DNA from: Amycolatopsis marina
GTDB lineage: Bacteria; Actinomycetota; Actinomycetes; Mycobacteriales; Pseudonocardiaceae
Assembly (NCBI RefSeq): GCF_900111885.1
Contig: NZ_FOKG01000018.1
Location: 1-64,000, forward strand
DNA length: 64,000 nucleotides
Reading direction: 5' to 3'
Under the pieces are notes generated by a model. It was not told where the DNA came from and did no database searches. It was given only the letters and a program-made list of their open reading frames with translations. Position numbers and translations under genes: made by a program. Of the stretch, positions 1 to 64,000 are shown piece by piece. Every line of letters begins with the position of its first letter. The stretch's first letter is position 1.

Positions 1-189
1 CTCGCCCCCGACCACCGCACCTACAACCTGCTCCACACCAGCCTGCGCTGCCTCGGCGAACGCGCCGCCGCCACCCTCAAAACCCGCTGGCGCGCACTCC
101 ACCGCATCACCCTCAGCCCCACCCACATCGGCACCATCACCCAAGCAGCCCTCGTCCTCACCCACCACGAACACCACGGCCGCTACTGA
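1..189 (+). CDS. Transposase C-terminal end (partial, runs off the left edge)
   Basis: The last 62 codons of an open frame enter from the left edge and stop with TGA at 187-189. The peptide contains LRCLGERAAATLKTRW and ends LTHHEHHGRY. This resembles the C-terminal end of DDE_Tnp_4 / IS5-type transposases, where an Arg/Lys-rich helix after the last catalytic acidic residue is typical. The catalytic core lies outside the window, so activity cannot be judged. C-ending codons dominate more than in the neighbouring genes. The family call rests on a short tail and is tentative; that it is the 3' end of a gene is clear. Confidence 0.55.
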   Translation, partial: LAPDHRTYNLLHTSLRCLGERAAATLKTRWRALHRITLSPTHIGTITQAALVLTHHEHHGRY

Positions 190-197
190 GAAAACCT

Positions 198-270
198 CAT
201 TGGGGACGTTGAAGTTCCCAATGTGGCGTTCGGGACGCTCAAGTTCCCGAATGCCACATTGGGGAACTTC
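198..270. repeat. Nested inverted repeats behind the transposase
   Basis: Three related stem sequences lie within 73 bp. CATTGGG (198-204) pairs with CCCAATG (217-223). TTCGGGA (229-235) pairs with TCCCGAA (245-251). CCCAATGTGGC (217-227) pairs perfectly with GCCACATTGGG (253-263) around the second hairpin. The shared ATTGGGGA / TTCGGGA ... AAGTTCCC wording suggests duplicated units. The block lies between the transposase stop and the stop of mdh on the other strand, so it could end transcription from both sides. It could also be part of the mobile element's end. Confidence 0.7.
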
Positions 271-289
271 GGAAGTGCGCGCCAGCTGC

Positions 290-1321
<1,032 letters not shown>

Positions 1322-3493
1322 CTATCCGGCGCGACGGGGGCGTAGCGGGTGCGTCGCCTCACGTCGATCTTGATCGGTTGAGCGATCGGTGGATGACCCG
1401 GACGTCCGCTCAGTGTCCCGCACCGGGACGCCGAAGGCAGGACCGAGCGCCAGCACCCCCGCGTCCAGCCTGCCGAGGCTGGAGAGCACCGACCGCTGCG
1501 CGATCTCCGGAGCGGCCTCGCCCGGCGGTTCCCCGGTCGCCCTGCACAGCACACGCCTGCCCGCCGACGACGGATCGTTCGTGATCTCGATCAAGGTGTC
1601 AACATTGCGCTCGATCCGATCGACGAGTTCCCGCAGCAGGGGTTGCTGCCCCGCGAGCAGCCCCGGCTGTGCACGGGCGGCGATGTGCCGCGCCCGGAAG
1701 GCGAGCGCCTCGGCGCCGCTGAGTACGTACCAGCCGTAGTCCCGGCGCGCACTGAGGTTGACGGGATGGGTGAGGGGTTCGACGGTGACTCTGAGTCGGC
1801 CGACGGCCCGGTCGAGTTCCCTGGACAGTTCGATGACGTTGACGTTCTCCGTGCCCGACAGCAGCCCGGTGGCCCTGTCGAGGAACTCACGGAGTTCTGT
1901 CAGCACGTCGCGCAGATCATCGAGCATGACCGCTCGCGTTCGCACCGGGACGATCACCACGGCGGCCAGCACGCCGGCCAGCGCGCCGACCGCCGTCTCC
2001 GCGAGCCGCACGCCGAGCACCGAGTAGCTGAACGTGCCGAGCAGGCTGTACAGCAGCCCGAGCATCGTCGTGACGAAGAACGCCATCGCGGTCTGCGAGA
2101 CGCGGGACACGTACACCATGCCGAAGACGCACACCAGGATCAGCACGATCGTCGCCGGCTGGTTCCCGCCGACCAGCAACGCGGAGAGCACGCCGCCGAA
2201 GATCCCGACGACGGTTCCGCCGAGCCGCCGCGCACCCTTCACGAAGGTGGCACCGGCGGTGGAGGAGCCGAGAAACACCACGAACACCGTGAGCACGGCC
2301 CAGTACCACCGCTGCGGCGAGACCAGTTCGCCGCCGAGCACGGCGAGCCCGCCGCCGACGACGGCCTGCACGGCGCTACGGGTCTGGTTGTCGAAGGCGA
2401 AAGCCTTGACCCGCTCGGGGGCCGTCCCGGCGTCGGCGTCGGGCTCGGTCTCCGCCAACTCGACGGAGTAGTCCCGCTCCGCCACGCGCTGGGCGTTGAC
2501 ATCGGCCAGCGCGAGTTCGGCGATGGCCCTGCGCAGCTCGTCGCCGGGCTCCGGGCGTTCACGCAGACTGCTGCCCTCGACCAGCATCCGGCTGAACTCC
2601 TCGGTCTCGCTGATCAGTGGCAGGTCCCTGGGGTCGCGTTCGATCAGTGCCCTGAACCGGCGCAGCCTCGCCAGCAGGTCGGCCCTGGTGTCCGGCGCGA
2701 GATCGTCGGCGCAGGTTCGCCGGGTCGTGACCGAGAGCCACTGCACCGCGAGCTCGACCTCGATCGCGCGCCTGCGCAGCATCCCGGCGGCGCATGCGCC
2801 GATGACGTCCTCGGCGGTGTCCTCGATCAGCAGCACGCACTCGTGCAGCCGCGCATCGGCCTTGCGTAGTTGCTTCCGTGACTTCTCGTTGCCCCCCGCG
2901 GCGAGGTACCCCGCCGCCGCGCTGACCACGTGAGCGAGGCGGGCGCGGAACGCTCTGCGAATCCGGAGCAGCTCCCGGTCGGGACGCCGGGGGAGCAGGA
3001 GGAACCGGACGAGCGCGTTGGCGGCGATCCCCACGGCCAGCGCCAGCAGCAGTGCGGGCACCTGGGCGAGTGTGGTCCCGAGGAACATCGCGAAGAAGAA
3101 CAGGAAGAACGTGATCGAACCGAGCGCGACGCCCCTTGGCCCGAAGCGCTGGGCGTACACGGCGACGAAGATCAGCAGCACGAAGATGACGCCGTCCAGG
3201 GGTGGGACGTCGTTGCCCAGGCTGGCCGAGGTGAGTGACACGGCACCGGCGAACAGCCCGAGCAGCAGGGTTACCGCCTGCCGGACCGGGGTGGGGTCGT
3301 TGACCGTGAACGCCGCCATCATGGCAGCGATGGCCCCGACCAGGATGATGGTCAGCGGCTGCCCGGTAGGCAGGAGCGCGGCCACCGCGATGGCGATTCC
3401 GAGCACCGCGGACGCGGCGACCCGCAGCCGGACGAGTCCGGGATCCGAAGCCGCCATGCGGTCTGCCGCGTTGTGGCCGAGTCTGCGGATCAC
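1322..3493 (-). CDS. FUSC-family inner membrane protein
   Basis: I place the start at the GTG at 3493, which overlaps the TGA of the upstream GH92 gene (GTGA), giving 723 residues. A longer frame continues upstream to 3955 but lies in another frame inside the GH92 gene. The protein has two similar halves, each a run of hydrophobic segments followed by a soluble part; the first begins near residue 20 (LRVAASAVLGIAIAVAALLP) and the second near residue 390. This is the layout of fusaric-acid-resistance (FUSC/YccS-like) proteins, which are thought to export aromatic acids or similar compounds. The substrate is unknown. The overlap suggests coupled translation with the GH92 gene. Confidence 0.85.
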   Translation of the reverse strand: MIRRLGHNAADRMAASDPGLVRLRVAASAVLGIAIAVAALLPTGQPLTIILVGAIAAMMAAFTVNDPTPVRQAVTLLLGLFAGAVSLTSASLGNDVPPLDGVIFVLLIFVAVYAQRFGPRGVALGSITFFLFFFAMFLGTTLAQVPALLLALAVGIAANALVRFLLLPRRPDRELLRIRRAFRARLAHVVSAAAGYLAAGGNEKSRKQLRKADARLHECVLLIEDTAEDVIGACAAGMLRRRAIEVELAVQWLSVTTRRTCADDLAPDTRADLLARLRRFRALIERDPRDLPLISETEEFSRMLVEGSSLRERPEPGDELRRAIAELALADVNAQRVAERDYSVELAETEPDADAGTAPERVKAFAFDNQTRSAVQAVVGGGLAVLGGELVSPQRWYWAVLTVFVVFLGSSTAGATFVKGARRLGGTVVGIFGGVLSALLVGGNQPATIVLILVCVFGMVYVSRVSQTAMAFFVTTMLGLLYSLLGTFSYSVLGVRLAETAVGALAGVLAAVVIVPVRTRAVMLDDLRDVLTELREFLDRATGLLSGTENVNVIELSRELDRAVGRLRVTVEPLTHPVNLSARRDYGWYVLSGAEALAFRARHIAARAQPGLLAGQQPLLRELVDRIERNVDTLIEITNDPSSAGRRVLCRATGEPPGEAAPEIAQRSVLSSLGRLDAGVLALGPAFGVPVRDTERTSGSSTDRSTDQDRREATHPLRPRRAG

Positions 3494-6400
3494 GAGGGGC
3501 CCACCGGCTCGGCGAGGAGTTCGAGTTGCGCCAGGCACAGCCGCGGGCCCGCGGTCGCCGTCACCCGCAGCCGGTAGTGCCGCACGGTCACGGGCTCGGC
3601 GATCCCGAACGCCCTGGTCTGCCGTCGCAGCCCGAAGGACTGGCCGACCCGCTCGTCCAGCACCGTCCAGGTCGTCCCGTCGGGCGAGCCCTCCAGTACC
3701 CAGGACCTCGGGTCGGCGTCCTGCCCGCCGGAGGTGAGCGTGTACATGCGGACGGGAGTCACCTGCCCGTCGATCGTGGCCTCGATGACCGGGTCGGGCA
3801 CCGAGAACCTGGCCTCGGTGGCGGTGGTGTCGTCCACGAGCGCCACGGGGTCGGTGCCGTCGGAGCAGTGGACGGTGGCGACGACGTCGGCGAGGGGTGA
3901 GGGCCATTCGCCGGTGGTGAGCGACGGCGGCACGTCCTCCTCCCCGGTGCCCCACGACGAGGGCTCCGGACCCATCTCGAAGTCGAGTACCGCGCCCTCG
4001 GCGAGAACCGTGTGGGGGATCGAGGTGGAGGTATGGGGTTCGCCGTTGACCTTCAGTCCTTGGACATAGATGTTGTCCGCGTTGTTCTCCGGTGCGTTGA
4101 TCACCAGGTCCTTGCCGCCGGGCAGGTGCACGGTGGCCTTGGTGAACAGCGGTGAGCCGATCGCATACTGCGCGCTGCCCACCGCCAGGGGATAGAACCC
4201 GAGTGCGCTGAAGATGTACCAGGCGGACATCTCCCCGTTGTCCTCGTCACCGGGGTACCCCTGACCGAGTTCGCTGCCGAGGTACAGCCGGGACAGGACC
4301 TCCCGCACCTTCTCCTGCGTCTTCGCCGGCTGCCCCGCGAAGTTGTACATGTAGGGGATGTGGTGCGAGGGCTGGTTGGAGTGCCCGTACTGACCCATCC
4401 GGACCGCACGGGCCTCGGACATCTCATGGATGACGGCGCCGTAGTCGCCGGGCTTGCCGCCGCGCTCCGGAGTGCTGAAGAAGCGGTCCAGCTTAGCGGC
4501 GAGCGCGGCCCGCCCGCCGTGCAACGCGGCGAGTCCCTGCCCGTCGTGCGGGACGGTGAACGCGGTGTTCCAGCCGTTGGTCTCGGTGTAGTCGGGGCCC
4601 CAGTGTGCCGGGTCGTAGTGCTCGGCAGGCTCTCGCCAGTTTCCGTCGGCGGTGCGGCCGCGGAAGAACCCGGTCCGGCTGTCGAAGTGGTGCGCGTAGT
4701 GCAGCGCACGGTTGCGGAAGTACTCCGCGTTGTCGCGGAACTCCGCCCGCCGCGGATCGCCGGGATCGGCCTGTTCATACAGTGTCTGCGACCAGTTCGC
4801 GAGGCCGAAGTCGTTGACGCAGCCGTCCAGTGCCCACGACAGTCCCTCCTTCGTTGTCGTGGGCGTGAAGCCGAGGAAGATCGACTCGGCGAGTCCCTTG
4901 CGGCCGACCCCACGATGCGGCGGAGTCACCGTCGCGTTGCGTACGGCCGCGTCGTACGCCCCGAGTACGTCGAATCCATGCACACCTTTCAGATACGCGT
5001 CGGCGAACGCCACGTCGGAACTGGTCCCGGTCATCAGGTCGGCGTAACCAGGAGAGGACCAGCGTGGGATCCAACCCGCCTCCCGGTAGTGCTGGACGAA
5101 CCCGTCGATCAGCTCTCCCGCCTGCTCCGGTGCGAACAGTGCGTAGGCGGGCCAGGTGGTGCGGCAGGTGTCCCAGAAACCGTTGTTGACGTAGATCTCA
5201 CCGTCGACGACCTTCGCGCCGGTTCGCTTGCGGGTACTCGGCCACCAGCGGCGCACGACGGGGCTGGCGTGGCGGGGAACGGGGTGCTGCGCGTCGCCGG
5301 TGTTCTCGTACGCGGAGTTGGGGTAGAGGAACAGCCGGTAGAGGTTGGCGTAGAAGGTCTGCCGCTGGTCCTGGCTCGCGCCCTCGATCTCGAACCGGCC
5401 CAGGATGTCCTGCCACTGCTGCCGCGCCCGGTCTTTCACCTCGTCGAACGTCACCGAGGCAGGCAACTCCAGATCGAGATTGTCCCGCGCCTGCCGGAGG
5501 CTGAGCAGCGACGTCGCGATGCGCAGCGTCACCACCGGACTGTCGAAGGCCAGGTATCCGGTGACGGTGCGCCACCACGGCCTGCGAATCCGCCCGCCTC
5601 CGGTCGCGGGACGGTCCACGGTGCCGTACACGTACATCCGGCGCGCGCCCGCGGACAGTCTGCTGCGCACCCAGGTGTGGCCGGACATCGTTCCGGTGGT
5701 CGGGTCGACCCTGAGCCCACCCCTGTTGCGAGCGTTGTCGAACAGGAGCCAGCCCTTCCCGTCGGGAAACGTGACTCGCAGCATCGCGGCGTGGTCGGTG
5801 GGCACCAACTCGGTCTCGATGCCGGAGGTGAACCGCACCGCGTAATGGTGCGGGCGGTCGGTTTCGTCGGAATGAAAGAAGGTCTGTGCCCTGCTGCGCC
5901 GCCCGTGGGTCACCGGTCCCGAGCCCGGCATGATCTGGAAGGTGTGCCGGTCGCCCATCCACGGGCTGGGCTGGTGGCTCACGGCGAATGCCTGGAGCGC
6001 GGGAAGGTTCTGCGTTGTGTTCGCCCTGTGGTACTCGTAGATCCAGTCCAGCGAGCCCGCGTCGGTCACCGGGGTCCAGAAGTTGAATCCGTGCGGCACC
6101 GCGGTGGCGGGAAAGGTGTTTCCCCTGGAGAACTGTCTGCTGGAGTGGCTGCCTCTGGTGGTGCGGATGTGGTCCACCGCAGCAGGACCGTCGGGTGACG
6201 GCCGGGCCGGGGCGATGCGGAGGTCGTCGAGCCAGCCGGTGAGTTCGTGGTCCCCCTCCGGCGCGTCGGTGGTGAGCACGATGGCACGGATCGATCGCCC
6301 AGCCGCCACGGCGCCGATCCGGCAGCGCACCAGATTCCACTGGTCGACCGAAAGGGACTTGGCGCTGCCCTGGGCGGCGGCCGTCAGGCCGAAGCCGTAC

Positions 6401-6750
6401 TGGTCCGTCGGCGACAGCTCCGCGAGCGTGCTGCCGTCGTCGAACTCCAGGTCGACGGCGACGAACGTGCTGCGGTAGGACGGCCACCCCGTCAGCTCCG
6501 GGAAGACCACGTAGGACAGTTCGCTGTCCTCGGCGACCGCGATGTCGACCGCGAACAGCCCGGCACGGGCCTGTCCTGCTGCCGATGTCGCATAGTGCAG
6601 CGCCCGGGTGCCGGTGAACCCGGCTCCTGTTCGTGCGGCAGGGGCGCGAACAGGGCCGGAGCCGACGTGTACCCGCAACCGGGAACCGGTGCCCGGCCGT
6701 GGCTCACCGTCCTCGAAGGAGCAGAAGAAGTCGGATTCCGTCGCGGTCAC
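3490..6750 (-). CDS. GH92 alpha-mannosidase with C-terminal F5/8 C domain, no visible signal peptide
   Basis: This 1086-residue protein belongs to glycoside hydrolase family 92, calcium-dependent exo-alpha-mannosidases. Seen here: an N-terminal beta-sandwich (about 1-190), the GH92 core entry HGFNFWTPVTDAGS, the acid-bearing DYTETNGWN segment, the SNQPSHHIPYMYN sugar-binding stretch, and GDEDNGEMSAWY with the base Asp residues. A discoidin-type domain (about 950-1086) follows. The GTG start has no strong ribosome site and no signal peptide. The N-terminus (SDFFCSFEDGEP) matches the mature start of the upstream paralogue (SFYSSFEAGEP). It lies 33 bp behind that paralogue, with which it shares nearly identical DNA over 327 and 127 bp. 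It may be cytoplasmic, or it may have lost its export signal. Confidence 0.92.
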   Translation of the reverse strand: MTATESDFFCSFEDGEPRPGTGSRLRVHVGSGPVRAPAARTGAGFTGTRALHYATSAAGQARAGLFAVDIAVAEDSELSYVVFPELTGWPSYRSTFVAVDLEFDDGSTLAELSPTDQYGFGLTAAAQGSAKSLSVDQWNLVRCRIGAVAAGRSIRAIVLTTDAPEGDHELTGWLDDLRIAPARPSPDGPAAVDHIRTTRGSHSSRQFSRGNTFPATAVPHGFNFWTPVTDAGSLDWIYEYHRANTTQNLPALQAFAVSHQPSPWMGDRHTFQIMPGSGPVTHGRRSRAQTFFHSDETDRPHHYAVRFTSGIETELVPTDHAAMLRVTFPDGKGWLLFDNARNRGGLRVDPTTGTMSGHTWVRSRLSAGARRMYVYGTVDRPATGGGRIRRPWWRTVTGYLAFDSPVVTLRIATSLLSLRQARDNLDLELPASVTFDEVKDRARQQWQDILGRFEIEGASQDQRQTFYANLYRLFLYPNSAYENTGDAQHPVPRHASPVVRRWWPSTRKRTGAKVVDGEIYVNNGFWDTCRTTWPAYALFAPEQAGELIDGFVQHYREAGWIPRWSSPGYADLMTGTSSDVAFADAYLKGVHGFDVLGAYDAAVRNATVTPPHRGVGRKGLAESIFLGFTPTTTKEGLSWALDGCVNDFGLANWSQTLYEQADPGDPRRAEFRDNAEYFRNRALHYAHHFDSRTGFFRGRTADGNWREPAEHYDPAHWGPDYTETNGWNTAFTVPHDGQGLAALHGGRAALAAKLDRFFSTPERGGKPGDYGAVIHEMSEARAVRMGQYGHSNQPSHHIPYMYNFAGQPAKTQEKVREVLSRLYLGSELGQGYPGDEDNGEMSAWYIFSALGFYPLAVGSAQYAIGSPLFTKATVHLPGGKDLVINAPENNADNIYVQGLKVNGEPHTSTSIPHTVLAEGAVLDFEMGPEPSSWGTGEEDVPPSLTTGEWPSPLADVVATVHCSDGTDPVALVDDTTATEARFSVPDPVIEATIDGQVTPVRMYTLTSGGQDADPRSWVLEGSPDGTTWTVLDERVGQSFGLRRQTRAFGIAEPVTVRHYRLRVTATAGPRLCLAQLELLAEPVGPS

Positions 6751-6783
6751 GGGCCCACGGTAATGGGGAGCACCTGCTCACGC

Positions 6784-9700
6784 TCACATCACCGCGCACT
6801 GGCCGGAGACCGGTCCGCGCACGGTGTTGTCCAGACCATGGTCGGAAGGCGCGGGCTCATTGCCGGAGCAGTTCAGCGGTCCCGTGAGGGTGGTCGCGGT
6901 GATCAGCGGTGCGTGGTTGCCGGTGAGTTCGACTGGGCCGGTCACCGTGGCCGCCTCGACGGCCGTCTCACCGGTGACCCCGGCGATCCGTACCGGGCCG
7001 GTGACCCGGGTGTGGTCGAGCACCACGGAATCAGCGCCGGTGGCCGTGACCGGGCCGTCGATGGAGCCGCCGTGCGAGAGCAGGGTCGCACCCGCGGTCA
7101 CGGTGACCGGTCCGCGGACGGTGGCGGCGTCGAGGCAGACCACACCTGCGTCGATGGTCAGCGGCCCGTCGTGGGTTCCGGTCACTGTGCGGCTGCAGGC
7201 CGGATCCGGCGTGCCCAGCAGCTCGATCTCCGCCAGTTCGGCGCTCCCGGCCGAGGTTCCGGTGATCTCCAGCCGGTAGTGGCTGAAACGACCTGGCCGC
7301 TCGACCCCGAAGGCCCTCGTGTGGTTTCGCCAGGTGAAGGTCTCCTCGGTCCGCTCGTCCACCGTGGTCCAGCGCTCACCGTCGTAGGAGCCGCTCAACA
7401 CCCAGCTCGTCGGATCGGCCTGCTGATCGGACGAGGTCAGCGTGTAGTGCGTGACCCTGCCGTCCGACCGGTCGAGGTCGTAGCGCACCCAGGGCCGGTC
7501 GCCGGGCAGGGCGGTTTCGGTGGCGGTGGTGTTGTCGAAGAGGGTGGTCACGTCGGCGCCCGCGCTCCCGGTCGCCGTCCCGTCGCCGGTCACGTCCCGC
7601 AGCGGGGCGGGCGGCGCGTCGCCCTTGGTGAGGGAAGGCGGCGCGTCCTTCTCGCCCGTCCCCCAGCTGGACGGTTCCGATCCCATGTCGAAGTCGAGCA
7701 CACCGCCCTCGGCGAGGACGTCGTGCTGCAGCGAGGTGGAGGTGTGCGTCTTGCCGTTGACCTTCAGTCCTTGGACATAGATGTTGTCCGCGTTGTTCTC
7801 CGGTGCGTTGATCACCAGGTCCTTGCCGCCGGGCAGGTGCACGGTGGCCTTGGTGAACAGCGGTGAGCCGATCGCATACTGCGCGCTGCCCACCGCCAGG
7901 GGATAGAACCCGAGTGCGCTGAAGATGTACCAGGCGGACATCTCCCCGTTGTCCTCGTCGCCGGGGTACCCCTGACCGAGTTCGCTGCCGAGGTACAGCC
8001 GGGACAGGACCTCCCGCACCTTCTCCTGCGTCTTCGCCGGCTGCCCCGCGAAGTTGTACATGTAGGGGATGTGGTGCGACGGCTGGTTGGAGTGGCCGTA
8101 CTGGCCCATGCGCACGTCGCGGGCCTCACGCATCTCGTGGATCACCCCGCCGTACGAGCCGGGGAACGTGGCGGTCTCGGGCGTACTGAAGAACTGGTCC
8201 AGCTTGCCTGCGAGCTCGGCCTCGCCGCCGTAGAGGTTGGCCAGCCCCTTGCCGTCCTGCGGCACGGTGAAGGCCATGTTCCAGCCGTTGGTCTCGGTGT
8301 AGTCGTGCCCCCAGACCCTCGGGTCGTACTTGTCGGCGGGCAGGCGCCACGAGCCGTCGGCGGCCCTGCCCTGGAAGAAGTCCGACTCGGCGTCGAACAT
8401 CGTGACGTAGTTCTGCGCCCTGCTGCGGAAGTACTCGTAGTTGTCCAGGTACTCCTGCCTGCGCGGGTCGTCCCGCGCGGACTCGTCGTAGAGCCGCTTC
8501 GACATGTTCGCGATGCCGTAGTCGTTGATGTAGCCCTCCAGTGCCCACGACATCCCCTCGTGTGTCGACGTCGGCGTGTACCCGAGGAAAATCGAGGTGT
8601 CGATGCCCTTGCGCCCGACGCTCGCGTCCGGTGGCGTCACCGACGCGTTCTTCAGCGCCGCGTCGTAGGCGGCCTGGACGTCGAAGTCCGTGATGCCCTT
8701 CAGATACGCGTCAGCGAACGCCACGTCGGAACTGGTGCCCACCATGAGGTTCGCGTAGCCCGGCGAGGACCAGCGGGAGATCCAGCCGCCGTCGCGGTAC
8801 TGCTGGACGAACCCGTCGATCAGCTCTCCCGCCTGCTCCGGTGCGAACAGTGCGTAGGCGGGCCAGGTGGTGCGGTAGGTGTCCCAGAAACCGTTGTTGA
8901 CGTAGATCTCACCGTCGACGACCTTCGCACCGGTCTCGGTCGGCGTGTCCGGGCCCGTTCTCGGTGCGACGGGACTGGCGTACCGGTATCGGGGGGTGGT
9001 GGCGGTCCCGGTGTTCTCGTATCCGGAGTTCGGGTAGAGGAACAGCCGGTACAGGTTGGAGTAGAGCGTGGTGAGCTGGTCGGGTGTGGCGCCTTCGACC
9101 TCGATGACGCCCAGTGTGTCGTCCCACTGTGCCTGCGCGGCGTCGCGGACGCTCTCCAAGGTGGCGTCCTGGGCGATCTCCAGCTCGAGGTTCCTCCTCG
9201 CCTGCTCCACGCTGAGCAGCGAGGTGGCGATGCGCATGGTCACTGTCCTGGACTCACCAGCGGCGAACCGCAGGTACCCGCGCACGTTGTCCCGGCCCGC
9301 GCCGGGCAGTTCGCCGCCGGCTTCGACCGGCTTGTCGAAGGTGGCGTACACGAACAGCCTGCCCGCGCCCGCCGACAGTCCACTGCGGACGTCGGAGTAG
9401 CCGGTGAGCGTCCCGTTCTCGGTGTCGAGAGTGAGGCCGCCGTTGTTGTTGACGTTGTCGAAGATCAGGTTGCTGTCCGCTCCGGGGAAGGTGAAGCGGA
9501 ACAGTGCCGCATGGTCGGTGGGAGCGATCTCGGTGCGCAGGCCGTTGTCGAACTCGACGCCGTAGTAGTGCGCCTGTGCGGTCTCCTTGTCGTGGCCGAA
9601 CGGGAGTTCCCGCGCCTCCCGGTCCGCGTCGGGGATCCCACTCGCGGCGGACGGCATCACCTGGAAGGTCTGCCGGTCACCCATCCACGGGCTCGGTTCG

Positions 9701-11091
9701 TGGCTGACCGAGAACGCCTGCAGACTCGGGCGATTGTCGTCGTTGTTCGCTTCGTGGAAGCGGTACAGCCAGCTGGTGGAACTGGCGTCGGTCACCGGCG
9801 TCCAGAAGTTGAATCCGTGCGGCACCGCGGTGGCGGGGAAGTTGTTGCCCCGGGAGAAGGTGCTGTTGGACTGGGTGCCCCTGGTGGTCAGGACGTGCTC
9901 CGAGGGGCGGGCATGGTCCGGGGCTGGTGCCGCCGCGGCCAGGGTGATGTCGTCGAACCAGCCCTTCAGGGAACCCGGGCCCGCAGGATTGTCGTAGCCG
10001 ATGAGGATGCGATCGACGGTCCTGCCCGCCGCGACCGTGCCGATGGCGGAGCGAACCAGGTTCCACTGGTTCACCGAGAGCGACTTGGCCGCGCCCTGAC
10101 CGCGGGGGGAGAGTTCGAAACCGTACTGGTCGGCCGCGCCGAGGTCGCTGAGATAGCTGCCGTCGGTGAACGCCAGATCGACGGCGACGTGGGTGCTGGG
10201 GTAGGCGAGGTCGTCGGTGATGAACTCGGGCAGGACCTTGTAGGACAGCTCCGTGTCGGCCGACACGGGGACGTCGACGTCGAAGACCTTGTTGTAGGAG
10301 TAGCCGTGGCCCTCGGTGGTATGGGTGCCGGAGTACCGCAGCGCCCTGGCTCCGGTGTATCCCGCGCGGGGTTTGCCGGTGTAGCTGCTACGTGGGCCGC
10401 CGCCTTCGTGGCTGCGCATGTTCGGCAGCGGGGGCGGGGCGGGGTCGTCGTTGGCGAGCAGCAGTTCGGCGAGCTGGAGCAGCGGCTCGCCGTGGTTGCG
10501 GGTGATCTCCAGCCGGTAGTGCGTGAAGGGCTGTGTCTCGGTGACCTCGAACTCCCTGGCCTCGAACCGTGCGCCGAAAGACTCGCCGGTGCGACTGTCG
10601 ATCTCGGTCCAGGTGGTGCCGTCGGTGGACCCGCGCAGCGTCCAGTCCTGGGGATCGCGGCCCGGCGCGTCATTGGCGGAGGTCAGTCCGTAGCGGGTGA
10701 TGGTCGTTGGTTCGGACAGCGTGACCTCGACCCAGCCGGTGGGTTCCCACGCCAGCCACTTCGACTCGGCAGCGCCGTCCACGAGGTTCTCGGCGATCTC
10801 ACCGCCGCCGGTGTTCTCGTCGCTGGCGGTCACCTCGGTGACCCTGCCCCGGACGTCCCCCGGCACGTCTGTGGCATCGGTTCCGTTGACGCCCTCGGAC
10901 TTCTGTGCGCCGGAGGGCAGCGTCTCGACTGTGTCCACCCAGGTGGGCTCCGGCTCGCCCGCCTCGAAGGAGGAGTAGAAGCTGCCGCCTTCCTGGGCCA
11001 CGGCGACGGTGGTCGGCAAGGTGGCGAGTCCGGCGGACATGACAACGACGGACAGCAGCGTACAGACCGGAGGTCGGACACGTCGGAGCAT
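6784..11091 (-). CDS. Secreted GH92 alpha-mannosidase with two F5/8 C domains and a repeat tail
   Basis: I start this at ATG 11091, the beginning of a clear signal peptide (MLRRVRPPVC, hydrophobic core, AVAQ cleavage site), giving 1435 residues; the frame is open up to 11169. Domains in order: signal peptide 1-32, discoidin domain about 80-215, GH92 N-terminal sandwich about 235-395, GH92 catalytic region about 400-1130 (TETNGWN acid segment, SNQPSHHIPYMYN, GDEDNGEMSAWY), a second discoidin domain about 1170-1290, and a tail of about 130 residues with recurring GPVTVT / GPVRIAG / GPVELTG / GPLNCSG units. The tail looks like a short beta-helix. The enzyme is probably exported to trim alpha-mannans. 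A LacI-type operator lies about 80 bp upstream. Confidence 0.93.
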   Translation of the reverse strand: MLRRVRPPVCTLLSVVVMSAGLATLPTTVAVAQEGGSFYSSFEAGEPEPTWVDTVETLPSGAQKSEGVNGTDATDVPGDVRGRVTEVTASDENTGGGEIAENLVDGAAESKWLAWEPTGWVEVTLSEPTTITRYGLTSANDAPGRDPQDWTLRGSTDGTTWTEIDSRTGESFGARFEAREFEVTETQPFTHYRLEITRNHGEPLLQLAELLLANDDPAPPPLPNMRSHEGGGPRSSYTGKPRAGYTGARALRYSGTHTTEGHGYSYNKVFDVDVPVSADTELSYKVLPEFITDDLAYPSTHVAVDLAFTDGSYLSDLGAADQYGFELSPRGQGAAKSLSVNQWNLVRSAIGTVAAGRTVDRILIGYDNPAGPGSLKGWFDDITLAAAAPAPDHARPSEHVLTTRGTQSNSTFSRGNNFPATAVPHGFNFWTPVTDASSTSWLYRFHEANNDDNRPSLQAFSVSHEPSPWMGDRQTFQVMPSAASGIPDADREARELPFGHDKETAQAHYYGVEFDNGLRTEIAPTDHAALFRFTFPGADSNLIFDNVNNNGGLTLDTENGTLTGYSDVRSGLSAGAGRLFVYATFDKPVEAGGELPGAGRDNVRGYLRFAAGESRTVTMRIATSLLSVEQARRNLELEIAQDATLESVRDAAQAQWDDTLGVIEVEGATPDQLTTLYSNLYRLFLYPNSGYENTGTATTPRYRYASPVAPRTGPDTPTETGAKVVDGEIYVNNGFWDTYRTTWPAYALFAPEQAGELIDGFVQQYRDGGWISRWSSPGYANLMVGTSSDVAFADAYLKGITDFDVQAAYDAALKNASVTPPDASVGRKGIDTSIFLGYTPTSTHEGMSWALEGYINDYGIANMSKRLYDESARDDPRRQEYLDNYEYFRSRAQNYVTMFDAESDFFQGRAADGSWRLPADKYDPRVWGHDYTETNGWNMAFTVPQDGKGLANLYGGEAELAGKLDQFFSTPETATFPGSYGGVIHEMREARDVRMGQYGHSNQPSHHIPYMYNFAGQPAKTQEKVREVLSRLYLGSELGQGYPGDEDNGEMSAWYIFSALGFYPLAVGSAQYAIGSPLFTKATVHLPGGKDLVINAPENNADNIYVQGLKVNGKTHTSTSLQHDVLAEGGVLDFDMGSEPSSWGTGEKDAPPSLTKGDAPPAPLRDVTGDGTATGSAGADVTTLFDNTTATETALPGDRPWVRYDLDRSDGRVTHYTLTSSDQQADPTSWVLSGSYDGERWTTVDERTEETFTWRNHTRAFGVERPGRFSHYRLEITGTSAGSAELAEIELLGTPDPACSRTVTGTHDGPLTIDAGVVCLDAATVRGPVTVTAGATLLSHGGSIDGPVTATGADSVVLDHTRVTGPVRIAGVTGETAVEAATVTGPVELTGNHAPLITATTLTGPLNCSGNEPAPSDHGLDNTVRGPVSGQCAVM

Positions 11092-11170
11092 CAGCGCACC
11101 AGGCTTTCGTGGCGGGGACCGCGGAGACGCACCCCGACCGCTGGCGCGCCCTGGCAGAAAAGCCGCCATG

Positions 11171-11185
11171 TGACATCGATGTCAA
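11171..11185 (-). promoter_or_regulatory. LacI-type operator overlapping a -35 box of the GH92 genes
   Basis: TGACATCGATGTCA (11171-11184) is a perfect 14-bp palindrome that fits the general TGNNANCGNTNNCA operator shape of LacI/GalR-family sugar repressors. On the minus strand it overlaps TTGACA (11185-11180), a good -35 box pointing at the GH92 start 80 bp away. The -10 element is not obvious. No LacI gene lies in the window, so the regulator would be elsewhere. Confidence 0.6.
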
Positions 11186-11279
11186 GAAAGTGGTCCGAAC
11201 CTGACCGAAATCGGACAACAAGCACTGCCCCGGTTGGCCGAAGTCCTGTCCATTCCCAGCGTGACCGTGGTTGGCGCGC

Positions 11280-11397
11280 CTGCAAGTACGCCCAAGCAAG
11301 ATCATTTACGCACCAACTGCTCCCAAGCCGCGCTGGCGACGGCCTCGACTCGGTGGTAGTTGCACGCGGTTTCGATCTTGCTCGGTGGTACTTGCAG
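11280..11397 (-). repeat. 118-bp palindromic element, copy 1
   Basis: The 24-bp terminal arms at 11280-11303 and 11374-11397 are inverted repeats with three mismatches. They start CTGCAAGTAC and end AGCAAGATC. The 70-bp centre resembles the reverse complement of copy 2 at 23872-23989 (shared GCGCGGCTTGG...AGCxGTTGG stretch), and both copies are exactly 118 bp. It lies 35 bp beyond the stop of the M20 peptidase gene, where its RNA could fold into a long hairpin. It has no coding capacity of its own. Confidence 0.8.
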
Positions 11398-11432
11398 ACA
11401 CTCCAAGCCCTGGAGGTGAACCGGCGTTGGCG

Positions 11433-12764
11433 TCAGCAGTGGCTGAGAAAGTGGTCGAGGACGGCGGCGCCGAAGCGCAGGCCCTCGACCGGCACCCGTT
11501 CGTCGACGCCGTGCGCCATCGCGCGGTACGGGAACCCCTCCGGCAGCCAGAGCGGCGCGAAGCCGTAGCAGTCGATGCCCAGCGCGCTGAACGCCTTCGC
11601 GTCCGTGCCGCCACCCATGCAGTACGGGACCACGACCGCCGCCGGATCCTGCGACCGCAGCGCGTCGGCCATGGAGCTGAACCACGTCGAGTCGACGGGA
11701 GCCTCGACCGCGGGCTGCCGTGTGAGGAACTCCCGTTCGACGTGCGGACCGAGCAGCGTGTCCAGTTCGCGGAGCAGGTCGTCCTCGGTCCCCGGCAGCG
11801 TTCTGGTGTCCACCTGAGCGCTCGCCAGGCTGGGAATGACGTTCACCTTGTACCCGGCGTCGAGCACGGTCGGGGTCGTGCTGTTGCGCACCGTGGACTC
11901 CACCAGCCCTGCCGCGGGACCGAGTCGGGCCAGTGTCGCGTCTACATCGGACAGATCGATTTGGACGTCCAGCGCCGCGCCCGCTCGTTCGAGGAACGCC
12001 GTCACGGTGGGCGTCAGCCGAACAGGCCAGCGATGTTCGGACAGCCGGTGCAGGGCTCCGACGAGGCGCAGGACGGCGTTCTCGTCGTTGCGGCGCGAGG
12101 CGTGCCCGGCCCTGCCGGTCGCGGAGATCCGCAGGTGGGCCGTTCCCCGTTCCGCCGTGGCCACCGGGTACAACCGCACGGTTCGCCCGTCGGCGGCTGG
12201 CACGTGGTAGGTGTATCCGCCCGATTCGCTGATCGCCGCCGCACACCCATCGAACAGGTCCGGGTGCTTCGCCGTCAGCCAGTGCGCCCCGAAGTCGCCC
12301 CTGTCCTCCTCATCCGCGACGAACGCCAGCACGACGTCCCTGCGCGGCTTGCGCCCCGATGCGGCCATCGACCGCACCGCGGACAGGACCATCGCGCAGA
12401 AGTCCTTCATGTCGACGGCGCCACGCCCCCAGAGGTACCCGTCCCGGATCTCTCCGGAGAACGGCGGCACCGTCCAGTCCGCTGCCGCCGCGGGCACGAC
12501 GTCCAGATGCCCCTGCACGAGCAGGGCGGGCAACGACGGGTCGCGCCCGGACAACCTCGCGATCACGTTCGCCCGGCCGGGAGCCGACTCGTAGATCGTG
12601 CTCTCGACACCGGCGTCCGACAGGACCTGGGCGACGAACTCCGCGGCATCCCGTTCGCCCGCGGAGTCGCCGTTGCCGTGGTTGGTCGTGTCGAACCGCA
12701 CCAGCCGCGCACAGAGGTCGACGACGTCGTTGTGCGCGGGCACGTTCACCACTCGCTCAGCCAT
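11433..12764 (-). CDS. M20-family metallopeptidase / amidohydrolase
   Basis: The 443 residues form a complete M20 (ArgE/DapE/ACY1/CPG2-type) zinc hydrolase, probably cytoplasmic, cleaving a small peptide or N-acyl amino acid. Visible metal and catalytic residues: QGHLDVV (His86, Asp88), GAVDMK (Asp118), ADEED (Glu152 as base, Glu153), SESGG (Glu near 178) and AHGVDE (His near 429). A dimerisation domain sits in the middle. Its start overlaps the end of the M55 peptidase gene by 8 bp, so the two are co-translated and probably act on the same peptides. The exact substrate cannot be read from sequence. Confidence 0.9.
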   Translation of the reverse strand: MAERVVNVPAHNDVVDLCARLVRFDTTNHGNGDSAGERDAAEFVAQVLSDAGVESTIYESAPGRANVIARLSGRDPSLPALLVQGHLDVVPAAAADWTVPPFSGEIRDGYLWGRGAVDMKDFCAMVLSAVRSMAASGRKPRRDVVLAFVADEEDRGDFGAHWLTAKHPDLFDGCAAAISESGGYTYHVPAADGRTVRLYPVATAERGTAHLRISATGRAGHASRRNDENAVLRLVGALHRLSEHRWPVRLTPTVTAFLERAGAALDVQIDLSDVDATLARLGPAAGLVESTVRNSTTPTVLDAGYKVNVIPSLASAQVDTRTLPGTEDDLLRELDTLLGPHVEREFLTRQPAVEAPVDSTWFSSMADALRSQDPAAVVVPYCMGGGTDAKAFSALGIDCYGFAPLWLPEGFPYRAMAHGVDERVPVEGLRFGAAVLDHFLSHC

Positions 12765-13584
12765 ACTTGCCCTGCACCGCCCCAGCCGCGATGGCCGTGA
12801 CCACCTTGAACGCCTTCATCGCCTCGGTCATGTTCGGCGCGTCGAACGCCACCTTGCGCACCCCGGCCTGCTCCACTGTGGGTATCACCGCCGCCGCCTG
12901 CGCCAGATGGCTCGCGTCGAACTCCACCTCGATCCGGTGCGCCCTCGGCTGCGGCGTCCTCCCGCCCGCCCGCGCCGTGCACTCGCGCGCCGCGGACGTC
13001 AGCAGTTCCGCTGTCCGCGCAGGGGGGAGGCATACGGCCGCATACCGGCTGACGCACTCCTTGACACTCACCAGCTGCGCCTCCGGCGCGTACTCGCGTG
13101 CGTCCTCGCAGGTCCTGTCGTCTCCGGTGACCATGAGCACCGGCACGCCGTACTCCGCCGCGAGCGCGGCGTTGAGATGTCCTTCGCTGGCGGGCGCACC
13201 GTCCAACCACACGCCGGTGATCTGGTTCTCCAGGTAGGTATGGGAGAGCACTCCGTCGCACCCCGCGCCCGCGTGGTAGCCGAGGAACACGACACCTTCG
13301 ACGCCCGAGTCGATCCCCTGCATCATCGAAAGCGGCTTGTGCCTGCCGGTCAGCATCGCCGCACGCGGGTCAAGATCCTCCAGCAGCAGGTTCCGCTGCG
13401 CGGAGTGTGCCTCGTTCACCAGCACTTCGGAAGCGCCACCGTCGATCAGCCCGCTGATCGTGGCGTTGACGTCGTCGGTGAAGAGGCGGCGGAAACGTTG
13501 CCATTGTTCGGTTCCCGGGACGACGTCATCTGTCCAGGTGACACCGGTGACGCCTTCCATGTCGGCCGAGATCATGATCCGCAT
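12757..13584 (-). CDS. M55-family D-aminopeptidase (DppA-like)
   Basis: I start at ATG 13584, which begins the conserved MRIMISADMEGVTGV; upstream codons (to 13665) are not family-like. The 275-residue length fits the family. The Asp8-x-Glu10 pair in SADMEG and later His residues match the zinc centre of Bacillus DppA, a D-amino-acid dipeptide aminopeptidase. It is the first gene of a two-gene unit with the M20 peptidase. A role in recycling D-amino-acid peptides from peptidoglycan is inferred. Confidence 0.92.
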   Translation of the reverse strand: MRIMISADMEGVTGVTWTDDVVPGTEQWQRFRRLFTDDVNATISGLIDGGASEVLVNEAHSAQRNLLLEDLDPRAAMLTGRHKPLSMMQGIDSGVEGVVFLGYHAGAGCDGVLSHTYLENQITGVWLDGAPASEGHLNAALAAEYGVPVLMVTGDDRTCEDAREYAPEAQLVSVKECVSRYAAVCLPPARTAELLTSAARECTARAGGRTPQPRAHRIEVEFDASHLAQAAAVIPTVEQAGVRKVAFDAPNMTEAMKAFKVVTAIAAGAVQGKYG

Positions 13585-13695
13585 GAGGGCCAACCTATCG
13601 GTTTCTGTGGTCCAGACAAGTGTGGCGATAACGAATCGGCATCGTCGGGGCCGGCCGGGCCGCAAGATGAAACGAGCACGAGCATCCCCGGCTCG

Positions 13696-14163
13696 CTACG
13701 TCTCGCCGCCGTGCCCCTTCGACGCGATGGTGGTGGCCACGACGAACTGCTCGTCGGCGTAGGGCTCGTACTTCTCCGCGTCCGCCAGTTCGTACTGGTC
13801 CGCGTAGGCCGCGTAGCTGAACCGCTGCACGGTCCCCATCACCCGGACCCCGGCCCCTTCCTCGACGTCGTCGACGTCCCTGACGAACAGCAGCAGCACC
13901 GAATCGTCACCCCAGCTGCCGCCATCGATCACGAACGACCTCGCGGTCAGCACCTCGGTCACCGTCGTGTCGAGGTTCACCGTCTCGCCGACGAACTTGT
14001 CGTCGGCGAAGTACTCGCTGTCGACGGCGATCTGGTCTGACTGGTAGCCGCCCGAGACCGCGTTCCCGTCGATGTCGCACGCCGCCACCGTGAACGGGAG
14101 CACGGCGACAGCGCTTGCCGCGATCAACGTCGACGTGCGCCTGCCGGTGTGGCGGATCCGCAT
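13696..14163 (-). CDS. Putative small lipoprotein or exported protein
   Basis: This 155-residue protein has a basic N-terminus and a hydrophobic stretch ending VLPFTVAAC; Cys29 could be lipidated, although the lipobox (TVAAC) is weak. The remainder is acidic and beta-rich, with runs such as SFVIDGGSWGDDSVLLLFVRD, and may be an OB-like fold. An AAGGAG ribosome site precedes ATG 14163. I do not recognise the family. It is divergent from the pentapeptide gene; the 190-bp gap holds a short inverted repeat (CGGACT, 14199-14204; AGTCCG, 14211-14216). Confidence 0.75.
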   Translation of the reverse strand: MRIRHTGRRTSTLIAASAVAVLPFTVAACDIDGNAVSGGYQSDQIAVDSEYFADDKFVGETVNLDTTVTEVLTARSFVIDGGSWGDDSVLLLFVRDVDDVEEGAGVRVMGTVQRFSYAAYADQYELADAEKYEPYADEQFVVATTIASKGHGGET

Positions 14164-14354
14164 TGTTCCACCGCTCCTTCTTCACCTACGTGCGGTCACG
14201 GACTGCCCATAGTCCGGTCAAACACACGTCGGAAGGCCACCTTGATGCGGATTCGTGATGCTGCACCTGCCTCTTCCGTCCTGCCCCGGTTCTCGTCGCG
14301 GTTCCGCTGCGGGGAGAATAGGGAACGCATCACCGGTGACGAACCAGGGAGATC

Positions 14355-15194
14355 ATGCCCGTGCCGCGACAGCCAGAAGGCACCACTTCCGGCGCAGACC
14401 GACAGGACCTTCGGGCGGACTGTGGGAACTGTTTCGGGCTGTGCTGCGTAGCCCTGCCGTTCGCGGCGTCCGCGGATTTCGCGATCGACAAGCCCGCTGG
14501 TACGCCATGTCCGAACCTGCTGGCAGACTCCCGCTGCGGCATCCATTCCCAGTTGCGGGAAAAGGGATTCTCCGGTTGCACGGTCTACGAATGCTTCGGT
14601 GCGGGCCAGAAGATTTCCCAGGTCACCTTCGGCGGCCGGGACTGGCGCGAGCACCCCGGCACCGCGGCGCAGATGTTCGCGGTGCTTCCGGTCATGCGCC
14701 AACTCCACGAGCTCTGCTGGTATCTCGAGGAAGCGCTGGCGCAGTCCAGGGCCCGATCCATCCATGCGGAGTTGCGCGCTGCGCTGCGAACCACCGAGGA
14801 ACTCACCCTCGATGGCGCCGACGAGCTCATCGGGATGGACGTGGCGGGGCACCGGGCCGAGGTCAACGGGCTGCTGCTGCGCACCAGCGAACTCGTCCGG
14901 GCCGATGTTGCCGGGCGCAAGAAGAACCGCAGGGGAGCGGACCTGATCGGCGCCAAGCTGCGCAAGGCCGACCTGCGCGGCGCCAACCTGCGCGGCGCCC
15001 TGCTCATCGCCGCCGACCTCAGCAACGCGGACCTGCGCTCGGCGGATCTCATCGGCGCCGACTTCCGGGACGCCGACCTGCGCGGCGCCGATCTCACGGA
15101 CTGCATCTTCCTCACCCAGTCCCAGCTGAACGCGGCCAAGGGCGACGCTGCGACACGGATACCTGCCACGCTCGCACGCCCGGTGCACTGGTAA
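14355..15194 (+). CDS. Pentapeptide-repeat protein with Cys-rich N-terminus
   Basis: The 279-residue protein has two parts. Residues about 22-80 carry a Cys cluster (DCGNCFGLCC, then PCPN, RCGI, GCTVYECFG) that could bind a metal. Residues about 150-260 are pentapeptide repeats of the A(D/N)LxxA type (GADLIGAKLRKADLRGANL and following), forming a right-handed quadrilateral beta-helix. Such helices can mimic DNA or act as scaffolds; the function here is unknown. AGGGAG precedes ATG 14355. The gene is followed 38 bp later by a TetR regulator on the same strand. Confidence 0.85.
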   Translation: MPVPRQPEGTTSGADRQDLRADCGNCFGLCCVALPFAASADFAIDKPAGTPCPNLLADSRCGIHSQLREKGFSGCTVYECFGAGQKISQVTFGGRDWREHPGTAAQMFAVLPVMRQLHELCWYLEEALAQSRARSIHAELRAALRTTEELTLDGADELIGMDVAGHRAEVNGLLLRTSELVRADVAGRKKNRRGADLIGAKLRKADLRGANLRGALLIAADLSNADLRSADLIGADFRDADLRGADLTDCIFLTQSQLNAAKGDAATRIPATLARPVHW

Positions 15195-15232
15195 ATCCGC
15201 CGATTCGGCGCCGGACTTCGTACGCTGTGCAC

Positions 15233-15949
15233 GTGCCTGAGGACAGCAGAACCGCCGACCGCACCGCCGCGACCGACATCTCGGACGGGCGGACGACCCG
15301 GTGGGCAGGTCAGCGAGCAAAGCGGCGCGCCGAGTTCGTGGACGCGGCTGTCGCGGCCATCGCCCTGCACGGACCGGGGGTGTCCACCGAACAGATCGCC
15401 GCGCAGGCGGGGGTCGCCCGTCCTCGGCTCTACCGGCACTTCGAGGATGCGGATGATCTGTACCGTGCGGTCGGGCACCGTGCGGCCGAGATGCTCCTCG
15501 CCGACATGGCGCCGGTACTGACCGAACCCACGGGATCGGCACGAACCATGACCCACAGGGCGGTGCACACCTTCGTGCGGTGGCTCGCTCAGCAAGCGGA
15601 CCTCTATCGCTACGTCGCTCACCGGGCGACGGCGAGTGCGGCGGGGCACGAGAGTGTGGTCGCCGATATCAAGCAGGCGATCGCCGCGCAGGTCGGCCGG
15701 CTGCTGGCCGCCTACCTCGAAGCGCTTGGCGCGAGTTCAAGGCTCGCCGATCCGCTGTCGTTCGGCGTGGTGGGAATGGTGGAGGCCACGACGAACCGCT
15801 GGCTGGACGAGCCCGGAGACCTCACTCTCGACGATCTCGTCGAGAGTCTGACCAGTTGGCTCTGGGGAACATTCGACCAGGTGCTCAGCGGGGAGGGGGC
15901 CACGCTCGGCCCCGACGACCCGCTGCCCCCGCTGCCGGGCTGGCGGTAG
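15233..15949 (+). CDS. TetR-family transcriptional regulator
   Basis: The start is taken as GTG 15233 (a second GTG at 15227 is possible), giving 238 residues. The N-terminal HTH is clear at about residues 30-75: the recognition part is VSTEQIAAQAGVARPRLYRHFED. The C-terminal ligand/dimer domain is helical and contains conserved aromatic residues. The frame is open far upstream but that part is out of frame with the pentapeptide gene. The inverted repeats at 15996-16028 directly downstream are a possible target. Confidence 0.9.
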   Translation: MPEDSRTADRTAATDISDGRTTRWAGQRAKRRAEFVDAAVAAIALHGPGVSTEQIAAQAGVARPRLYRHFEDADDLYRAVGHRAAEMLLADMAPVLTEPTGSARTMTHRAVHTFVRWLAQQADLYRYVAHRATASAAGHESVVADIKQAIAAQVGRLLAAYLEALGASSRLADPLSFGVVGMVEATTNRWLDEPGDLTLDDLVESLTSWLWGTFDQVLSGEGATLGPDDPLPPLPGWR

Positions 15950-15995
15950 GGCACCACGCGCCCGGGTGATACAGGGCGACCGCGGCGCACCTTCG

Positions 15996-16028
15996 TGGTA
16001 CGTTCCCGTACCAGTTACGTTGGGTAAC
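15996..16028. promoter_or_regulatory. Paired inverted repeats, possible TetR operator
   Basis: TGGTACG (15996-16002) and CGTACCA (16007-16013) are perfect 7-bp arms with a 4-bp spacer. Immediately next to them, GTTAC (16014-16018) and GTAAC (16024-16028) are perfect 5-bp arms. They lie 47 bp after the TetR stop and about 110 bp before the next start, which is a typical operator position. Confidence 0.5.
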
Positions 16029-16135
16029 GAGCGTCGGTCGGCGGCGGAATTCGAGCCGATCGCGGGTGCCGAGGGGGCTCCCGCAGCGCCGCCCGCCCGT
16101 GTCGACGCGAACAGCGACAACGAGGGGTGAGCATC

Positions 16136-16351
16136 GTGTCGGAGGCAACTGATTTCCGCGCCTGGCTGGACCAAAGCGAACGTGAGGCGCACGACGCCAT
16201 CGCTCGCAGTTACGCGGAGGGGCGCGCTGCCCTGGGATCTCCCGACGGACGGGAGGACGAAGTGGAGCAGAGCACGGTGAAGCAGGAGTCGACCGGCGCG
16301 GCCGAGGAGTCCGGCTCCGGCGAGCAGACAGGTGACGAGAAGCAGAACTGA
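16136..16351 (+). CDS. Small acidic protein of unknown function
   Basis: The GAGGGG at 16122-16127 is well spaced for the GTG at 16136 and overlaps the other candidate (GTG 16127), so I use 16136: 71 residues. The first half could form a helix (SEATDFRAWLDQSEREAHDA); the second half is Glu/Ser/Gly-rich and looks disordered. I do not recognise it. It stands between the TetR gene and the ABC operon. Confidence 0.55.
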   Translation: MSEATDFRAWLDQSEREAHDAIARSYAEGRAALGSPDGREDEVEQSTVKQESTGAAEESGSGEQTGDEKQN

Positions 16352-16418
16352 GGAACGCCCCTCCGCTCCCAAGCCCGGCTCCGCGATAACCGTACGTGAG
16401 CAAATACTCCCCTCTGTG

Positions 16419-16451
16419 ACGATCGGACACGCGAAAGCAACGATCGGACAC
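16419..16451 (+). promoter_or_regulatory. 12-bp direct repeat upstream of the ABC importer operon
   Basis: ACGATCGGACAC occurs at 16419-16430 and again at 16440-16451, with starts 21 bp apart (two helical turns). The stretch that follows (TTATGCCCCTATGTGG) is locally AT-richer and may hold the promoter. Such phased direct repeats are typical of activator or response-regulator sites. Confidence 0.4.
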
Positions 16452-16534
16452 CTACCGTGTTGGGGAGATATTGCGCACTTATGCCCCTATGTGGTTACTT
16501 TTCGTCTTCGGCGATATCCACAGGGAGGAACGCG

Positions 16535-18352
16535 GTGGTCAAGATGCGCGGCATTCAGCGGAGACACGTCCGGGCGGCGGTGGCGATGCTCGCAGTTCCT
16601 GTGCTGGTCGCGGGGCCCTTTGTCGCCCCGGCGCAGGCGCAGGAGAACACCGTGCTCCGGGTCGCGTTGGTACAGGAAGTCGATCACCTCAACCCGTTCC
16701 TGGCGAGTTTCTCCTCCAGCGCCATGATCGGCCGGATGGCGTGGGAGTTCCTCACGCTGCCCTCCGCCGAGGACGCCACTCCGACCGGCGGCGTCGCGGA
16801 GAAGTGGGAACCATCGCCTGACGGCCTCACCTGGACCTTCACCATTCGCGAGGGGATGACCTGGTCCGACGGGGAACCGGTGACGGCGGCCGACGCAGCC
16901 TTCACCTTCAACCGCATCATGGAGGACCCGGCAGCCGCGGAGGCCAACGGCAGCTACGTCACCAACTTCGAGAGTGTGACCGCACCCGACGACCGGACAC
17001 TGGTCATCAAGATCAAAGAACCGCAGGCCAGTATGACGGCACTGGACGTGCCGATCGTTCCCGAGCACATCTGGGCCGACGTCGAGGACATGGCCGACCC
17101 GAAGACGAACTCCATCGAGTACGTGGGCGTGGGCGACGGACCTTTCCTGATCACCGAGTTCCGCCGCAACGAGGTCGTCAAGCTGAAGGCGAACCCGGAC
17201 TACTGGCGGGGTGCTCCCAAGGTCGATGAGCTGCAGTTCGTCAGTTATGAGAACGCCGACGCGGCGGTGAACGCGCTGCTGACGAGCGAGGTCGACTTCA
17301 TCAACCGCCTGACCCCCACCCAGTTCGACTCGCTGAAGGGCAAGGACGGCATCACCACGAATCAGGCGGTGGGACGCCGGTTCAACGATCTGCTGCTCAA
17401 TCCGGGCGCGCAGACACTGGAGCGCAAACCCATCGGCGACGGGCATCCAGCGCTCCGTGATGTCCGGGTCCGCAAGGCTATCGCGACAGCGATCGACCCG
17501 CAGACCATTGTGGACAAGGTCGTGGGCGGGTACGGAGAGCTTCCCGGCGGCATCGTTCCCCCGCTCTACGAAGACTTCCATTTCACACCGTCACCCGAGC
17601 AGGCGTACAAGTTCGACCCGGAGGCCGCGAAAGCGATGCTCGACGAGGCCGGATACCCGATGGGCCCGGACGGCGTCCGGGTGGGCCCGGACGGCAAGCC
17701 GCTGAAGTTCCGGCTCACCGGCCGCGCGAGCGAGGACTTCGACCAGCGCGTGGCCGACTACGTGGCGGGCTGGCTCGACGCCGTCGGCATCTCTGTGACG
17801 AAGGAGCTCGTCTCCGACAACGAGGTCGACGTCAAGACCTCGGCGGGCAACTACGACATGGCGCTGTCCGGCTGGGGGACCAACCCGGATCCCGATTACA
17901 TCCTGGCCAAGCAGGCGTGTGAGAGCCTTCCCGCGGTCTCGGGCAGCAACAGCACGGCGGCCTTCTTCTGTGATGAGGAGTACGACCGCCTCTACGAGCA
18001 GCAGCGCGCGGAGACCGATCCCGCGGCCCGAGCTGAACTCGTTCGGCAGGCGCAGGCCCGCTACTACGACCAGGTCCCCAGTGTGGTCCTCGACTATGAC
18101 AACGCGCTCGAGGCGTACCGCTCGGACAAGTTCGAAAGCTTCACCAAGCAGCCGGCCGACAACGGCCCGATCATGGAGCAGAACGGTCCGTGGGGGTTCT
18201 ACGGTGCGGTTCCCGCAGGTGAGTCCGCCGCTGCTGACGACGGTGGCTCGGCCGGCATGTGGATCGCCGTCGGCGCGGGTGTGCTGATCGTCGGTGCCGG
18301 AGCAGGGCTGCTCGTGGCGCGACGCAAGAAGTCCATAGAGGACCAGGAATAG
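16535..18352 (+). CDS. ABC transporter substrate-binding protein, family 5, with C-terminal membrane anchor
   Basis: AGGGAGGAA (16522-16530) fixes the start at GTG 16535, giving 605 residues. A signal peptide ends at APAQAQ|EN; there is no lipobox Cys. The mature part is an SBP_bac_5 (DppA/OppA-type) receptor: NPFLASF, GLTWTFTIREGMTWSDGEPV, ANPDYWRGAP. Unusually, the C-terminus has a transmembrane helix (GMWIAVGAGVLIVGAGAGLL) and a basic stop-transfer tail (ARRKK), so it is probably a type I membrane-anchored receptor. It is the first gene of the importer operon; the ligand is probably a peptide. Confidence 0.93.
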   Translation: MVKMRGIQRRHVRAAVAMLAVPVLVAGPFVAPAQAQENTVLRVALVQEVDHLNPFLASFSSSAMIGRMAWEFLTLPSAEDATPTGGVAEKWEPSPDGLTWTFTIREGMTWSDGEPVTAADAAFTFNRIMEDPAAAEANGSYVTNFESVTAPDDRTLVIKIKEPQASMTALDVPIVPEHIWADVEDMADPKTNSIEYVGVGDGPFLITEFRRNEVVKLKANPDYWRGAPKVDELQFVSYENADAAVNALLTSEVDFINRLTPTQFDSLKGKDGITTNQAVGRRFNDLLLNPGAQTLERKPIGDGHPALRDVRVRKAIATAIDPQTIVDKVVGGYGELPGGIVPPLYEDFHFTPSPEQAYKFDPEAAKAMLDEAGYPMGPDGVRVGPDGKPLKFRLTGRASEDFDQRVADYVAGWLDAVGISVTKELVSDNEVDVKTSAGNYDMALSGWGTNPDPDYILAKQACESLPAVSGSNSTAAFFCDEEYDRLYEQQRAETDPAARAELVRQAQARYYDQVPSVVLDYDNALEAYRSDKFESFTKQPADNGPIMEQNGPWGFYGAVPAGESAAADDGGSAGMWIAVGAGVLIVGAGAGLLVARRKKSIEDQE

Positions 18353-18362
18353 GCGGCGCGAG

Positions 18363-19394
18363 TTGACCGACGTCAGCACGTCCCCATCGCTGCCGGGGGA
18401 ACAATACGATCCGGACGAACCGCGTGGCGGCACTGGCACAGCGCGGTTCGTCGCAGGCAAACTCGGTGCCGCGGTGGTGAGCCTCGGGCTCGTCATGGTG
18501 CTGGGGTTCCTGTTGTTCCGGATGATCCCAGGCGATCCGATCAACACCCTGACGAGGGACCGTCCGACCAGCCCGGAACAGATCGCACAGCTGCGCGAAC
18601 GCCTCGGCGTGGACAAGCCGCTGTTCCAGCAGTTCCTCGACTACGCGGGCGGACTGTTCCGGGGCGACCTCGGTATGTCCTATGTGTACAACCGGCCGGT
18701 CGGGGCGATGATCGCCGAGCGGTTGTGGCCGACGATCCTGCTGGTGGGCACCGCGACCGTGCTCGCCATCATCCTCGGCCTGTGGCTCGGTGTGCGGGCC
18801 GCGTGGCGGCACGGCAGCGGGTTCGACCGGACACACACCGGTATCGCGCTCACCCTGTGGTCGGTTCCGCAGTTCTGGCTCGGCCTGCTGCTGCTCATCG
18901 CGACCCAGGGGTTGTTCCCGAGCAGGGGCATGCGCTCGCCGGACATCCCCGAGGCCTTCCTCGCGCAGGCGCTCGACGTCGCGCACCACCTGGTGCTGCC
19001 GTGCGTGACCCTGCTCGCCGTGATCTACGCCCAGTACATGCTGGTGATGCGCTCGTCGCTGCTTGAGGAGATGAACGCCGACTACCTCACCACGGCAAGG
19101 GCGAAGGGGCTGCGGGATGACATGGTGCGGCGCAAGCACGCGGTGCCCAACGCCCTGCTGCCCACGGTGACGCTCGTGTTCCTGCAGTTCGGCATGGTGG
19201 TCTCGGGCACGGTGACCGTCGAGACCGTCTTCTCCTGGCCGGGCCTCGGCCTGCTCACCTACGAGGCACTCAGCGGACCGGACCTTCCCGTTCTGCAAGG
19301 GGTGTTCGTGATTCTCGCCGGATCGGTGATCGTGATGAACCTGGCCGCGGAGTTGCTCTACCGCGTGCTCGACCCGAGGGTGCGTGCGTCGTGA
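18363..19394 (+). CDS. ABC transporter permease, DppB/OppB type
   Basis: TTG start at 18363, 10 bp after the receptor gene; 343 residues. Six hydrophobic segments are visible, with the characteristic RMIPGDP motif after the first and the ATPase-contacting EAA loop YLTTARAKGLRDDMVRRKHA near residue 240. An extra hydrophilic N-terminal tail of about 35 residues precedes the first membrane segment. Its stop overlaps the next permease start by 4 bp. Confidence 0.94.
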   Translation: MTDVSTSPSLPGEQYDPDEPRGGTGTARFVAGKLGAAVVSLGLVMVLGFLLFRMIPGDPINTLTRDRPTSPEQIAQLRERLGVDKPLFQQFLDYAGGLFRGDLGMSYVYNRPVGAMIAERLWPTILLVGTATVLAIILGLWLGVRAAWRHGSGFDRTHTGIALTLWSVPQFWLGLLLLIATQGLFPSRGMRSPDIPEAFLAQALDVAHHLVLPCVTLLAVIYAQYMLVMRSSLLEEMNADYLTTARAKGLRDDMVRRKHAVPNALLPTVTLVFLQFGMVVSGTVTVETVFSWPGLGLLTYEALSGPDLPVLQGVFVILAGSVIVMNLAAELLYRVLDPRVRAS

Positions 19395-20332
19395 ACCCAC
19401 AGGACTCACCAGCGAAGGACAACACCGTGGGGGACACGAGCGCGAGGGTGATCACCTGGCAGCGTCGGCGCGCGTCGGCCGTCGCTTTCTGGCGCGAGTT
19501 CACCACCAACAAGGGTGGGCTCTTCGGTCTTGGTCTGCTCACGTTGATCGTCGCGCTGTCGGCGCTGGCACCGCTGATCACCGACGAAGCCGGCCTCGAC
19601 GTCACCAGGGCCGCGGGTCTTCCCCTGCAACCCCCGAGCTGGGAGTACCTGCTGGGAACCGACGTCGACGGACGTTCGGTGCTGTTGATGACCTTCTGGG
19701 GCGCGCGGGTTTCCCTGCTGGTCGGTTTCGCGGCGACCGTGCTGTCGGTGTTCATCGGCACGCTGGTCGGCATCGCCGCGGCGCACTTCGGTGGCTGGAT
19801 CTCCGGCCTGCTGCTGCGCTTCACCGACTTCTTCCTGGTACTGCCCTCGCTGGTGCTCGCGATGGCCCTATCGGCGGTGCTGCCACGCGGGATCATGACG
19901 ATCATCGTCGCGGTCGGGGTGACCTCGTGGCCGACGACGGCACGGCTGGTCCGGGCCCAGACCCTCACCATCGAGAGCAGGCCCTACATCGAACGGGCCA
20001 GAGCGCTGGGTGGCGGTCATCCGCACATCATCGGCAAACACGTACTGCCCGCGGTCATGCCTCTCGTACTGGCCAACACGACGCTCGTGGTCGGCAACTC
20101 GATCATCGCCGAGTCCACGCTGTCCTTTCTCGGCCTCGGCGATCCGAGCGCGGTGTCCTGGGGCTCGATGCTGCAGACCGCACTGAGTTCCGGGGCGGTG
20201 ACGGCCAACGCGTGGTGGTACGTGCTACCACCGGGAATCGCGATCGTGGTGATCGTGCTGTCGTTCACGCTGGTCGGACGCGCGCTGGAGATGGTCCTGA
20301 ACCCGAGGCTCAAGCAGGGAGGGCGGGCATGA
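19391..20332 (+). CDS. ABC transporter permease, DppC/OppC type
   Basis: 313 residues, GTG start overlapping the previous stop (GTGA). It has the OppC N-terminal extension (about 35 residues), a large first periplasmic loop with LGTDVDGRS, and the EAA loop YIERARALGGGHPHIIGKH near residue 200. It forms the heterodimeric channel with the preceding permease. Its stop overlaps the ATPase start (ATGA). Confidence 0.94.
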   Translation: MNPQDSPAKDNTVGDTSARVITWQRRRASAVAFWREFTTNKGGLFGLGLLTLIVALSALAPLITDEAGLDVTRAAGLPLQPPSWEYLLGTDVDGRSVLLMTFWGARVSLLVGFAATVLSVFIGTLVGIAAAHFGGWISGLLLRFTDFFLVLPSLVLAMALSAVLPRGIMTIIVAVGVTSWPTTARLVRAQTLTIESRPYIERARALGGGHPHIIGKHVLPAVMPLVLANTTLVVGNSIIAESTLSFLGLGDPSAVSWGSMLQTALSSGAVTANAWWYVLPPGIAIVVIVLSFTLVGRALEMVLNPRLKQGGRA

Positions 20333-22020
20333 CCGCCGAAGCGCAGCACCCGGCATCGCAGGCGGAATCGGTGCCCCTGCTGGCACTGAGGAACCTCGGC
20401 GTCACCTATCGCACCGCGGGCGGCGAGGTCGAGGCCGTGCGGGACGTGGACCTGACCCTGCGGGCGGGTGACACACTGGGCATCGCCGGTGAGTCGGGCT
20501 CGGGCAAGTCCACGGTCGCGATGAGCGTGCTGCGGCTGCTGCCGAAGTCCGCCACGGTCACCGGCGAGATCCTCCTCGAAGGGGAGGATGTACGCACCAT
20601 GCGCTGGGGCAGGCTGCGCGCGGTGCGCTGGTCCGCGGCCTCTGTGGTGTTCCAGGGCGCGATGCACGCGCTGAACCCGGTACGCAAGATCGGTGAGCAG
20701 ATCGCCGAGCCGATCCGCCTGCACGCACCGAAGGGCGAAGTCTCGGACAGTACCGTGCAGGCGCGGGTGCGGGAACTGCTCGAGCAGGTCGATCTGCCCA
20801 CATCCCGCGCGAACGCCTATCCGCACGAGTTGTCCGGCGGGCAGAAACAGCGGGTGATGATCGCGATGGCCCTCGCCTGCAGGCCGCGGCTGATCGTCGC
20901 CGACGAGCCGACGACGGCGCTGGACGTCATCGTGCAGGCACAGGTGCTCGACCTGCTGCGCCAACTGGTCGCCGAGCACGATATCGGCCTGATCATGATC
21001 AGCCACGATCTGTCCGTCCTCGCCGCGACCTGCGCGCGGATCGCCGTCATGTACGACGGGGAGGTCGTCGAACTGGGGCAGGGGCGCGACGTGATGCACC
21101 ACCCCCAGCACGAGCACAGCAAGGCACTGGCCGCCGCGTTCCCCACCGTCGGTGATCCCGTTTCCCGGTTCGCCCCGGCCACCAGCAACCCCCTGCCGCC
21201 GGAGCCGGCGCGTGCGCGGGAGGCGGAACGCCACGATCCACTGCTGTCGGCCCGCGACCTGCGGGTGAGTTTCCGGGACCGGTCCGGCGCACCGATCAAC
21301 GCCGTGGCCGGCGTGGACCTGGACGTCCACCGTGGGGAGATCGTGGCGCTGGTCGGTCAGTCGGGGTCGGGCAAGACCACCCTCGCGCGGACGATGCTCG
21401 GCCTGCAATCACCCTCGGCCGGCACCCTGCGCTTCGCGGGTGACCCACTGCCGAAGCGGGGCTCGGCGCTGCGAGCGTACCGGCGCAAGGCGCAACTCGT
21501 GCTCCAGGACCCCACCAGTGCGCTGAACCCGAGACACAGTGTGTACGAGGCGATCGCCGAGGGGCCCCGCATTCACGGCCTCACGGGCTCCGGCGAACGA
21601 CAGCTCGTGACCAGAGCGCTGGAGGCCGCCGAACTCCGGCCAGCCGAGCGGTTCATGCCCAGGATGCCGCACGAGCTCTCCGGTGGGCAGCGGCAGCGGG
21701 TGGTGATCGCCGGCGCACTGGCACTGGACCCGAGCCTGCTGGTCGCCGACGAACCAGTCGCCTCCCTCGACGCGTCGGTGCGCGGTGAGATTCTCGCGCT
21801 GTTCCTGCGGTTGCGCCGCGAGCTGGGGCTCGCCGCGCTGGTGATCACCCACGATCTGGGGTTGGCATGGAACATCGCCGACCGGGTCGCCGTGATGTAC
21901 CGGGGCAAGCTCGTCGAGGTCGGCACGGTGGAGGAGGTGCTGCTCGCCCCGCAGCACGACTACACCAAGTCGCTACTGGCTGCGCTGCCCAGCGGGACCA
22001 ACGTTCCCACCGCCGGGTGA
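20329..22020 (+). CDS. Fused double ABC ATPase, DppD-DppF type
   Basis: ATG 20329 overlaps the permease stop. The 563-residue protein carries two complete ATPase cassettes in one chain. First: Walker A GESGSGKST (about 55), signature LSGGQKQR, Walker B LIVADEPTTALD. Second: GQSGSGKTT (about 345), LSGGQRQR, LLVADEPVASLD. All catalytic motifs are intact in both halves. It energises the importer encoded by the three genes before it. A region rich in Pro/Ala (about 275-300) links the halves. Confidence 0.95.
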   Translation: MTAEAQHPASQAESVPLLALRNLGVTYRTAGGEVEAVRDVDLTLRAGDTLGIAGESGSGKSTVAMSVLRLLPKSATVTGEILLEGEDVRTMRWGRLRAVRWSAASVVFQGAMHALNPVRKIGEQIAEPIRLHAPKGEVSDSTVQARVRELLEQVDLPTSRANAYPHELSGGQKQRVMIAMALACRPRLIVADEPTTALDVIVQAQVLDLLRQLVAEHDIGLIMISHDLSVLAATCARIAVMYDGEVVELGQGRDVMHHPQHEHSKALAAAFPTVGDPVSRFAPATSNPLPPEPARAREAERHDPLLSARDLRVSFRDRSGAPINAVAGVDLDVHRGEIVALVGQSGSGKTTLARTMLGLQSPSAGTLRFAGDPLPKRGSALRAYRRKAQLVLQDPTSALNPRHSVYEAIAEGPRIHGLTGSGERQLVTRALEAAELRPAERFMPRMPHELSGGQRQRVVIAGALALDPSLLVADEPVASLDASVRGEILALFLRLRRELGLAALVITHDLGLAWNIADRVAVMYRGKLVEVGTVEEVLLAPQHDYTKSLLAALPSGTNVPTAG

Positions 22021-22031
22021 CCAGTACACGC

Positions 22032-22102
22032 ACTTTCCCGGGAAAGTACGCGACGTCCCCGGCCGAGGATGGCGTACAGCGGCACTTTCCCGGGAAAGTG
22101 CC
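22032..22102. repeat. Pair of TTTCCCGGGAAA palindromes behind the ABC operon
   Basis: The first palindrome (22032-22047) is ACTTTCCC followed by GGGAAAGT. The second (22081-22102) is a perfect 22-bp palindrome, GGCACTTTCCC followed by GGGAAAGTGCC. They are about 50 bp apart and can also pair with each other. They fill the gap between the ABC operon and mptB and may be terminators or a genome-dispersed repeat. Confidence 0.75.
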
Positions 22103-22174
22103 GAGCTGGCAGGGGGCGCAAACCGCCCGTTCCCGACCGGGTCCACCAGCCGGTGTGTAATCTCAACAACCGAC

Positions 22175-23842
22175 ATGGCCACCTCCACAGACCCCGTTCC
22201 GGGGGCCGGATCCGCTGGAGCCGACCGCGGCTCCAGCGACACGGCTGCCGCTACGCCGACCGAAGAGCCCGCCACCGCCGGTGGCGGCGACGCCTCGCGA
22301 TTCCCGTACCGCACGATCGCCATGGGCGCCGTCGGCAGCACGCTGCTCATGGTCGCCGCACTCGGTGCGGGAGGCATTCTGATCCGGGACCCCGTGCTCG
22401 GGCACGGTCCGCTGTCCTGGATCCGGTACGGCCACGGCAAGGCACTCGCGACGGCGCTGTTGTACGTGGGCTTCGCACTGGTGGTCTGGGCCTGGGTGCG
22501 GCTCGGCCGGTACGTTCTCGCGCACCGGGTCGGGACGCGGCCGGTGCTGATCGCCGCAGGCTGCTGGATGGCGCCACTGCTGATCTCGCCGCCGTTGTTC
22601 ACCAGGGACGTCTTCTCCTACCTCGGCCAGGGAGCCCAGCTGCTCTACGGGCTCGACCCGTATGCGAACGGCCCTGCCGAACTCGACGTCCTGCCCGACG
22701 TCGTGCAGAACGTCCATTCACTGTGGCAGACGACTCCCGCCCCCTACGGACCGCTGTTCCTGTTGGTGGCCAAGGGGATCGTGTCCTTCACCGGCAACAA
22801 CATGATCCTCGGCGTGGTCATCACCCGGCTGGTGCTGCTGATCGGTCTCGGCATGATGCTCTGGGCGTTGCCCAGGCTCGTCCGGCACCTCGGTGGCCGG
22901 CTGCCGGTCACGATGTGGCTCGCCGTCGCGAGCCCGATGACCGTGATCCACCTCGTCGGCGGGCCGCACAACGACCTGCTGATGCTGGGCTTCCTGACCA
23001 TCGGTGTGCTCGCCGCGCTGGAACGCAAGCACGCGCTGGCGATCGTCCTGGTCACCGTGGGAATGCTGATAAAGCCGACCGCGGCGGTGGCCCTGCCGTT
23101 CCTCGTGTGGATCTGGGCCAATCACCTTCCAGGCGACAACCTTCGACGCAACTTCTTCCGTGCGATCACGCCGTCCCTGGGGATCTTCGGTGTGGTGTTC
23201 GTGTCAGGAACCTGGCTGTCCCTCGGCTCGTTCAACCTCGGCTGGATCAGTGGGATGGAAGCACCCACGCTGATCACGAACTGGCTGAACTTCCCGACCG
23301 GGATCGGTGAGATCGTCTACAACCTCGTGCACCTGCTGGTCGACGTGCCGTCCTCGCCGTTCGTCACGGTCGCGCGGCTCATCGCGTACGTGGCGTTGGC
23401 CGCGTTCGCGGTCCGGCAGTGGTGGCTGGCGCGCCACGGCGGCAACGAGGCGATCATGCGGATGGCCATGACGCTGCTCGCGGTGGCGATCTTCGCGCCA
23501 CCCACCCTGCCCTGGTACCTCACGTGGGGCTTCGTGATCGCCTCGACGTTCCCGTGGCAGCGCAGGCACCTGGCGATCGTGGTCGCGGTCTCGGTGGTCC
23601 TCGTGCTGGTCTACTACCCGACGGGGGAGCAGGCGCTCTACGACTGGTGGTTCATCGCGATCGTCCTCGCCGCCAGCCTCTATGCCGCGGCGTCGCTGCT
23701 CCGGCCGGATCCGCTGGGGCTGATCGCCGCATGGCGCAAAGCCGACGAAGAGGCCGAAAACAAGGACCCGGCCGACCCCGAGGAATCCGGCGCGCCCCAA
23801 ACCCCAACCCGCGCGAACTCCGGCCCCGCCCACCGCCCCTGA
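22175..23842 (+). CDS. mptB: Polyprenol-phosphomannose-dependent alpha-(1->6) mannosyltransferase (MptB-like)
   Basis: 555 residues; a GT-C fold membrane glycosyltransferase. About 12 hydrophobic segments follow a disordered N-terminal tail of some 45 residues. The first large loop carries the family motif FTRDVFSYLGQG (about residues 146-157) with the catalytic Asp, and LVGGPHNDLL is also typical. In Corynebacterium and Mycobacterium, MptA/MptB elongate the alpha-1,6-mannan core of lipomannan and lipoarabinomannan. A disordered acidic tail ends the protein. It is flanked by palindromic repeats on both sides. Its product is the sort of glycan that GH92 enzymes attack, but the two loci are not linked. 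Confidence 0.88.
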   Translation: MATSTDPVPGAGSAGADRGSSDTAAATPTEEPATAGGGDASRFPYRTIAMGAVGSTLLMVAALGAGGILIRDPVLGHGPLSWIRYGHGKALATALLYVGFALVVWAWVRLGRYVLAHRVGTRPVLIAAGCWMAPLLISPPLFTRDVFSYLGQGAQLLYGLDPYANGPAELDVLPDVVQNVHSLWQTTPAPYGPLFLLVAKGIVSFTGNNMILGVVITRLVLLIGLGMMLWALPRLVRHLGGRLPVTMWLAVASPMTVIHLVGGPHNDLLMLGFLTIGVLAALERKHALAIVLVTVGMLIKPTAAVALPFLVWIWANHLPGDNLRRNFFRAITPSLGIFGVVFVSGTWLSLGSFNLGWISGMEAPTLITNWLNFPTGIGEIVYNLVHLLVDVPSSPFVTVARLIAYVALAAFAVRQWWLARHGGNEAIMRMAMTLLAVAIFAPPTLPWYLTWGFVIASTFPWQRRHLAIVVAVSVVLVLVYYPTGEQALYDWWFIAIVLAASLYAAASLLRPDPLGLIAAWRKADEEAENKDPADPEESGAPQTPTRANSGPAHRP

Positions 23843-23871
23843 TCCCGCCCTCCCGCACACGGTTGGTGCGT

Positions 23872-23989
23872 CTGCAAGTACTACCAAGCAAGATCGAGTA
23901 CCGCTTTTTCTGCCACCAACCAGGGTTCGAGGCGGCGCGGCTTGGTAGCGGTTGGCGACGGACTTGATCTTGCTTGGTAGTACTTGCAG
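23872..23989 (+). repeat. 118-bp palindromic element, copy 2
   Basis: Perfect 24-bp inverted arms at 23872-23895 and 23966-23989 (begin CTGCAAGTACTACC, end AGCAAGATC) enclose 70 bp. The centre holds inner inverted pieces (GCCACCAACC with GGTTGGCG). It has the same length and structure as the element at 11280-11397, which lies in the opposite orientation. It sits between the convergent stops of mptB and the PPOX gene, so it could end both transcripts. Confidence 0.85.
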
Positions 23990-24009
23990 CCAACCCAAGG
24001 TTGGACGGG

Positions 24010-24435
24010 TCAGGTGGCGGACCAGCCGGACCAGTGTGTGACTGTGGTGCGGACCATGGGGCCCGCCGGGGGGTGGGCTCGGTACTGCTGGTACTTCGCC
24101 GACAGCGCGTCCAGCGCCTTGGCCGTGCTCGCGTTTCCGGCCGTCATGTCGAGTACCTCGGCGGTGCCGTCGGCGCGCACCCACCACAGGTGGTCCCAGT
24201 CCTCCGCGTAATGGTCGACGAGGAAGCAGACCGCCGGGTTGTCAGCGACATTGCGCAGCCTGCGCAGGTTCGTGGTCCGTTTGGGCTTGTGGTCGACGGC
24301 GAAGACGATCTGGTCGTCGACCACTGCGAACGTCACCGGCACCAGATGCGGACGCCCGTCCGCGCTCACGGTCGCGAACCTGGCGACCCTCGCGGAGCCG
24401 AACCGCGCACGGGCCTCATCCCGGTCGAGTCGCAT
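24010..24435 (-). CDS. PPOX-class F420-dependent oxidoreductase
   Basis: 141 residues with the split-barrel flavin/deazaflavin fold. The opening RVARFATVSADGRPHLVPVTF, the KRTTNLRRLRNVADNPAVCFLVDHY segment (cofactor phosphate contacts) and the DWDHLWWVRADGTAEV strand match the TIGR03668 group of F420-dependent reductases. F420 is common in this order. The natural substrate is unknown. The stop is 20 bp from the palindromic element. Confidence 0.88.
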   Translation of the reverse strand: MRLDRDEARARFGSARVARFATVSADGRPHLVPVTFAVVDDQIVFAVDHKPKRTTNLRRLRNVADNPAVCFLVDHYAEDWDHLWWVRADGTAEVLDMTAGNASTAKALDALSAKYQQYRAHPPAGPMVRTTVTHWSGWSAT

Positions 24436-24456
24436 GGTGCCAAGGCTAGGGGAAGC

Positions 24457-24519
24457 GCCAACTCGGGCGCCGGAACTGCCAACTCACCCGTCGGAAGTGT
24501 CAACTCGGGGTGTTACCAG
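24457..24519. repeat. Three tandem 21-bp units
   Basis: Units at 24457-24477, 24478-24498 and 24499-24519 begin GCCAACTCGGGCG, GCCAACTCACCCG and GTCAACTCGGGGT. The first two continue with (C/T)CGGAA(C/G)T; the third has decayed. They lie in the divergent gap between the PPOX gene and the membrane protein gene, upstream of both. Confidence 0.7.
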
Positions 24520-24578
24520 TGCGGTTTCGTCACTCCGTGGTGCAGTAAGGTCACTCCCCGGAGAACCTGACGACAGGG

Positions 24579-25727
24579 GTGGCTGTGAGTCCGTTCAGCA
24601 TCGCATTCGGGGTGCTCCTGCTGGCTGCCGTGGTGTGGAAGCTGCGCCAGGTCGTGCGCGCACCGCACGACCTCCCGTTGCGGGCGGTGACGTTCTGTCT
24701 CGTCTCCGCCGCGATCGCCTTCCCGTTCGGGCTACCCGCGGGCGCACGCTGGGCCGACGCACTGATCGCACCGGGCACCGCCAAGTGGGCACAGAACGTG
24801 CTGCTGCTGATCGCCGTGTACTGGCTGATGTGCTTCTACCTGTTCTCCGCCGAAGACGCCGAGGACGGGCGGCGCCGCGCACGCTGGGAGTTGCTGCCGC
24901 TCGCGTTCTCCATCGCCGCGATCACCACCGCCACCCTCGCCACGCCGCCCGCTCTGCGCGCTCACACGTTCGACACCGGGGACATGAGCCACACCGCCGT
25001 GGCGGCGTTCTACTTCTTCGGCGGCCTGTACCTCTTGTACGCGATCGCGATGGCACTGCGGTCCACCCTGCGTTACGCCGGATCCTCGCGCAGACCGCTG
25101 TCGACCGGGCTGCGAATCGCGGCGACCGGCATGGCCGCCATGGTGCTCGCCAGTGGCGTACGCAGTGTGCTGGTGGTGGTCCGCTGGCAGGGTGGCACTC
25201 CGCCACCGGCGATCTCGGCGACCGCCAGCGCCATCCTGATGATCGCGATTCCGCTGTTCGTCATCGGCGTCATCTACCCCGCGGTGGCCACGCGCTGGGC
25301 GGCGGGCCGCGTGTGGTGGCAGCACCGCAGGCAGTATCACCAGCTCCGTCCACTATGGACTCTGCTGCACGGCGCCTACCCCGAGCACGTGCTGGGCAGG
25401 GTGCCCGCCGCGGGCCGCCGCGACCGGTTGAGTCTGCGCGGGGTGCATCGCAGGTACTACCGCAGGGTCATCGAGTGCAGGGACGGCCTGGTGTGGCTGA
25501 GTCCCTACCTGGCGCAGGAACGAGCCAAATCCGGTCAGCCCGCGGACAGGCCCGCCAGCCCCGCCGAACTGGCCGAGCTGCTGCGCACCGCACTGAAGGC
25601 ACGCGCCGAAGGCGAAATCGTCGACGCTCGCGCGTCGCGAGTGGCGATGCCCGCCGGTGAGGGACTCGACGACGACGTGCGGGAACTGATCGATCTCGCC
25701 GAGGCCCTTCGCGCTCGGCCCGTGTGA
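24579..25727 (+). CDS. MAB_1171c-type integral membrane protein (putative transporter)
   Basis: 382 residues. The GTG at 24579 (or 24585) follows ACAGGGG. Seven hydrophobic segments fill residues 1-240 and a cytoplasmic C-terminal domain of about 140 residues follows, containing LRPLWTLLHGAYPEHVL and VIECRDGLVWLSPYL. This layout matches MAB_1171c-like proteins (DUF6545 tail), annotated as putative transporters in actinobacteria; no function is proven. The stop overlaps a possible upstream start of the amidohydrolase. Confidence 0.8.
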   Translation: MAVSPFSIAFGVLLLAAVVWKLRQVVRAPHDLPLRAVTFCLVSAAIAFPFGLPAGARWADALIAPGTAKWAQNVLLLIAVYWLMCFYLFSAEDAEDGRRRARWELLPLAFSIAAITTATLATPPALRAHTFDTGDMSHTAVAAFYFFGGLYLLYAIAMALRSTLRYAGSSRRPLSTGLRIAATGMAAMVLASGVRSVLVVVRWQGGTPPPAISATASAILMIAIPLFVIGVIYPAVATRWAAGRVWWQHRRQYHQLRPLWTLLHGAYPEHVLGRVPAAGRRDRLSLRGVHRRYYRRVIECRDGLVWLSPYLAQERAKSGQPADRPASPAELAELLRTALKARAEGEIVDARASRVAMPAGEGLDDDVRELIDLAEALRARPV

Positions 25728-25768
25728 GGTCCGGCTCTGGCCGGGTGACGGAAAGGAAGTTGGGCACG

Positions 25769-26965
25769 GTGGAAACTCTGATCACCGCGGACCAGGTGCT
25801 GGCAGGGCCTGCGGGAACTCGCATCACCGACGGCGCGGTGCTGGTGGACGGCGCCGAGATCGTCGCCGTCGGGCCCCGAGCCGAGCTGGAGACCCGCGTT
25901 TCCGGCACCACGAAGCGTCGGGACTTCCCCGGTTGCACGGTGCTGCCCGGCCTGATCGATTGTCACGTTCATCTGGCGTTCGACGCGAGTGCCGACCCGG
26001 TGACGAACGTGCGCGAACTGGACGACAAGGCCCTGCTCGCCGGTATGGCCGAGCGCGCGCGGCAACTGCTCGACAACGGGGTGACCACCGTTCGTGACCT
26101 CGGTGACAGGGGGGCGCTCGCCGTCCGGCTCAGGGACGCGATAGAGCAGGGTGAGCACCCGGGACCGCGCATCGTGGCCGCCACCGTGCCGCTGACCGTG
26201 CCCGGGGGTCACTGCTGGTTCCTCGGCGGCGAAGTCAGCGGAGAGCAGGAGATCCGCGCGATGGTGCGGGAAAACGCGGCTCGCGGCGCCGAGGTGATCA
26301 AGGTGATGGTCACCGGCGGCGGCCTCACCAAGGGCGGCGCAGAGACCTGGGAGTCGCAGTTCGGCTTCGACGATATTCGCGTTGCCGTGGAAGAGGCGCA
26401 CGGCCTTGGCCTTCCGGTCGCCGCACATGCACATGGCAGCGCTGGGATCGCCGACTCCGTGGCCGCGGGGGTGGACACCATCGAGCACTGCACCTGGATG
26501 GCCGAGAACGGTTTCGAGGTGCTCGAGGACGTGGTGACCGAGATCGCCGCCAAGGGGATCGCCGTGTGTACCGGGGCGAGCCCGAACTGGCGGAAGTTCG
26601 CCGAGCGCTTCGGCGAGGACCGGGCCGCCGAGATCTTCGGCCGGGTGCGCTGGATGTCGGAGCAGGGCGTCCGGCTGATCGCCGGTACCGACGCGGGCGT
26701 CCCCAACGCCGTGTTCGACAACTTCGCAGGCAGTCTGGACTTCTACCGCTTCCTCGGATTCCCCGGCGAGCAGATCCTGGACATGGCGACCCGCGATGCC
26801 GCGGAGGCACTACATCTGGGGACCCACACCGGCAGGCTCGCCCCCGGCTATCGTGCCGACGTACTTGTCGTCGGCGGCGATCCGGTCGCCGACCTCGACG
26901 CGGTACGCGACGTGCGACTCGTGCTGGCAGGCGGGCGGCAGCACACTCCCGTGACCGGCTGCTAG
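25769..26965 (+). CDS. Amidohydrolase-family metal-dependent hydrolase
   Basis: I start at GTG 25769, with GGAAG well spaced before it and the usual VETLITADQV opening (398 residues). A GTG at 25724 overlapping the previous stop is the alternative. The TIM-barrel metal sites are complete: DCHVHLAFD, the Lys in EVIKVMVTGGG that is normally carbamylated, HAHGS, IEHCTWM and the catalytic Asp in GTDAGV. It resembles imidazolonepropionase/prolidase-like members that split cyclic amides or dipeptides. The exact substrate is unknown. Its stop overlaps the convergent LD-carboxypeptidase stop by 4 bp. Confidence 0.88.
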   Translation: METLITADQVLAGPAGTRITDGAVLVDGAEIVAVGPRAELETRVSGTTKRRDFPGCTVLPGLIDCHVHLAFDASADPVTNVRELDDKALLAGMAERARQLLDNGVTTVRDLGDRGALAVRLRDAIEQGEHPGPRIVAATVPLTVPGGHCWFLGGEVSGEQEIRAMVRENAARGAEVIKVMVTGGGLTKGGAETWESQFGFDDIRVAVEEAHGLGLPVAAHAHGSAGIADSVAAGVDTIEHCTWMAENGFEVLEDVVTEIAAKGIAVCTGASPNWRKFAERFGEDRAAEIFGRVRWMSEQGVRLIAGTDAGVPNAVFDNFAGSLDFYRFLGFPGEQILDMATRDAAEALHLGTHTGRLAPGYRADVLVVGGDPVADLDAVRDVRLVLAGGRQHTPVTGC

Positions 26966-27891
26966 CCGAGCGCGGGATCGAGCAGGGTGAGGGACCCAGC
27001 ATCGGCATCGAGCCTCGCCCGAACACCGAGTGGCACGGTGAGGGCACCGTTGTGGTGCCCGAAACCCAGCTCACTGACGATGGGCACACCGAGCGGACCG
27101 AGCCGGTCGAGCATCAGCGAGCGGATGTCCTCCGGTTGGCCGCAGTCGGTCCACGAGCCGAGTGCGATGCCGGCCACGCCGTCGAACCAGCCCACCCGCA
27201 GAAGCTGGGTGAGCAGCCGATCAATGCGGTAGAGATTCTCCGTCACGTCCTCCAGCAGGGCGATGCCCCCACGGGCTCGCCGGTGTTCGGGGGCGCCGAC
27301 GCTCGCCACGAGCAGGCTGAGATTGCCGCCGACGGTCACCCCGGTGGCACTCCCACCCCGGAGCGCGCCGGACGAGGGCCCACGCAGCTCCATGGCGAGT
27401 TCCGGTTCGAACAGCATGCGGCGCAGACCGGCGGCGGCCAGTTCGTCGAAGTGTGCGGTCGCGGGCATCGGTGAGAACAACGTGCTGACACCGAGATGGA
27501 CCCCGATGGCCTCGTGCAGGGCGGTCGTGTCGCTGGACCCCGCGAACAGCTTCGGCCCGGCGGCACGCAGTCTCGCCCAGTCGACGAGGTCGACCATCCG
27601 CATGCAGCCATAGCCGCCCCGGGCCGCGAACACCGCCGACACGGCCGGGTCCAGCCAGGCCTGCTGGAAATCAGCGGCCCGGTCCTCGTCGGTTCCGGCC
27701 AGGTAGTCGAAGGTCGGGTTCCCCGCGTGCACCGAGTCGAACACCCGCACCGTCAGGCCCCAGGAGCGCAGTACCGGCACGGCCCGGTCGAGCAGGTCTC
27801 GGGGGACCGGTCCCGCGGGTGCCACCAGGGCGACGGTGTCACCTCGGCGAAGCCGGCGCGGCCTGATCGCGGTCATCGGCGTGGACGTCAC
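26962..27891 (-). CDS. LD-carboxypeptidase, peptidase family S66
   Basis: 309 residues of the S66 family, which removes the terminal D-Ala from muropeptide tetrapeptides during peptidoglycan recycling. The nucleophile Ser120 is in GSSDTTAL, the Glu of the triad is in ALLEDVTEN (about 222), and the His is in GFGHHNGAL (about 286). RGGYGCMRMVD is a family signature. The GTG start overlaps the S9 peptidase stop (GTGA), so it is translated after that gene. It has no signal peptide, as expected for a cytoplasmic enzyme. Confidence 0.93.
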   Translation of the reverse strand: MTSTPMTAIRPRRLRRGDTVALVAPAGPVPRDLLDRAVPVLRSWGLTVRVFDSVHAGNPTFDYLAGTDEDRAADFQQAWLDPAVSAVFAARGGYGCMRMVDLVDWARLRAAGPKLFAGSSDTTALHEAIGVHLGVSTLFSPMPATAHFDELAAAGLRRMLFEPELAMELRGPSSGALRGGSATGVTVGGNLSLLVASVGAPEHRRARGGIALLEDVTENLYRIDRLLTQLLRVGWFDGVAGIALGSWTDCGQPEDIRSLMLDRLGPLGVPIVSELGFGHHNGALTVPLGVRARLDADAGSLTLLDPALG

Positions 27892-29837
27892 GAGCGCAGT
27901 TCGACAGTGGGCACGTCCGGCGTGTCGAAGCCGAACACCTGGCCGTAGAAGGACAGTTCAGCCTCCAGTGCCGCGATGATCGTTTCCGCCCTGCGGAAGC
28001 CGTGCTGCTCGCCGGGGAACGTGAGGTAGGCGTGCGGAACGCCGCTGCCGTCAAGGGCGGCGACGAACCGGTCCGCCTGCTCGGGCGGGCAGATCTCGTC
28101 CTCGAGACCCTGCAGGAACAGCACCGGCCCGGCCAGTGCGTCGGTGTTGTTGATCGGCGAGCGTTCTTCGTACCGCCGCTGAGCCTGCGGCAGCGGCCCG
28201 ACCAGGCTGTCGAGGTAGCGCGACTCGAAGTCGTGGGTCTCGCCCCCCTGACCGGTCCAGCTCAGAAGGTCGAGGATCGGGAACTGCGCGGTGCCCGCGC
28301 GGTAGGTGCGCACGGTGGTCATCGACGCGGCTGAGGTGAAACCCCCCGCGCTGCCACCCCGGACGGCCAGCCGGTTCGGATCGGCGATCCCCTCGGCTAC
28401 CAGCGCCTCCGCGACGTCGACACAGTCCTGCACGTCCACCACACCCCACTGCTCTCGTAGCCGTTCCCGGTAGCGACGGCCGTACCCGGTCGAGCCGCCG
28501 TAGTTCACCGCGACGACGCCGATACCCCGGCTGGTGAAGTACGCGAAGTCGAGATCGAGCACTCCGAACGCCCGACCCGTCGGCCCGCCGTGCACGTGTA
28601 CCAGGTAGGGCGTCAACTCGTCCGCGGGAGCGCTGTGGTCGGGATTCGCGGGCGGATAGACATAGGCGTGGATGTCCTCCCCGGAACGCGAGCGGAAGGT
28701 CCGCTCCCGCGGTGTGGGGAGGTAGGCCGGGTCGGGCAGATGGGCCGTGTTCACCTCGGACCGCGCGAGCTCGGTGATCGTCCCCGAGCGCAGGTCGACC
28801 TGCACTACCGCGCCTTCGCTCATGGCACCCGCCGCCACGCCCACCACTGTGTCGTCGCGCACCGCGAAGGCGGGCGACCAGGACACGAGTTCGGCAGCCT
28901 CCTCGACAGGGCTGACCGTCGCGGTGTTCTCGTCCAGCACCGCCAGCCTGCCGGAGCTCAGCACCGCGTGCCTGCCGCCGCCCAGCGGAGCGAACCAGCG
29001 GGAGCCGATTCGCCAGAGCGCACCGCCGAGTTCGGCCGGCACGGGCGCCAGGTTCGTGATCTCGCCGTCGAGGGTCACTCTGTGCAGGTTCCACCACCCC
29101 TCGGGGTCGAGGAGTGCCAGCAGCGTGTCCTCCGTCTCCCAGTCCAGCTGGCAGACCGACACGTCCGGGCCCCCCGCGAGTACCCGGTGCGCGGCGAAGG
29201 TGCCGTCCGGCTCGATATCGGCGACACACAGCTGTGTGCCGTCCCATGGCATCGCGGGGTGATCCCAGCCGAGCCAGGCCGCACGCCTGCCGTCGGGGGA
29301 GATCTGCGGCGAGGTGAGGAAGTGATGGGTCGCCGCGAGCGTCCGCGGCTGCGCACCGGCAGGGGACAGCGCGACGAGGTCACGGGCGACATCCGCCCTG
29401 CGGGGGCCGGTACTGCGCTCCCGGACGGCCCACACCTCGCCGTCGAGGCCCGCACGCAGATCCCCGTACCGGACACCGTGCGTGTCGGCCGGTTTCGGGG
29501 TGATCGGTTCCACCGTTCCAGCGGTGCGGTCCATGGCGTAGACGCGCTGATCGTCCCAGTGTGTGAAGAACAGCAGGTCGCCGACGACCACCCAGGGGCG
29601 GCCGCCGTACTCGTGCACCCGGTTGCGCACGTTCCACGGCGCGGGCAGCACCTCCGTCACAGCACCACCGCTGGCGCGCAGCAGCGCGACCCTGCCGCCC
29701 TCCGCAGGACGGGATTGCGCCCACCAGGTCTCGCCGTCCACCACCTCGAGCCATTGCGCGGTACCCCCGGCTGCCGCGACGTCAGCGGCGCCGATGGGAG
29801 AGGTCCATGATCCGTTCGCGGTGATCCTCGGCATCAC
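27888..29837 (-). CDS. Prolyl-oligopeptidase-family (S9) serine peptidase
   Basis: 649 residues. An N-terminal beta-propeller (about 1-380) precedes an alpha/beta-hydrolase domain. The nucleophile is in VRGGSAGGFTS, the Asp in LQGLEDEICPPEQ and the His in PGEQHGFRR. The order and spacing match S9 acylaminoacyl/dipeptidyl peptidases. No signal peptide is seen. It is the upstream partner of the LD-carboxypeptidase through a 4-bp overlap, which suggests joint peptide recycling. Confidence 0.92.
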   Translation of the reverse strand: MMPRITANGSWTSPIGAADVAAAGGTAQWLEVVDGETWWAQSRPAEGGRVALLRASGGAVTEVLPAPWNVRNRVHEYGGRPWVVVGDLLFFTHWDDQRVYAMDRTAGTVEPITPKPADTHGVRYGDLRAGLDGEVWAVRERSTGPRRADVARDLVALSPAGAQPRTLAATHHFLTSPQISPDGRRAAWLGWDHPAMPWDGTQLCVADIEPDGTFAAHRVLAGGPDVSVCQLDWETEDTLLALLDPEGWWNLHRVTLDGEITNLAPVPAELGGALWRIGSRWFAPLGGGRHAVLSSGRLAVLDENTATVSPVEEAAELVSWSPAFAVRDDTVVGVAAGAMSEGAVVQVDLRSGTITELARSEVNTAHLPDPAYLPTPRERTFRSRSGEDIHAYVYPPANPDHSAPADELTPYLVHVHGGPTGRAFGVLDLDFAYFTSRGIGVVAVNYGGSTGYGRRYRERLREQWGVVDVQDCVDVAEALVAEGIADPNRLAVRGGSAGGFTSAASMTTVRTYRAGTAQFPILDLLSWTGQGGETHDFESRYLDSLVGPLPQAQRRYEERSPINNTDALAGPVLFLQGLEDEICPPEQADRFVAALDGSGVPHAYLTFPGEQHGFRRAETIIAALEAELSFYGQVFGFDTPDVPTVELRS

Positions 29838-29937
29838 GCCACCCTAGAGCGAAAGGGTCGCCGGTCGCATCGACTTCTGGGTGGAGAGGGGGCGGCGGAT
29901 GCCGATCATGGAGGCGTGGCTTAGGGTCATCAGTGCC

Positions 29938-30513
29938 ATGGCTCGCGTCATTCATGTCTTCCGCCAACCCGACCGCTTCGTAGCGGGCACCGTCGGGGAA
30001 CCCGGTGACCGCACGTTCTACCTCCAGGCGTCCGAGGACGTCCGCACGATCAGCGTGACGATCGAGAAACAACAGGTCGCTGTTCTCGCCGAGCGTCTCA
30101 GCTCCCTGCTCGAAGAAGTGTCGAACCGATTCGGCGCCGAGGTCCCCGACGAGGTTCCCGAGGAACTGCGGGACGTCGAGCCGCTGAGCGTTCCGGTCGA
30201 GGAGGAGTTCCGCGTCGGCACGATGGGCCTCGGCTGGGACGCCGAGAGCAGCGCCGTGGTGATCGAACTGCTGGCGATCACCGAGGGCGAGGTCGACGAG
30301 ACCGTCGTGCTCGATGACACCGAAGAGGGCCCGGACGCCGTCCGCGTGTTCCTTGAACCCGCCGCGGCCAGGGCGTTCGCCGAACGTGCCGAGCGCGTCG
30401 TCAACGCGGGGCGCAAGCCGTGCCCGCTGTGCGGGGAACCGCTGGACCCGGATGGGCACATCTGCCCGAGGCAGAACGGCTACCGGCGCGACTCAGACCT
30501 CACCGAGGAATGA
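29938..30513 (+). CDS. DUF3090 family protein with C-terminal zinc-binding motif
   Basis: The family start is MARVIHVFRQPDRFVAGTVG, so I use ATG 29938 (191 residues) and not the earlier frame opening at 29881. The C-terminus carries CPLCGEPLDPDGHICPRQNGYRR, a four-ligand zinc motif typical of DUF3090. The function is unknown. It overlaps the SCO1664-family gene by 4 bp (ATGA), an arrangement widely conserved in actinobacteria. Confidence 0.92.
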   Translation: MARVIHVFRQPDRFVAGTVGEPGDRTFYLQASEDVRTISVTIEKQQVAVLAERLSSLLEEVSNRFGAEVPDEVPEELRDVEPLSVPVEEEFRVGTMGLGWDAESSAVVIELLAITEGEVDETVVLDDTEEGPDAVRVFLEPAAARAFAERAERVVNAGRKPCPLCGEPLDPDGHICPRQNGYRRDSDLTEE

Positions 30514-31316
30514 GCTCGCCCGAGATCGACCCGAAGGACCCCGCCGCGAAGGACCTCGTCGCGCAGGGCCGGCTGGAGGTCGAGGGCAGGCTGGTGGACG
30601 CCTCCAACGTCACCCTGTTCTGCACGATCGAACTGGACGGCGTGCAGGCGAACGCGGTGTACAAGCCCGTGGCCGGGGAACGACCGCTGTGGGACTTCCC
30701 TGATGGCACACTGGCGGGCCGCGAGGTGGCGACCTACCTTGTCGCCGAGGCCGTGGACCTCGGCGCGATACCGCCGACCGCCCTGCGCGACGGCCCGTTC
30801 GGTCAGGGCATGGTCCAGCTTTGGGTGGAAACCGGTGACGACGAACTCGTCGACGTGCGCTCACCCGACGACGTCCCCGAGGACTGGCGCGTCGTCCTGC
30901 ACGCGCATGACCGCACGGGCGAACCGGCGGTACTGGCCCACGCCGATCGCCCCGGCATGCGCGAACTCGCGGTGCTCGACGTCGTGGTGAACAACACCGA
31001 CCGCAAGGGTGGGCATGTGCTGGCCGGGATTGACGGCCGCGTCTATGGGGTGGATCACGGCATCTGCCTGCATCCGGACCCCAAACTCCGCACCGTGCTC
31101 TGGGGCTGGGTGGGGAACGCGCTCGACGACGACGTCGTGGAGAAGCTGCACGGGTTGCGGCGGGCACTCGACGGTGATCTGGGACGGGCGCTCGGCCAGC
31201 ACCTGACACCCGCCGAGGTCGCGGCCGTCGGCGAACGCGCGGGCCGTCTGCTCGCGCATCCGGTGTTTCCCGCGCCCAGCGACGAATGGCGAGCGATTCC
31301 CTGGCCCCTGTTCTAG
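30510..31316 (+). CDS. SCO1664-family protein with PI3/4-kinase-like catalytic motifs
   Basis: 268 residues. YKPVAGERPLWDFP near residue 50 has the Lys of a nucleotide-binding strand. VLDVVVNNTDRKGGHVL (about 153-169) and GVDHGICLHPD (about 179-189) match the catalytic loop (D...NxDR) and metal-binding DxG-like segment of PI3/4-kinase-like and HipA-like folds. It is translationally coupled to DUF3090. The kinase-like reading is an inference from motifs; the substrate is unknown. Confidence 0.87.
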   Translation: MSSPEIDPKDPAAKDLVAQGRLEVEGRLVDASNVTLFCTIELDGVQANAVYKPVAGERPLWDFPDGTLAGREVATYLVAEAVDLGAIPPTALRDGPFGQGMVQLWVETGDDELVDVRSPDDVPEDWRVVLHAHDRTGEPAVLAHADRPGMRELAVLDVVVNNTDRKGGHVLAGIDGRVYGVDHGICLHPDPKLRTVLWGWVGNALDDDVVEKLHGLRRALDGDLGRALGQHLTPAEVAAVGERAGRLLAHPVFPAPSDEWRAIPWPLF

Positions 31317-31386
31317 GGACGAGCCACCCCTCCTGGTCGGCGGCGTTTCGGCCCGAGACGTGCTAACCCTGGAACTGGGAGGTGTC

Positions 31387-32619
31387 ATGGACAGGTCAGT
31401 CGATGAGCTCGGCGAGCGGTTGCGACGGCAACCGGGGGTCACGTCCGTACGCCGCCCGGCCGCCGATGGCATCGAATTCGACTTGACCTATGTCCGTACC
31501 GGTCCCCGTGCGGACACTCCGGTGCTGTTCATCCCGGGCGGCCCCGGGCTGGGAGCGGTGTACCCGTACCTGCGTTTCCGCCCCCTCGCGGCGAAGTACG
31601 GGCTCGACACGATCATGGTCGAGCATCGTGGGGTCGGTCTGTCCCGCACGGATACCGCAGGAGCCGATCTTCCGCGCGCGGCACTGAACATCGATGCCGT
31701 GGTCGCCGATCTGGCGGCGGTGCTCGATGCGGAAGGCATCGCACGGGCAGTTGTGTACGGCACGTCGTACGGCGGGTACCTCGCGCAGAGCTTCGCGGCC
31801 GCCCACCCGGAGCGGGTCGCCGGAATGGTGCTCGATTCCACCTGGTCCGAGGCCGGTGAGTTCGAACTGGCCAGGTCCTATGTACGCGAGTTGCTGTGGC
31901 ATGGCACCGACCCCGTCACCGCTCCGCTCGCCGAACGGCTGCGGACCCTGGTCGATACCGGCGTCGTCCCCGTGGAGGAGACCGGGGACGTGGTGCCGGT
32001 GGCCTATGACCTCGGTGGCGCAGACCTGCTCCGGCGGCTGCTCGACGCCGCCGAGCGAGGGCGGTTGGGCACCTGGAATTGGCTTGCCGGCCTCGGCAAC
32101 GCCGAACTGCACGAGACCAAGCGCTACCTCATGGAGTTCGATCTCGTAGGCGTGATCAACTTCCGAGATCTCTACCCGCTACGGCCAGATGGTTTGCCGA
32201 TGGACCAAGCAGCGGCGTTCGGCAAGATCGCGGGCAGGTTTCCGCCGTTCGCCGGCGAGCCGCGCCATCTGCCTGATGAACTACCGCACTTCGACTGGCC
32301 CACCGCGGTGCTTTCCGGCCGGCGCGACATGCGCATGGTGCGACCTGTCCTGCGGCGGATGGCCGAGCGGATCCCGGGTGCGGTCCTGCTGCCGTTCGAC
32401 GACGTGGCGCACAGCGTTTTCGACACCCGTCCCCGCGCCGCGATCCACATCGCGGGTGCCATGGCGGCCGGTAACCAACGGCTGCTTCCCGGCCTCCTGC
32501 CGCGCATCGAAGCACTCGCCCGGCCCACGATGCGTGCCCTGCTGCCCAAGGCACTCGAGGCGCGGCTGCGCCTGGAGCGGTTGACCGGAAAGGTGCCGCG
32601 AGCCGGAACCCGCGGGTGA
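31387..32619 (+). CDS. Alpha/beta-fold hydrolase (proline iminopeptidase-like)
   Basis: GGGAGG before ATG 31387 decides this start (410 residues). An open frame extends to 31360. The oxyanion strand is VLFIPGGPGLGAVYPY, HRGVGLS follows, the nucleophile elbow is YGTSYGGYLAQS, and a cap domain lies in the middle. A late Asp (SGRRDMRM) and His (DDVAHSVF) complete the triad. This resembles S33 peptidases, but simple ester hydrolysis is equally possible. The MBL gene follows 15 bp later. Confidence 0.88.
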   Translation: MDRSVDELGERLRRQPGVTSVRRPAADGIEFDLTYVRTGPRADTPVLFIPGGPGLGAVYPYLRFRPLAAKYGLDTIMVEHRGVGLSRTDTAGADLPRAALNIDAVVADLAAVLDAEGIARAVVYGTSYGGYLAQSFAAAHPERVAGMVLDSTWSEAGEFELARSYVRELLWHGTDPVTAPLAERLRTLVDTGVVPVEETGDVVPVAYDLGGADLLRRLLDAAERGRLGTWNWLAGLGNAELHETKRYLMEFDLVGVINFRDLYPLRPDGLPMDQAAAFGKIAGRFPPFAGEPRHLPDELPHFDWPTAVLSGRRDMRMVRPVLRRMAERIPGAVLLPFDDVAHSVFDTRPRAAIHIAGAMAAGNQRLLPGLLPRIEALARPTMRALLPKALEARLRLERLTGKVPRAGTRG

Positions 32620-32634
32620 TGGCAGGCTGAACAC

Positions 32635-33564
32635 ATGACGCGCGTCTCCTACCGCGACCGGCTGACCTCGCCGTTGCCCCGCCCACAGGATCTGTACCGA
32701 ATCCTGCGTGAGGGCGGGTTCCGCGGGCCGACCGACAACGCCGACCGGATCCCGGTCCTGCGGGGTGGTCTGCCTTCGCTCGAACCCGGCACATCGACGT
32801 GGACCTGGATCGGGCATTCGACCTACCTCGTGCGAACCGGGGGCATCTCGGTGCTGACCGACCCCGTGTGGTCGACGAAGATCCCAGGGGTACCGCCGCG
32901 GCTCACTCCTCCCGGAGTGGCGTGGGCGGACCTGCCCGAGATCGATGCGGTCCTGATCAGTCACGACCACTACGATCATCTCGACGCGCCCACCGTGCGC
33001 AAACTACCCAGACACACACCGATCCTGGTCGGCGCGGGCCTCGGCCGCTGGTTCCGCAAGCGCGGCTTCAGCGAGGTCGTCGAACTGGACTGGTGGGAGT
33101 CCGCCGAGGTCGGCGGAGTCCGATTCGACTTCACGCCGGCACATCACTGGAGCAGGCGCAGCATGTTCGACACCTGCCGGTCACTGTGGGGTGGTTGGGT
33201 GATCACGCCGCAACACGGACCGCGGTCCTACCACTGCGGCGACTCCGGATACGGCACCTGGTTCGGCGAGATCGGGGATCGCTATCCAGGAATCGAGGTC
33301 GCGATGATGCCGATCGGCGCCTATGAGCCGCGCTGGTTCATGCGCGCGGTGCACATGGACCCGGCGGAGGCCGTACGCGCGCTCGGCGATCTCGGTGCCC
33401 GCAGGCTCGCCGCCATGCACTGGGGCACGTTCGTGCTCACCAGGGAGCCGGTGGAGCAGCCGCTCGAACTGATCCGCAAGGAGTGGGCGACGGCAGGCCG
33501 GGACGCGGCTGATCTGTGGGCACTGGCCGTGGGGGAGACCCGCGTCCTCGAGGACCGGGCATGA
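32635..33564 (+). CDS. MBL-fold metal-dependent hydrolase (NAPE-PLD/UlaG-like)
   Basis: 309 residues. WIGHSTYLVRTGGISVLTDP opens the metallo-beta-lactamase fold. The metal motif is SHDHYDHLD (His110, His112, Asp114, His115), followed by TPAHHWS, HCGDSGYG and a final MHWGTF. This set is typical of the NAPE-PLD/RomA-like branch, membrane-lipid phosphodiesterases in animals and of unclear role in bacteria. It overlaps the following phosphotransferase gene (ATGA). Confidence 0.9.
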   Translation: MTRVSYRDRLTSPLPRPQDLYRILREGGFRGPTDNADRIPVLRGGLPSLEPGTSTWTWIGHSTYLVRTGGISVLTDPVWSTKIPGVPPRLTPPGVAWADLPEIDAVLISHDHYDHLDAPTVRKLPRHTPILVGAGLGRWFRKRGFSEVVELDWWESAEVGGVRFDFTPAHHWSRRSMFDTCRSLWGGWVITPQHGPRSYHCGDSGYGTWFGEIGDRYPGIEVAMMPIGAYEPRWFMRAVHMDPAEAVRALGDLGARRLAAMHWGTFVLTREPVEQPLELIRKEWATAGRDAADLWALAVGETRVLEDRA

Positions 33565-34454
33565 CGGCCATCGACCCCGCGCTCGTGCTCGACGAGCAGG
33601 CTCGCGCCCGGCTGGTGGATCGGTTCGGCACAGACGTCGGGCCGTGGTGTGACGCACTGCCGGACCTGATCGCCGATCTTGCGGTGCACTGGGGACTGCG
33701 CCTGCACTCCTCGGTGGCGGGTGGCACCGGCCGCACGTTCCTCGGGGAGGACACCTCGGGCATGTTCGTGGTGCTGAAGGTGACCCCCGAGCCCGAGATC
33801 GCGCGGACCGAGGCGGCCGCGCTGCGCGTCTGGGCTGGTTGCGGCCGGGTGGTGAACCTGCTCGAGACCGCTCCCGCCGAAGGGGCGATCCTGTTGGAGG
33901 GGCTTGCTCCAGGCACGCCGCTCGCCGAGCACGGCCCGCACTTTCCGGTGCCGGAGATCGCGGAGTTGCTCGGTCAGCTTGCCACCACCCCCGTTCCCGA
34001 TGGCGGGTTCATCACCCTGCGCGAGCGGCTCGACTTCATCTTCGGCCTGTTCGCGCGACGAGCGGAGGGTGTGGGCATCGACCCGGCGGCGATCACTCGA
34101 TCACTAGCTCTGGCGAGGGAGCTGGCCAGCAGCGGCCCGGTCCGGTTGTTACACGGCGACCTGCATCCGAACAACGTGCTGGACGCCGGGGCCGCCCGGG
34201 GCGCCGTGGCGATCGATCCGCGTCCATGCCTCGGCGACCCTGCCGCGGACGCGACGGACTGGGCGATGCTGCCGCTGTTGCACGGCGGCAGTCTGGACGA
34301 CGGTGTGTCCACGCTCGTCGCGGCCGTTCCGGAACTCGACGTCGAACGCCTCACCGCGTGGTGCCGGTCGTTCGCGGTGTTGATGGCGATCGCGCAGCTG
34401 CGCAGGCACGGCCGTACCGGCGAAGCCGAGACGATGTTGAAGCTGATTCCCTAG
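33561..34454 (+). CDS. Aminoglycoside phosphotransferase-family kinase (APH(6)-like)
   Basis: 297 residues starting at ATG 33561, which overlaps the MBL stop. The chain resembles streptomycin 6-kinase: VVLKVTPEPEIARTEAAALRVW (nucleotide Lys and helix Glu), ILLEGLAPGTPL hinge, catalytic loop LLHGDLHPNNVL (Asp as base) and AIDPRPCLGDPAAD as the metal Asp. All kinase residues are present. Whether it confers resistance or phosphorylates a metabolite cannot be told. Confidence 0.88.
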   Translation: MTAIDPALVLDEQARARLVDRFGTDVGPWCDALPDLIADLAVHWGLRLHSSVAGGTGRTFLGEDTSGMFVVLKVTPEPEIARTEAAALRVWAGCGRVVNLLETAPAEGAILLEGLAPGTPLAEHGPHFPVPEIAELLGQLATTPVPDGGFITLRERLDFIFGLFARRAEGVGIDPAAITRSLALARELASSGPVRLLHGDLHPNNVLDAGAARGAVAIDPRPCLGDPAADATDWAMLPLLHGGSLDDGVSTLVAAVPELDVERLTAWCRSFAVLMAIAQLRRHGRTGEAETMLKLIP

Positions 34455-34523
34455 TGCGTGGCCTGACCTGCTCGCGGCGTGGCGCGCTGCCAGTCCGGTC
34501 CCGGCCCGATACCGTCTGAGCCC

Positions 34524-35330
34524 GTGCGTTCCCACTCCTATGACGACGTGCTGGCCGGGCCACGCAAACGCAAGGTCGCCGAGGTTCCCGCGGAACCCGG
34601 ACTGGTCCTCGAAGATCCAGCCAGCGGCTTCTGCGGTGCACTGATCCGCCTCGAATACGGCAACGCCGTGCTCGAGGACGCGCGCGGCAGACACCGGGTG
34701 TTTCCCCTCGGACCGGCCGCGTTCCTGCTGGAGGGCAAACCGGTCACCCTCGTTCCGCTGCCGCAGTCCGCTCCGGCGACTTCCGCGGTCTCGGCTTCGG
34801 GTTCGGTACGGGTCGCCGGTCTGAAGGCACGGACCGCTCGCGACTCCCGCATCTGGGTGGAGGGCAAACACGACGCCGAACTCGTCGAGCGCGTGTGGGG
34901 GCACGACCTTCGCGTGGAGGGCGTCGTCGTGGAGCCGCTCGACGGCGTGGACGAACTCGCACAGCGGGTCGAGGAGTTCGGTACCGGCCCCGGACGGCGA
35001 CTCGGCGTGCTCGTCGATCACCTGGTGCGTGGCAGCAAGGAGTCGCGCATCGTGGACTCAGTCCAGGACGACAACGTCCTCGTCACCGGGCATCCGTACG
35101 TGGACATCTGGCAGGCGGTGAAACCGGAGTCCGTGGGCATCTCCTCGTGGCCGTCGGTGCCGAGGGGAGTGGAGTGGAAGGAGGGGATCTGTGCCGCGCT
35201 CGGCTGGGGCGAGCCCTACGAGGGCTGGCAGCGCGTGCTGGCCGGCGTCAGTTCCTTCCGGGATCTGGAAACACCGTTGATCGGCGCGGTGGAGAGGTTG
35301 ATCGATTTCGTCACGGTGACGGAGGAGTGA
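34524..35330 (+). CDS. DUF3097 family protein, Toprim-like core
   Basis: GTG start at 34524; 268 residues, the usual family size. RIWVEGKHDAELVERVWG (about 115-132) followed by VVVEPLDG and RLGVLVDHLVRGSKE recalls a Toprim fold (conserved Glu, then an Asp-containing strand), and GHPYVDIWQAVKP is conserved in DUF3097. It could bind or cut nucleic acid, but no activity is known. NfeD follows 89 bp later. Confidence 0.88.
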   Translation: MRSHSYDDVLAGPRKRKVAEVPAEPGLVLEDPASGFCGALIRLEYGNAVLEDARGRHRVFPLGPAAFLLEGKPVTLVPLPQSAPATSAVSASGSVRVAGLKARTARDSRIWVEGKHDAELVERVWGHDLRVEGVVVEPLDGVDELAQRVEEFGTGPGRRLGVLVDHLVRGSKESRIVDSVQDDNVLVTGHPYVDIWQAVKPESVGISSWPSVPRGVEWKEGICAALGWGEPYEGWQRVLAGVSSFRDLETPLIGAVERLIDFVTVTEE

Positions 35331-35419
35331 GGTGGGAGCCTCGCCCGATCCAGGTCACGCGTGGATCACGTCCCGTCGCCGACTTAGTGCGAACCGTCAC
35401 TTTCTGACAACATGTCCGC

Positions 35420-35851
35420 ATGACACCGGCACTGATCTGGCTCATCATCGGGATCGCTCTGGTGGTGGCGGAAGTACTGTCCGGCGACCTCGTTCTGCTG
35501 ATGCTCGGGTTCGGAGCGCTGGCGGCCGCCGGCTCCGCGGCACTGACCGGCAACATCTTCATCGACGTCGGAGTGTTCGCGGTCGCCTCCATCGGCTTGC
35601 TCGTGCTGGCCAGACCCGCACTGAAACGACGCTTTCTTTCCGGCCCTGGCGTGAAGACCAACACCGACGCACTGGTGGGTGCGCAGGCGATCGTGTTGTC
35701 GACGGTGGACGCCCAGAGCGGCCAGGTGAAGCTCGCCGGGGACGTCTGGTCCGCGCGGAGTTTCTCGGACGGTCAGGTGATCCAGCCTGGTGAGTCTGTG
35801 ACCGTTGTCGAGATATCCGGAGCCACCGCGGTCGTCTCGGCGGAACTGTGA
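35420..35851 (+). CDS. NfeD-like membrane protein
   Basis: 143 residues. Three or four hydrophobic segments (IWLIIGIALVVAEVL, VLLMLGFGALAAAGSAAL, VGVFAVASIGLLVLA) precede an OB-fold domain (about 80-143: GAQAIVLSTV...GESVTVVEI). NfeD proteins pair with SPFH proteins, as here with the next gene, and are linked to membrane microdomains and stress. The short NfeD1b form without a protease domain is present. Confidence 0.92.
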   Translation: MTPALIWLIIGIALVVAEVLSGDLVLLMLGFGALAAAGSAALTGNIFIDVGVFAVASIGLLVLARPALKRRFLSGPGVKTNTDALVGAQAIVLSTVDAQSGQVKLAGDVWSARSFSDGQVIQPGESVTVVEISGATAVVSAEL

Positions 35852-35926
35852 CAACACCGCCTACCCAGGGGCCAAGCACCCGCATCCGGCCGTACCGGGC
35901 CGGAATAGTCTGAAGGGGAGAACGTT

Positions 35927-37294
35927 TTGGGGACCGCAGCGATAATTGTCGTCGCGATAATCGCGCTCTTCGTGATCGTCACGGTCGCGAAGGCCATCAT
36001 GGTGGTACCGCAGGCACAATCGGCCGTCGTCGAACGACTTGGCCGGTTCCGGACGGTCGCCTCGCCCGGTCTGAACTTCCTGGTGCCGTTCCTGGACAAG
36101 GTGCGGGCCAGGATCGACCTTCGCGAGCAGGTGGTGTCGTTCCCGCCGCAGCCGGTGATCACCCAGGACAACCTGACGGTGTCGATCGACACCGTCGTGT
36201 ACTTCCAGGTCACCGACTCGCGTGCCGCGGTGTACGAGATCTCGAACTACATCGTCGGTGTGGAGCAGCTGACCACGACGACGCTGCGAAACCTCGTGGG
36301 TGGCATGAGCCTCGAGGAGACGCTGACCTCCCGCGATCAGATCAACGGTCAGCTGCGCGGCGTTCTGGACGAAGCCACGGGCCGGTGGGGCATCCGGGTC
36401 GCTCGTGTCGAGCTGAAGGCGATCGACCCGCCACCCTCCATTCAGGACTCGATGGAGAAGCAGATGCGCGCCGACCGAGAGAAGCGCGCGATGATCCTCA
36501 CCGCGGAAGGACAGCGGGAATCCGCGATCAAGACCGCGGAAGGGCAGAAGCAGAGCCAGATTCTCGCGGCGGAAGGTTCCAAGCAGGCGGCCATTCTCGC
36601 CGCCGAGGCGGAGCGGCAGTCCAGGATCCTACGGGCGCAGGGTGAACGAGCTGCCCGCTACCTTCAGGCGCAGGGGCAGGCGAAGGCGATCGAGAAGGTG
36701 TTCGCGGCCATCAAGGCGGGCAGGCCGACACCAGAGGTGCTGGCATACCAGTACCTGCAGACCCTGCCGCAGATGGCGCAGGGCGACGCGAACAAGGTGT
36801 GGCTGGTGCCCAGCGACTACGGCAAGGCCCTGGAAGGTTTCGCCCGCACCCTTGGCGCGCCCGGCGACGACGGGGTCTTCCGGTACGAACCGCCGAAGCA
36901 CGAGGACGTGGAGCAGCCGCCGATCGAGGACGAAGAAGTGGCGGCCTGGTTCGACACGAGCACGGATCCGAAGGTGGCCGAAGCTGTGCGTGCGGCCGAA
37001 GCGGTGGCACGGCAGGAAGTTCCGGGCCCGCTGAGTACCCCGAGTCCGCGTTCGGTGCCGTCAGCGCTGTCGAGTCTGCGCGGCGGGAATCAGGAAGAGG
37101 AGCAGGAGAACCAGCCGGTTCCGCTGCCGAAGCGCTCGCCGGAGCCGCCCGCACCGGAGTTCCAGCGGCGCGGGGAGCAGGCACCTCCGCCGCCCCCGCC
37201 ACCGGGGGCACCGCAGCCGCCCGCAGGCGGCCCGATGCCGCCGCCCGGAGGGCCGTACGGCGGTGGACAGGGTGGGCCGCCGCCGCGGCAGTAA
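35927..37294 (+). CDS. SPFH/Band 7 (stomatin/QmcA-like) membrane protein
   Basis: 455 residues from TTG 35927 after AGGGGAG. One N-terminal membrane segment (about 4-24) is followed by the SPFH domain (VPQAQSAVVERLGRF, LRNLVGGMSLEETLTSRDQI) and a coiled-coil of AEGQ/AEGSKQA repeats (about 185-245). A long Pro/Glu-rich tail (about 330-455) ends with Pro-Gly runs. It likely oligomerises at the membrane together with NfeD. The disordered tail is longer than in E. coli QmcA. A strong terminator follows 8 bp behind the stop. Confidence 0.93.
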   Translation: MGTAAIIVVAIIALFVIVTVAKAIMVVPQAQSAVVERLGRFRTVASPGLNFLVPFLDKVRARIDLREQVVSFPPQPVITQDNLTVSIDTVVYFQVTDSRAAVYEISNYIVGVEQLTTTTLRNLVGGMSLEETLTSRDQINGQLRGVLDEATGRWGIRVARVELKAIDPPPSIQDSMEKQMRADREKRAMILTAEGQRESAIKTAEGQKQSQILAAEGSKQAAILAAEAERQSRILRAQGERAARYLQAQGQAKAIEKVFAAIKAGRPTPEVLAYQYLQTLPQMAQGDANKVWLVPSDYGKALEGFARTLGAPGDDGVFRYEPPKHEDVEQPPIEDEEVAAWFDTSTDPKVAEAVRAAEAVARQEVPGPLSTPSPRSVPSALSSLRGGNQEEEQENQPVPLPKRSPEPPAPEFQRRGEQAPPPPPPPGAPQPPAGGPMPPPGGPYGGGQGGPPPRQ

Positions 37295-37302
37295 CGCCTG
37301 AA

Positions 37303-37345
37303 CGAAAACGGGGCGGACCGAAGGATTCGGTCCGCCCCGTTTTCG
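37303..37345. terminator. Strong bidirectional terminator
   Basis: A perfect 20-bp stem (37303-37322 with 37326-37345) with a GGA loop. The base of the stem is A/T-rich (GAAAACG / CGTTTTC) and its core is GGGGCGGACC, so either strand gives a GC stem followed by a T run. It lies between the convergent SPFH and SGNH genes and suits both. Confidence 0.93.
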
Positions 37346-37391
37346 TGTCCGGAACCTTGCGGCTGCACCGGCCAGGCGACACCTGTTCCGT

Positions 37392-38153
37392 TCAGAACGA
37401 GACGGGCTTCAACTCCGGGCGCTTGGCGGTCACGGTGTCACCGGAGGATTCGCCGCGCAGCCTGCGTCGGACCCAGGGAACCGCGTGCTCGCGGGCCCAG
37501 CGCAGGTTCTGGGCGCGTTGCTGCCTGGGATTCACCGACTCCCGAGGTCCGAGATCGACCGGAGTGAACTCGTGGGCCACGCCGAGCGCGTCGAGCACGG
37601 CGATCGAAATGGCGGCGTGCCCGTTGTGGTTGAGGTGGATGCGGTCCGCCGCCCACATGCGCCGGTCGCGCAGCATCCGCATCGCCCACATGTCCACGAG
37701 CAAGGCGCCGTGCCGCGCGGCGATCAGCCTGACATGTTCGTTGTAGATCGCGGTGCGGCCTCGCATGCGGCGGAACAACGGGTCCTCCACACCGTCGACT
37801 CCGGTGAAGAGGACTACCGTCGCACCCGTCGCGGTCAGCGCGCTCACAGCGTCGTCGTACACCTCGGCAAGTGCGTCGAGGTCGATTTTCGGTCGCATCA
37901 GGTCGTTTCCGCCCGCATATAGCGTCACCAGTGTCGGCCGCAGGTCCAGTGCCGGACCGACCTGTTCGCCGACGACATCGCGCAGCAGCCGGCCGCGCAC
38001 GGCGAGGTTGGCGTAACCGAGGTCCGGTTCGTGGCGGGCGAGAACCTCGGCGGTTCGGTCGGCCCAGCCCCGGACCCCGTTGGGATAGGCAGGATCGTCG
38101 TCTCCGACACCCTCGGTGAAGGAGTCCCCCAGTGCCACGAAGCGAGTGTTCAT
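37392..38153 (-). CDS. SGNH/GDSL-family hydrolase
   Basis: 253 residues. Block I is ALGDSFTEGVGDD (Ser11 nucleophile), block II a Gly in NLAVRGRLL, block III YAGGNDLMRP (Asn), and block V DRIHLNHNGH (Asp and His). The set is complete, so it should be an active esterase, lipase or deacetylase. No signal peptide is seen, so it acts inside the cell. The basic C-terminal tail (RRRLRGESSGD) is unusual. The substrate is unknown. Confidence 0.92.
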   Translation of the reverse strand: MNTRFVALGDSFTEGVGDDDPAYPNGVRGWADRTAEVLARHEPDLGYANLAVRGRLLRDVVGEQVGPALDLRPTLVTLYAGGNDLMRPKIDLDALAEVYDDAVSALTATGATVVLFTGVDGVEDPLFRRMRGRTAIYNEHVRLIAARHGALLVDMWAMRMLRDRRMWAADRIHLNHNGHAAISIAVLDALGVAHEFTPVDLGPRESVNPRQQRAQNLRWAREHAVPWVRRRLRGESSGDTVTAKRPELKPVSF

Positions 38154-38187
38154 GACCGCACTCTAAGCGTGGGGGGGTTGTGCTCTG

Positions 38188-38703
38188 TCACACGCGCTGC
38201 CGATCTCGATGTTGGGCGACGTGCACCCTGGTCGCGCATCGGGTGGAGCAGAACCGGCGTCTGCCGTTGCGGGAGGTGTCCACGTACACCGTCGCGCATC
38301 CCGGACTCGCGCAGTGCCCGATTCTGTCCGGGGCGTCACAGACGAGGTGCGCGAGCCCGCCCGCGGTGTAGGCCCTGATCCGGCTCACCGATCCGGCGTT
38401 CTCACTCGCGTAGTGCAGGTGCGGGGGCAGCCCGTCGTGCCGGGAGATGTACGGCCTGCAGGCGGAGTCGTCGAGGAGGGTGTTCACCAGGTCCGCGCGG
38501 GTGGCGGGGTCGGTCTCCTCGAAGACAGGTCGCAGTCGCTGGGCCCAGATCGCAGTTTCCGTGGCCTCTTCCTCGGTCAGGCTGGTCAGCGTCATGCCCT
38601 CCGTGCGGATGAGCGTGAGCAGTTCGGCCGCGGCACATGTGCTCGCGTTGACCAGCGCGGCCGCCACCTGCGCCGCCGCGCCGCCGTAAGGGTTGAAGTG
38701 CAC
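38188..38703 (-). CDS. CGNR zinc-finger regulator
   Basis: I use GTG 38703 (VHFNPYGGAAAQVAAALVN is the usual family opening), giving 171 residues; ATG 38730 is an alternative. An N-terminal ABATE (stress-induced regulator) domain is followed by a C-terminal zinc finger: CASPGCATVYVDTSRNGRRRFCSTRCATRVHVAQHR. The name-giving CGNR is CATR here, with all four Cys ligands kept. It is divergent from a small zinc-ribbon gene; the longer start would overlap that gene's ATG. Confidence 0.88.
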   Translation of the reverse strand: MHFNPYGGAAAQVAAALVNASTCAAAELLTLIRTEGMTLTSLTEEEATETAIWAQRLRPVFEETDPATRADLVNTLLDDSACRPYISRHDGLPPHLHYASENAGSVSRIRAYTAGGLAHLVCDAPDRIGHCASPGCATVYVDTSRNGRRRFCSTRCATRVHVAQHRDRQRV

Positions 38704-38728
38704 CGACTCATTACAACACAGTGGTCCC

Positions 38729-38968
38729 ATGAAGCAAGAACCCGCGACAACACGAGAGCGCTGCCCGAGATGCGGCTGTCCGGTGGACGAACTCGCCAGC
38801 GCATCCGTGTCGGAACACCGGACCTCCTCGGGCACGGTGAGCTACCGGCGCTGCATTTGTGGCAGTTGGCTGGTGCGAGTGCGCACCGCGGTCGTGGGCT
38901 CGACGGCTCCTGTCCCGTCCCTCGGCCGGGATCCGCGACTGCTTACGCCGGGGCCGGGGTCGGGGTGA
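38729..38968 (+). CDS. Small zinc-ribbon protein
   Basis: 79 residues from ATG 38729. CPRCGCPVDE near residue 12 and YRRCICGSWLVRV near residue 40 make a two-knuckle zinc ribbon; the rest is Pro/Gly-rich and probably disordered. There is no strong ribosome site, and the start is head-to-head with the CGNR gene, so the mRNA may be nearly leaderless. The function is unknown. Confidence 0.6.
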   Translation: MKQEPATTRERCPRCGCPVDELASASVSEHRTSSGTVSYRRCICGSWLVRVRTAVVGSTAPVPSLGRDPRLLTPGPGSG

Positions 38969-38997
38969 AGCCGTACTACGCAGCGTGCGGTGCACTT

Positions 38998-39963
38998 TCA
39001 GTCGGGGGCGGCCGAGGCTCGCAGGACTCGCGCTCCCAGAGCCCGCAGGTACTCGGCGAGTTCGGGTGGTTCGTGGACCTCGAACTCACAGCCGAGCAGG
39101 ACCAGCCGGAAGGCGACCCATTCCAGGGTGTCGCTGTGGCTGCGCAGCAGACATCTGTGTTCGTCGATGGGTTCGAGGTCGGCGAGTCCGTCGCCGATGC
39201 GGCCGAGCGCATCCGCCAGCGGCAGGTGCAGTGTCGCCACCGCACGGTAGGTGGGAGCGAGTGAGTACAGCTTGCTGGTGACGAACTCGGCCGCGTCGGC
39301 GGCGGGCAACTCCCGTGGCGTTGCCCGGGCTCCGGTGGCCAACGGTGCGGTGATCCGATCGACGCGGAAGATCCGCCAGTCGTCACGGACATGGTCGAAC
39401 GCGACGAGGTACCAACGGCGTTGTAGCGGTACGAGCCGGTGCGGATCGACCAGTCGTTTGCTCTCCGCGCCTTCGCTGGAGCGGTAGGTGAAGCGCAGCC
39501 GTTCGCCGTTGGCCACCGTGCCCGCGAGCACGGTGAGGGTCACAGCGTCGACCTTCGGTCCTTCGCCGGGCGGCGCTGGAAAGGTAGCCGCGTTCAGCGT
39601 GGCGACCCGACGGCGCAGCCGCGGAGGCAGCACCTGTTCGAGCTTCGTCAGTGCCCGCACCGATGCCTCCTCGATTCCGTGCACGGCATGCCCCGCCGCA
39701 TTGCGCAGCCCGACGGCGATGGCGACTGCCTCCTCGTCATCCAGCACCAGCGGCGGCATGGCTTTGCCCGCGACAAGGCGATATCCGCCGGTCACTCCCA
39801 GCGAGGCCGCTACGGGGTAGCCGAGTTCGCGGAGGCGGTCGACGTCTCGGCGGATGGTGCGCGGGCTGACCCGCATCCGCTCGGCGAGTTCGCTGCCAGG
39901 CCACTCCCGGGGTGTTTGGAGCAGCGCCAGGAGACTCAGCAGCCGCGAGGCGGTGTCGGTCAT
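38998..39963 (-). CDS. WYL-domain transcriptional regulator
   Basis: 321 residues from ATG 39963 (ATG 39975 is possible). The N-terminal winged helix (ERMRVSPRTIRRDVDRLRELGYPV) is DeoR/HTH_11-like, a WYL domain follows (FTYRSSEGAESKRLVDPHRLV, RRWYLVAFDHVRDDWRIFRVDRI), and a WCX domain closes it. WYL domains sense nucleotides or single-stranded nucleic acid in some proteins. The neighbouring 300-bp gap holds a decayed acetyltransferase start. Confidence 0.93.
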   Translation of the reverse strand: MTDTASRLLSLLALLQTPREWPGSELAERMRVSPRTIRRDVDRLRELGYPVAASLGVTGGYRLVAGKAMPPLVLDDEEAVAIAVGLRNAAGHAVHGIEEASVRALTKLEQVLPPRLRRRVATLNAATFPAPPGEGPKVDAVTLTVLAGTVANGERLRFTYRSSEGAESKRLVDPHRLVPLQRRWYLVAFDHVRDDWRIFRVDRITAPLATGARATPRELPAADAAEFVTSKLYSLAPTYRAVATLHLPLADALGRIGDGLADLEPIDEHRCLLRSHSDTLEWVAFRLVLLGCEFEVHEPPELAEYLRALGARVLRASAAPD

Positions 39964-40006
39964 GCCGTTCAGCATGCCAGCCGAGTGGGACGAAAGCTGT
40001 CCTAAT

Positions 40007-40141
40007 TCAGCGGCGTTCAGGTGGAACGTCGGCCTGCAGCAGGCGAGGCGACACGGCGAATCCGTGCCTGGCGTGCCACCGAAGCCTGGCGACCTCGCCC
40101 AGGTCGCCAGGCTCGGCAGGGCGGATGACAACTGAACTCAC
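40007..40141 (-). pseudogene. GNAT acetyltransferase N-terminal fragment
   Basis: On the minus strand, GTG 40141 opens a 44-residue peptide whose first 20 residues (VSSVVIRPAEPGDLGEVARL) are the standard start of a GNAT acetyltransferase. After about 30 residues the resemblance ends and TGA follows. The rest of the gene is absent: the WYL gene begins 44 bp later. GGGGAC precedes the GTG. I read this as a truncated remnant. Confidence 0.5.
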
Positions 40142-40211
40142 GTCCCCAATCTGACCTGGACGGCAGTTGCCGTAAAGGAAATTCGCGCGATCTGTCCCGC
40201 TGGGCCGATCC

Positions 40212-40232
40212 CGTTCGTCGTCCTGACGAACG
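40212..40232. promoter_or_regulatory. 8-bp inverted repeat before the monooxygenase gene
   Basis: CGTTCGTC (40212-40219) and GACGAACG (40225-40232) are perfect arms with a 5-bp spacer, 35 bp before the start of the monooxygenase-fold gene. It is a candidate operator, possibly for the nearby WYL regulator, or a leader hairpin. Confidence 0.45.
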
Positions 40233-40266
40233 CAACCGAACTGACGTGAGTGGAAGGAACAGCATC

Positions 40267-40560
40267 GTGGCGCTGATCGTCGCAGGCAAGGTCTACGTCG
40301 CCCCACAGGAGAGGGACCGGTTCATCGAAGGCCACCGGGAGCTCATCACCCAGGGGCGTGCGCATCCCGGTTGTCTTGATCTGGCCATCTCACCCGACCC
40401 GGTCGAACCGGGGAGGGTGAATCTCGTCGAATACTGGGAATCGGGGGAGGCGCTGGACGCCTGGCGCGCGATCGCACCTGCCCCGTCGACCTCGGTCCGC
40501 ATCAGCGACGTCCAGGTCCTCAAGCACGAGGTCGCCAAGTCCGGTCCGCCCTTCGACTGA
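40267..40560 (+). CDS. Antibiotic biosynthesis monooxygenase (ABM)-fold protein
   Basis: GGAAGGA sets the start at GTG 40267 (97 residues). The ferredoxin-like ABM fold is seen in VALIVAGKVYVAPQERDRF, GCLDLAISPDPVEPGRVNLVEYWES and the final strand VQVLKHEV. Such small dimers may oxidise quinones without a cofactor, or protect from reactive species. It resembles the protein at 56386-56688. Only 4 bp separate its stop from the convergent reductase stop. Confidence 0.85.
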   Translation: MALIVAGKVYVAPQERDRFIEGHRELITQGRAHPGCLDLAISPDPVEPGRVNLVEYWESGEALDAWRAIAPAPSTSVRISDVQVLKHEVAKSGPPFD

Positions 40561-40564
40561 CAGG

Positions 40565-41233
40565 TCAGGCCGGTGAATCGGCGACGGCCCTGGGAGACGC
40601 TGACGGTACTCGTGGAATCGCGGAGTTCGGGTCGAAGCCGGAAAAGGCGAGGCCGACGAGAAAGCCCGCCACCTCTTCCAGCTGACGAACGCGGGACAGC
40701 GGGCCCAGCACGGCGGGCACCGCACCGCTGTCGCGCACCAGTTCGCTGGTGGTCTCCAGTGCCCTCGGGTCGTCGCCGCACAGGGGCACGGTGACGGGGG
40801 CGGTGTGGTTGCCGGGGGTCGTCCACTGTTCGGCCGGGAACAGGTGGAATGCCTTCACCACATGCGCTCCCGGCGCCAGCGCGGCGATGTGGTGAGCCGC
40901 CGATCCGCCGGATCCGGTCAGCAGTACGCCGACGCCGTGCTCGACAGCGTTGGTCGGGTCGATCAGCGGCATTCCGGCGAGTGTGCCGTCGTTCGCGCCT
41001 GCACTGCGCAGTATGTCCTCGACACCGGACCACAACACCGCCAGCAGAACGGCGTCACAGCCGGTGCCGACGTCGGGTGGAGCGGCTGCCCGCGCCGCAC
41101 CGCCGAGTCGAGCGGCAAGGGCCTTCGCCTTCACTTCCGACCTCCCACCGACGACAAGTTCGTGGCCCGCTCGTACCCAGCTACCGCCGAGTGCCTCGGC
41201 CATTGTTCCGGTGCCCAGAATCCCGATTCGCAT
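40565..41233 (-). CDS. NAD(P)/F420-dependent oxidoreductase (Fno-like)
   Basis: 222 residues with an N-terminal Rossmann fold: GILGTGTMAEALGG (residues 4-17) and VVGGRSEVKAKAL (the Arg/Ser suit NADP phosphate). LIDPTNAVEHGVG and HVVKAFHLFPAEQW are typical of the F420-NADP oxidoreductase-like (NPD/ProC) group. It is divergent from an HxlR regulator with a shared 92-bp promoter region containing a 24-bp inverted repeat, so the regulator probably controls it. Confidence 0.87.
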   Translation of the reverse strand: MRIGILGTGTMAEALGGSWVRAGHELVVGGRSEVKAKALAARLGGAARAAAPPDVGTGCDAVLLAVLWSGVEDILRSAGANDGTLAGMPLIDPTNAVEHGVGVLLTGSGGSAAHHIAALAPGAHVVKAFHLFPAEQWTTPGNHTAPVTVPLCGDDPRALETTSELVRDSGAVPAVLGPLSRVRQLEEVAGFLVGLAFSGFDPNSAIPRVPSASPRAVADSPA

Positions 41234-41279
41234 CCGTCTTCCTCTCTCGCGATGTCTCTGCCGCTACGGTAGGGAAGGC

Positions 41280-41303
41280 GTTACGCACCGATAGGTGTGT
41301 AAC
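41280..41303. promoter_or_regulatory. Probable HxlR operator in a divergent promoter
   Basis: GTTACGCACC (41280-41289) and GGTGTGTAAC (41294-41303) are 10-bp inverted arms with one mismatch and a GATA spacer. HxlR proteins are redox- or ligand-sensing dimers that bind such repeats between themselves and the target gene. It lies 22 bp from the HxlR start and 46 bp from the reductase start, fit to control both. Confidence 0.65.
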
Positions 41304-41325
41304 GGAGACACAGGGGAGGGCGCGG

Positions 41326-41736
41326 ATGGACGAGCACGAAAGCGGGTGCTACGAACAGGTGGCGGACTGCCGGCTGCGCGCGGCGACCGACCTGTTCGCC
41401 CACACCTGGTCGCCCGTCGTGCTCGCGGCGCTGAACTTCGGTCCGCTTCGACGACGAGATCTGCAGGGCTCGATCGGGGGCATCAGCGACAAGATGCTGA
41501 CCGAGGCGTTGCGCCGGCTGCTCGCCGACGGGCTGATCGAGCGTCGTGCGTACCGGGAGGCTCCACCGCGTGTCGAGTATGGACTGACCAGGCTGGGACG
41601 CAGTCTGGTCGACGGCCCTATGGCCGCGCTTGCCCAGTGGACGGTGGAACACGGCGACGAGTTGTTCGCCGCACAGCAGCGAGCGGCGTCCTCGGCGGGT
41701 GTGTCACCGGTCGGAGCAGGGGAACAGCTCCGATAG
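41326..41736 (+). CDS. HxlR-family transcriptional regulator
   Basis: 136 residues; GGGAGG precedes ATG 41326. A winged helix with the family pattern WSPVVLAALNFGPLRRRDLQ, ISDKMLTEALRRLLADGLIERR and PPRVEYGLTRLG is present. Two Cys residues near the N-terminus (ESGCYEQVADCRL) could sense redox state, as in HypR/QorR. Its 3' end overlaps the convergent MFS gene by 33 bp. Confidence 0.93.
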   Translation: MDEHESGCYEQVADCRLRAATDLFAHTWSPVVLAALNFGPLRRRDLQGSIGGISDKMLTEALRRLLADGLIERRAYREAPPRVEYGLTRLGRSLVDGPMAALAQWTVEHGDELFAAQQRAASSAGVSPVGAGEQLR

Positions 41737-43716
41737 CACGGGGTCGATCGCCGAGGTCACTCGTTCGGCGACCTCGTCCGCCGAGCCGTCCGCGTCCACC
41801 AGCAGGTAGCGGTCGGAGGCGACGGTGGCTATCTCGGACACCAGTTCCTCGACAGACCAATGTCCGGCCGCTGTCGCTTCGCCAGCCGGGACCGTCGGGG
41901 TGTCGAGCAGTACGACGAGGTCGGGCCGCAGCTTGGCCCCTGCCCAGTCGGCAAGACTGCGCAACTCGGCCCTGTCCACGTCGGCTGCCGTCGAGAATCG
42001 TGATTCGAGGACCCGCTCCATCACCACGACGGTGCCGGCAGTGAGCGCGGGCCGGACCTGGCACTCGACGATGTCGGCACGGACCGCCGCAGCCGCCAGC
42101 GCCCACGCCCGGTGGCCTTTCGGGGACGCCCGCAGGACCAACGCGGCGAGCCGGTCGTCGTCGGGTTTCACATCGCCGAACAGCACGGTGTGGTGACCGC
42201 GGGCGCGCAGGTGGGACGTGAGCCGAGTGGCCTGCTCTGCCGTGTCGGCCGCCCCGGAGCCCTCGACGGTGATCAGCAGGCCGCTTCCGGCATGCGGGCG
42301 AGGGCGGATCACACCGCGCAGGTCGGCAAGGATCGGTTCCGCCCTGCGCGTGTCCATCTGCCGGTAGGCGAGTACACCGACCAGAACGGCGAGCAGACCG
42401 CCCGCGAGGATCACCGGCCGGGTCCCGTCCACCGAGAACGTGTGCCGCCACAGGGTCATCGTCCGCGTCTGCATCATGGTGACCAGCAACGAGGACAAGG
42501 CGACCGAACACCCGAGGACGACCTTCAGCATCGCCTGGTACACCGCATTGACCCGGCCCCGCATCGAGTCCTCGACACGGGAACCGATGATGGTGACCCC
42601 GGTCAGGAAGGTCGCACCCGCGGCGGCGCCGACCACCACCGAGGCGACAAGCGACACCACGATGTGTGGCGACAGCGCCATCGGCACGAGCGCGGTGCCC
42701 GCGACGATGATCGCGGCGCCGAAGAGGCGTTCCTGCGGCAGTTTCGGCGCGAGTTTCGGCGCCCCGACCAACCCGGTGATCAGCCCCAGGAAGATCGCCA
42801 GGAGCAACAGGCCGAACGCGGCCTGCCCGCCGCCCAGGCTCAGCACGTACGACTGGGCCGCGCCCACGACCGCGCCTCCCGCGGCGAGCGCCCCCATCAT
42901 CCCGAGCAGCAGGCCCCGAACCAGCGGCGTCCGCCAGACGTAGCCGGCGCCGTCCCGCACCATTTCCCACAGCCGTGGCGGTCGCTGTTCCTCGGTATGC
43001 GGAGCCGATGCGGCCGTGGTGTGCAGCGACAGTTCGGGAAGCCTCGTCACGATCATCGCCGCGCTGCCGAGGTAGAACAGCGCCGCGAGGACGATCGCTG
43101 CCTTGACCAGACCATTCGTGCCGAAGAACCCGGCAGGCAGTTGCAGGACCGTGCCCGCACCGGTGACCAGCACGAACAATCCGCCACCGACGAGGACGGA
43201 AAGGCCGTAGGTCATCACCAGGCCGACCTGAGTCGCGGCGGGCAACTGCTCGGGACGGCGCAACAGGTTGGGCAGCGCCGCATCCTTGCACGGAATCCAC
43301 AGAATCGTCGCGACCTGCATGAGGAACGTGCCGGCGAAGATCCACCAGTAGGTGTCCGCGAACGCGATCGACAACAGCAGTCCGAACCGCACGACGTCGG
43401 CCGCGGCCATCACCGTGCGCCGGTCGAACCGGTCCGCGAGCAGTCCGCCGATCGGGGCGAACAGCAGTCCGGGTAGCAGGTTCGCGAACAGCACGCCGGG
43501 AAGCGCGAAGTTCACCCCGGTTGCGCTCGTCGCGGTACTGCTCGCGAGCGCGGCGAGCGCCAGTACCGTCAGCCAGTCCGCCGAGCTGCACAGGCCGGTG
43601 ACCAGCCACAGCCGCCGGAAAGGTCGCAGCACCAGCACCAACCGCGCCTGATGAAACGTCGAGGCGCCCTGGCGCGCGACAGCGGTTCCGTCACCGGCGG
43701 CTGCGATTCTCACCAC
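41704..43716 (-). CDS. MFS transporter fused to a degenerate thymidylate-kinase-like domain
   Basis: I start at GTG 43716 (or 43713), 5 bp behind the GNAT stop, giving 670 residues; the frame stays open to 43872 inside the GNAT gene. Residues about 15-450 hold about 12 hydrophobic segments of a macrolide-efflux-like MFS protein (GGLLADRFDRRTVM loop). Residues about 480-670 align in layout with dTMP kinase. The P-loop, normally EGGDGAGKST, reads ITVEGSGAADTAEQA and lacks the Lys and Ser/Thr; the DR(Y/F) motif is ERVLES. The kinase half therefore looks inactive. MFS-dTMP kinase fusions occur in actinobacteria. It overlaps the convergent HxlR gene. Confidence 0.88.
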   Translation of the reverse strand: MVRIAAAGDGTAVARQGASTFHQARLVLVLRPFRRLWLVTGLCSSADWLTVLALAALASSTATSATGVNFALPGVLFANLLPGLLFAPIGGLLADRFDRRTVMAAADVVRFGLLLSIAFADTYWWIFAGTFLMQVATILWIPCKDAALPNLLRRPEQLPAATQVGLVMTYGLSVLVGGGLFVLVTGAGTVLQLPAGFFGTNGLVKAAIVLAALFYLGSAAMIVTRLPELSLHTTAASAPHTEEQRPPRLWEMVRDGAGYVWRTPLVRGLLLGMMGALAAGGAVVGAAQSYVLSLGGGQAAFGLLLLAIFLGLITGLVGAPKLAPKLPQERLFGAAIIVAGTALVPMALSPHIVVSLVASVVVGAAAGATFLTGVTIIGSRVEDSMRGRVNAVYQAMLKVVLGCSVALSSLLVTMMQTRTMTLWRHTFSVDGTRPVILAGGLLAVLVGVLAYRQMDTRRAEPILADLRGVIRPRPHAGSGLLITVEGSGAADTAEQATRLTSHLRARGHHTVLFGDVKPDDDRLAALVLRASPKGHRAWALAAAAVRADIVECQVRPALTAGTVVVMERVLESRFSTAADVDRAELRSLADWAGAKLRPDLVVLLDTPTVPAGEATAAGHWSVEELVSEIATVASDRYLLVDADGSADEVAERVTSAIDPVLSELFPCSDR

Positions 43717-43721
43717 GACGG

Positions 43722-44369
43722 TCAGGGGTTCCAGACCATCGTCTGCTGGTGCAGGCGTGCGCTGCCGTGTCGAATCCCGGGGACCAGCGGAGACGGGCCG
43801 TGTTCGACGAATCCCATGCGCCGGAAGAACCGCACGGCGCGGGTGTTCTCGCGCAGGGTCTGCAGGTGACAACCAGGAGAGCCGGTCTCACTCAGCCGTT
43901 CGAGCCAGTGACTCATCAGTCCGCCGGCGGCACCGGTTCCCCGTGCCGCCGGCTCCACATTGATGTGCAGATGCGCGGGCCACCTGGCGTCCTCGAAGTC
44001 TCCCGAGGTGGGCACCCGCCGGGCTTTCGCGAGGACCAGATCAGCGAGGCTGCGGGCGAAGAAGGCCGCGGGCTTCGCACGCAAGACCAGGCGGTACTTC
44101 CGGATGGCCCGTTCCATCCGCTCGGTTTCGCTCGGAAAGCTCGCGGTGTCCGGACAGCCTGTCAGGTACCCGGCCAACGCTCCGTCGATCTCGGCGACGA
44201 ACACCGACTCCGGCGCCAGGTCCAGGTACGGCTCGAGATAGACGGCGGCCTCGGATTCCGTGTGTCCCCAGAGCGACGCGGTGGGGCTGCCCTCGCCTGC
44301 GCGTTCGAACAGTGCATACAACTCTGCCCGATCGCGCTCAGCGAAGGTACGGATCTCCACTCGATGCAC
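43722..44369 (-). CDS. GNAT-family N-acetyltransferase
   Basis: GTG 44369 (VHRVEIRTFAERDRAELYAL) is the likely start, giving 215 residues. The frame stays open to 44411. Acetyl-CoA loop: INVEPAARGTGAAGGLMSHWL (Q/RxxGxG/A). The late NTRAVRFFRRMGFVEHG is the standard C-terminal strand. An insertion with YRLVLRAKPAAFFARSL lies before the core. The MFS/kinase fusion follows after 5 bp. The substrate is unknown. Confidence 0.9.
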   Translation of the reverse strand: MHRVEIRTFAERDRAELYALFERAGEGSPTASLWGHTESEAAVYLEPYLDLAPESVFVAEIDGALAGYLTGCPDTASFPSETERMERAIRKYRLVLRAKPAAFFARSLADLVLAKARRVPTSGDFEDARWPAHLHINVEPAARGTGAAGGLMSHWLERLSETGSPGCHLQTLRENTRAVRFFRRMGFVEHGPSPLVPGIRHGSARLHQQTMVWNP

Positions 44370-44530
44370 TCCCCAGTGTTCGCCCCGGAATCTCGATCCG
44401 CAGTCTGTCACCGACCCGCCGGTCCTTGGCGACTGGGCCAGCGGTGGCCAAATTCCGTGGCACGCGCGGTGCGGACTGTGGAATCGTCAGCGCCCGGCAG
44501 GCGCACCGAAACCGGCGTATCGGGGACACG

Positions 44531-45148
44531 ATGACCACACCACCGCGGCTTCTCCCGCTGCTCGCGCAGTTCGACTTCGCCTGCCAACGCCTCGTGGACC
44601 GATTGAGCGGCCCGCGGATGGACAGCGGAGACGGGGAGCGTATCGAGGTCACGGCGATGACCGACGATGAGTACCTGTGGGAGCCGGTGCGGAACTGCTG
44701 GTCGATCCGCCCGCAAGCGGCTGGGCCGGGTCCTGGTGCGACGATGCTCGCCGGTGCGGGGGACTGGGGCCGAGACGCCGGACGCCCGCACCCGTGGCCG
44801 CCACCGATCACGACGATCGCCTGGCGGCTCGCTCATCTCAGCGAGATGCTCACCTTACGAGCGGACTACACGGTTGGCAGCCGTTCACTGACCGAACAGC
44901 ACTACGTCTTCCACGGCGACGTCACCGGTGGGCTGCGCGACTTCGCGGAGGGCACGCGGTCGTGGCGGGCGGCGCTCGTGAGCGCCGACGACGCGGCACT
45001 CGACGAAGTCGGCCGTAGCTCCTACCCGTACGGCAGCGACCCGGAGGAGCCGTTCCTCGAGATCGTCTGGTGGGTCAATCAGGAAATACTGCACCACGGT
45101 GCGGAGATCGCTCTGCTGCGTGACCTGTACCGCGAACAGCGCGGCTGA
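44531..45148 (+). CDS. DinB-family protein
   Basis: 205 residues from ATG 44531. A four-helix DinB/YfiT-like bundle: ITTIAWRLAHLSEML contributes one His, and WWVNQEILHHGAEIALLRDL two more, giving the usual three-His metal site. WRAALVSADDAALDE is typical of the mycothiol/bacillithiol-linked groups. It may be a thiol transferase. It converges on a WYL regulator 78 bp away. Confidence 0.88.
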   Translation: MTTPPRLLPLLAQFDFACQRLVDRLSGPRMDSGDGERIEVTAMTDDEYLWEPVRNCWSIRPQAAGPGPGATMLAGAGDWGRDAGRPHPWPPPITTIAWRLAHLSEMLTLRADYTVGSRSLTEQHYVFHGDVTGGLRDFAEGTRSWRAALVSADDAALDEVGRSSYPYGSDPEEPFLEIVWWVNQEILHHGAEIALLRDLYREQRG

Positions 45149-45226
45149 CCGCCACCGAACTGGTCGCGGGCTGATCCCGCAGAACCGCACTCTCGCCGCG
45201 GCAGTCTCGCTCCGCCTCCACGGCCG

Positions 45227-46174
45227 TCAATCCGGCGCGTACTGCGCGGTGAGCTCGGCACCGATCCGTGCGAGGTGAGCCCGAACCGGCTCCGATTCGA
45301 TCACCTCCACCTGGTTGCCCCAGCCGGCCAGGTACTGCGCGATCGACAGCGGCGCCGGCGCGGCGACCCGCACCCGGGCACGGCCGTCGTCCAGGGTTTT
45401 CTCGACCTCGCAGTGGCGGCCGAACTGATCTCGCAACACCCAGACGAACTTGGGGTCGATGAGCACGATCGCCGATTCGAGCGAACGTTTCTGCTCAACC
45501 TCGGCGACGACGCGTTGCCACGCCTGCAACAACTCGAAGTCGTGCGGCCGGTCGGCCTCCATCTCGGTGAGGGTGATGTCGACGATCCGGTCCACCCGGA
45601 AAGTGCGCTGACCCTTCTCGGTCCCGGCAAGCAGATACCAGATCTCGTCCTTGTCGATCAGCCCCCACGGGTCGACCAGCCGATTCGACTCCTCTCGCTT
45701 GCGCCCCACGTAGGTCAGCCAGACTTTCCGCCTGCGCACCACGGCGTTCTGCAGCACGTTGATCCGCTCGGGCCGCTCGTGGTCGGACTCTCCCCAGCGG
45801 GCCGAATCGATCACCACAGCTTCGGCGGCGGCTTCCGCATCCGCGCGAAACGTCTGGGGGAGGGCCCGTACCAGCTTGCGCAGGGCCGACTTGAGTTCCG
45901 GTGCCGTGGCCGCCGAAGGGCCCGCGAGCAGGAACAACGCCTGGGCCTCGACGGCGGTGAGCCCGGTGAGATCGGTCCGGGCCCCACCAACCAGCGACCA
46001 GCCGCCCCCGCGACCCGGTTGCGGATAGACCGGAACACCCGCCGCGGACAACGACTCGAGGTCGCGGCGTGCTGTCGCGACCGACACCTCGAGCTCCCGG
46101 GCCAGCTCGGCGGCCGTCAAGCGGCCACGGCTCTGCATCAGCAACAGGGTGGCGACGAGACGGTCAGCGCGCAT
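45227..46174 (-). CDS. WYL-domain transcriptional regulator
   Basis: 315 residues from ATG 46174. The N-terminal HTH (RGRLTAAELARELEVSVATARRDLESLSAAGVPV) is followed by a WYL domain (WLTYVGRKREESNRLVDPWGLI, DEIWYLLAGTEKGQRTFRVDRI) and a WCX tail. It lies convergent with DinB and 120 bp after the LuxR gene on the same strand. A 6-bp inverted repeat 22 bp upstream of its start may be an autoregulatory site. Confidence 0.93.
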   Translation of the reverse strand: MRADRLVATLLLMQSRGRLTAAELARELEVSVATARRDLESLSAAGVPVYPQPGRGGGWSLVGGARTDLTGLTAVEAQALFLLAGPSAATAPELKSALRKLVRALPQTFRADAEAAAEAVVIDSARWGESDHERPERINVLQNAVVRRRKVWLTYVGRKREESNRLVDPWGLIDKDEIWYLLAGTEKGQRTFRVDRIVDITLTEMEADRPHDFELLQAWQRVVAEVEQKRSLESAIVLIDPKFVWVLRDQFGRHCEVEKTLDDGRARVRVAAPAPLSIAQYLAGWGNQVEVIESEPVRAHLARIGAELTAQYAPD

Positions 46175-46196
46175 GACGTCAGCATGACAAACAAAG

Positions 46197-46212
46197 TGCT
46201 CAGAGGTGAGCA
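46197..46212. promoter_or_regulatory. Inverted repeat upstream of the WYL gene
   Basis: TGCTCA (46197-46202) and TGAGCA (46207-46212) are perfect arms around GAGG. The site lies 22 bp before the WYL start on its promoter side, in a locally AT-richer spot (GACAAACAAAG). It is a candidate autoregulatory operator. Confidence 0.45.
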
Positions 46213-46293
46213 GTTTGCCGCTGGCCTCGTCTCCTTCTGCGCCGCGACCTCGCCGCTGCGGCGGCTGGAAGGTCAAGACCGACGAAATGGCCG

Positions 46294-47376
46294 TCAATCT
46301 CGCCATACCCGGATACGGGTGTCCAGATTCAGGGTCCGGTAGTGCTCTGTATAGAGCTTGGCGACCAGTTCGCCGCGGCTGGCAACGCCAGTCTTCGCGA
46401 AGATGGCCTTCACGTGGTCGCGGACCGTGTTTTGCGAGATGTACAACCTGTTGGCCAGTTGCGCGGTGGACAGGCCGCGGGCGATGAGCTGGGTGATCTC
46501 CACCTCGCGGTCCGTCAAACCATAAGCCGCGGTCAGCAGGGACGCGATCTCCGCGGCTCTGGCCGACTCGACGACGACCATCGTCTGGGTCGGTGTTCCG
46601 TCGGCGTCACGCAGGCAGGACGCCTGGAACACCAGCCACCTGCCAGCGTTGTCACGGGCCCGGACACGCACGCCCTCCTCAGTCAGGGCGCGGGCGGCCG
46701 TGCTGTGGATCCACGCCGGGATCTGAATGCCGAACCGGGTCGGCGCCGAAGGACCTGGAGGCATGTCGCGGAGGACTTCGCGTGCTTCGTCGTTGATCGA
46801 CAGCAAGGTGCCGGAGGCGGCGAACAGCAGCAGGCCGGGGCCCTTCGCGCCATCGGCCACAGTTCCCGTTGCGGGCACGGCGAAGGAGCGAAGACGCTTC
46901 CCCAGGAAGGAGGTCAGGCCGGCCACGATGTCGATATCACCACGGCCAAAACGCCCCCGTGAGCGGTAAAGGCTGATCTGGCCCCACCACTGGCCGTCCA
47001 CACGCAACACGGCACGCAGCTCGTCGTCCAGTCCCCTCGGCTGCAGGAACCGGCGATAGATGGTGCTGTGTTCGGGCATGTCGCCTGTGCTGTCACGCAA
47101 GGCTGCCACCGGGACCGGGGCACGGGCAAGATCGCGGAAGCGGTTCACCGTCTCCGACAGGAGTTCGCAATCCCAGTAGGTGGCACAGCCGTCCTCGCCC
47201 AGGTTCTCGGCACGCATTGGCGCGGTGACCAGTCCGGTTGCCGGGTCGGTGGCCTGCATGATGGCGGCATCGAACGTCATGCGACGGCGTAGTGCGGTGG
47301 ATGTCTCGGCGAACAGGGCCAGTGCGTCCGACGCCGTGGCCATGGCTCCGCGCTCGCTCGTCATGACCATGATCAT
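46294..47376 (-). CDS. LuxR-type HTH transcriptional regulator
   Basis: 360 residues. The C-terminal GerE/LuxR HTH is complete (LTDREVEITQLIARGLSTAQLANRLYISQNTVRDHVKAIFAKTG, about 290-335). The N-terminal 280 residues look like a GAF- or PAS-like sensor (WWGQISLYRSRGRFGRGDIDIV, LLLFAASGTLLSINDEAREVL). No receiver domain with phospho-Asp is seen. It is divergent from a FAD protein with a 77-bp gap, so it may control that gene. Confidence 0.9.
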   Translation of the reverse strand: MIMVMTSERGAMATASDALALFAETSTALRRRMTFDAAIMQATDPATGLVTAPMRAENLGEDGCATYWDCELLSETVNRFRDLARAPVPVAALRDSTGDMPEHSTIYRRFLQPRGLDDELRAVLRVDGQWWGQISLYRSRGRFGRGDIDIVAGLTSFLGKRLRSFAVPATGTVADGAKGPGLLLFAASGTLLSINDEAREVLRDMPPGPSAPTRFGIQIPAWIHSTAARALTEEGVRVRARDNAGRWLVFQASCLRDADGTPTQTMVVVESARAAEIASLLTAAYGLTDREVEITQLIARGLSTAQLANRLYISQNTVRDHVKAIFAKTGVASRGELVAKLYTEHYRTLNLDTRIRVWRD

Positions 47377-47453
47377 CGTCTCCTGTGCGAAGGGGGAGCA
47401 ATCCCGAAAACGGGGGATGGAGCCGACGGTGCGTTCGGCAAAGACTGACTGCC

Positions 47454-48815
47454 ATGGAAATCGGAATCATCGGGGCCGGCGCAGCGGGTGTGAGCCTGCT
47501 CGATGCCCTGTCTCTGACCGAACCGCCGCCGAGCGGTGTCACCGTGTTCGAAGGCTCGTCGTGCTTGTGGCGCGGGCGGGCGTACCAACCCGACGTGGAC
47601 GCGGTGCGGGTGAACGCGCCGCCAGCGCTCATGTCCATCCGGCACGATGACCAACTGCACTACACGCGCTGGCTTGCCGAGCATGACGGTCATCTGGACA
47701 CTTTGCTGGGAGTGCCGATCGTGCCGCGTGCGGTCTACGGCGAATACCTCGAGGCCACGGCAATGGCTGCGATCTCGCGGTTGCGGCACCGCGGTTGTCA
47801 TGTCAGCGTGATCAATGACTGGGTGACCGGGTACTCGCCGCTGCTCACCCGCACCGGCGGCACGCACACGCTGGATCACGCCGTGCTGTGCGTGGGCGGG
47901 GGGCGTCCATTGGATCACTACGGGCTGGAGGGCAGCCCCGGTTTCGTGCTCGAGCCATACCCGCTCGCGCGCACCCTGTACGGCGTTCCGGACGGAAGCC
48001 ATGTCGTGGTGATCGGCAGCGGGTTGACGGCGGTCGACATCGTCGCCGCACTCGCGGCCAACGGACACAGTGGACCGATAACCTTGCTGTCGCGCCAGGG
48101 AGTCCTGCCGTACGTGCAGCAGACGCCCGTCAAGCTCGAGTTTCGGCACCTGACGCGCGAGAACCTGCCGGACACCTTCGCCGGTCTCGTGGCCGCGATG
48201 CGGGCGGAGTTGGGCGAGGACCTCGCACCGCTCGCCGCCGAGATCACTGGCGCCGAGGACGCGGTCGAGCGGCTCCGCCGCCAGCTGTCCGAGGTCGACT
48301 CCCCGCATCCGGGACGCCGGATGCTGTCGGCGGCCGTGCACATGTTCGGTCCGGTCGTCTGGCCGCGGCTCCCCGCTGGCGAGCGGACCGTGCTGCGGAC
48401 ACAGCACTTCCGCACGATCACCAGCCTGGCCTCCCCCATGGTCCCGGGCAACGCCGAGATCCTGTTGCGGCTGTTCGACTCCGGCCAGCTGCGGCTCATG
48501 TCCGGTGTGCCGAAGATCGAGCCCGCCATGCGGGGGTTCCGCGTGCGCGGGGCCCGTGAACTGTCGGCGGATGTCGTGCTGAACGCGGTCAACCCGCCCG
48601 CCCACGCGATTCCAGCCCGCACCGAGCCGCTGGTGAGCTCGCTGCTCGACGCGGGCGTCATCACCCTGCCGGCGACCGGTGGGGTGTCGTTGCGGTCCGG
48701 CGGGGTGCACACGCTCGGTGGTATCACGGCCAGCACGTCGTTCATCACCCCGAGCGTGCCGACGCTAGCGGCCGGTGCCAGTGCGGTGGCGGCGGAGATC
48801 ACGTCCGGTCGTTGA
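47454..48815 (+). CDS. FAD/NAD(P)-binding protein (NAD_binding_9 family)
   Basis: 453 residues from ATG 47454. GIIGAGAAGVSLLDAL at the N-terminus binds FAD; VVVIGSGLTAVDIVAALAANG (about 182-202) is the second dinucleotide fold. GRAYQPDVDAVRVNAPPALMS is characteristic of the family, in which some members are near ornithine/lysine N-hydroxylases and others are uncharacterised. The reaction is unknown. It stands between the LuxR gene and the recombinase module. Confidence 0.85.
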   Translation: MEIGIIGAGAAGVSLLDALSLTEPPPSGVTVFEGSSCLWRGRAYQPDVDAVRVNAPPALMSIRHDDQLHYTRWLAEHDGHLDTLLGVPIVPRAVYGEYLEATAMAAISRLRHRGCHVSVINDWVTGYSPLLTRTGGTHTLDHAVLCVGGGRPLDHYGLEGSPGFVLEPYPLARTLYGVPDGSHVVVIGSGLTAVDIVAALAANGHSGPITLLSRQGVLPYVQQTPVKLEFRHLTRENLPDTFAGLVAAMRAELGEDLAPLAAEITGAEDAVERLRRQLSEVDSPHPGRRMLSAAVHMFGPVVWPRLPAGERTVLRTQHFRTITSLASPMVPGNAEILLRLFDSGQLRLMSGVPKIEPAMRGFRVRGARELSADVVLNAVNPPAHAIPARTEPLVSSLLDAGVITLPATGGVSLRSGGVHTLGGITASTSFITPSVPTLAAGASAVAAEITSGR

Positions 48816-48846
48816 ACTCGGCTCCGCCGGGAACGCAGCGAGCCGG

Positions 48847-49053
48847 TCACTCTCCTCGCCCGAGCAGTACGGCGCCGAATCGGCGACGCCGTCCCTTACC
48901 ACCGCAACGGCCACACGGCCGCCAGTACCGCCCGGTCGGCGAGGCCAGCTTTCCGCCAGTGCAGCCGCCACATTTCGTGTAAGGCCACAGCGAAGACGTC
49001 AGCAAATACAGGCCGACTAGGCCAAGGAGCAATAGCACCAGGTTCATGTTCAT
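48847..49053 (-). CDS. Small membrane protein with two CxxC knuckles
   Basis: 68 residues from ATG 49053 (ATG 49047 is possible). Residues 4-20 form one hydrophobic segment. The remainder has C28xxC31 and C47xxC50 in a DnaJ-zinc-finger-like setting (CGGCTGGK, CGRCGGKG) and a basic cluster RRRR. The Cys-rich part is probably cytoplasmic. It lies 55 bp downstream of the coiled-coil gene on the same strand and may belong to that unit. The function is unknown. Confidence 0.7.
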   Translation of the reverse strand: MNMNLVLLLLGLVGLYLLTSSLWPYTKCGGCTGGKLASPTGRYWRPCGRCGGKGRRRRFGAVLLGRGE

Positions 49054-49108
49054 CCGAAAGATGATGCTCCGCAGCTATGACAAAACGGACCGTCGAGGGG
49101 CGCTGGAA

Positions 49109-50257
49109 TCAAACTGTGGTCTCCGGGCCGCCCGGATGGCGCAAATCACCGGGCTCGGGTACGTCACCCGCCTGGTCGAGCAGGGATCGGAGCCTGCTGT
49201 GCAGCGACTCGGTGGGATGGTCGAGGAGGTCTGTCAGCGCGGACCGCCAGCCCGTCAGTGTCGCGGTGGCCGTCGTTGAGCGTTCCCGTGTCGCTCCGAG
49301 TTCGCCGCTGAGCTCGGCGATGCGCTCGTGCAGCGCCGCGAGCTCGTCGGCGTGCGTGCGCGACAGCTCGCTTCGTTCGATGTCCCACCGGCCGCGGAGT
49401 TGGTCCAGTTCCGCTCGAAACGTGCCGTGGGCCTTTCGTTCTTGGGCGAGCTGCGCACGTGTGTCGTCCCGGTCGGATTCCAGACGGCGCAGCAGGTCCT
49501 GGTGGTGATTCTGCTGCGTGCGCAGGTCCGCCTGGTGCTGCTCCCGCAACTCGCGCACCGTCTCCTCGTGTCGTTGCCGGTTGGCCACGATGTGCTCGTC
49601 TAGCAGGTGCAGCCGGGTCTGTAGCTGTGAGTGTTCGGCGCGCAGGTCCGCCAATTCGCCGGCGACGAGTGCCGCCCGCTCCTCGGCGGCACCTTTGTCC
49701 TCCAGCGCACTCTGCCGCGCGCCATCCGCCCTCGCTCGGGCGATCTCGGCGTCCCGCGCGGCGTCCCGGGCTCGAGCTGCCTCTCGTTCGGCCTGCGCGC
49801 GGTGTTCCCGGTCTTCCGCCGCCGCGCGCTCGGCTGCCTGCACACGGAGTCGGTCCTGTTCCGCGGCTTCCTGCGCCTCCTGCTGGGCAAGTCGCGCGGC
49901 CGCCGCCTCTTCTCGCGCCCTGGCCGTTTCGGCCACCGCCGAGGTGTCGAGGGTGGCAAACCTTTCCTGTAGCGCCGCCACGGCTGCGAGCAGGGGAGTG
50001 GTGTGCTCGCTGAAGACCGTCTCCGCTTCCTGCCGCAGGAGGCGCAGCTCGTCGAGCACCGGGCCCGCTGTCGTCTCGGCGAGTTGGCGCCGTTGCCGGG
50101 ATGCCTGGTCGGCGTGCGCCTTCGAGCAGTACTTCTTTCCACCTTTCCGGTTCGGCGGGATCGGCGCGGAGCAGCCCTCCAGCAGGCAGATCGGCGATAT
50201 TTCCTCGCTGGTCTCCGGTGGAGATGGCACCGTGACAGGCGGGGCGTCTTCGGTCAT
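49109..50257 (-). CDS. Zinc-finger/coiled-coil protein, divergent from the recombinase
   Basis: 382 residues from ATG 50257. An N-terminal knuckle (C24LLEGC29 ... YC44SKAH48) resembles the RYCSxxCR zinc motifs found before DNA-binding helices. Residues about 55-345 are an almost unbroken coiled coil rich in Ala, Glu, Arg and Gln (ETAREEAAAARLAQQEAQ-like heptads). The layout of a small DNA-binding head plus a long coiled coil recalls KfrA-type plasmid segregation proteins, but the head is different. It shares a 210-bp regulatory gap with the recombinase. A recombinase accessory or partition role is inferred. Confidence 0.8.
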   Translation of the reverse strand: MTEDAPPVTVPSPPETSEEISPICLLEGCSAPIPPNRKGGKKYCSKAHADQASRQRRQLAETTAGPVLDELRLLRQEAETVFSEHTTPLLAAVAALQERFATLDTSAVAETARAREEAAAARLAQQEAQEAAEQDRLRVQAAERAAAEDREHRAQAEREAARARDAARDAEIARARADGARQSALEDKGAAEERAALVAGELADLRAEHSQLQTRLHLLDEHIVANRQRHEETVRELREQHQADLRTQQNHHQDLLRRLESDRDDTRAQLAQERKAHGTFRAELDQLRGRWDIERSELSRTHADELAALHERIAELSGELGATRERSTTATATLTGWRSALTDLLDHPTESLHSRLRSLLDQAGDVPEPGDLRHPGGPETTV

Positions 50258-50273
50258 GGCCTGAGCCTACTTG

Positions 50274-50312
50274 TCGCGTGCACGCGACGCGAGTTATTTA
50301 CTCGCGTCGCGT
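50274..50312. promoter_or_regulatory. Iterated ACGCGA palindromes between coiled-coil and recombinase genes
   Basis: A 14-bp palindrome TCGCGTGCACGCGA (50274-50287) runs into a perfect 13-bp inverted repeat, ACGCGACGCGAGT (50282-50294) and ACTCGCGTCGCGT (50300-50312), with a TATTT loop. A further ACGCGAG follows at 50314-50320. The block begins 17 bp from the coiled-coil start and could be its autoregulatory operator or a binding array for the zinc-finger protein. Confidence 0.7.
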
Positions 50313-50338
50313 AACGCGAGCAATAGTCCCCAAAGATT

Positions 50339-50366
50339 ACGGGTGATAATGACTGTTATCACCCGT
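50339..50366. other. dif-like 28-bp recombination site (11-6-11)
   Basis: Left arm ACGGGTGATAA (50339-50349), spacer TGACTG (50350-50355), right arm TTATCACCCGT (50356-50366). The arms are perfect 11-bp inverted repeats. Both the 11-6-11 geometry and the ATAA-N6-TTAT inner border match bacterial dif sites bound by XerC/XerD. Outer arm bases differ from chromosomal dif. It lies 101 bp before a tyrosine recombinase start. It could also be an operator for that gene. Confidence 0.6.
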
Positions 50367-50467
50367 TCTTCAAGTAGGATCATCGGGAGCGAGCCGGGCG
50401 ACGGGGTACGCGAGTACCGCCAGCGAGAGGCCGTGTGGAGGACCGTCGAAAACTGGGAGATCGTCAC

Positions 50468-51604
50468 GTGACGTTTTACGGCGAGGGCAAGGACACCGGA
50501 CGTGAACTGCAGCCGATGGCCGTCGGCCGGACTCAGGCGGCAGGTGTCGACGCCGGTGCGGCGGCCGAGCTTCTGCGTCTCGACGGCACCTCGGCGGTGC
50601 AACTGCTGCCCGCGTTGCCGCCACCGGACCGCTCGGACCGGTACCACCCGCGCGCACTGACCGTGCTCTGGCTTGTCGACGCCTCCGCCAACACCCGCCG
50701 CGGTTACTTTCGAGATCTCGCTGATTGGCTGGCGCACTGCGAGCGCAATGACCTCGATCCGCTCCAGGCGCGCCGACCGGACGTGGACGCCTGGAAAGCA
50801 GGCATGACGATCACCCGGCGCAGGCGTGACCCGGCGACGGGAACGACCAGTGAAACCAGTGAGTCAGCCGCTCCGGCGACCGTGTGCCGACGGCTGGCCG
50901 CGGTGTCGAGTTGGTACGAGTACCTGATCGGCAGCGACCTCGCCGTGCGCAATCCGGTCCGGGGAACGTCTCGGCCGAAGCCACCGGACTTCTCGCCGCT
51001 GCCCGCGTTGGCCACCGAACAGGTGGGGCGCTTCCTGGCCTTCCTGGACGAACGCGCGGTCACGCTCGCGACCGAGGTGCCGTTGCGCGAGGCCGCGCAG
51101 TTCCGGCTCATGTTCACCACTGGACTGCGGGTGGCGGCGGCGACATCAGTTCGGTTCGGCGATCTGACCGAGGAGGCCGGCCGGGCGGCGTTGCGATACA
51201 CGAAGAAGGGTGGCCAGAGCGATCTTGTTCCCTTGCCGGACGCCGTACTGCGAGCCTGCGAGCGGTACTGGAGTGTGCGTGCCGTTCGCGAGGGCGTCGC
51301 ACGCAATGATCTGTCCGGGCCGTTGTTCGTCTCGTTGCGGGGGAGCGCGTTGAAGCAGCGGGACCTGGATCGGCGCATCAGAGCGTTGTCGGTGGCGGCC
51401 GGACTGCCGGAGCTGACCGCGCACTCGACCCGGCGTTCGGCGGCTGAGGTGGCGTTGGCAGGCGGTGCGACGATCGAACAGATCCAGGACCTGCTCGGCC
51501 TTGCCGACATCCGGATCGCCCGCCGGTACGCCGCGAACAGCTACAAGATCACCGGCAGCCCCGCCTACACGATCGCGGACGCACTCGGTAGCGACAGGAA
51601 CTGA
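50468..51604 (+). CDS. Tyrosine recombinase (XerC/XerD-like)
   Basis: GGGAGA before GTG 50468 gives 378 residues; GTG 50435 is an alternative. An N-terminal SAM-like core-binding domain (about 65-165: NTRRGYFRDLADWLAHCE, RRLAAVSSWYEYL) precedes the catalytic domain. Visible residues: Arg221 (TTGLRV), Lys246/247 (TKKGGQSD), His319 and Arg322 (HSTRRSAAE), and nucleophile Tyr354 (ARRYAA). The position usually His or Trp is Leu345 (LLGLADI). No attachment tRNA or excisionase is nearby, which argues against a phage integrase. Confidence 0.92.
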   Translation: MTFYGEGKDTGRELQPMAVGRTQAAGVDAGAAAELLRLDGTSAVQLLPALPPPDRSDRYHPRALTVLWLVDASANTRRGYFRDLADWLAHCERNDLDPLQARRPDVDAWKAGMTITRRRRDPATGTTSETSESAAPATVCRRLAAVSSWYEYLIGSDLAVRNPVRGTSRPKPPDFSPLPALATEQVGRFLAFLDERAVTLATEVPLREAAQFRLMFTTGLRVAAATSVRFGDLTEEAGRAALRYTKKGGQSDLVPLPDAVLRACERYWSVRAVREGVARNDLSGPLFVSLRGSALKQRDLDRRIRALSVAAGLPELTAHSTRRSAAEVALAGGATIEQIQDLLGLADIRIARRYAANSYKITGSPAYTIADALGSDRN

Positions 51605-51712
51605 TCAGGTCGCACGAAGTCACTTTTTGACGACCTCGACGGCGAGGCGGTGTTCCGGGGGCCAGGGTGCCGCCACTTCGCCTGCACTGCTCGCCGACCA
51701 GTTATCTGCGGA

Positions 51713-51745
51713 TTATCCCGAGCCGGATCAGTGGCTAGACTGATC
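51713..51745 (+). promoter_or_regulatory. MarR promoter with overlapping operator; probable leaderless start
   Basis: TTATCC (51713-51718) and TAGACT (51736-51741) form a -35/-10 pair with a 17-bp spacer. GATCAGT (51726-51732) and ACTGATC (51739-51745) are perfect 7-bp arms around GGCTAG and cover the -10 box. Transcription would start at about 51748, the A of the MarR start codon, so the mRNA is probably leaderless. Confidence 0.65.
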
Positions 51746-51747
51746 AC

Positions 51748-52236
51748 ATGACAGTCATGACCGCCTCGAACACCGCGCCGGACCTGTCGTTCCTCCTGGA
51801 TCACTCCAGTCACGTCCTGCGCACGCAGATGGCGGCCGCTCTCGGGGAGATCGGGCTGACGGCCCGTATGCACTGTGTGCTGGTCCATGCTTTGGCGGAG
51901 GAGCGCACCCAGATCCAGCTCGCCGAGATCGGCGATATGGACAAGACCACGATGGTCGTCACGGTCGACGCACTGGAGAAGGCGGGACTGGCCGAACGCC
52001 GGCCGTCCAGTACCGACCGCCGCGCACGAATCATCGCGGTCACCGAGGAAGGGGCGAAGGTCGCGAAACGAAGCCAGGCGATCGCCGACCGCGTGCACCG
52101 TTCTGCGCTCGACGCGATTCCCGAGGACGAACGCAGCGTGTTCCTGCGGGCCATGAACCGTTTGGTGGAGGGGCATCTGCGCACGCCAGCAGAAGCGCCG
52201 CCAACCGCCCGCCGCGCACGGCAACGCGCCACCTAG
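51748..52236 (+). CDS. MarR-family transcriptional regulator
   Basis: 162 residues from ATG 51748 (51757 is possible); there is no ribosome site, in keeping with leaderless translation. The winged helix is typical: QIQLAEIGDMDKTTMVVTVDALEKAGLAERRPSSTDRRARII with the DxR wing. The C-terminus is basic. It precedes a multidrug exporter gene by 75 bp on the same strand and likely represses both. Confidence 0.93.
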   Translation: MTVMTASNTAPDLSFLLDHSSHVLRTQMAAALGEIGLTARMHCVLVHALAEERTQIQLAEIGDMDKTTMVVTVDALEKAGLAERRPSSTDRRARIIAVTEEGAKVAKRSQAIADRVHRSALDAIPEDERSVFLRAMNRLVEGHLRTPAEAPPTARRARQRAT

Positions 52237-52266
52237 TTCCAAGCTAGAACGTCTACAACGGAACTA
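52234..52266. promoter_or_regulatory. Possible second MarR-type site before the exporter
   Basis: TAGTTCC (52234-52240) and GGAACTA (52260-52266) are perfect 7-bp arms 19 bp apart, with TAGAAC (52245-52250) between them. The site covers the MarR stop region and the exporter's upstream region. Confidence 0.4.
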
Positions 52267-52310
52267 TCTGCTACGGTCTCTCTTGTTGCTTCGTGAACAG
52301 GAGAGAGCCC

Positions 52311-53798
52311 ATGCCGCACCCCGCGTCCGCACGTCCGGCCACTCGCGCCGACACACCGTCGTCCCGATGGCTTGCCCTCGTGGTGCTGTCCGCCGCGATG
52401 CTGATGACGATCCTCGACGGCAGCATCGTGACGGTCGCGCTGCCGGCCATCCAACAGGATTTGGCCTTCTCGTCCTCCGGGCTCAGCTGGACGGTCAACG
52501 CCTATCTGATCGCATTCGGTGGACTCCTGCTCCTGGCAGGACGACTGGGGGACCTGATCGGCCGCAAGATCATGTTCCTGGCTGGGAGCGTCGTCTTCAC
52601 CGCAGCCTCGCTGCTGGCAGGCATCGCGAACAGTCCTGGCCTTCTGATCGGTGCCCGGTTCCTGCAGGGCATCGGCAGCGCCATGGCGTCCGCGGTCGTG
52701 CTGGGCATCCTGGTGACCCTGTTCACCGAGCCGCGGGAACGCGCCAAGGCGATCGGGGTCTTCAGCTTCACCGGCGCCGCGGGAGCATCCATCGGCCAGG
52801 TCCTCGGCGGAGTACTCACTGACGCGCTCAGCTGGCACTGGATCTTCTTCATCAACCTGCCGATCGGGGCCGCGACCGTCGCGCTGGCGATCTGGATACT
52901 GCCGAACGAACGGGGGATAGGACTCGGCGCAGGCGCCGATATCCTCGGCGCGGTGCTCGTCACCAGTGGTCTGATGCTCGGTATCTACGCTGTCGTGAAG
53001 ATCGAGCAGTACGGCTGGTTCGCGGCACACACACTCGTAGTCGGCGCGCTGTCGCTCACCCTGCTCGCCGCGTTCGTCGTCCGGCAGGCGACCGCACGGA
53101 CACCGCTGATGCCACTGCGGATCTTCCGATCCCGCAACGTCTCCGGCGCCAATCTGGTGCAGATCCTGACGCTGTCGGCGATGTTCGCGTTCCAGATCAT
53201 CGTCGCGCTCTACATGCAGAAGGTTCTCGGCTACAGCGCGCTCGACACCGGCCTGGCCATGCTTCCCGCCGCGATGGCCATCGGCGGCGTGTCGTTGTTC
53301 GTCTCCGCCCGCCTCAACTCGCGGTTCGGTCCCCGCGCGGTCCTGTTGGCCGGTTTGCTCCTGCTGTTCGGGGCGATGCGGTGGCTCACCCGGATCCCGG
53401 TCAACGCGAACTACGTCAGCGATCTGCTCCCGGCAATGCTGCTCATCGCAGGCGGAGGACTGGTGCTCCCCGCGCTCACCACGCTCGCCATGTCCAGCGC
53501 CAGGGCCGACGACGCTGGACTGGCGTCCGGACTGTTCAACACCACCCAGCAGATCGGCATGGCGATCGGACTCGCGGTGCTGTCCACGCTGGCCGTCGCC
53601 CGTACCGAGGGCCTGCGGGCCATCGGTACGAACGAAGCCGTGGCACTCACCGCCGGCTACCGGCTGGCCTTCGAGATCGCCAGTGGACTGCTCGTGGCCG
53701 CATTCGTCGTCGCGCTGATGCTGCTTCGCCGACTCACGCCCCAGGCCGTCGTCAACGAGACAGCGATATCGGACAGACCCGGACCGCAGACTGCCTGA
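52311..53798 (+). CDS. DHA2-family MFS drug exporter (EmrB/QacA-like)
   Basis: AGGAGAG decides ATG 52311 (495 residues). Fourteen hydrophobic segments are visible. Motif D1 is LDGSIVTVALPAI; motif A is GRLGDLIGRKIMFL; motif C is GAAGASIGQVLGGVL. These define proton-coupled DHA2 multidrug exporters. The upstream MarR gene probably regulates it. The drug range cannot be told. Confidence 0.93.
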   Translation: MPHPASARPATRADTPSSRWLALVVLSAAMLMTILDGSIVTVALPAIQQDLAFSSSGLSWTVNAYLIAFGGLLLLAGRLGDLIGRKIMFLAGSVVFTAASLLAGIANSPGLLIGARFLQGIGSAMASAVVLGILVTLFTEPRERAKAIGVFSFTGAAGASIGQVLGGVLTDALSWHWIFFINLPIGAATVALAIWILPNERGIGLGAGADILGAVLVTSGLMLGIYAVVKIEQYGWFAAHTLVVGALSLTLLAAFVVRQATARTPLMPLRIFRSRNVSGANLVQILTLSAMFAFQIIVALYMQKVLGYSALDTGLAMLPAAMAIGGVSLFVSARLNSRFGPRAVLLAGLLLLFGAMRWLTRIPVNANYVSDLLPAMLLIAGGGLVLPALTTLAMSSARADDAGLASGLFNTTQQIGMAIGLAVLSTLAVARTEGLRAIGTNEAVALTAGYRLAFEIASGLLVAAFVVALMLLRRLTPQAVVNETAISDRPGPQTA

Positions 53799-53833
53799 TC
53801 AGCCGGCCGTTCCCCGGAAGGAAACCGATCCAC

Positions 53834-54042
53834 ATGAGCGACACCGGTCCAGCTCCCCGAATCCTCAACGAACCGAACTGGCCAGACTGCGCGAGGAGCC
53901 GCAGTTCGGTGTGCTCGCGGCGGTGAAGCGGAGCAGCCACCCACATCTGTCCACCGTCCTGGACGGCTGGCCGACACGACGTGATGACCAATCCGCGCCC
54001 GGGATTCCCCCCAACTCCACCCATTGCGATAAGTACAAGTGA
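53834..54042 (+). pseudogene. Frameshifted, decayed PPOX/F420-type oxidoreductase
   Basis: ATG 53834 opens SDTGPAPRILNEP. A shift then places a clear family segment in another frame from 53875: ELARLREEPQFGVLAAVKRS and SHPHLSTVL (to 53961), typical of the N-terminus of PPOX-class F420-dependent proteins. After that the homology ends and the frame stops at 54042. The rest up to 54125 gives no reliable coding. It looks like an inactivated gene behind the exporter. Confidence 0.55.
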
Positions 54043-54125
54043 CTGGGCGACGCCGGGCCCGACCACTGGCGGCCCATCGGCGAGTCGAGACCGCCCACCA
54101 TGATCAACGAAGGGAACGCACTGTG

Positions 54126-54827
54126 TCACACACATGCCTGGACGCTGCCCTGGAACACAACCACGCCTTTACAAGGACGCGGACATGAGCGCTGTCTATG
54201 CGTTCCCACCCAAGTTGTTCGCCTTCTTCGCGGAGCTGCCCCGGTGGGCTTCCCCTCACTCCTCGGGCAACCCGCCGCGAACAGGATGTTCCGTCCGAGG
54301 GCGAGTTCGACCGCCGAGGCGACGAATCCGAGCGCCATGGGCGGGCTGGAGTTGCGCAGCATCAACCCAGCGGTCCGCAGTCGCGTGACATCGACCGCGA
54401 CCTCTTTGTCGTGCGCCTGCAACGCGGAGTACAGCAGGAACGCATCCGCCTTGACGAAGGTCCGATGGCGCGCCGCAGGATTCCTGCGGAGGAATTCCTG
54501 CCGGGGATTCCGCGAGCGCCATCGGGGCAGCAGTCGCTCGGCCCGCGCGCCGAGCGGATACGCCAGGTAGCCGAGCAGATAGCTGGCCAGCACGATGCCG
54601 ATCACCAGCAGCACCAGCGGCCCACCGCCGAGCGCACCGAGGTCGATCCAGTGCAACCGGCCGGCAAGGTAGGCAAAAGCCGACAGATACAACGCACCAG
54701 GAATGGTGTAGGTGAACAGGTCGAACAACCCGACAGCAAAGGTCACCACAGGACCCAATGCCGAATCCTGTCTCTGCGCTACCTCCGACCGGGTGACGAC
54801 GGTGCCCCTGGCCGCGGCCGGGGGCAC
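54126..54827 (-). CDS. Membrane protein of unknown function, C-terminus possibly frameshifted
   Basis: 233 residues. LFDLFTYTIPGALYLSAFAY and PLVLLVIGIVLASYLLGYLA are two membrane segments, and a third lies near PPMALGFVASAVELALG. From about residue 180 the chain becomes PRSEGKPTGAAPRRRRTTW, unlike a membrane protein; the next frame would read REEGEQLGWERIDSA, so a frameshift there is possible. It abuts the decayed oxidoreductase region, so erosion may reach into it. I do not recognise the family. Confidence 0.6.
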   Translation of the reverse strand: MPPAAARGTVVTRSEVAQRQDSALGPVVTFAVGLFDLFTYTIPGALYLSAFAYLAGRLHWIDLGALGGGPLVLLVIGIVLASYLLGYLAYPLGARAERLLPRWRSRNPRQEFLRRNPAARHRTFVKADAFLLYSALQAHDKEVAVDVTRLRTAGLMLRNSSPPMALGFVASAVELALGRNILFAAGCPRSEGKPTGAAPRRRRTTWVGTHRQRSCPRPCKGVVVFQGSVQACV

Positions 54828-54849
54828 CGATCTGCTCCTCGACGTCCGC

Positions 54850-55503
54850 TCACCAGGGCTGCCAGGTGCCGTTGTACCACTGCTCGTGAGCGGTGTCGTT
54901 GTGATGATTGACGTTGAAGTCTTCGGGATAGTTGTGCATATGGTTGTGCGGGTACGTCCAAATTCCGGCGGACTCGTCGCAGACGTAGTCCCAGTGGCAG
55001 ATTGACTTCACGGGCACGTTTCCGAAGTTCCGGTCGGCGCCGGCGAGCGGAGCGCCGACGACACCGCCGAACGGGACGCTCCCGCCGTTCGCGCCAGGAG
55101 GTGCCTGGCGTTTGGGGTCCGAGATGAGAACGGCGTTGACGTTGCCGAACGTCGCCCAGTTCTCAGTAACCCAGATATGCACCACCGCAGCACCCAAGGA
55201 ATATCCGACCGCCTTGACGTGCTGGCCGGGGCAGATGTTGCGCTGGTCTCGGACCAGTCGGTTCAGCTCGTTGACTCCCGCCCGGGCGCTCGCCCCGTTG
55301 GGGATCTGGGTCGGGTAGCCCACATGCTGCTGAATGTCGCCGACGAAACCGTCGTTGTCCCAACTGCTGCCGGTCCCGCCGACCACAATCGTGTAGGTGC
55401 CCACGCACGGCGCCGCCGCCTGCGCATTCGGTGTTCCCGCAAGGGAAATCCCCGTTGTCAGCAGAAGACCGGCCAGCAGTCCCGCGGTCCTTCGCTTGCT
55501 CAT
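54850..55503 (-). CDS. Secreted PE-PPE/cutinase-like serine hydrolase
   Basis: 217 residues from ATG 55503 (AGGA upstream). The signal peptide ends at NAQA|AAP. The mature protein has the alpha/beta-hydrolase core of PE-PPE domains (mycobacterial esterases): VVGGTGSS, AVGYSLGAAVVHIW with the nucleophile Ser, a late CDESAGIW Asp candidate and HNHMHNY His candidates. Two Cys pairs may form disulfides. It probably acts on lipids or esters outside the cell. Confidence 0.85.
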   Translation of the reverse strand: MSKRRTAGLLAGLLLTTGISLAGTPNAQAAAPCVGTYTIVVGGTGSSWDNDGFVGDIQQHVGYPTQIPNGASARAGVNELNRLVRDQRNICPGQHVKAVGYSLGAAVVHIWVTENWATFGNVNAVLISDPKRQAPPGANGGSVPFGGVVGAPLAGADRNFGNVPVKSICHWDYVCDESAGIWTYPHNHMHNYPEDFNVNHHNDTAHEQWYNGTWQPW

Positions 55504-55613
55504 TCCTACCTCCCCGTTCGGATGGCGTTCGCGACCGCATCCAAGGCGGCACATCGCTCGGCCAAGATCACCGGGGACGCTATCGGTGACCGATGAAATC
55601 CTGATGACACGAG

Positions 55614-56309
55614 CTATGCCTGATCAAGCAGGGTGAGGTAGGCGTCAAGCTGGGCCGCTCCGGCGAGCAGGTTGCGGCTACGGGTGGTCAGCCGGCCCTG
55701 CCAGGAGTCGAGAAAGTCGCTCAGCGCGTCCGCCCCGCCCGCCGCGTGCAGCGACTCGATGAACTGCGCGACCTTGCGCAGCAAGTACCCGCCCCGGCGC
55801 AGTTGCCGGGTGATCTCGGCGTCGCGCACGCAGTCCGGTCCGTATTCGCGGTACCCGGTTACCGGGTTGCGTTCGGGGCGCAGAATGCCCTCGGCTTCCC
55901 AGGTCCGCAGCGTCGCCGGGTGCACGCCGAGCCGACGCGCGAGTTCGCCCACGGTCAGCGGTCCACCGTTGACCGTGGTGGGAGTCGTGGTGGACAGGTT
56001 GCCGAGAGTCGACGCGGACTTGGCACGGGTGTCGCGTTCGGTGAGCAGCGCGACGTGCGCGGCGTCGATGAGCCGGTAGGCGGACTCGGTGTCACCCCGG
56101 TTGGTCGCGCGCATGATCTCCACGGCCTGCTGGTGCCCGTGGCCCAGGCGCAACGCGAGGAAGGTGCGTAGCGCCTGTGCGTGCAGCGGTGTGTAACGCC
56201 GGTAGCCGGTCTCGCTGCGCTCGGTCGGCGGGAGAACTCCGGCGTCGTCGTAGTTGCGGATCGCCTGGGCGGACAACCCGTGTTCCCGGGCGAGGTCGAT
56301 GGGTCGCAG
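55614..56309 (-). CDS. Tandem-HTH MerR regulator (TioE-like) with apparent CTG start
   Basis: Two MerR winged helices lie in one chain: LRPIDLAREHGLSAQAIRNY at the N-terminus and LTVGELARRLGVHPATLRTW near residue 115. The first HTH is only complete if translation starts at CTG 56309, which has GGAGG exactly 6 bp before it. No ATG, GTG or TTG exists between the upstream stop and TTG 56276, which would cut into the helix. This gives 231 residues, the size of TioE-type regulators. The target is unknown. Confidence 0.85.
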   Translation of the reverse strand: MRPIDLAREHGLSAQAIRNYDDAGVLPPTERSETGYRRYTPLHAQALRTFLALRLGHGHQQAVEIMRATNRGDTESAYRLIDAAHVALLTERDTRAKSASTLGNLSTTTPTTVNGGPLTVGELARRLGVHPATLRTWEAEGILRPERNPVTGYREYGPDCVRDAEITRQLRRGGYLLRKVAQFIESLHAAGGADALSDFLDSWQGRLTTRSRNLLAGAAQLDAYLTLLDQA

Positions 56310-56385
56310 CGTGTACCTCCGTTTGAGGCTTCACCCTAGTGATTTCCCGGCGACCGATCGTGCTTGGCCAAGCGGCCGGCCTGGT

Positions 56386-56688
56386 TCATACCGTGGCTTC
56401 CCCGATCAGGGACCGCACACCAGCGACGTCGTACTCGGCTACCGAAGCCGAGAGTATTGCGGTGCTCTGCTCGTCGCTGGGGCCGCTGCCACGGAAGTTC
56501 TCGACGTCCGCTCGCGACTCCCAGCGCTCATAGATGTTGATGCGGCCGGGGACGACCAGGTCAGCGGTGATGGCGAAGTCGAGGCAGCCAACCGTCCCGC
56601 GTGCTTGTTCGACCACGCTCACGCATCCCGCGAGATAGGACTCGCGTTGCTGGGGTTCGACGATGATGTGTCCTGCAACGATGACCAT
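56386..56688 (-). CDS. Antibiotic biosynthesis monooxygenase (ABM)-fold protein
   Basis: AGGAG before ATG 56688 gives 100 residues (MVIVAGHIIVEPQQRESYL). It has the same ferredoxin-like fold as the protein at 40267-40560: GCLDFAITADLVVPGRINIYERWES and the final VAEYDVAGV. It may act as a quinone monooxygenase or in detoxification. It sits between the TioE-like regulator and a DinB gene, all on one strand. Confidence 0.85.
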   Translation of the reverse strand: MVIVAGHIIVEPQQRESYLAGCVSVVEQARGTVGCLDFAITADLVVPGRINIYERWESRADVENFRGSGPSDEQSTAILSASVAEYDVAGVRSLIGEATV

Positions 56689-56877
56689 CTGAGCGCTCCT
56701 TCTGGCATCGGCCCGTTGTCTCTGCTGTGGCGCCCGTGGGCGCTTGTCCCTCCTGTGCAGACAGTTCGGGAAAACGAAAGTCATCGGTGAATCGCCGACG
56801 TGACCCCGATCGTGAAGAGCAGCGCGATCGGGGTCCGCACGGTCTCATCGTCTGCGACGCTGAGGACCGGCAAGTCC

Positions 56878-57456
56878 TCAGGTCGCCGTCCGTCCGTCGA
56901 GCGTCTCCCGCAGTATGTCGGCGTGGCCCGCATGCTGGGCGGTCTCGGCGATGACGTGCATCAGCACCCTGCGCACGGTGAACACCATCCCCGACTCGTG
57001 CCAGGGAGCCTCCGGCAACGGGTGGGCAACCGAGAGATCTGGAACGGCGGCAACGATCTCCTCGGTCCGGGCGGCCACCTGCTCGTAGCGTGCGAGGATG
57101 CCGGTCAGCGTCTCGCCGGGCTGCATCTGGAAGTCGTTCTGGTGGTCGATCAGCCACTGCGGGAACTCACGCGCGGTCCCGGCCATGATGTCGTCCCAGG
57201 TGACACCGTCGGGCAGGTCGTAGCTCAGCGCCGACGGGCCGTCGACCACGAAGCGCAGCCACGATTCCTCGGTCGAGGCCACGTGCTTGATCAATCCGCC
57301 GAGGCACAACGCGCTGACTGTGGGGTGCTCGCCGAGTTGCCCGTCGCTGAGCCCGCGGACGGTGTTGGTGAGGGTGGACCGCGCGGTCGCGAGCGCGTCG
57401 AGCAGGTCGGTCCGCTCGGCGTCGAGGGTGGACGGTGGTGTGGTCATGGCGGTCAC
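56878..57456 (-). CDS. DinB-family protein (DUF664-like)
   Basis: 192 residues from GTG 57456 (GGAAGGG upstream; ATG 57447 is an alternative). The metal His residues are in LGGLIKHVASTEESWL and VLMHVIAETAQHAGHADIL. WHESGMVFTVRRVLMHV is the DUF664 signature. It is probably a metal-dependent thiol-S-transferase or of unknown role. A 255-bp gap without a convincing gene precedes it (57457-57711). Confidence 0.9.
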   Translation of the reverse strand: MTAMTTPPSTLDAERTDLLDALATARSTLTNTVRGLSDGQLGEHPTVSALCLGGLIKHVASTEESWLRFVVDGPSALSYDLPDGVTWDDIMAGTAREFPQWLIDHQNDFQMQPGETLTGILARYEQVAARTEEIVAAVPDLSVAHPLPEAPWHESGMVFTVRRVLMHVIAETAQHAGHADILRETLDGRTAT

Positions 57457-57711
57457 GGTGATCGGCCCTTCCGGTCGTTCTCGTTGGCTGACCGGTCAAG
57501 AGTCGCAGGGAATGCGGCCAGGACGTGTCCGCCTTTCGGCGGCGCTGAAACTGGGATGCTGGTCGGCGGGCGGACCGTGGACTGGCGGCAGGTCGCCAGC
57601 ACATCCTCGGGCCAGCGAGGTCGGAGGAATGCGCGGGCGTGCTCGTGTGTGCCTAGGTTCGTACCGGGTGCAACGCGAGAGACTCACAATGCAGCCGGTA
57701 CTTGCGCTCCA

Positions 57712-58590
57712 CTACCTCGCTAATCGGTAACGGGCGTACCGCGTGGCAGCGTTGCTCAGCCGCGTAGCGCCGGGGAACGGGGCCGTGGCTGCGCGGTAGC
57801 CCCATAGCCCTGCCACATAGCAGGCGAACGCTGTGACTGCCTTGTCCGATCCCGTGGACCAACGCGGTACCGACGCCGCCCACTCCTCGGCTTCTCTTGG
57901 GCCGAAGCCTGCCGCGACAAGTCGCACGACAAGAAAAGCGGTGTCTATCCACGCAGCCCCCGAAGCCGGGCGTCCCCAATCGATCACACGTACCGGCGAG
58001 CCGTCCTTGATCATGAACTGGTGCTCGTGGAGATCGGTGTGCAGCAGAGCTTCCCCTTCGACCAGTTGCGGGGCTGCGAGACACCACTCGGTCAACTCGA
58101 CGACGTCCAGATCAACGACCCTTTCCGGAGCCTCGGCCGCGAATTTAGTCCACCAGTCCGCGGAGGCCCACCGCTTGCTGAGCGGTTGAGTGTCACCGCC
58201 GGGGAGGCTGTTCAGTTTGGCCAGCATCTCCCGCACGACGGCGAGATCGGCAGAGCCCGGCGACAGGTCGGCGGGACGCCCTTCGACGTACTCGAAGCCG
58301 ACGACAAGCCATGGGACATCCGCATCCACGTCTTCGCTAAAACGGGTCGCCGGAGCAAGCCCGGGAGCGAGATCTCCGGCTTCAGCTTCATTCCGGAGCC
58401 AACGCATTCGCGAACTGACTTCCCTGACCCCCTTTAGGAAGACGTCGCCCTCCTCGCTGCGCAGAACGAGAGCAAGGTTGCAGTTCTGTCCTTGTTCCAC
58501 GGGCCGCACCACGGTAACCGTGTCGAGGTGCTTCCGGACCGCCTCGTGCACAGCGTCGGGCAGTTCATCCCACTGAAAGCGCGTGATCAC
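57712..58590 (-). CDS. Phosphotransferase (APH-like kinase fold)
   Basis: 292 residues. VFLKGVREVSSRMRWLRNEAE gives the nucleotide Lys and helix Glu; LLHTDLHEHQFMI is the catalytic loop (Asp), with Glu-His-Gln instead of the usual xxNN; VIDWGRPASGAAWIDTA holds the metal Asp. The Asn that normally binds the second metal is replaced, so activity is uncertain. The start overlaps the preceding gene (GTGA). Last gene of the XRE-led cluster. Confidence 0.85.
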   Translation of the reverse strand: MITRFQWDELPDAVHEAVRKHLDTVTVVRPVEQGQNCNLALVLRSEEGDVFLKGVREVSSRMRWLRNEAEAGDLAPGLAPATRFSEDVDADVPWLVVGFEYVEGRPADLSPGSADLAVVREMLAKLNSLPGGDTQPLSKRWASADWWTKFAAEAPERVVDLDVVELTEWCLAAPQLVEGEALLHTDLHEHQFMIKDGSPVRVIDWGRPASGAAWIDTAFLVVRLVAAGFGPREAEEWAASVPRWSTGSDKAVTAFACYVAGLWGYRAATAPFPGATRLSNAATRYARYRLAR

Positions 58591-59078
58591 GCCGGGACCG
58601 TATCAGTGCGAACAGGGTGGTGATGACATCCTGTGTCGCCACTGGAGTGAGTGCACCCTTGCGTGCACTGGTTGCACTTCGCGGATGCCGTCCAGAGTGT
58701 GAGATCAACGGCATACCCTGCCTCTCGAACGGCTTTCATGGTGACATTCAACGGGTCCACAGGAGTCCGGGTTACCGGGATCGCCCTGGTGTCGGTCGGG
58801 TCGTGGTGGATGAAACGGCCCGCGATGCGGTCGCAGAAAGCTGCGTACTCGCGTGTGTAGAGGATGAACGTATGCCACCCGATATCGATAGCGTCGCTGG
58901 GCGACAGCGGCTCTGTGGAATTGGCACAGGCGGCCAGGAAAGCAAGTGCCTGGTCCATGATCCTCGCGGCCTGTTCGCGGGAGTTCTTGCGCTCCTTGAC
59001 GATCCGGTTCACGAGCCTGCTGAACAGCTCTTCCGACACGAGGCCCTGTCCAGTGAGTTCTTCGCCGGTGATAGCCAT
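58587..59078 (-). CDS. Glycine-rich-domain (GRDP)-like protein with Cys/His-rich tail
   Basis: 163 residues from ATG 59078. IDIGWHTFILYTREYAAFCDRIAG and FIHHDP match the bacterial GRDP-like domain (pfam07173), whose role is unknown. The C-terminus adds CNQCTQGCTHSSGDTGCHHH, a probable metal-binding tail. Translationally coupled to the phosphotransferase. It lies 194 bp after two small genes of the same direction. Confidence 0.85.
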   Translation of the reverse strand: MAITGEELTGQGLVSEELFSRLVNRIVKERKNSREQAARIMDQALAFLAACANSTEPLSPSDAIDIGWHTFILYTREYAAFCDRIAGRFIHHDPTDTRAIPVTRTPVDPLNVTMKAVREAGYAVDLTLWTASAKCNQCTQGCTHSSGDTGCHHHPVRTDTVPA

Positions 59079-59115
59079 GTCTCGCTGCCTTTCGTGTTGA
59101 CCTGCTTTTGCCGCC

Positions 59116-59131
59116 CCACGTTGGAACGTGG
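59116..59131. repeat. Short hairpin upstream of the GRDP-like gene
   Basis: CCACGTT (59116-59122) and AACGTGG (59125-59131) are perfect arms around GG, 38 bp before the GRDP-like start on its promoter side. It may be an operator or leader hairpin. The rest of the 194-bp gap shows no gene I can support. Confidence 0.4.
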
Positions 59132-59272
59132 AGGTCCGGTTGACGCGTCGCGAGAGGGCTCCGCGTCACATCGATCGGGGCTGTTGACCGAGCCGTTTCG
59201 TCAACTTGCCGGCGCGCTCGTGAGTACGCGGCGGACGATGTTGGCCTGGCGCGTGATGCTCGCGCGGCCCGG

Positions 59273-59512
59273 TTACCTGATCGACTGTTCGTCGATGACG
59301 TCTCGCCACCTCGTGCCGAGCACGCGGCCGTCGAGGGCAACGGCGTAGGCGAGGACGTCGGCGGACAGCCCCTCGAGATATCGGCCGAGCTCGCAAAGCC
59401 GGAGAACACGTGTCCTGTTGTCTGGAGCGTTCATCGCCTCGATCATCACCTCGCCAATGCACTTGTTGGCCTTGGCGACCCGCATCATGAGGTCGTGGTC
59501 GATGGCGATCAT
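59273..59512 (-). CDS. Small protein of unknown function (79 aa)
   Basis: ATG 59512 overlaps the stop of the upstream small gene (ATGA). The peptide is helical (DHDLMMRVAKANKCIGEVMI, LCELGRYLEGLSADVLAYA) and ends DVIDEQSIR. I do not recognise it. Its coupling and strand make it part of the XRE-led cluster. Confidence 0.65.
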   Translation of the reverse strand: MIAIDHDLMMRVAKANKCIGEVMIEAMNAPDNRTRVLRLCELGRYLEGLSADVLAYAVALDGRVLGTRWRDVIDEQSIR

Positions 59513-59793
59513 GCTCGCGCTCGCTGGTAGTTCGTGTCGGTGAGCAGGTCGCTGATCGACTGCCGGATCGCCTCGAGCAACTTGGGCGCTGCGACGAACG
59601 ACACCAGCGTCGGCTCGCTCTGGCCATCGGTCTGCAACGCAAGCTGTAGACCGTCGCGGGTATGGAGGATCCCGAACTCGACCGGTACCTGTCGCCCGTC
59701 CTTGCAGTTCACACACCAGACCAAGTGCTTCCTGCGCCATTCGTAGCTGGGATCGGCGGGGCTGCCGATCACACTCCCGTTGCCGTCTGTCAT
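59509..59793 (-). CDS. Small protein of unknown function (94 aa)
   Basis: I use ATG 59793; ATG 59817 would add eight residues. KHLVWCVNCKDGRQVPVEFG contains CxxC; SEPTLVSFVAAPKLLEAIRQ is a strand-helix pair. The family is not recognised. It starts 65 bp after the XRE regulator stop and overlaps the next small gene by 4 bp. Confidence 0.65.
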   Translation of the reverse strand: MTDGNGSVIGSPADPSYEWRRKHLVWCVNCKDGRQVPVEFGILHTRDGLQLALQTDGQSEPTLVSFVAAPKLLEAIRQSISDLLTDTNYQRARA

Positions 59794-59857
59794 GACTTCG
59801 ACGCTATGGGCGATCATCGATCGGGGTGGGTACGGTTTATACCTTCATCCGCATGGT

Positions 59858-61084
59858 CTATCCGGCGATGCCAACTCGCTGACAGAGGTCGTGCACGTCC
59901 GTCGCCAGTCCGGTTGGCGGTCTACGACGAAGGTCGAGCAGCATCTCCCGTGCGAAGCCGTTGTAGCGGATGGTTTCGTGCGCCGTGCGCTCGGACGTGT
60001 TCAGCAGAGCCCACACCGCTGGCCGCTCACCACGCTGAGCGTGGCTGCGGGCGACCTCGATCAGATGCCGGCTCCTCCGGGCGAGCGAAGGTATCCCTGC
60101 GGCGTCGACCGCGTCAGCCGCTCGTAATGCCTCGCCCGCACGACGCAACTCGACGCCAAGAGTAACGGCGTGTGCCCCCATAATCAGCTGCGAGAAGCTG
60201 GTCTGGATGTGTCGATAGCCCGGGCCGAGCAGCCGCGCTGTTCGCTCAGCGCGCTCCCAGTGCCTCCATGCGTCACCATGACGGCCCCGGCGTGCGTGCA
60301 CATAGGCGATCTCCGCCTCGAGCGCGCCTGTCATCCCGCGCCAGTCCGCTGGTGCCGCGTCGAGGTGCGGCTCAAGCTGAGTGATCGCATCGCGTGCCAG
60401 TGCCAGCGCTTCATCCCAACGCCCGGCATCCCGAAGTGCCTGCACCATCGCCCACGCTCCGCCGGCGATCACGTACGGATCGTCGGCCTCTTGGCCCTCG
60501 GTGAGAGCTCGATCAGCCACCATCCACACCAGCTCTGGCGCTGGCTGGTACGCGACGTAGAAATCTGCGAGCTGGTAGACGCCGGAGAGAACACGACGGG
60601 CATCGCGGCGTTCTTCACCGCGCAAGGTACGCACGGCGCGTTGTGCGTCTCGGATCAGGCTGGGCAGAAATGAGCCGAGTTGTGAACGGTGGTCAGGGGA
60701 GGCGTGCCGCACCCGCCATGCCTGTTCGAGGCGACTCTTCAGGTGTGCGACGTCAGGTGCACCGTCGGCATCCGGGGTAACTCGGTACTCAGTGAGCGCA
60801 GCCTGTACCGCGCCGAGCGCGGCGTGCTGGTCGCCTGCGAACAGTTCGACGGAGACCGCATGTCCGTTGCCGGTGAGCACAGCGAGATCGGTGAGTTCGA
60901 GCGCGTGCGCGATCTTGAGAAGCATGGACAGGCGCGGAGTCTGCAATCGCCCGTTCTCGACGGCTTTGATCCACTCGGCAGACTTTCCTACGAGCCCTCC
61001 CAGAACCGGGCGGGAAATTCCGCGTCGCTCACGGTGTGCCTTGATGCGATTGCCAATGTGCATGTCGTTGTCTGGCTGTGGCAT
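59858..61084 (-). CDS. XRE-family HTH regulator with TPR-like C-terminus
   Basis: ATG 61084, with AAGGA upstream, gives 408 residues; ATG 61063 is an alternative. The HTH is at residues 9-62 (IGNRIKAHRERRGISRPVLG ... SAEWIKAVENGRL). From about 100 to the end the chain is all helical with TPR-like pairs (AWAMVQALRDAGRWDEALAL, HARRGRHGDAWRHWERAERT). Such regulators often sense peptides. It heads the cluster of small genes, the GRDP-like protein and the kinase-like protein. Confidence 0.88.
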   Translation of the reverse strand: MPQPDNDMHIGNRIKAHRERRGISRPVLGGLVGKSAEWIKAVENGRLQTPRLSMLLKIAHALELTDLAVLTGNGHAVSVELFAGDQHAALGAVQAALTEYRVTPDADGAPDVAHLKSRLEQAWRVRHASPDHRSQLGSFLPSLIRDAQRAVRTLRGEERRDARRVLSGVYQLADFYVAYQPAPELVWMVADRALTEGQEADDPYVIAGGAWAMVQALRDAGRWDEALALARDAITQLEPHLDAAPADWRGMTGALEAEIAYVHARRGRHGDAWRHWERAERTARLLGPGYRHIQTSFSQLIMGAHAVTLGVELRRAGEALRAADAVDAAGIPSLARRSRHLIEVARSHAQRGERPAVWALLNTSERTAHETIRYNGFAREMLLDLRRRPPTGLATDVHDLCQRVGIAG

Positions 61085-61227
61085 ATGAACCCACATCCTT
61101 CGCGGAGTCGACCTCGTTTCGCATCCCCCGTCAACCGGACGGTCTCCGCGAAGAGGCACACCAGGGTAGCCAGCTCATGACAGGGTGAACATGGTCCCCG
61201 TGTCCGATATAGGAGATTGAGACCTCG

Positions 61228-62172
61228 TCAGAAGTCAGGAAGCAGAACGACCTTGCCTCGCAGGGTTCCGGCCGCGCTGCGTTCGTGCACGTCGGGGAGT
61301 TGTCGCAGCGGAAGCCTGCCACCGACGTCGACCCGCAGCTCACCGGCATCGACCCGTCGGACGAGCTCGGCCAACTCATGGGCGTCACCGCGCGCGGACA
61401 TACCCACCACCCGTGTTCCGGTTTCCTCCGGAGCAGGCTCGGGAGGAACGGCGGTCACGAACACACCGCCCGGATTCACCCGGCCGAGCAGGGACCGCAG
61501 ATCGGCTGTGGTGGACTGCGACGTCGGTACCAGGTTCAGTACCGCGTCCACCGGATCGGTGACGATGTCGCGCACGCCGGTCTCGGTGTGGTCGATGAGT
61601 TCGTCTGCACCATGTTCGCGAACGGCGTCGATGCTGCGCGGGCCCGCAGTTGCGACCACTGTCGCTCCGGCCCGCTTCGCAAGTTGGACAGCCAGCCTGC
61701 CCACCGCACCGCCGGCGCCATTGATCAGGATGCGTTGTCCCGGCCGTAGATCGGCGTGTTCGAACAGGGCTTGCCACGCGGTGAGTGCCACCAGGGGTAG
61801 TGCCGCGGCGTCGGCGAGGGAGAGTGCGGTAGGCGCGGCGGTGAGCAGGTTCGCCGGCGCCAGCACGAACTCGGCAGCCGCGCCGGTGGCCGTCATCGGC
61901 AGGAAACCGACGACGGGGTCTCCCACGCCGCAGCTCGTTACTCCGCGGCCCACTTCGGCTACCGTGCCCGCAACGTCCAGGCCGGGAGTGTGGGGGAGAC
62001 CCACCGGGAACACCTGTCGCATACGGCCCGCTCGGATGTCCACCTCGACCGGGTTGAACGAGGTTCCCGCGACCCGCACCAGCACCTGCCCTGGTCCCGG
62101 ACTCGGCAGGTCGACGTCCTCGACGCGCAGGACGTCGGCATCTCCGTGCTCGTGGTAGCGCACCGCCTTCAC
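61228..62172 (-). CDS. NADP-dependent zinc-less alcohol dehydrogenase/quinone oxidoreductase
   Basis: 314 residues, GTG start at 62172. An MDR-superfamily enzyme: KAVRYHEHGDADVLRVEDV opening, TPGLDVAGTVAEVG, and INGAGGAVGRLAVQLAKRAGA as the NADP-binding loop. Zinc ligands of classic alcohol dehydrogenases are missing, so quinone or enone reduction is likely. It is a single gene with promoter regions on both sides. Confidence 0.92.
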   Translation of the reverse strand: MKAVRYHEHGDADVLRVEDVDLPSPGPGQVLVRVAGTSFNPVEVDIRAGRMRQVFPVGLPHTPGLDVAGTVAEVGRGVTSCGVGDPVVGFLPMTATGAAAEFVLAPANLLTAAPTALSLADAAALPLVALTAWQALFEHADLRPGQRILINGAGGAVGRLAVQLAKRAGATVVATAGPRSIDAVREHGADELIDHTETGVRDIVTDPVDAVLNLVPTSQSTTADLRSLLGRVNPGGVFVTAVPPEPAPEETGTRVVGMSARGDAHELAELVRRVDAGELRVDVGGRLPLRQLPDVHERSAAGTLRGKVVLLPDF

Positions 62173-62613
62173 CCCAGGACCTCCTCCTGCGTGTGCCGAT
62201 CAATATCGTCGCAGCAGTGGCAACCGGTTTGTCGCCGCGTGTGCGCTCGTCGGTGGTTTAGGACCTCACGGGCTCCTGCCACAGCGCTACCGTGGCGCAG
62301 GCCGCCGCGAGCAGCCAGACAACGGGCCCGGACAGTCCGCCCAGCGGGTCGACGTGGCCGGCTATGTGACCCGCCGGCCGAGCCTCACGGACCGGCATGC
62401 CCAGGTGATCGAGGTCGCCGCCAGCCACAACGAGTGGAGGTGCGAGATCTGGCAGCCGGTCACGACGGAGGCGAACGCGGTGCTCGGCTCGCTGCCTGGC
62501 ACGGATCTGCGGGGGATGGCGGCAACACTGCAGCGCCTCGCCGAGGTGACCTATGACCAGGCGCGGAACCTGTTGGCGCCCACTCAGATCGGCTCCGTCA
62601 GCCACGATGCCGT
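62173..62613. other. 441-bp gap with possible gene remnants
   Basis: Between the oxidoreductase start and the TetR stop no complete gene can be supported. On the plus strand a frame encodes HNEWRCEIWQPVTTEANAVL and LRGMAATLQRLAEVTYDQAR, which looks protein-like, but it runs 170 bp into the TetR gene. On the minus strand a C-terminal-looking LSGPVVWLLAAACATVALWQ ends at 62258. Both may be eroded genes. Confidence 0.4.
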
Positions 62614-63195
62614 TCAGGGAAACACGATGCGCTCGACCGCCGCCGTGACAAGTCGTTCGCGCTCGGCCTCCGAAAGCACGTCCGGCAGCGTGAGCTGCTC
62701 CACGATCAGCCAGTTGAACGCCAAGTACAGCAGGCGGACGGCGGTCGCATCCCCCGGCAGGCCAGAGCCCTCGTGATAGGCGACGTTGGCGTCGATGTCG
62801 GCGCGGACACGTTCGGTCAGCACGGCGCGTAGCGCGGGGCGGCGGGTCGCCTCGAGCCGCAGTTCGAGGAGCGCGAGGTAGCCGCTGCGAAATGCGCTGA
62901 CGCGACCGACCAGTTCCCGCATCAGGAACGTGTAGGTCCGCACATCCGCGTCTGCCGCCCGCTGGCGCGCGATCAGCTCGTCGTCGGGCTGAAGCCGTTC
63001 GTAGACCCGGGCACCGGCCTGCGTGAGCAGGTCATCGCGGTTGGCGAAGTAGTTGGAAGCCGTGCCGGGCGGCACCGCGGCCTCGGTGTCCACGGCCCGG
63101 AACGTCAGCCCTCGTGCGCCGTCCTTCGCCAGCACCTCGATGGCGGCGTCGACGAGAGCCGCCCGTCGCTCGTTGTTCCTGCGCACCATCGACAC
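62614..63195 (-). CDS. TetR-family transcriptional regulator
   Basis: 193 residues from GTG 63195 (ATG 63189 is also possible). The HTH is RGLTFRAVDTEAAVPPGTASNYFANRDDLL (about 27-56). The C-terminal domain is helical with FLMRELVGRVSAF and LYLAFNWLIVEQL. Position 72 bp behind the desaturase stop on the same strand suggests regulation of lipid genes, but this is only positional. Confidence 0.92.
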   Translation of the reverse strand: MSMVRRNNERRAALVDAAIEVLAKDGARGLTFRAVDTEAAVPPGTASNYFANRDDLLTQAGARVYERLQPDDELIARQRAADADVRTYTFLMRELVGRVSAFRSGYLALLELRLEATRRPALRAVLTERVRADIDANVAYHEGSGLPGDATAVRLLYLAFNWLIVEQLTLPDVLSEAERERLVTAAVERIVFP

Positions 63196-63267
63196 CGCTT
63201 CACAGGTAGCCCGTAACCACTACATGCACAGTACTCTGTCGGTCGTGCAAGGGGTGGGGCCGCCACG

Positions 63268-64000
63268 TCACGGCTGGCGGAGCTTCTCCAGCCGCTGCGG
63301 TGTCGGCCACCGGACCTTCCAGGCCCAGCCGAGCCGCTCGAACAACCGGATGACCGCGGCGGAGATGTCCAGCTGCCCGCGCTCGACCCCGTGTCGCGCA
63401 CAGGTGGGATCGGCGTGGTGGGAGTTGTGCCACGACTCACCGAACGACGCGATCGCCAAGGGCCAGAAGTTCGCGGAGCGGTCACGGCTGCGGAAGGGAC
63501 GCTCGCCCAGCATGTGGCAGATCGAGTTGACCGACCACGTGACGTGGTGCAACAACGCGATCCGCACGAGTCCCGCCCAGAAGAAGCCGGTCAGCGCCCC
63601 CGTCCAGGACCACGTCAGCAGTCCGCCGAGCAGGGCAGGGAGCAGCAGGGTTGCCGCACTGAGCAGGGGGAACAGGCGGTTCACGCGGACGATGTCGCGG
63701 TCGGCGAGCAGGTCTGGGGCGAACCGTTCGATGTTGGTCATGTCCCGGTCGAACAGCCAGCCCACGTGGGCGTGCCAGAATCCCTTGACCAGCGCGGTCG
63801 CGGTCGTACCGAACCGCCACGGCGAGTGCGGATCACCCTCCCTGTCCGCGTAGGCGTGGTGCCTGCGGTGATCGGCGACCCAACTGATGACCGGGCCCTG
63901 CATGGCCATACTGCCTGCCACCGCCAGCCCGATCCGCAGTGGCCGCACCGTCCGGAACGACCCGTGGGTGAAATACCGGTGGAACCCGACCGTCACCCCG
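63268..64000 (-). CDS. Acyl-CoA/fatty-acid desaturase (partial, N-terminus off the right edge)
   Basis: The visible 243 residues hold the iron-binding His boxes of delta-9 type desaturases: GFHRYFTH (HxxxxH), DHRRHHAY and NSHHADP (HxxHH). Two membrane pairs are seen (LRIGLAVAGSMAMQ, LLSAATLLLPALLGGLL). The N-terminal membrane segment and start are beyond 64000. It introduces double bonds into membrane fatty acids. No neighbour on the left shares its strand except the TetR gene. Confidence 0.93.
   Translation of the reverse strand, partial: GVTVGFHRYFTHGSFRTVRPLRIGLAVAGSMAMQGPVISWVADHRRHHAYADREGDPHSPWRFGTTATALVKGFWHAHVGWLFDRDMTNIERFAPDLLADRDIVRVNRLFPLLSAATLLLPALLGGLLTWSWTGALTGFFWAGLVRIALLHHVTWSVNSICHMLGERPFRSRDRSANFWPLAIASFGESWHNSHHADPTCARHGVERGQLDISAAVIRLFERLGWAWKVRWPTPQRLEKLRQP

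Follow-up and report, generated by a model that had tools for sequence, protein, structure and literature searches.

Introduction

What could a 28-bp dif-like site, placed between a tyrosine recombinase gene and a divergent coiled-coil gene, be doing in the chromosome of Amycolatopsis marina? In the literature consulted, each chromosome is credited with a single system for resolving dimers, either XerCD with dif or a single-recombinase substitute. The stretch of DNA analysed here (the window) comprises 64,000 nucleotides at the start of contig 23, which measures 141,913 bases in a 7.0-Mb genome. An initial annotation, made from this stretch, had read the locus as a candidate self-contained recombination module. 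According to our comparisons, with a probability of about 0.6, the locus is a composite single-recombinase, TnpS/TnpT-like resolution system which was retained in the replication terminus beside XerCD/dif. Comparison of related sequences shows co-occurrence of site and recombinase, covariation of the arms, boxes at fixed spacing, adjacency of a helper gene, a terminus position, and coexistence with XerD-profile genes and dif. The features concerned are the following.

49109..50257, minus strand: zinc-finger/coiled-coil protein, proposed accessory (helper) protein, 382 aa, with N-terminal C-x4-C...YC-x3-H and a long coiled coil
50275..50286: proposed accessory box CGCGTGCACGCG, 68 nt left of the core's GTGATAAT
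50282..50312: perfect inverted repeat, 13+5+13 nt, overlapping the accessory region
50308..50318: proposed second accessory box CGCGTAACGCG, 35 nt left of the core's GTGATAAT
50339..50366: core site, proposed crossover, 28 bp, 11-6-11, ACGGGTGATAA-TGACTG-TTATCACCCGT, with arm covariation and related cores in 48/48 recombinase genomes
50468..51604, plus strand: tyrosine recombinase, 378 aa; frame open from GTG 50435 (389 aa); PF00589, 2.5e-22

Results

Core site and recombinase

The core was found where the initial annotation had placed it: both 11-nt arms are perfect, the spacer is 6 nt, and A+T content is 54%. The 64-kb window contains six perfect repeats with arms of 11 nt or more and a spacer of 4-10, against a mean of 0.33 and a maximum of 2 in 30 Markov shuffles, and none of the shuffled repeats reached the 50% A+T that the core exceeds. 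Two other repeats in the gap had been overlooked, namely the perfect repeat at 50282-50312, of which the right part alone is retained in the closest relative, and an outer 12-nt repeat pairing 50262-50273 with 50371-50382 at 92%.

For the recombinase gene, GTG 50468 is a likelier start than GTG 50435, because the sole start codon there in the frame of the closest relative is a matching GTG; the earlier figure of 101 bp between site and gene agrees with this start. The active site of tyrosine recombinases has the motif Arg, Lys, His-x-x-Arg, His/Trp and Tyr. Arg232, Lys258, His330, Arg333 and Tyr365 (numbering from 50435) are invariant in 19 relatives, and the His/Trp position holds Leu in the window enzyme and His in most relatives. 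The match to PF00589 and these invariant catalytic residues, save Leu at the His/Trp position, place the protein in the tyrosine recombinase superfamily. By the curated NCBIfam cut-offs it belongs to neither XerC (96 vs 335 bits) nor XerD (107.7 vs 329.6 bits). Its best PDB match is XerD (1a0p, 2.6e-12), and phage integrases give distant matches only. The nearest relative, which was the sole result of a genome-contig scan, is from Amycolatopsis palatopharyngis with 88% identity, and a dN of 0.077 with a dS of 0.78 between these two genomes indicates purifying selection.

No tRNA was detected in the window with ARAGORN, and the 8 neighbouring ORFs scanned contain no integrase, excisionase, plasmid or phage family, no transfer genes and no transposase. 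Within this scope the statement that phage genes, tRNA and excisionase are missing nearby holds, and the reading as integrase of a resident element was provisionally set aside, no such genes lying among the 8 neighbours scanned.

The site follows the recombinase

At E<=1e-60 the recombinase is present in 48 of 390 genomes of the family, one in each, distributed over 12 of 46 genera; since 342 of 390 genomes are without it at this threshold, the system is dispensable. Upstream of several relatives' recombinases there is a like core with different arms. A degenerate core pattern with up to one mismatch matched 83 of the 390 genomes, against 8/390 for a reversed-pattern control. Every one of the 48 genomes with the recombinase was among the 83, 41 by an exact match and 7 with a single mismatch, as were 35 of the remaining 342 (6 exact). 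The test is only partly independent because part of the 48 genomes were used to build the pattern. In an earlier search of 24 recombinase genomes, 23 matched the core with up to one mismatch and the control gave no match; the core was present once in each, except for two copies in G213. Among the exact sites outside the 48, those of G335 and G337 accompany a recombinase in two separate pieces, G333 and G334 are genomes of 82-83% completeness, and G083 and G297 are unexplained. At E<=1e-25 the recombinase was not found in G333, G334 or G083.

Arms of the core also vary together. Across 42 distinct cores, 84.6% of arm cells are paired, compared with 31-53% for slid arms; five arm pairs vary on both sides, and the covariation of 0.221 exceeds both the slid values (at most 0.097) and every one of 500 shuffles. 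The core table left out L140, a duplicate of L040, together with L128, L141, L142 and L143, whose genomes lack this recombinase. At the inner pair 7/22, 23 of the 42 cores show no pairing, and hence the two half-sites often differ.

The initial annotation had proposed to look for the site beside recombinase homologues, and with a core in 48/48 recombinase genomes and co-varying arms this check came out in its favour. It had also argued from symmetric arms to a one-recombinase system: a near-symmetric site does fit one recombinase, but perfect symmetry is not general, given the mismatched pair 7/22. The parts of the module, moreover, need not lie together: the recombinase is within 1.5 kb of the site in 10/42 tabulated genomes and the helper within 0.6 kb in 27/41.

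Two side observations concern such sites. The split recombinase genes with a core still present (genus g33) lie at 84232-89663 of contig 35 in G335 and at 19163-22900 of contig 31 in G337. Separately, a one-mismatch core match, GTGGTAATGACGGTTCTSAC, is found in multiple copies, away from the recombinase, in some of G086, G117, G118, G121, G126, G136, G160 and other genomes of genus g1, which we take to be Amycolatopsis.

Proposed helper gene and accessory boxes

Of 57 site loci, five of which are either a duplicate or from recombinase-negative genomes, 35 have a divergent long coiled-coil gene next to the site, and it starts between 169 bp left of the core and a slight overlap with the core. 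The helper gene of the window is under purifying selection (dN 0.188, dS 0.81 relative to the nearest relative). A profile of its zinc head (E<=1e-4) matches in 85/390 family genomes, including 44 of the 48 with recombinase; in the other four (G019, G211, G380, G381), another coiled-coil gene occupies the helper's place.

Between the helper gene and the core, boxes keep a fixed spacing though the surrounding sequence aligns poorly. The site, the recombinase and the divergent coiled-coil gene had all been listed by the initial annotation as parts of the module, but these boxes had been missed. In many loci the box patterns are CGCGYACGCG at -68 or -67 and CGACACGC at -40, and genus g22 loci have variants at -61 and -45. 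The exact box regex is positive in part of the loci and the remaining loci rest on alignment; some site loci gave no match to any box pattern.

The helper is also found by itself. Six genomes of the window's genus have the helper without this recombinase or site, but with a different recombinase. In eight genus g33 genomes (G330, G331, G332, G336, G338-G341) the helper is kept without the core pattern or this recombinase type, which suggests loss of the system with retention of the helper.

Position beside canonical dif

With an actinobacterial dif pattern, allowing up to 3 mismatches, a canonical dif match (2 mismatches) was found in the window genome at contig 23, 75541-75561, which is outside the window and 25 kb from the site. 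The reading of 50339-50366 as the genome's canonical dif is therefore rejected. Since the canonical dif is 25 kb away on the same contig, the module appears as a second system in the terminus, a position that was missed when the module was read locally.

The dif pattern was present in 30/30, 30/33 and 45/45 of the genomes searched. Distances between site and dif range from 6 to 166 kb, with a median of 31 kb, in the 43 of 48 recombinase genomes having both on the same contig; left out of this table were G207, G380, G381 and G386, with dif on another contig, and G208, with no dif hit. Recombinase and dif are 6-189 kb apart (42 genomes), helper and dif 6-75 kb (41 genomes), and the helper strand is opposite to the core in 41/41 genomes. 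The distance between dnaA and dif comes to about 0.35-0.5 genome lengths in 12 one- or two-contig genomes examined by hand.

Two further XerD-profile genes are present in 30/30 genomes tested, one of them over the curated XerD cut-off in 28/30; we take the second as XerC. Such recombinase genes need not lie close to dif, because XerD lies 0.44-4.2 Mb from dif in nine complete genomes inspected by hand.

Related recombinases in the order and on plasmids

A recombinase profile (E<=1e-50) matches 96/397 genomes of the order, including 67 of family f15 and 5 of family f16, in 29 and 3 of which dif was searched. The second dif set consisted of 45 genomes picked before dif was known, namely 40 that had a profile hit plus five, from the window's genus, whose match was weaker. 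In 41/41 of these further genomes with both on one contig (G086 included) a related recombinase lies 4-66 kb from dif; G104, G158, G453, G588 and G650, with recombinase and dif on different contigs, are not in this distance set, and for G667, which has two related genes, the nearer one (4 kb from dif) was counted and the other is 65 kb away.

These relatives bring other cores. In G172 the core CCGCGATAA-TCACGG-TTATCGCGG has an adjoining divergent coiled-coil gene, and the site is less symmetric in G179. Sites like TAGCTACARAA-GATACA-TTTTGTAGCTA lie about 0.6 kb from the different recombinase in 4/4 helper-only genomes examined (G086, G091, G108, G144), and sites like CAGATAA-AGGACG-TTATCTG occur in 3/3 f16 loci. 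At f15 recombinase loci the search for a core of this kind next to the gene gave none. A conserved CTGAGA...TCACATG stretch upstream of the recombinase genes in f15 has a start codon at its end and is not a claimed site, and AGTTGAGTC-N5-GACTCAACT repeats in f15 loci were dropped as sites, being presumably similar to heat-shock repressor sites.

Among 11 plasmid loci, whose recombinases have 28-35% identity to the window enzyme, an ATAA-N6-TTAT core lies near the recombinase in four (Micromonospora, Streptomyces and two Pseudomonas) and a divergent zinc/coiled-coil gene is present in three (Prauserella, Amycolatopsis, Streptosporangium); tblastn of the helper itself against plasmids gave no matches. 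Thus plasmid tyrosine recombinases of Actinomycetota and Pseudomonadota, for which resolution is a presumed function, share the core type or the divergent helper with the window module, and differ in being plasmid-borne, whereas the window module is chromosomal and near dif. In a tree of 75 recombinases, with long branches and some unsure placements, genus g1 rows stand in several separate places and plasmid rows stand among chromosomal ones. This suggests several acquisitions or exchanges, each apparently ending near dif.

The main rival reading is a relic or a selfish passenger: plasmids or phages entering at or near dif would have brought the module for their own multimer resolution, and its proximity to dif would be a landing bias. 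Like sites and helpers on plasmid relatives, the scattering of one genus's recombinases in the tree and the absence of the system from most of the family all agree with this, and mobile elements are known to enter chromosomes at dif (PMC5357621, PMC9765430). We nevertheless regard it as unlikely: neither plasmid nor phage families turned up in the 8 neighbours scanned, purifying selection acts on the genes, core and boxes are retained far from both genes, and there is as a rule one copy per genome. A resolution system retained in the terminus is the reading that we prefer.

Host XerC/XerD and the site

The core shares 11-6-11 geometry and ATAA...TTAT borders with the dif of XerC/XerD, and it could in principle be a second site of these host enzymes, with the neighbouring recombinase unrelated to it. 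In favour of this, another palindrome lies 0.27-1.0 kb from dif in 19/26 dif flanks examined. But the site tracks this recombinase and not the XerD-profile genes, which are in 30/30 tested genomes, and other recombinase lineages have other arms. Service of the core by XerC/XerD is thus quite improbable, and a dedicated recombinase in a second terminus system is preferred. As a system, the module differs from XerC/XerD with dif in that dif is a separate site 25 kb from the window core and the window recombinase stays under the XerC and XerD cut-offs.

The other palindrome is an observation in its own right. It is an 11-6-11 site with a consensus of about TTCATGCATAA-N6-TTATGCATGAA, located 0.27-1.0 kb from canonical dif in 14/20 and 5/6 flanks (L246, L247, L248, L250, L253, L254, L255, L257, L258, L259, L261-L264; G593, G578, G432, G658, G685). 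It is present also in genomes without the window's system, and was not found in the window's own genome.

Composite sites standing alone

In 12 genomes of one genus g1 clade, 13-48 kb separate the core from the helper, and its distance to the recombinase is 9-122 kb. Its sequence is kept in these stand-alone positions and the box region at the same place is still alignable, with the exact box CGCGATACGCG at -62 in 5/12 and changed versions in the rest. Site and boxes sit between divergent genes in the window, and Tn3 resolution sites contain promoters too (PMC7157771), but an operator that only autoregulates these genes, with no recombination at 50339-50366, is highly improbable and was set aside because composite sites stand alone in these 12 genomes, so far from both genes; plasmid recombinases of other phyla with similar ATAA-N6-TTAT cores nearby also speak against it.

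Comparison with known systems

TnpS/TnpT/rst of Tn4651-type Tn3 transposons, as presented in PMC7157771, resolves cointegrates with a core and accessory inverted repeats. Both this system and the window module consist of a tyrosine recombinase, a divergent coiled-coil protein, and core and accessory sites between them. Their proteins are distant: TnpS of pWW0 has only 26% identity to the window recombinase over 250 aa, the head of TnpT is KfrA_N (2.6e-26) whereas that of the window helper is a zinc head with no KfrA_N match, and BLASTP of TnpT against the window helper gave no match. Here we have assumed that two pWW0 genes, which the record calls site-specific integrase and DNA-binding protein, are tnpS and tnpT. 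In addition, TnpS/TnpT/rst is part of a Tn3-family transposon, and the 8 neighbouring ORFs scanned contain no transposase. With the different helper head, this led us to reject a Tn3 resolution module as such.

XerS/difSL, XerH/difH and XerL/dif each use one Xer-like recombinase with a dif-like terminus site often near the gene, and arms of XerL sites are uninterrupted, according to PMC5357621 and PMC9765430. A single-copy dif-like terminus site with a dedicated recombinase is common to them and to the window module. In the literature consulted, single-recombinase systems are described as substitutes for XerCD (PMC3025954, PMC5357621, PMC9765430, PMC7157771, PMC4210621), with one Lactobacillus having XerCD and XerS and no dif found (PMC3025954). 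XerS, XerH and XerL thus replace XerCD, whereas the window type coexists with XerD-profile genes and canonical dif in 30/30 genomes; it also has an additional helper with accessory boxes. We found no second dif-proximal single-recombinase system in actinomycetes in the literature, which is a weak negative as subscription papers are mostly outside the coverage.

Discussion

Binding, cleavage, the helper's role and dimer resolution may be pictured by analogy with TnpS/TnpT/rst and with XerS/XerH/XerL. In such a working, the XerD-like tyrosine recombinase would sit as a homodimer on the two arms of the 28-bp core and bring together two cores in direct repeat, such as those of a chromosome dimer, before strand exchange over the 6-bp spacer. 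The accessory boxes, which lie about 35-80 bp to the left of the core, would be bound by the zinc-finger/coiled-coil protein, which may limit recombination to correctly arranged (directly repeated) copies, a part also ascribed to TnpT beside TnpS. The whole would then serve as a second dimer- or terminus-resolution system, which may derive from plasmid-type resolution modules and have been kept near dif. Against this reading we count Leu at the His/Trp position, the helper-only genomes, f15 loci without a core, absence from most of the family and a possible landing bias at dif.

Genomes with this second module have XerD-profile genes and a canonical dif as well, and the module stays within some tens of kilobases of dif even when its parts have drifted or been swapped. 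There is an even chance that the terminus of many chromosomes of the window's order holds a second resolution system distinct from XerCD/dif that has a recombinase and a symmetric core of its own (in the window's family also a helper and boxes), and that this position was filled repeatedly by different plasmid-type modules, which would imply a terminus job beyond XerCD/dif alone. Coexistence near dif therefore makes it a testable question what the terminus needs beyond dif; filamentous multi-genome cells, FtsK action or resistance to dif-using elements may be involved, as a speculation. A further gain is a recombinase whose natural site is short and near-symmetric.

Elsewhere in the window, long inverted repeats at 11271-11406 and 23852-24009, 12.5 kb apart, have a common TGATCTTGCTTGGTAGTACTTGCAG-like sequence, and repeated blocks at 3568-10562, about 3.7 kb apart and 71-89% alike, resemble neighbouring copies of one large gene.
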